Shown here one piece after another: positions 1 through 12,778 of a DNA stretch of 12,778 nt. Where the stretch lies: positions 1-12,778 of the forward strand of contig JAHFUU010000022.1 of NCBI GenBank assembly GCA_023264915.1. The letters are read 5' to 3'. Position 1 is the first letter of the stretch. Every line of letters begins with the position of its first letter. This stretch comes from Microthrixaceae bacterium (GTDB lineage Bacteria; Actinomycetota; Acidimicrobiia; Acidimicrobiales; Acidimicrobilacustridaceae). The notes beneath the pieces are model-generated. The model worked only from the letters and a program-made list of their open reading frames with translations, was not told the DNA's origin and ran no database searches. Made by a program: the position numbers and the translations under genes.

Positions 1-1
1 G

Positions 2-2431
2 ACGGCCCCCGATCACGGCCTCGTGCTCCTCGACGGGGTCGATCTCGTGCGCATGCCCGCAGACGAGCGGGCCCGCCGTGGCGTGGCCCGCTCGTTCCAG
101 GACGCGCGCCTGTATCCCGCGCTCACCGTCGAGGAGACCCTCGCCGTGGCACTCGACCGCTGGCTGCCGGTGAAGTACCCATTCCGTGCAGCAGTCCGCA
201 GCGGGCGTGAGCGCGAGGTCGAGCGCGAGGTCCACGAGAGGGTCGAAGAGCTGGTGGAGCTCCTCGGGCTCGGGCGCTTCAAGACCTCCTTCGTCCATGA
301 GCTGTCGACGGGCACCAGGCGAATCGTCGACCTCGGTTGCGTTCTGGCTCACCACCCGACGGTCGTGCTCTTGGATGAGCCCTCCAGCGGGATCGCCCAG
401 CGTGAGTCCGAGGCATTGGCCCCGCTCTTGCTGCGGGTGCGTGACGTCCTGGGGGCGACGGTGCTCGTGGTCGAGCACGACATGGCCCTCGTCAGCTCCA
501 TAGCGGACCGTCTCGTCGCATTGGACCAGGGCCGTGTCGTGGCACAAGGCCCCCCTCGGGAAGTCCTCGAGCACCCTGCGGTGATCTCGTCCTACCTGGG
601 CGGCCCCGACCCGGTGCTCGATCCCGCGACCGCCAGCGGGTCGCCGGCTGCGGTGGGCGAGGCCACCGGCGGCTCCCTCGCGGCCGATGACGGCGCCGGG
701 GGCAACGACGACCGGCCACCGATGTTGGTCGCCGGGGGCAGCCGCCCACGTTGGCGGACCGCGGCGGCCGCCATAGCCGCTGTGATCGCCGTGATCGCTG
801 TGGTCGTCGTGGGCGGTGCGGGGCGCAACGCGTCCTCTACCTACACACCGACTGTCGCAGAGCGAGCCAAGGTGCCGGCCAAGAGCGTGGTTCCTCCCAT
901 CTACTCCGAGACCCAGGGTGCCCAGCGCGAAGAGACCCCGTGGGTGGACAACTGCGACCCGGCCACTGGGCGCATCAAGATGCCATCGGTCTACGCGCCG
1001 CCCTGTGTCCCCAAGTTCGAGGGGGACAACGGCGGTGCGACGTCGCTGGGCGTCACCTCGGACACGATCAAGCTGGCCGTCTATGAACCCAAGGGCGCCA
1101 ACGATGCTCGGGCACTTCTGGAGAACGTCCTGGACGATCCCAACGCTGTGGCAGAGACCGGCAATCGGTACGTGGACATGTTCAACGACCTCTTCGAGAC
1201 CTACGGCCGCAAGGTCGAGATCGTGAGGTTCCAGGCCTCGGGCAACATGGACGACGAGGTCGCGGCCCGCGCGGATGCCATCAAGCTGGCCACCGAGGTC
1301 AAGCCCTTCGCTTCGATCGGTGGCCCGCCGCTGACGGTTGCCTATGCCGAGGAGCTGGCAACCAGGGGCATCATGTGCATCGAGTGCGGGCTCTCGGACC
1401 CGGACTCGTCCTTCCAGCGCAACGCGCCGTTCATGTGGGGGCCGTTGCCGACCCCCGAGGAGTTCCTCCTGAGCGTGGGGGACTACCTGTTCAACCGGGT
1501 GGTCAAGCGCCCCGCCTCGTTTGCCGGCGACGAGCAGATGCGCAACAAGGAGCGTGTCTTCGGAACCGTGCACTTCGAGCAGAAGGTGCCCGTGTTCGCC
1601 GAGCTCGAGAATCTCGTGAACCAGATCGGTGAGGCCCGCGGGTTCAAGCCGGCGGCGAGCGAGACCTACACCTTCGAGCTCGAGAAGATGCCCGAGCGGG
1701 CCACCACCATCGTCGCCAAGATGAAGCAGGCGGGCGTCACCACCGTCATCTTCCTGGGTGATCCCCTGATGCCCATCTACCTGACCAAGGCAGCCACCGA
1801 GCAGGACTACTACCCCGAATGGATCGTGACCGGCACGGTCCTCACCGACACGACCGTGTTCGGCCGGCGGTACGACCAGGGTCAGTGGCGCCACGCGTTC
1901 GGGCTGTCAGTGCTTCCGGTGCAGACCCGCCACGAGATGGGAGAGGCGTGGCGCATGCACCAGTGGTACTTCGGGAGTCCGCCGGCCGCCGTCAACACGA
2001 GCCAGCTCATCTACCAGGCGATCAACCTGTTCTTCCTGGGCGTGCACCTCGCGGGCGCGAACCTCCGGCCCGAGACGTTCCGCGACGGCTTGTTCCACTA
2101 CCCGGCCTCTGGGGGCGGCCCGACGACTCCACGTATCAGCTTCGGGCACAACGGCTTGTACATCTCCGAGGACCTCGGCAAGCGAACCGACTACCTGGGC
2201 GTGGACGACATGACCGAGATCTGGTGGGACGCCGAAGCGATCGGGCCAGATGAGACCGGCAAGTACGGAACCGGCATGTGGAGATATGCCAACAGCGGTG
2301 TCCGATACCTTCCAGGTGACATGCCCAAGACCGACACCGACGCCTTCCGCAAGGACGGGTCAGTGCTGCTGTACGACCAGCTTCCTGACCGGGATGTCCC
2401 GCCCCAGTACCCCTCGCCCCACAAGGGCTGA
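2..2431 (+). CDS. ABC ATPase fused to membrane-anchored substrate-binding domain (5' partial)
   Basis: The frame is open from the first bases, so the gene starts upstream; Walker A lies outside the window. Numbering from base 2, residues 1-205 are the rest of a LivG-type (branched-chain amino acid class) ABC ATPase: Q-loop FQDARLYPALT near 32-42, signature LSTGTRR near 101-107 (a departure from LSGGQ), Walker B VVLLDEP near 121-127 with its glutamate, and H-loop VEHDM near 157-161. A Gly/Ala/Asp-rich linker follows, then one hydrophobic helix near 251-271 preceded by RPRWR, which predicts cytoplasmic N-side and outside C-side. The remaining ~530 residues resemble a periplasmic-binding-protein fold (SLGVTSDTIKLAVYEP; GVTTVIFLGDP), with cysteine pairs near 318/335 and 459/462. 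The inferred role is import of a small organic solute; the substrate is unknown. The permease is presumably upstream. The GTG at 23 is an internal codon, not a credible start. The family calls are firm; the arrangement is unusual. Confidence 0.88.
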   Translation, partial: TAPDHGLVLLDGVDLVRMPADERARRGVARSFQDARLYPALTVEETLAVALDRWLPVKYPFRAAVRSGREREVEREVHERVEELVELLGLGRFKTSFVHELSTGTRRIVDLGCVLAHHPTVVLLDEPSSGIAQRESEALAPLLLRVRDVLGATVLVVEHDMALVSSIADRLVALDQGRVVAQGPPREVLEHPAVISSYLGGPDPVLDPATASGSPAAVGEATGGSLAADDGAGGNDDRPPMLVAGGSRPRWRTAAAAIAAVIAVIAVVVVGGAGRNASSTYTPTVAERAKVPAKSVVPPIYSETQGAQREETPWVDNCDPATGRIKMPSVYAPPCVPKFEGDNGGATSLGVTSDTIKLAVYEPKGANDARALLENVLDDPNAVAETGNRYVDMFNDLFETYGRKVEIVRFQASGNMDDEVAARADAIKLATEVKPFASIGGPPLTVAYAEELATRGIMCIECGLSDPDSSFQRNAPFMWGPLPTPEEFLLSVGDYLFNRVVKRPASFAGDEQMRNKERVFGTVHFEQKVPVFAELENLVNQIGEARGFKPAASETYTFELEKMPERATTIVAKMKQAGVTTVIFLGDPLMPIYLTKAATEQDYYPEWIVTGTVLTDTTVFGRRYDQGQWRHAFGLSVLPVQTRHEMGEAWRMHQWYFGSPPAAVNTSQLIYQAINLFFLGVHLAGANLRPETFRDGLFHYPASGGGPTTPRISFGHNGLYISEDLGKRTDYLGVDDMTEIWWDAEAIGPDETGKYGTGMWRYANSGVRYLPGDMPKTDTDAFRKDGSVLLYDQLPDRDVPPQYPSPHKG

Positions 2432-2466
2432 ACCGGACCAGCGAGTGGTCGAGCGTGGCCCTCCAG

Positions 2467-2486
2467 GCACGCACGCACGCACGCAC
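2467..2486. repeat. GCAC tetranucleotide repeat, five units
   Basis: Five perfect GCAC units lie between the ABC fusion gene stop and the 16-bp array. The tract is short and non-coding. No function can be read from it. Confidence 0.8.
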
Positions 2487-2534
2487 ACGTTGGCTCCCGG
2501 CGCCAGCGGTCTGGCTCAGGTGCAGCGGTGAGCC

Positions 2535-2630
2535 TCAGGTGCCGGGTCGGTCAGGTGCCGGGTCGGTCAGGTGCCGGGTCGGTCAGGTGCCGGGTCGGTC
2601 AGGTGCCGGGTCCGTCAGGTGCCGGGCTCG
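2535..2630. repeat. 16-bp tandem repeat array, six units, overlapping the tetR 3' end
   Basis: The unit TCAGGTGCCGGGTCGG is repeated six times head to tail at 2535, 2551, 2567, 2583, 2599 and 2615. The first four copies are identical, the fifth differs at one base, and the sixth diverges in its last bases. The sixth unit is coding: its TCA (2615-2617) is the TGA stop of the minus-strand tetR gene, and the rest encodes the last residues. The array therefore looks like an outward amplification of the tetR 3' terminus, repeating a minus-strand TGA once per unit. There are no unique spacers, so it is not CRISPR. It lies between two convergent genes. Confidence 0.92.
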
Positions 2631-3262
2631 AGCCCTGATGCGAGGAGGCGGAAGCTCTCCCCAGCCTGGTTCCACGGGTCGGCGTGGCCCGGGTCGGCCA
2701 CCCACACCTGGAACACCGCGTAGATGGCCGAGACGACCGCGTTCGCGATCAGCCTCGGCAACAGGTCTGTGGGCTCCTGGCCCAGCCGGGCAGCGAAGTC
2801 CACAGCGAGCCGCTGGGTCACGGTGGAGACATGGAGGAAGAAGTGGCCGCTCAGGTTGGGGTTCTCGGCGAGGAGCTTGAACTCCAGGCGTTGCTCGGTG
2901 GTCGGGACGAGTGTCAGCGCACCAGGGGTCTCCATGACGGCCATGCACGCCGCCAGGGGCAGCTCGTCGGGCGGGCGCTGCTCGAGGGCCTCGACGACGC
3001 CGTCGATCCTCGCATTCACGCCTGACAGGGCCAGGTCCTCCTTGGTGGAGAAGTAGCGGAAGAAGGTCGCCTCGGAGACGTCCGCGCGCTCGGCTATGTC
3101 TGCGATCCGCGTGTCGCGGTAGCCCTTGGCCGAGAACAGTGCGAGCGCGGCTTGCTGTATCGCCTCGCGCGTCTGTTGCTTCTTGCGCTCGCGGCGCCCC
3201 AGTGGATCCTCGGGCGACGGCTCGTCGACCTCACGGGATCGGGTTCCCTTTGAAGCTGCCAT
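2615..3262 (-). CDS. TetR/AcrR-family transcriptional regulator
   Basis: The protein has 215 residues, the normal TetR length. After a charged ~25-residue N-terminal extension comes the family DNA-binding domain: TREAIQQAALALFSAKGY (31-48) and the helix-turn-helix with TRIADIAERADVSEATFFRYF at about 51-71, then STKEDLAL. The C-terminal half is a helical ligand-binding and dimerisation domain of the usual low conservation; its ligand cannot be told. The ATG at 3262 has an AAGGA Shine-Dalgarno sequence (TCCTT at 3271-3275 on the plus strand) 8 bases upstream, which supports this start. The gene is divergent from rel and convergent with the ABC fusion gene. It probably represses itself and a neighbour through the palindrome at 3414-3430 (inference). 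Its last codons and stop form the final unit of the 16-bp tandem array. Confidence 0.93.
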   Translation of the reverse strand: MAASKGTRSREVDEPSPEDPLGRRERKKQQTREAIQQAALALFSAKGYRDTRIADIAERADVSEATFFRYFSTKEDLALSGVNARIDGVVEALEQRPPDELPLAACMAVMETPGALTLVPTTEQRLEFKLLAENPNLSGHFFLHVSTVTQRLAVDFAARLGQEPTDLLPRLIANAVVSAIYAVFQVWVADPGHADPWNQAGESFRLLASGLEPGT

Positions 3263-3298
3263 GGGTCACGTCCTTGGTGGGCCGATTGGGAGGGGGCC

Positions 3299-3380
3299 GT
3301 CACTGGACCCGGTCACTGGACCGTCACTGGACCGGTCACTGGACCGGTCGCTGGACCGGTCACCCGATCCGTCTGGACCC
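3299..3380. repeat. 12-bp tandem repeat array with internal dyad, tetR-rel intergenic
   Basis: GTCACTGGACC occurs four times perfectly (3299, 3312, 3323, 3335) and once with one change (3347, GTCGCTGGACC). Degenerate remnants continue to about 3380. Spacing is 13, 11, 12 and 12 bases, near one helical turn. Where a G precedes the unit it forms the dyad GGTC-ACTG-GACC, and ACCGGT at the junctions is itself palindromic. The array sits in the tetR leader or promoter region. It could be a clustered protein-binding site or neutral slippage. Confidence 0.88.
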
Positions 3381-3393
3381 CTGTGATCGTTCA

Positions 3394-3430
3394 TTGGTGA
3401 TGGTCACTCACAACTGATAGTAGCTATCAG
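3394..3430. promoter_or_regulatory. Perfect 17-bp inverted repeat (candidate TetR operator) with overlapping promoter-like hexamers
   Basis: CTGATAG (3414-3420), spacer TAG, then CTATCAG (3424-3430) is an exact inverted repeat in an AT-rich patch between divergent tetR and rel. Length and symmetry match a TetR-dimer operator. On the plus strand, TTGGTG (3394-3399), 16 bases, then GATAGT (3416-3421) could be a promoter toward rel. On the minus strand TACTAT (plus-strand 3417-3422) could be a -10 toward tetR. Binding here would affect both. The symmetry is certain; the function is inference. Confidence 0.6.
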
Positions 3431-3498
3431 ATTACCGGGTTGCCACCACCCCGACCTGTCCCTGGGTGGCGCTCCGAAGCTCCCGGGGCACCGGCGGG

Positions 3499-3504
3499 TA
3501 GGCT
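3499..3504 (+). promoter_or_regulatory. -10 hexamer TAGGCT for leaderless rel transcription
   Basis: TAGGCT fits the actinobacterial TANNNT -10 pattern and ends 8 bases before the rel ATG, so a transcript would start at or beside the A of the start codon. No Shine-Dalgarno sequence precedes the ATG, and hisS and rarA show the same arrangement. No clear -35 is visible. Confidence 0.55.
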
Positions 3505-3512
3505 GGCCAGAG

Positions 3513-5741
3513 ATGGCGACAGTTGACCGGGTGCTTCCCTGGCGGAGGCACAGCGCCCCGCCCGATGAGGAGTTGGCACCGCTTCTCGCCTTGTACCGGG
3601 AGGCGCAACCGAGGGCATCCACCGCTTTGATAGTGCGGGCCTACGAGGTTGCCAAGAAGGCCCATGAGGGCCAGGCTCGCAAGTCAGGGGAGCCCTACAT
3701 CCAGCACCCGATATCGGTGGCCAAGATCGTCGCAGAGCTCGGCCTTGACGACATCACCGTCGCGGCCGCCCTGCTGCATGACTCAGTCGAGGACACCGGG
3801 GTGTCGGTTGCCGATCTCCAAGCGGAGTTCGGCGAGGACGTCGCCGCGATAGTCGACGGCGTCACGAAGCTCGAGCGGATCCGCTTCGACTCGAAGGAGG
3901 CTCAGCAGGCCGCCACGGTGCGCAAGATGATCGTGGCGATGGCCAAGGACCTCAGGGTCCTCATCATCAAGCTCTCGGACCGCCTCCACAACATGCGGAC
4001 GCTGGCAGCGCTGCCTGCATGGAAGCAGGAGCGAACCGCCCAGGAGACCCTCGACATCTACGCGCCGCTGGCGCACCGCCTGGGCATGCAGGAGATGCGC
4101 CAGCAGCTCGAGGACCTTGCCTTCGCGGCCCTGCACCCGAAGCGCTACGCCGAGATCGACCACATGGTTGCCACGCGCTCACCCGAGCGCGAGATCTACC
4201 TGACTCAGGTGCTCGAGGATGTGCGCTCGCGGTTGCGCGAGCTCCGGATCCCTGCCGAGGTGACCGGCCGGCCGAAGCACCTCTGGAGCATCTACGAGAA
4301 GATGGTCGTGAAGGGCAAGGAGTTCAACGACATCTTCGACCTCGTCGGGATAAGGGTTGTGGTTCCCACAGTCAAGGACTGCTATGCGGCGCTCGGATCG
4401 ATCCATGCCACATGGAAACCGGTGCAGGGCAGGTTCAAGGACTACATCGCCATGCCCAAGTTCAACCTCTACCAGTCCCTGCACACCACGGTGGTCGGTC
4501 CGCAGGGCAAGCCCCTCGAGGTTCAGATCCGTACAGCCGAGATGCACCAGCGCTCTGAGTTCGGGGTTGCCGCCCACTGGAACTATAAGGACAACCACGC
4601 GTCCTCTGGGGACCTGGCCTGGCTGAACAGGATCGTCGACTGGCAGTCAGAGACCTCTGACCCAGGCGAGTTCATGTCCAAGCTCAAGATCGATCTCGAG
4701 CAGGACGAGGTGTTCGTGTTCACGCCCAAGGGGCGTGTCGTAACGCTTCCCCAAGGCGCCACGCCCGTCGATTTCGCCTATGCGATCCACACCGAGGTGG
4801 GCCATTCCTGCATCGGTGCCCGCATGGACGGCCGGCTGGTCCCGCTGGACACGCGACTCGGCAGTGGCGACACGGTCGAGATCTTCACCTCCAAGGTCGA
4901 GGGAGCTGGCCCCTCGCGGGACTGGCTCAAGTACGTCGCGACTCACAGGGCCGAGACCAAGATCAAGCAGTGGTACTCCCGCGAGCGCCGCGAGGATGCG
5001 ATCGGCGCCGGCAACGAGGAGCTCATCAAGGCCCTGCGGCGCGAAGGTCTCCCGGTCCAGAAGATCTCCCAGGGCAAGGTCCTCGACGAGGTTGCAGTGG
5101 GCCTGAACTACCTCAACCTCGACGCTCTCAAGGCCGCCATCGGCGAGAAGCACGTGTCGGGAAAGTCAGTCGCCCAGCGCGTGCGCAAGCTGCTCGAGCA
5201 AGGCGAGCCCGGCCAGGAGGAGCAGCTGCCGATAACGGTCCGAGAGCCCACACGCACGCGCAACCGCCGGCATATGCACAATCACGGTGTCCACGTCGAA
5301 GGCCTCGACGATCTGATGGTTCGGCTCTCGCGGTGCTGCACCCCTGTGCCGGGTGACGACATCATGGGCTTCGTAACTCGGGGCCGCGGCGTGTCGGTCC
5401 ACCGCACCGACTGCGCGAACGGAGCGTCGTTGGCCGGCAACCAGAGCGACCGCGTGATCGATGTCGAGTGGGACAGCGACAACACGGGCACCTTCGTGGC
5501 CTCCATCGAGGTCAAGGCCCTCGACAGGGCGAGGCTCCTGCGGGACGTGAGCGCAGTTCTGGCAGACGCGCACGTGAACATAATCTCCTGCAACACCCTC
5601 ACTGGTTCGGACCGCATCTCCACCATGCGGTTCGACTTCGAGCTCGCTGATGCCTCACACCTGGACTCGCTGCTGCGATCGATCAAGCGCATCGACAGCA
5701 TCTATGACGCGTTCCGCGTGCTTCCGGGCAAGGGCGGTTGA
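3513..5741 (+). CDS. rel: Bifunctional (p)ppGpp synthetase/hydrolase (RelA/SpoT family)
   Basis: This 742-residue long-form Rel makes (p)ppGpp from ATP plus GTP/GDP and hydrolyses it, setting the stringent response on the ribosome. The hydrolase domain (about 25-190) keeps its metal ligands: H65, H89-D90 with E93-D94 (HDSVEDT), and D156 in LSDRLHNMRTL. The synthetase domain (about 245-360) has GRPKHLW (252-258), FDLVGIR (275-281), the RFKD motif (307-310) typical of bifunctional enzymes, and E336 in LEVQIRT. A TGS domain follows (about 399-460, DEVFVFTPKG), then the cysteine-rich element (C608-C609 and C634 in HRTDC), then a C-terminal ACT domain (about 658-738). All domains are intact, so both activities are expected. 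The ATG has no Shine-Dalgarno sequence but has TAGGCT 8 bases upstream, which suggests leaderless translation. An SGNH lipoprotein gene follows within about 10 bases. Confidence 0.98.
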   Translation: MATVDRVLPWRRHSAPPDEELAPLLALYREAQPRASTALIVRAYEVAKKAHEGQARKSGEPYIQHPISVAKIVAELGLDDITVAAALLHDSVEDTGVSVADLQAEFGEDVAAIVDGVTKLERIRFDSKEAQQAATVRKMIVAMAKDLRVLIIKLSDRLHNMRTLAALPAWKQERTAQETLDIYAPLAHRLGMQEMRQQLEDLAFAALHPKRYAEIDHMVATRSPEREIYLTQVLEDVRSRLRELRIPAEVTGRPKHLWSIYEKMVVKGKEFNDIFDLVGIRVVVPTVKDCYAALGSIHATWKPVQGRFKDYIAMPKFNLYQSLHTTVVGPQGKPLEVQIRTAEMHQRSEFGVAAHWNYKDNHASSGDLAWLNRIVDWQSETSDPGEFMSKLKIDLEQDEVFVFTPKGRVVTLPQGATPVDFAYAIHTEVGHSCIGARMDGRLVPLDTRLGSGDTVEIFTSKVEGAGPSRDWLKYVATHRAETKIKQWYSRERREDAIGAGNEELIKALRREGLPVQKISQGKVLDEVAVGLNYLNLDALKAAIGEKHVSGKSVAQRVRKLLEQGEPGQEEQLPITVREPTRTRNRRHMHNHGVHVEGLDDLMVRLSRCCTPVPGDDIMGFVTRGRGVSVHRTDCANGASLAGNQSDRVIDVEWDSDNTGTFVASIEVKALDRARLLRDVSAVLADAHVNIISCNTLTGSDRISTMRFDFELADASHLDSLLRSIKRIDSIYDAFRVLPGKGG

Positions 5742-5751
5742 GGTTCGCCAG

Positions 5752-6711
5752 ATGCCAGACAGCGAGCGAGCCGGCGGGGCTGCACCCCTGACGCACCAGG
5801 CGGGCAGGTACCACATGCCGCTGGCGGACCGTCCGGCTCCCCGGCAGGCACGCGCACAACACACGCGGGCGCTGTTGATCGTCGCCATCTTGAGCGTCGT
5901 GGTCAGCTCGTCGTGCGGTGGTGCAGGCGACGGCACCTCCTCCGCCGCCCGCGACACCATGGCAACGACTCGACCACCAGCCACACTGCCCGCGACGAGC
6001 TCGACGCCATCGCAACCCGCGACCACCCACGCGACCGGCCCCGAAGCGAGACCAGCCGTGACCAGGCCCTCGATGCCCCAACCGTCACCGGCACTGCCTC
6101 CCGGCCCGAACAAGGCCTTCGTCCTGGGCGACTCGGTGATCCTCGGGGCCCAGGCCGAGGTGCCCCGCGCGATGGTCGGATGGGACGTGACCTTCGACGC
6201 GAAGGAGAGCCGCTTCATCTTCGGTGGCCTGGACGAGCTCAAGGACAGGGTCGCCGCCAGGCAGAAGGAGCAGGAGGCCGACAGGGACAAGGCTCGCGAG
6301 TCCGGCCAGCCCGTGCCGAGCACCACCGAGCTCACGCCTCCGACGGTCCTCGGACGGGTGGTGGTGATCCACCTGTGCACGAACTACGAGGCAACCGGGG
6401 CCTTTGCGGGCTGGATCGACAGGTACATGGCCTACCTGAAAGACGTCGAGCGCGTCGTCTGGGTGACTTGCGTCGAATGGTCGTCCGGTCAGACCGAGGC
6501 CAACAAGGCGATGAGAGGAGCCTCGGAGAGATACGGCGAGCACTACGTCGTCGCGGACTGGTCGGCCTACGCGCGGACACCCGGGTACGCCTACAACGAC
6601 GGCATCCACCTTCAAGGACCGGGCCGTGCGGCTCTGGCCGATCTCGTCGCCGCAGCCGTCGGTCCTGCCCCATCACCGGCTGGCTCGACGACCTCGAGCA
6701 CTCGCCGATGA
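5752..6711 (+). CDS. Putative SGNH/GDSL-hydrolase-like lipoprotein
   Basis: The predicted protein has 319 residues. It has a hydrophobic segment LLIVAILSVVV (41-51) ending at SSSC55, a weak lipobox, so it is probably lipid-anchored outside the membrane. A Thr/Pro/Ala-rich stalk (about 60-118) follows. The globular part starts with VLGDSVILGA (124-133; S128 in GDS, SGNH block I), has HLCTNYEATG (207-216; N211, block III-like) and ends with YNDGIHLQGPGR (281-292; D283 and H286, the block V Asp-His pair). This matches the SGNH-type domains often attached to acyltransferase-3 proteins; an esterase or O-acetyl-transfer role on envelope glycans is inference. The ATG at 5752 has GAGG (5740-5743) 8 bases upstream, overlapping the rel stop and implying co-transcription. 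The ATG at 5815, with GCAGG 6 bases upstream, gives a more usual signal-peptide length and is a real alternative. The family call is moderate. Confidence 0.75.
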   Translation: MPDSERAGGAAPLTHQAGRYHMPLADRPAPRQARAQHTRALLIVAILSVVVSSSCGGAGDGTSSAARDTMATTRPPATLPATSSTPSQPATTHATGPEARPAVTRPSMPQPSPALPPGPNKAFVLGDSVILGAQAEVPRAMVGWDVTFDAKESRFIFGGLDELKDRVAARQKEQEADRDKARESGQPVPSTTELTPPTVLGRVVVIHLCTNYEATGAFAGWIDRYMAYLKDVERVVWVTCVEWSSGQTEANKAMRGASERYGEHYVVADWSAYARTPGYAYNDGIHLQGPGRAALADLVAAAVGPAPSPAGSTTSSTRR

Positions 6712-6739
6712 CCGCACCTCCGATGAGCGCGCCCGGGGA

Positions 6740-6985
6740 TCAGGCCTTCGAGCCGGCGGGGCCGGGTTCCTCGCTGCGCATCGTGTCCATGAAGGCGCCA
6801 CCTGCGTTGATGACGGCCTTGCCGACCCGCTTTCCCACCTCGCTGCCCACGGCAGCACCGACGACGCCGCCGACGAAGGGACCGACGATCGGTATCGGGA
6901 TCATGCTTCCAAGTCGGGCACCGCCGATCGCCCCGAGACCGAGACCGGCGAACTTGCCAGCTTCCTCTTTGTCCTTCTCATCCAT
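6740..6985 (-). CDS. Small glycine-zipper protein, paralog 2
   Basis: The product has 81 residues: a charged N-terminus (MDEKDKEEAGK), a long Gly/Ala/Val segment with GxxxG and AxxxG spacing (about 12-55), and a polar tail. GPFVGGVVGAAVGSEVGKR is nearly the same as in the neighbouring gene. Glycine-zipper segments insert in or pack on membranes; the closest general description is the Gly-zipper/2TM type, and no function is known to me. The ATG at 6985 is fixed by a perfect AGGAGG 5 bases upstream; a longer reading from 7078 would be non-coding upstream of that site. It lies 102 bases downstream of its paralog, on the same strand, and converges with the SGNH gene (28 bases between stops). Confidence 0.85.
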   Translation of the reverse strand: MDEKDKEEAGKFAGLGLGAIGGARLGSMIPIPIVGPFVGGVVGAAVGSEVGKRVGKAVINAGGAFMDTMRSEEPGPAGSKA

Positions 6986-6990
6986 TGCTT

Positions 6991-6996
6991 CCTCCT
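6991..6996 (-). promoter_or_regulatory. Ribosome-binding site AGGAGG fixing the start at 6985
   Basis: CCTCCT on the plus strand reads AGGAGG on the minus strand, 5 bases ahead of the ATG. It is the strongest Shine-Dalgarno sequence seen in the window and decides the start of the small gene against the longer open frame. Confidence 0.88.
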
Positions 6997-7009
6997 GTTG
7001 TCGATCTCC

Positions 7010-7083
7010 CACTGCCAGTGCCAGCTGGCCCTGGCGGCGAGAGAGTTGCTGTTGTTCGGGTGGGTGTACACGGCGCATGCGCC
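7010..7083. promoter_or_regulatory. Palindrome-dense spacer between the glycine-zipper paralogs
   Basis: The 102-base spacer contains four perfect palindromes: CACTGCCAGTG (7010-7020), GCCAGCTGGC (7020-7029), GTGTACAC (7064-7071) and GGCGCATGCGCC (7072-7083). The last two abut directly, just past the stop of the upstream paralog. There is no T-tract, so a factor-independent terminator is not supported. They may be binding sites or leader structure for the second gene. Confidence 0.4.
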
Positions 7084-7087
7084 TTCA

Positions 7088-7360
7088 TCACAGATAGAGG
7101 CCTGGTGGATCCTGGTCGGGCTTGGCGGGTGCCAGGGGCAGGTCTTCGCGGATCGATCCGACGAAGGTCTCGCCCGCTCGGAGCAGAGCCTTGCCGAGCC
7201 GCCTCCCGACCTCGCTGCCCACTGCCGCGCCCAGAACACCGCCTACGAAGGGACCGAGAAGCGGCACCGGGATGATCCGGCTGCCGAGGGCCGCCCCACT
7301 GGCGATGCCGGCACCGACACCGACAGCCCGCCCGATGTCCTCGCGTTCCCGATCGTTCAT
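7088..7360 (-). CDS. Small glycine-zipper protein, paralog 1
   Basis: The product has 90 residues: charged MNDREREDIGR, then a Gly/Ala-rich zipper (about 14-55) with GPFVGGVLGAAVGSEVGRR, then KALLRAG and an acidic/proline tail ending PPGLYL. It aligns along its length with the 81-residue product of the next gene, with near-identity across the GPFVGG...GSEVG core, so the pair arose by duplication. The start is chosen at ATG 7360, where GAGAGG ends 6 bases upstream; the in-frame ATG at 7366 directly abuts that site and is too close. The leader forms a 10-bp hairpin ending in the ribosome-binding site. Function is unknown; membrane association is inferred. It is divergent from hisS. Confidence 0.85.
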   Translation of the reverse strand: MNDREREDIGRAVGVGAGIASGAALGSRIIPVPLLGPFVGGVLGAAVGSEVGRRLGKALLRAGETFVGSIREDLPLAPAKPDQDPPGLYL

Positions 7361-7366
7361 GGGCAT

Positions 7367-7403
7367 CCTCTCTTGGCGCGAGCTCCAGTGTGGCGCGCCA
7401 AGA
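7367..7403 (-). promoter_or_regulatory. Leader hairpin abutting the ribosome-binding site of the glycine-zipper gene
   Basis: TCTTGGCGCG (7371-7380) and CGCGCCAAGA (7394-7403) are exact reverse complements, 10 bp, with a 13-base loop. In the minus-strand mRNA the 3' arm ends in AAGA and runs straight into GAGG and the start region, so part of the AAGAGAGG Shine-Dalgarno sequence is inside the stem. This could mask or present the ribosome site. The hairpin is certain by base pairing; a regulatory role is inference. Confidence 0.65.
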
Positions 7404-7552
7404 TGGTGCCGGCTGGTCAGGAACCCACCGACTTCGGTGCCGTTGACCACCCGCCGATCCGAGCTCGCCTGGTTGCTGCACAGAGGATGCCAGCCTCGCC
7501 GGGAACCGGCACGGGTGTTTTCACCCACTCGTTGGTGGGGGCCCCTCGCCGC

Positions 7553-7558
7553 TAACCT
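7553..7558 (+). promoter_or_regulatory. -10 hexamer TAACCT for leaderless hisS transcription
   Basis: TAACCT (TANNNT type) ends 8 bases before the hisS GTG, which lacks a Shine-Dalgarno sequence. TTGGTG at 7532-7537 is a possible -35 at a short 15-base spacing. The arrangement is the same as at rel and rarA. Confidence 0.55.
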
Positions 7559-7566
7559 CCCCGGGC

Positions 7567-8937
7567 GTGCCTTCTGGGATCCCCGAGCAGCGAACCGAGC
7601 GACCTTCTGAGGATCAAGCGCCCGCCCAGACCGGCGCGCAGCCTGCCGGTGCCAGCAGGTCAAGACCCGATCGGTTCCGGGCACCGAAAGGGACCCGGGA
7701 CATCGTGCCGCCCGAGTCCTCCCGTTGGGAAGCCCTGGTCGTTCGCTTCGCCACGTTGGTCGAGCGTGCCGGATACGGGTTGATCTGCGGGCCGATGTTC
7801 GAGGACATCGGGGTGTTCGAGCGGATGGGTGAGGGGACCGACGTCGTCCGCAAGGAGATGTATGACTTCTACGACAAGGACCCCTCCAACCCTCAGCGCC
7901 TGGCGCTGCGCCCCGAGGGAACCGCAGGGGTTGCTCGCGCATTCGTCGAGCACCGCCCCGCCACCCTCCCATGGAAGGTGTGGTACGTCGCGCCCAACTT
8001 CCGCTACGAGAGCCCCCAGGCACACCGGTACCGCCAGCACCACCAGGTCGGCATCGAGGCGATCGGGTCGCCGGATCCGGACCTCGACGTCGAGGCGATG
8101 GTGCTGCTCCACGACCTGTATGCCGCTGTCGGCCTGCGACAGGTCGAGCTCGTCATCAACAGCGTCGGCACCGTGGCTGATCGACGGTCCTACGCCTCTG
8201 AGCTGAGGTCCTTCCTCACCACCCACAAGGGAGACCTCGACCCAGAAGATCAGGAGAAGGTCGACCGGCACCCGATGCGCGTGCTCGACACCAAGCGGGC
8301 CGCGAGCCTGGCCGTCGTGACAGCGGCGCCGCAGCTGCCCGATCACCTCTCGGCCGACGCGGCCGCTCGCTTCGGGCAGGTCAAGAACGGCCTCACGGCT
8401 GCGGGAGTGGCCTTTGTGGTCGATCCACGCCTCGTGCGTGGCCTTGACTACTACACCCACACTGCCTTCGAGTTCCAGAGCCAGGCGATCGGCGGGGCCA
8501 AGAGCACCATCGGCGGAGGCGGCCGCTATGACGGGTTGATCGAGTCGCTGGGGGGACCGCCGACTCCCGGCGTCGGGTTCGGGTGTGGCATCGAGCGCAC
8601 GCTGGCAGCCTGTGACGCCGAGGAGGCCTTCCCGGCACCACCGAACCCTCTCGACGCCTACGTGATCGACCTCACCGGCGGCGGCGCTGCTCGGGACCTG
8701 TGCACCGATCTTCGTCGTGCCGGGTTGAGTGCAGACCGCGGCTTCGACCAGCGGTCGATGAAGAGCCAGATCAAGTCAGCTGGCCGTTCCACGGCCCGCT
8801 TCGCCGTCATCGTGGGGCCTGACGAGCTTTCTGAAGGCGTCGTGACAGTGCGCGATCTGCGCAACGATGCCGCCCAGGTGTCAGTCGCGCGGTCAGATCT
8901 CATCAGCTACCTGCTCGCGGCCACAGCCGGCGAGTGA
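7567..8937 (+). CDS. hisS: Histidyl-tRNA synthetase
   Basis: This 456-residue class II enzyme charges tRNA-His with histidine in the cytosol. It has a non-conserved N-terminal extension of about 36 residues, then FRAPKGTRDIVPPE (37-50) and the HisRS LRPEGTAGVARAF segment (114-126). Motif 2 is FRYESPQAHRYRQHHQ (145-160), the histidine-specific loop LVRGLDYYTHTAFEF is near 288-302, GGGGRYDGL follows, and motif 3 is GVGFGCGIER. The C-terminal anticodon-binding domain contains DQRSMKSQIKSA. The motif 2 arginine (fRxE) is kept, but the usual RPQ-x-G is SPQ-A-H here (S149, H153). The GTG start at 7567 has no Shine-Dalgarno sequence but has a TAACCT -10 8 bases upstream, and no nearer credible start exists. 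aspS follows after 28 bases. Confidence 0.97.
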   Translation: MPSGIPEQRTERPSEDQAPAQTGAQPAGASRSRPDRFRAPKGTRDIVPPESSRWEALVVRFATLVERAGYGLICGPMFEDIGVFERMGEGTDVVRKEMYDFYDKDPSNPQRLALRPEGTAGVARAFVEHRPATLPWKVWYVAPNFRYESPQAHRYRQHHQVGIEAIGSPDPDLDVEAMVLLHDLYAAVGLRQVELVINSVGTVADRRSYASELRSFLTTHKGDLDPEDQEKVDRHPMRVLDTKRAASLAVVTAAPQLPDHLSADAAARFGQVKNGLTAAGVAFVVDPRLVRGLDYYTHTAFEFQSQAIGGAKSTIGGGGRYDGLIESLGGPPTPGVGFGCGIERTLAACDAEEAFPAPPNPLDAYVIDLTGGGAARDLCTDLRRAGLSADRGFDQRSMKSQIKSAGRSTARFAVIVGPDELSEGVVTVRDLRNDAAQVSVARSDLISYLLAATAGE

Positions 8938-8951
8938 ATCCACCAAGCGGC

Positions 8952-8956
8952 AAGGA
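8952..8956 (+). promoter_or_regulatory. Ribosome-binding site AAGGA fixing the aspS start
   Basis: AAGGA lies 9 bases before GTG 8966 in the 28-base gap after hisS. It supports that GTG rather than an in-frame ATG at 8867, which lies inside hisS. Confidence 0.75.
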
Positions 8957-8965
8957 TCCACGCTC

Positions 8966-10726
8966 GTGACCCACAACCCCAATGCCATCACCGCTCTCCG
9001 TAGCGACCTCGCAGGCGAGCTGCGAGCTGACGACCAAGGTAGGCGGGTCGCCGTGTGCGGATGGATCAACGCTCGAAGGGAGCACAGCCAGCACCTCGCG
9101 TTCATCGATGTGCGGGATCACACGGGCGTCGTGCAGTGCGTGGTGGACAACGCGCACGACCTGCGCAGCGAGTACGTCGTGCGGGTGCAGGCCACGGTGA
9201 CCAGACGAGCTGCCGAGACGGTCAATCCCAACCTGGCAACCGGCGAGATCGAGCTCAAGGACTGCGAGGTGGAGGTGCTGGCCCGGTCTGACCCACCGCC
9301 GATCCAGATCGACGCGCGCGCCGGAGTCGACGAGAACCATCGCCTCCGCTACCGCTACATCGACCTCCGATCCGAGCGAATGCAACGCAACCTCCGCGCG
9401 CGGGCGCTGGTGAACAGCGCTCTCCGTGCCGCCATGCAGCGGCAGGGCTTCGTCGAGGTCGAGACACCCTTCTTGATCGCTTCGACCCCCGAGGGCGCAC
9501 GCGACTTCGTCGTGCCTTCCCGCCACAGCCCCGGCCAGTTCTACGCGCTTCCTCAAAGCCCCCAGCTGTTCAAGCAGCTCGCGATGGTCGGCGGGATCGA
9601 CCGCTACTACCAGATCGCTCGGTGCTTGCGCGACGAGGACCTACGAGCGGATCGCCAGTTCGAGTTCACCCAGCTCGATGCCGAAGCCAGCTTCGTCTCC
9701 CAAGATGACGTCCTCGCATTCATCACCGAAGCCGTCGGTGACGCGACCGAGGTGGTGACCAGTGAACGCACGGGTGAGATCCCGCGCCTCACCTGGCTCG
9801 AAGCGATGGAGCGGTTCGGATCTGACAAGCCAGACATCCGGTTCGGCATGGAGCTGTGCGATCTGACCGAGGTGTTCGCCACGACCGACTTCAACGCCTT
9901 CAAGGCGCCGTCGGTCAAGGGCATCTGTGAACCGGCCGGCGCGACCAAGACCCGCAAGCAGCTCGACGAGCTCACCGACAAGGCCAAGCAATGGGGAGCC
10001 AAAGGCCTTGTGTGGATGAAGGTCGAGCCCGATCTCAGCCTGACCTCACCAGTGGCCAAGTTCCTCCGCGACGACGAGAAGCAGGCCCTGGTCGCCAGGT
10101 TGGGAGCCGAACCGGGTGATCTCGTGCTCGTCGTGGCCGACGAGTTGGCGAGGGCCCGCCACGTCCTGGGGCTCCTCCGGCTCGAGCTGGGGCGACCGGC
10201 GGTGAACGAGGGGAGCCTGTCCTTCCTCTGGGTCGTCGACTTCCCCCTCTTTGAAGGTCTCGACGAGACCGGGGCACCGATCCCCGCACACCATCCGTTC
10301 ACGATGCCCAACATGGCAGACCTCGAACTGCTCGACTCCGCTGAGCCCGGGGTGTTGCTGAAGGTGCGATCCCAGGCCTATGACCTCACCCTGAACGGCT
10401 GGGAGCTCGGCTCGGGCAGCGTCCGGATCCACCGTCCAGACATCCAGCGCAAGATCTTCGACCTGTTGGGGATCACACCCGAAGAGGCGAGGCAGAAGTT
10501 CGGGTTCCTGCTGGACGCGTTCGGGTACGGAGCACCTCCCCATGCTGGGTTCGCGTTCGGGATCGACCGGTTGGTAGCGCTCCTGGTGGGCGAGGAGAAC
10601 ATCCGCGAGGTGATCGCCTTCCCCAAGACCCAGTCCGGTGCGGACCCGCTCACAGGCGCGCCCACCGCGATCGATCCCCGCCACCTCGACGAGCTCGGGT
10701 TGCGCCTGTCGCCCGATCCCCGATAG
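8966..10726 (+). CDS. aspS: Aspartyl-tRNA synthetase, bacterial type
   Basis: This 586-residue class IIb synthetase charges tRNA-Asp. It has an N-terminal OB-fold anticodon domain (about 1-135: VAVCGWINARRE, FIDVRDHTGVVQ). The class II core carries motif 1 (FVEVETPFL), the TPEGARDFVVPSR flipping-loop region, SPQLFKQLAM, and motif 2 (YYQIARCLRDEDLRADRQ, then FTQLD). The bacterial GAD insertion spans roughly 290-410 (SVKGICEPAG, GAKGLVWMKV). The C-terminal core has GAPPHAGFAFGIDR (motif 3) and REVIAFPKTQSGADPLTGAP. His40 follows RRE in the OB fold, as in non-discriminating AspRS enzymes that also charge tRNA-Asn, rather than the Leu of E. coli. The GTG start is set by AAGGA. It probably forms an operon with hisS, and its TAG stop lies 9 bases from the stop of the convergent gene. 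Confidence 0.97.
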   Translation: MTHNPNAITALRSDLAGELRADDQGRRVAVCGWINARREHSQHLAFIDVRDHTGVVQCVVDNAHDLRSEYVVRVQATVTRRAAETVNPNLATGEIELKDCEVEVLARSDPPPIQIDARAGVDENHRLRYRYIDLRSERMQRNLRARALVNSALRAAMQRQGFVEVETPFLIASTPEGARDFVVPSRHSPGQFYALPQSPQLFKQLAMVGGIDRYYQIARCLRDEDLRADRQFEFTQLDAEASFVSQDDVLAFITEAVGDATEVVTSERTGEIPRLTWLEAMERFGSDKPDIRFGMELCDLTEVFATTDFNAFKAPSVKGICEPAGATKTRKQLDELTDKAKQWGAKGLVWMKVEPDLSLTSPVAKFLRDDEKQALVARLGAEPGDLVLVVADELARARHVLGLLRLELGRPAVNEGSLSFLWVVDFPLFEGLDETGAPIPAHHPFTMPNMADLELLDSAEPGVLLKVRSQAYDLTLNGWELGSGSVRIHRPDIQRKIFDLLGITPEEARQKFGFLLDAFGYGAPPHAGFAFGIDRLVALLVGEENIREVIAFPKTQSGADPLTGAPTAIDPRHLDELGLRLSPDPR

Positions 10727-10735
10727 CGGCTGCCC

Positions 10736-11545
10736 TCAGATCGACTCGACCTCGACCACGGTGCTGCCGGGGGGCATGGTCGGGTAGACCTGCTTGCCCT
10801 CGCGGGTCATCTTGGCGGGGTCGGTCAGCAGGCTGACCAGGAGCCCACCATCCTGACGCGTGGCCTGGACCTGGCTTGCGCTCACTGACTCGACCGAGAA
10901 GCCGAGCCGCTCGAGCTCGTCGCCGAGCTTCTGGCCGATCTCGCGAGGATCGACCCCAGAGGTCGAGAATGCGACGTGCAAGCCCACGCTCGCACGCACT
11001 GGCTTGTCGGCGCTGATGACCGGCGCCAGATCACAGGGCAGCGAGATCCCTTCGAGCAACCTGGCAACTGCCAGGCGGGGCGCCTCAGCGGAACGCTTGG
11101 CTTCTGAGGCCGCGAACAGCCCAGTGCGCCCCGAGGTCGTCCCCGCCTTGTTCGACGGGGCAACCGGAGCAACACCGGCTGAGCGATCCTCATGGGGTCC
11201 ACCGCCGCCGGAGTCGCGACGAGCGGTGGGTGGCGAAGGGAACGGGGCAGCAGGGGCGCTGTCCCGAGACCCGCCACTGGACTCGGGCAGCGGCTCGACG
11301 GGGTTGACCGGAGTTGCGGCCCGCACGACCTGTGACCCCTCGGTCTTCCCTCGCGTCAACCTGCGGAAGATGCGGTAGCCATAGACGCAGACCGACACGA
11401 TCAGCCACAGGTAGAAGATGTATGCCCACCAGGGGATGGTCGTGTCAGCCTCGAACTGCTGTTGAGCCAAGAGCGCCGGGAGAACCGCACTCACCGCCGA
11501 GAGGGCGAGGCGGTGGTCCGACAGTTCGGGTTGAGCTGGCTTCAC
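10736..11545 (-). CDS. Membrane-anchored protein of unknown function
   Basis: I do not recognise this gene. From GTG 11545 it gives 269 residues. There is a short hydrophobic stretch LALSAVSAVLPALLA (13-27), possibly a cleaved signal or first helix. A clear membrane helix PWWAYIFYLWLIVSVCVYGY (38-57) follows, then a basic stop-transfer RIFRRLTRGK. Next comes a low-complexity Pro/Ser/Ala/Gly region (about 70-155), and last a compact domain (about 160-269) containing LLEGISLPCDL, VGLHVAFSTSG and GQKLGDELERLGFSVESV. That domain alternates strand-like and helix-like segments and is probably cytoplasmic. The start is uncertain: ATG 11611 and GTG 11629 are in frame, but the extra residues are arginine-rich with no supporting signal, and no Shine-Dalgarno sequence is evident at 11545. 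The gene converges tightly with aspS and diverges from rarA. Confidence 0.72.
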   Translation of the reverse strand: MKPAQPELSDHRLALSAVSAVLPALLAQQQFEADTTIPWWAYIFYLWLIVSVCVYGYRIFRRLTRGKTEGSQVVRAATPVNPVEPLPESSGGSRDSAPAAPFPSPPTARRDSGGGGPHEDRSAGVAPVAPSNKAGTTSGRTGLFAASEAKRSAEAPRLAVARLLEGISLPCDLAPVISADKPVRASVGLHVAFSTSGVDPREIGQKLGDELERLGFSVESVSASQVQATRQDGGLLVSLLTDPAKMTREGKQVYPTMPPGSTVVEVESI

Positions 11546-11630
11546 AGATCTGATCGTGGCACACGAGGCCCGTGCGGTGCGTCGCCGGACCCCGAGTGCG
11601 GATTGGACCATGGGGCCGGGCCCGTTCACA

Positions 11631-11645
11631 CGGCCCGTCGGGCCG
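11631..11645. promoter_or_regulatory. 15-bp inverted repeat at the rarA promoter
   Basis: CGGCCCG-T-CGGGCCG is a perfect 7-bp inverted repeat with a one-base centre. It lies 19 bases upstream of the rarA -10 hexamer, over the expected -35 position and inside the divergent intergenic region. It may be an operator, but GC-only palindromes arise easily in this composition. Confidence 0.35.
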
Positions 11646-11664
11646 AGCCGGGCCTGTCAGTCTG

Positions 11665-11670
11665 TAGCCT
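11665..11670 (+). promoter_or_regulatory. -10 hexamer TAGCCT for leaderless rarA transcription
   Basis: TAGCCT (TANNNT type) ends 7 bases before GTG 11678. No Shine-Dalgarno sequence precedes that GTG. The hexamer supports 11678 as the start rather than longer in-frame readings beginning at 11462, which overlap the divergent gene. Confidence 0.58.
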
Positions 11671-11677
11671 CGCATGC

Positions 11678-12712
11678 GTGCCTGGGGACCTGTTCTCATC
11701 TGCCAGCGATGACCAGCTGGCGCGACGCGGGCCGCTCGCTGCGCGGTTGAGGCCCGCCACCCTCGACGAGGTCTTGGGGCAGGAGCACCTTCTCGCCCCC
11801 GGAAGGCCCCTGCGCACGTTGATCGACACGGACCGGTTGTCATCGGTCGTGCTCTGGGGGCCTCCGGGCACGGGCAAGACCAGCATCGCTTCACTCATCG
11901 CAGCCACGACAGCCAAGGCCTTCGTCAAGCTGTCAGCGGTGTCGGCCACTGTCAAAGATGTCCGCGAGGTCGTTGCGGCCGCCGAGGAGAGGCTCGGACA
12001 GCACCAGAGGCAGACGATCCTGTTCCTCGACGAGGTGCACCGCTTCAACAAGGCGCAGCAAGACGCGTTGCTTCCCTCTGTCGAGTCCGGCCTGCTGGTC
12101 CTGATCGGGGCCACGACAGAGAACCCCTTCTTCGAGCTGAACCCCCCCTTGATGTCGCGCTCGACCTTGCTGCGGCTCGAACCCCTCCCCGCGAGGTCGC
12201 TGCTGGCGCTGCTGCGCCGAGGGCTCGACGCCGAGGGGGCGAGAGCGGACGATGACGCCCTGGAGCTCCTCGCAACGAGGTCTGGCGGTGACGGCCGTCA
12301 GGCGCTGACGAGTCTCGAGGTCGCCGTCGCGCTGGCCGAGGCCAACCGGACCGAGCCTGGGGCCGTGGCGCGGGTCACGACCTCCGAGGCAGAGGCTGCG
12401 CTTGGTACCAGGGCCATCCGGTATGGACGTGACGACCACTATGACGTGGTCTCGGCGTTCATCAAGAGCATCCGGGGCGGTGATGCCGACGCCGGCCTGT
12501 ACTGGCTGGCGCGCATGCTCGAAGCTGGTGAGGACCCGCGCTTCATCGTCAGGCGACTCGTGGTCCTGGCCTCAGAGGACGTGGGCATGGCCGACCCGAT
12601 GGCTCTGGTCGTCGCGCGTGCTGCTGCCGGGGCCCTGGAGCTCGTCGGCCTTCCTGAAGCCCAGCTGAACCTGGCCCAAGCAGTCGTGTACCTGTCCTGC
12701 GCGCCGAAGTAG
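11678..12712 (+). CDS. rarA: Replication-associated recombination ATPase RarA/MgsA, ended early by TAG
   Basis: RarA is a clamp-loader-like AAA+ ATPase acting at stalled replication forks. The 344 residues read here open with MPGDLFSSASDDQ and PLAARLRPATLDEVLGQEHLL. They carry Walker A GPPGTGKT (61-68), the SAVSATVKDVREVV segment, Walker B ILFLDEVHRFNKAQQD (114-129), sensor 1 GATTENPFFELN (144-155), and the C-terminal oligomerisation region (YDVVSAFIKSIRG, ASEDVGMADP, LAQAVVYLSCAPK). Family members usually exceed 400 residues. Here TAG (12710-12712) falls just after APK, where the family normally has Ser-Asn (APKSN), and RarA-like coding continues in frame beyond it. The AAA+ core is intact but the C-terminal part is lost unless the stop is bypassed. 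The GTG start follows TAGCCT by 7 bases. It could be a fresh pseudogene or a sequence error. Confidence 0.9.
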   Translation: MPGDLFSSASDDQLARRGPLAARLRPATLDEVLGQEHLLAPGRPLRTLIDTDRLSSVVLWGPPGTGKTSIASLIAATTAKAFVKLSAVSATVKDVREVVAAAEERLGQHQRQTILFLDEVHRFNKAQQDALLPSVESGLLVLIGATTENPFFELNPPLMSRSTLLRLEPLPARSLLALLRRGLDAEGARADDDALELLATRSGGDGRQALTSLEVAVALAEANRTEPGAVARVTTSEAEAALGTRAIRYGRDDHYDVVSAFIKSIRGGDADAGLYWLARMLEAGEDPRFIVRRLVVLASEDVGMADPMALVVARAAAGALELVGLPEAQLNLAQAVVYLSCAPK

Positions 12713-12778
12713 AACCGGGTCGCGTCGGGCATCTGGCGCGCACGCGACGACGTGCGGAACGGGGGAGGGGGCGAGGTG
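12713..12778 (+). pseudogene. rarA: In-frame continuation of rarA beyond the TAG codon (partial at window end)
   Basis: Reading on in the rarA frame after TAG gives 22 open codons, NRVASGIWRARDDVRNGGGG then EV, up to the last base. This fits the RarA C-terminal pattern of APKSN, then a helix ending in a DVR motif and GEVP. A single base change (TCG to TAG) in the serine codon would explain the interruption. No new start codon with a ribosome site is seen before the edge. Confidence 0.7.

Follow-up and report, generated by a model that had tools for sequence, protein, structure and literature searches.

The in-frame TAG at positions 12710-12712 of the forward strand, which interrupts rarA at a conserved serine, most likely reflects an erroneous base at a metagenome contig edge. 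The window, by which we mean the whole stretch of DNA that was analysed, is the entire contig C409 (12,778 bases) of a 577-contig assembly, and the genome to which it belongs (G000) is estimated to be 72% complete. Since the window is the whole contig, position 12778 is the contig end and the stop sits 66 nt from an assembly edge, which is the nearness to an edge that an error of contig-end assembly calls for. The chance that a random position falls this close to either end is about 1% (2 x 68 / 12,778). The final bases of C409 are G-rich and the contig breaks off within this G-rich stretch. Within the assembly itself no contig was found that overlaps the C409 end, the last 139 nt matching only themselves at useful length. 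The alaS gene was considered as a possible neighbour of this end; it sits on contig C547 and was of no help.

The apparent rarA ORF (replication-associated recombination protein A, or MgsA) runs from the GTG at 11678 to the TAG (11678-12712, forward strand) and encodes 344 aa, an assignment made from Pfam, from the nearest database proteins and from the extent of P0001, the database copy of the window's protein, which has 344 aa and APK as its last residues. Translation of the frame opening at the GTG confirmed the in-frame TAG that had been claimed by the sequence-only reading: up to the stop the frame ends in ...VVYLSCAPK, afterwards it continues as NRVASGIWRARDDVRNGGGGEV to the last base, so that positions 12704-12778 translate as PK, the stop and NRVASGIWRARDDVRNGGGGEV. 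A Pfam scan of 11681-12709 found AAA, AAA_assoc_2 and MgsA_C in that order before the TAG, and this AAA+ ATPase core accompanied by AAA_assoc_2 and MgsA_C places the product in the RarA/MgsA family. In the same scan, MgsA_C covered profile positions 1-78 of 167 before the stop (116.9 bits). When the genome was searched with MgsA_C, the match crossed the stop ("1 TAG" being counted inside it) and reached position 100 of 167, where the contig ends, with 138.5 bits; the two scores come from different kinds of search and are only roughly comparable. The same reading had also claimed RarA-like sequence for 22 codons past the stop (12713-12778, forward strand, ended by the contig end), and the continuation of the MgsA_C match bears this out. 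Judged by its similarity, this tail is a continuation of the same protein, RarA-like beyond chance, and it closely resembles the tail of the same-genus relative, NRVALGIWQARDDVRKEGGGEV.

Other frames of the window showed features of their own. An open frame of 809 codons at 2-2431 (forward strand) starts as a LivG/UrtD-like branched-chain ABC ATPase and goes on for about 500 further residues past a hydrophobic segment, this second part having no Pfam match at 1e-3; the frame possibly combines an ATPase with a substrate-binding-like part. A similar glycine/alanine-rich stretch (GPFVGGVVGAAVGSEVGKRVGKA and GPFVGGVLGAAVGSEVGRRLGKA) occurs in two neighbouring frames of the reverse strand, at 6740-7078 and in the low-coordinate part of 7088-8023, and the two frames are probably tandem paralogues.

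The sister-genome comparison that the sequence-only reading had proposed was carried out for the codon at the site. A search of 40 relatives gave loci in 29 (one of the same genus, the rest of the same family or the same order), 11 giving no locus, and in all 29 the codon encodes Ser (TCG in 21, TCC in six and AGC in two), with no stop. Homologous proteins agree with this: 120 were listed of 8,000 scored, one of which is the window's own, and the other 119 all have Ser at the site, in 116 cases within PKSN and in three within ASKSN, APKSG or AAKSN. The earlier proposal that Ser is the family residue replaced by the stop thus stands at both levels. One listed protein, P0014 (366 aa), ends 20 residues past the serine and looks like a fragment. 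Loci from species genomes were considered as the best 80 of 580, some of which may duplicate relatives' contigs already counted (L180 seems to). In this set 76 were resolved, comprising 74 Ser codons, one AAC and one CGG, the last of which may be a pattern mismatch, and four were unresolved; no stop was found at the site among the 76. As Ser occupies the site throughout relatives and homologues, a naturally shorter family is excluded, and a natural gene end at the TAG was rejected, since the 29 relatives' loci and the 119 listed proteins carry Ser and go on.

The nearest listed proteins are 77-78% identical to the rarA product, and one of them is named replication-associated recombination protein A. 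No same-species sequence was found: protein identity reached at most 78% among the 120 proteins listed of 8,000 scored and at most 74% among the species-genome contigs (best 80 of 580), a search that may leave out the window's own genome. An independent copy of the TAG allele was found neither among the relatives' loci nor among the listed proteins or the resolved species-genome loci.

Domain families were then used as frame-aware probes for the background rate of in-frame stops, in searches that read through stops and count them; matches were limited to an E-value of 1e-10 or 1e-8, weaker ones falling outside the count. G000 gave 116 matches (53 ABC_tran, 21 AMP-binding, 30 adh_short and 12 Bac_luciferase) covering 67,389 bases. 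The only in-frame stop in them is a TGA at C555:3092-3094 (L039); it falls inside an AMP-binding (acyl-CoA synthetase-like) frame, on a contig 3,143 nt long whose end is 49 nt away, and no in-frame stop away from a contig end was found in the 116 matches. The same four-family searches in the same-genus genome G001 gave 133 matches (44, 26, 39 and 24, respectively) and zero stops.

Programmed or suppressor-mediated amber read-through, or recoding of UAG, would restore a full-length RarA and would fit a frame that is open and homologous past the stop; we regard it as very improbable. Even less credence is given to a real amber codon at the conserved RarA serine that is partly read through, with truncated and full-length RarA both being made. 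The aspS gene of the window ends, as had been supposed before, in an ordinary TAG at 10724-10726 (forward strand), with the aspS profile matched almost to its end (582 of 586); zero TAG codons lie inside any of the 116 domain matches of G000; and none of the relatives examined carries a stop at the rarA codon. ARAGORN found 21 distinct tRNA genes in G000, none of them with a CUA anticodon (the entry "tag" in its output denotes a tRNA-Leu that reads codon CUA), in a genome that is only 72% complete. Against recoding stands also an RF1-like C-terminal piece at the end of contig C360 (L038; C360:4335-4544 of 4,547 nt), which the prfA profile matched over about 70 profile positions with 90.3 bits, below the curated cut-off. 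This piece seems to be an RF1 gene cut by the contig end, and the frame after it is one that we take to resemble prmC. The prfA profile also matched one full-length relative in G000, below the cut-off, which is probably RF2. In G001 (71% complete) no RF1 over the cut-off was found, an absence taken as incompleteness because the 133 domain matches of that genome hold no stop. With incomplete genomes such absences of RF1 or tRNA genes are weak; added to the lack of in-domain TAG codons, they leave recoding little scope. Amber recoding was accordingly set aside as unlikely on the aspS stop, the 116 domain matches, the RF1-like piece and the lack of a CUA tRNA, and the first two of these uphold the earlier judgement that general recoding is unlikely.

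The two known stops in conserved domains of the assembly, in rarA and on C555, are both less than 70 nt from a contig end and both fall inside their domains (MgsA_C at 78 of 167 and AMP-binding at 101 of 384). The C555 stop is a single case, and rarA is no independent sample for the rate of stops at ends, since it was rarA that raised the question. Among the 116 matches, at least 18 come to within 100 nt of a contig end and are free of stops: nine begin less than 100 nt from a contig start and nine more end less than 100 nt from the far end, this second count being limited to contigs of known length. One of at least 19 end-reaching matches therefore carries a stop. With at least 18 clean cases the ends are not uniformly bad, and most of them in this assembly can be taken as sound.

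A codon-model survey of stops near contig ends was made on 121 contigs including the window; 21 were all N, which left 100 contigs with 684,858 bases in total. Sampling was not random: 20 contigs had been picked for domain or RF1 matches, and 100 were every fourth contig up to number 402. Stops were counted when they had at least 150 open codons before them, with the last 40 coding-like, and at least 48 nt to the contig end ahead. Four such stops lie 48-100 nt from an end, and at a threshold of 0.1 two of them (rarA and AMP-binding) are followed by coding-like sequence in frame, versus 26 of 232 farther in, which makes 28 of 236 over all distances. At thresholds of 0.25 and 0.35 only rarA counts, giving one of four near ends versus 13 and 8 of 232, respectively, farther in. 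Seven survey stops are less than 200 nt from an end. The rarA and AMP-binding frames among them stop inside their domains, while those of Ppx/GppA, ABC_tran, response-regulator and enoyl-CoA hydratase reach, or nearly reach, the end of a family profile or domain before they stop, and the seventh is a frame without a family.

A genuine nonsense allele of recent origin, carried by the sampled strain or by a sub-population, would amount to the ordinary decay of a dispensable gene; it is possible and in our judgement rather unlikely. RarA would then end at 344 aa inside MgsA_C, with roughly the second half of this domain lost, and to go by the sequence it would probably be impaired or non-functional. 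The base that makes the TAG does stand in the consensus, the similarity of the tail is unweakened, as fits a very recent event, and the clean end-reaching matches speak for contig ends that can mostly be trusted. In E. coli most of rarA has been deleted, according to PMC8735627, which reports a growth defect of the rarA deletion when ruvB or ruvC is also deleted; the viability of the single deletion would follow from this. The same paper says that E. coli RarA works as a tetramer. With RarA acting as a tetramer and most of its gene open to deletion in E. coli, the allele would simply mean that function was recently lost or impaired. Against it, a genuine allele would have to lie so near the contig edge by a coincidence of about 1%, in a genome where the 116 domain matches hold no in-frame stop away from contig ends, and it is shared by none of the 29 relatives' loci and none of the 119 listed proteins.

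A recent nonsense mutation, a sequencing or assembly error and read-through were the three options named at the outset, and they proved to be the right ones to weigh. The accompanying idea of a lineage that has lost the C-terminal part of RarA found no such support: its basis is a single base of a single assembly, the contig breaks off short of the C-terminus, and the one in-frame stop that the 116 domain matches contain is itself 49 nt from a contig end.

The preferred reading, a base error at the contig edge, builds on a stop 66 nt from the edge, a conserved codon, a homologous tail and a second in-frame stop close to a contig end. The wrong base itself, the short-read nature of the data and thin coverage as the cause would have to be supposed in addition. 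Few reads may support the consensus at a contig edge, so that one erroneous base could stay uncorrected there. Going from TCG, the commonest codon of the relatives, to TAG would take a single C-to-A transversion. Such transversions are a familiar error type in sequencing libraries. The rarA gene of the organism would then encode Ser like that of its relatives and run on past the contig edge.

Under the error or the allele reading alike the finding is an ordinary one. A real allele would be a further example of a recent loss-of-function mutation in a repair gene. The case serves mainly as a caution: where a gene seems truncated within about 100 nt of the end of a metagenome contig, gene loss should not be concluded before the reads have been seen. 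Base errors at contig ends are a recognized matter in short-read assembly, and SOAPdenovo cuts k bases off its contig ends to keep erroneous bases out, as stated in PMC4252104. The present case differs in that the error is inferred from assembled sequence; it is similar in having one wrong-looking base less than 70 nt from an edge, with C555 as a second case.

RarA/MgsA proteins are homologues of yeast Mgs1 and human WRNIP1. Like other members of this family, the window's protein has AAA, AAA_assoc_2 and MgsA_C in order and shows 77-78% identity to the nearest listed proteins; unlike them, its frame is broken by a TAG at the conserved serine and the contig is over 66 nt later. E. coli RarA (structure 3pvs) aligns with residues 18-429 of the 452 of P0003, the closest named relative, and has the same serine in APKSN.
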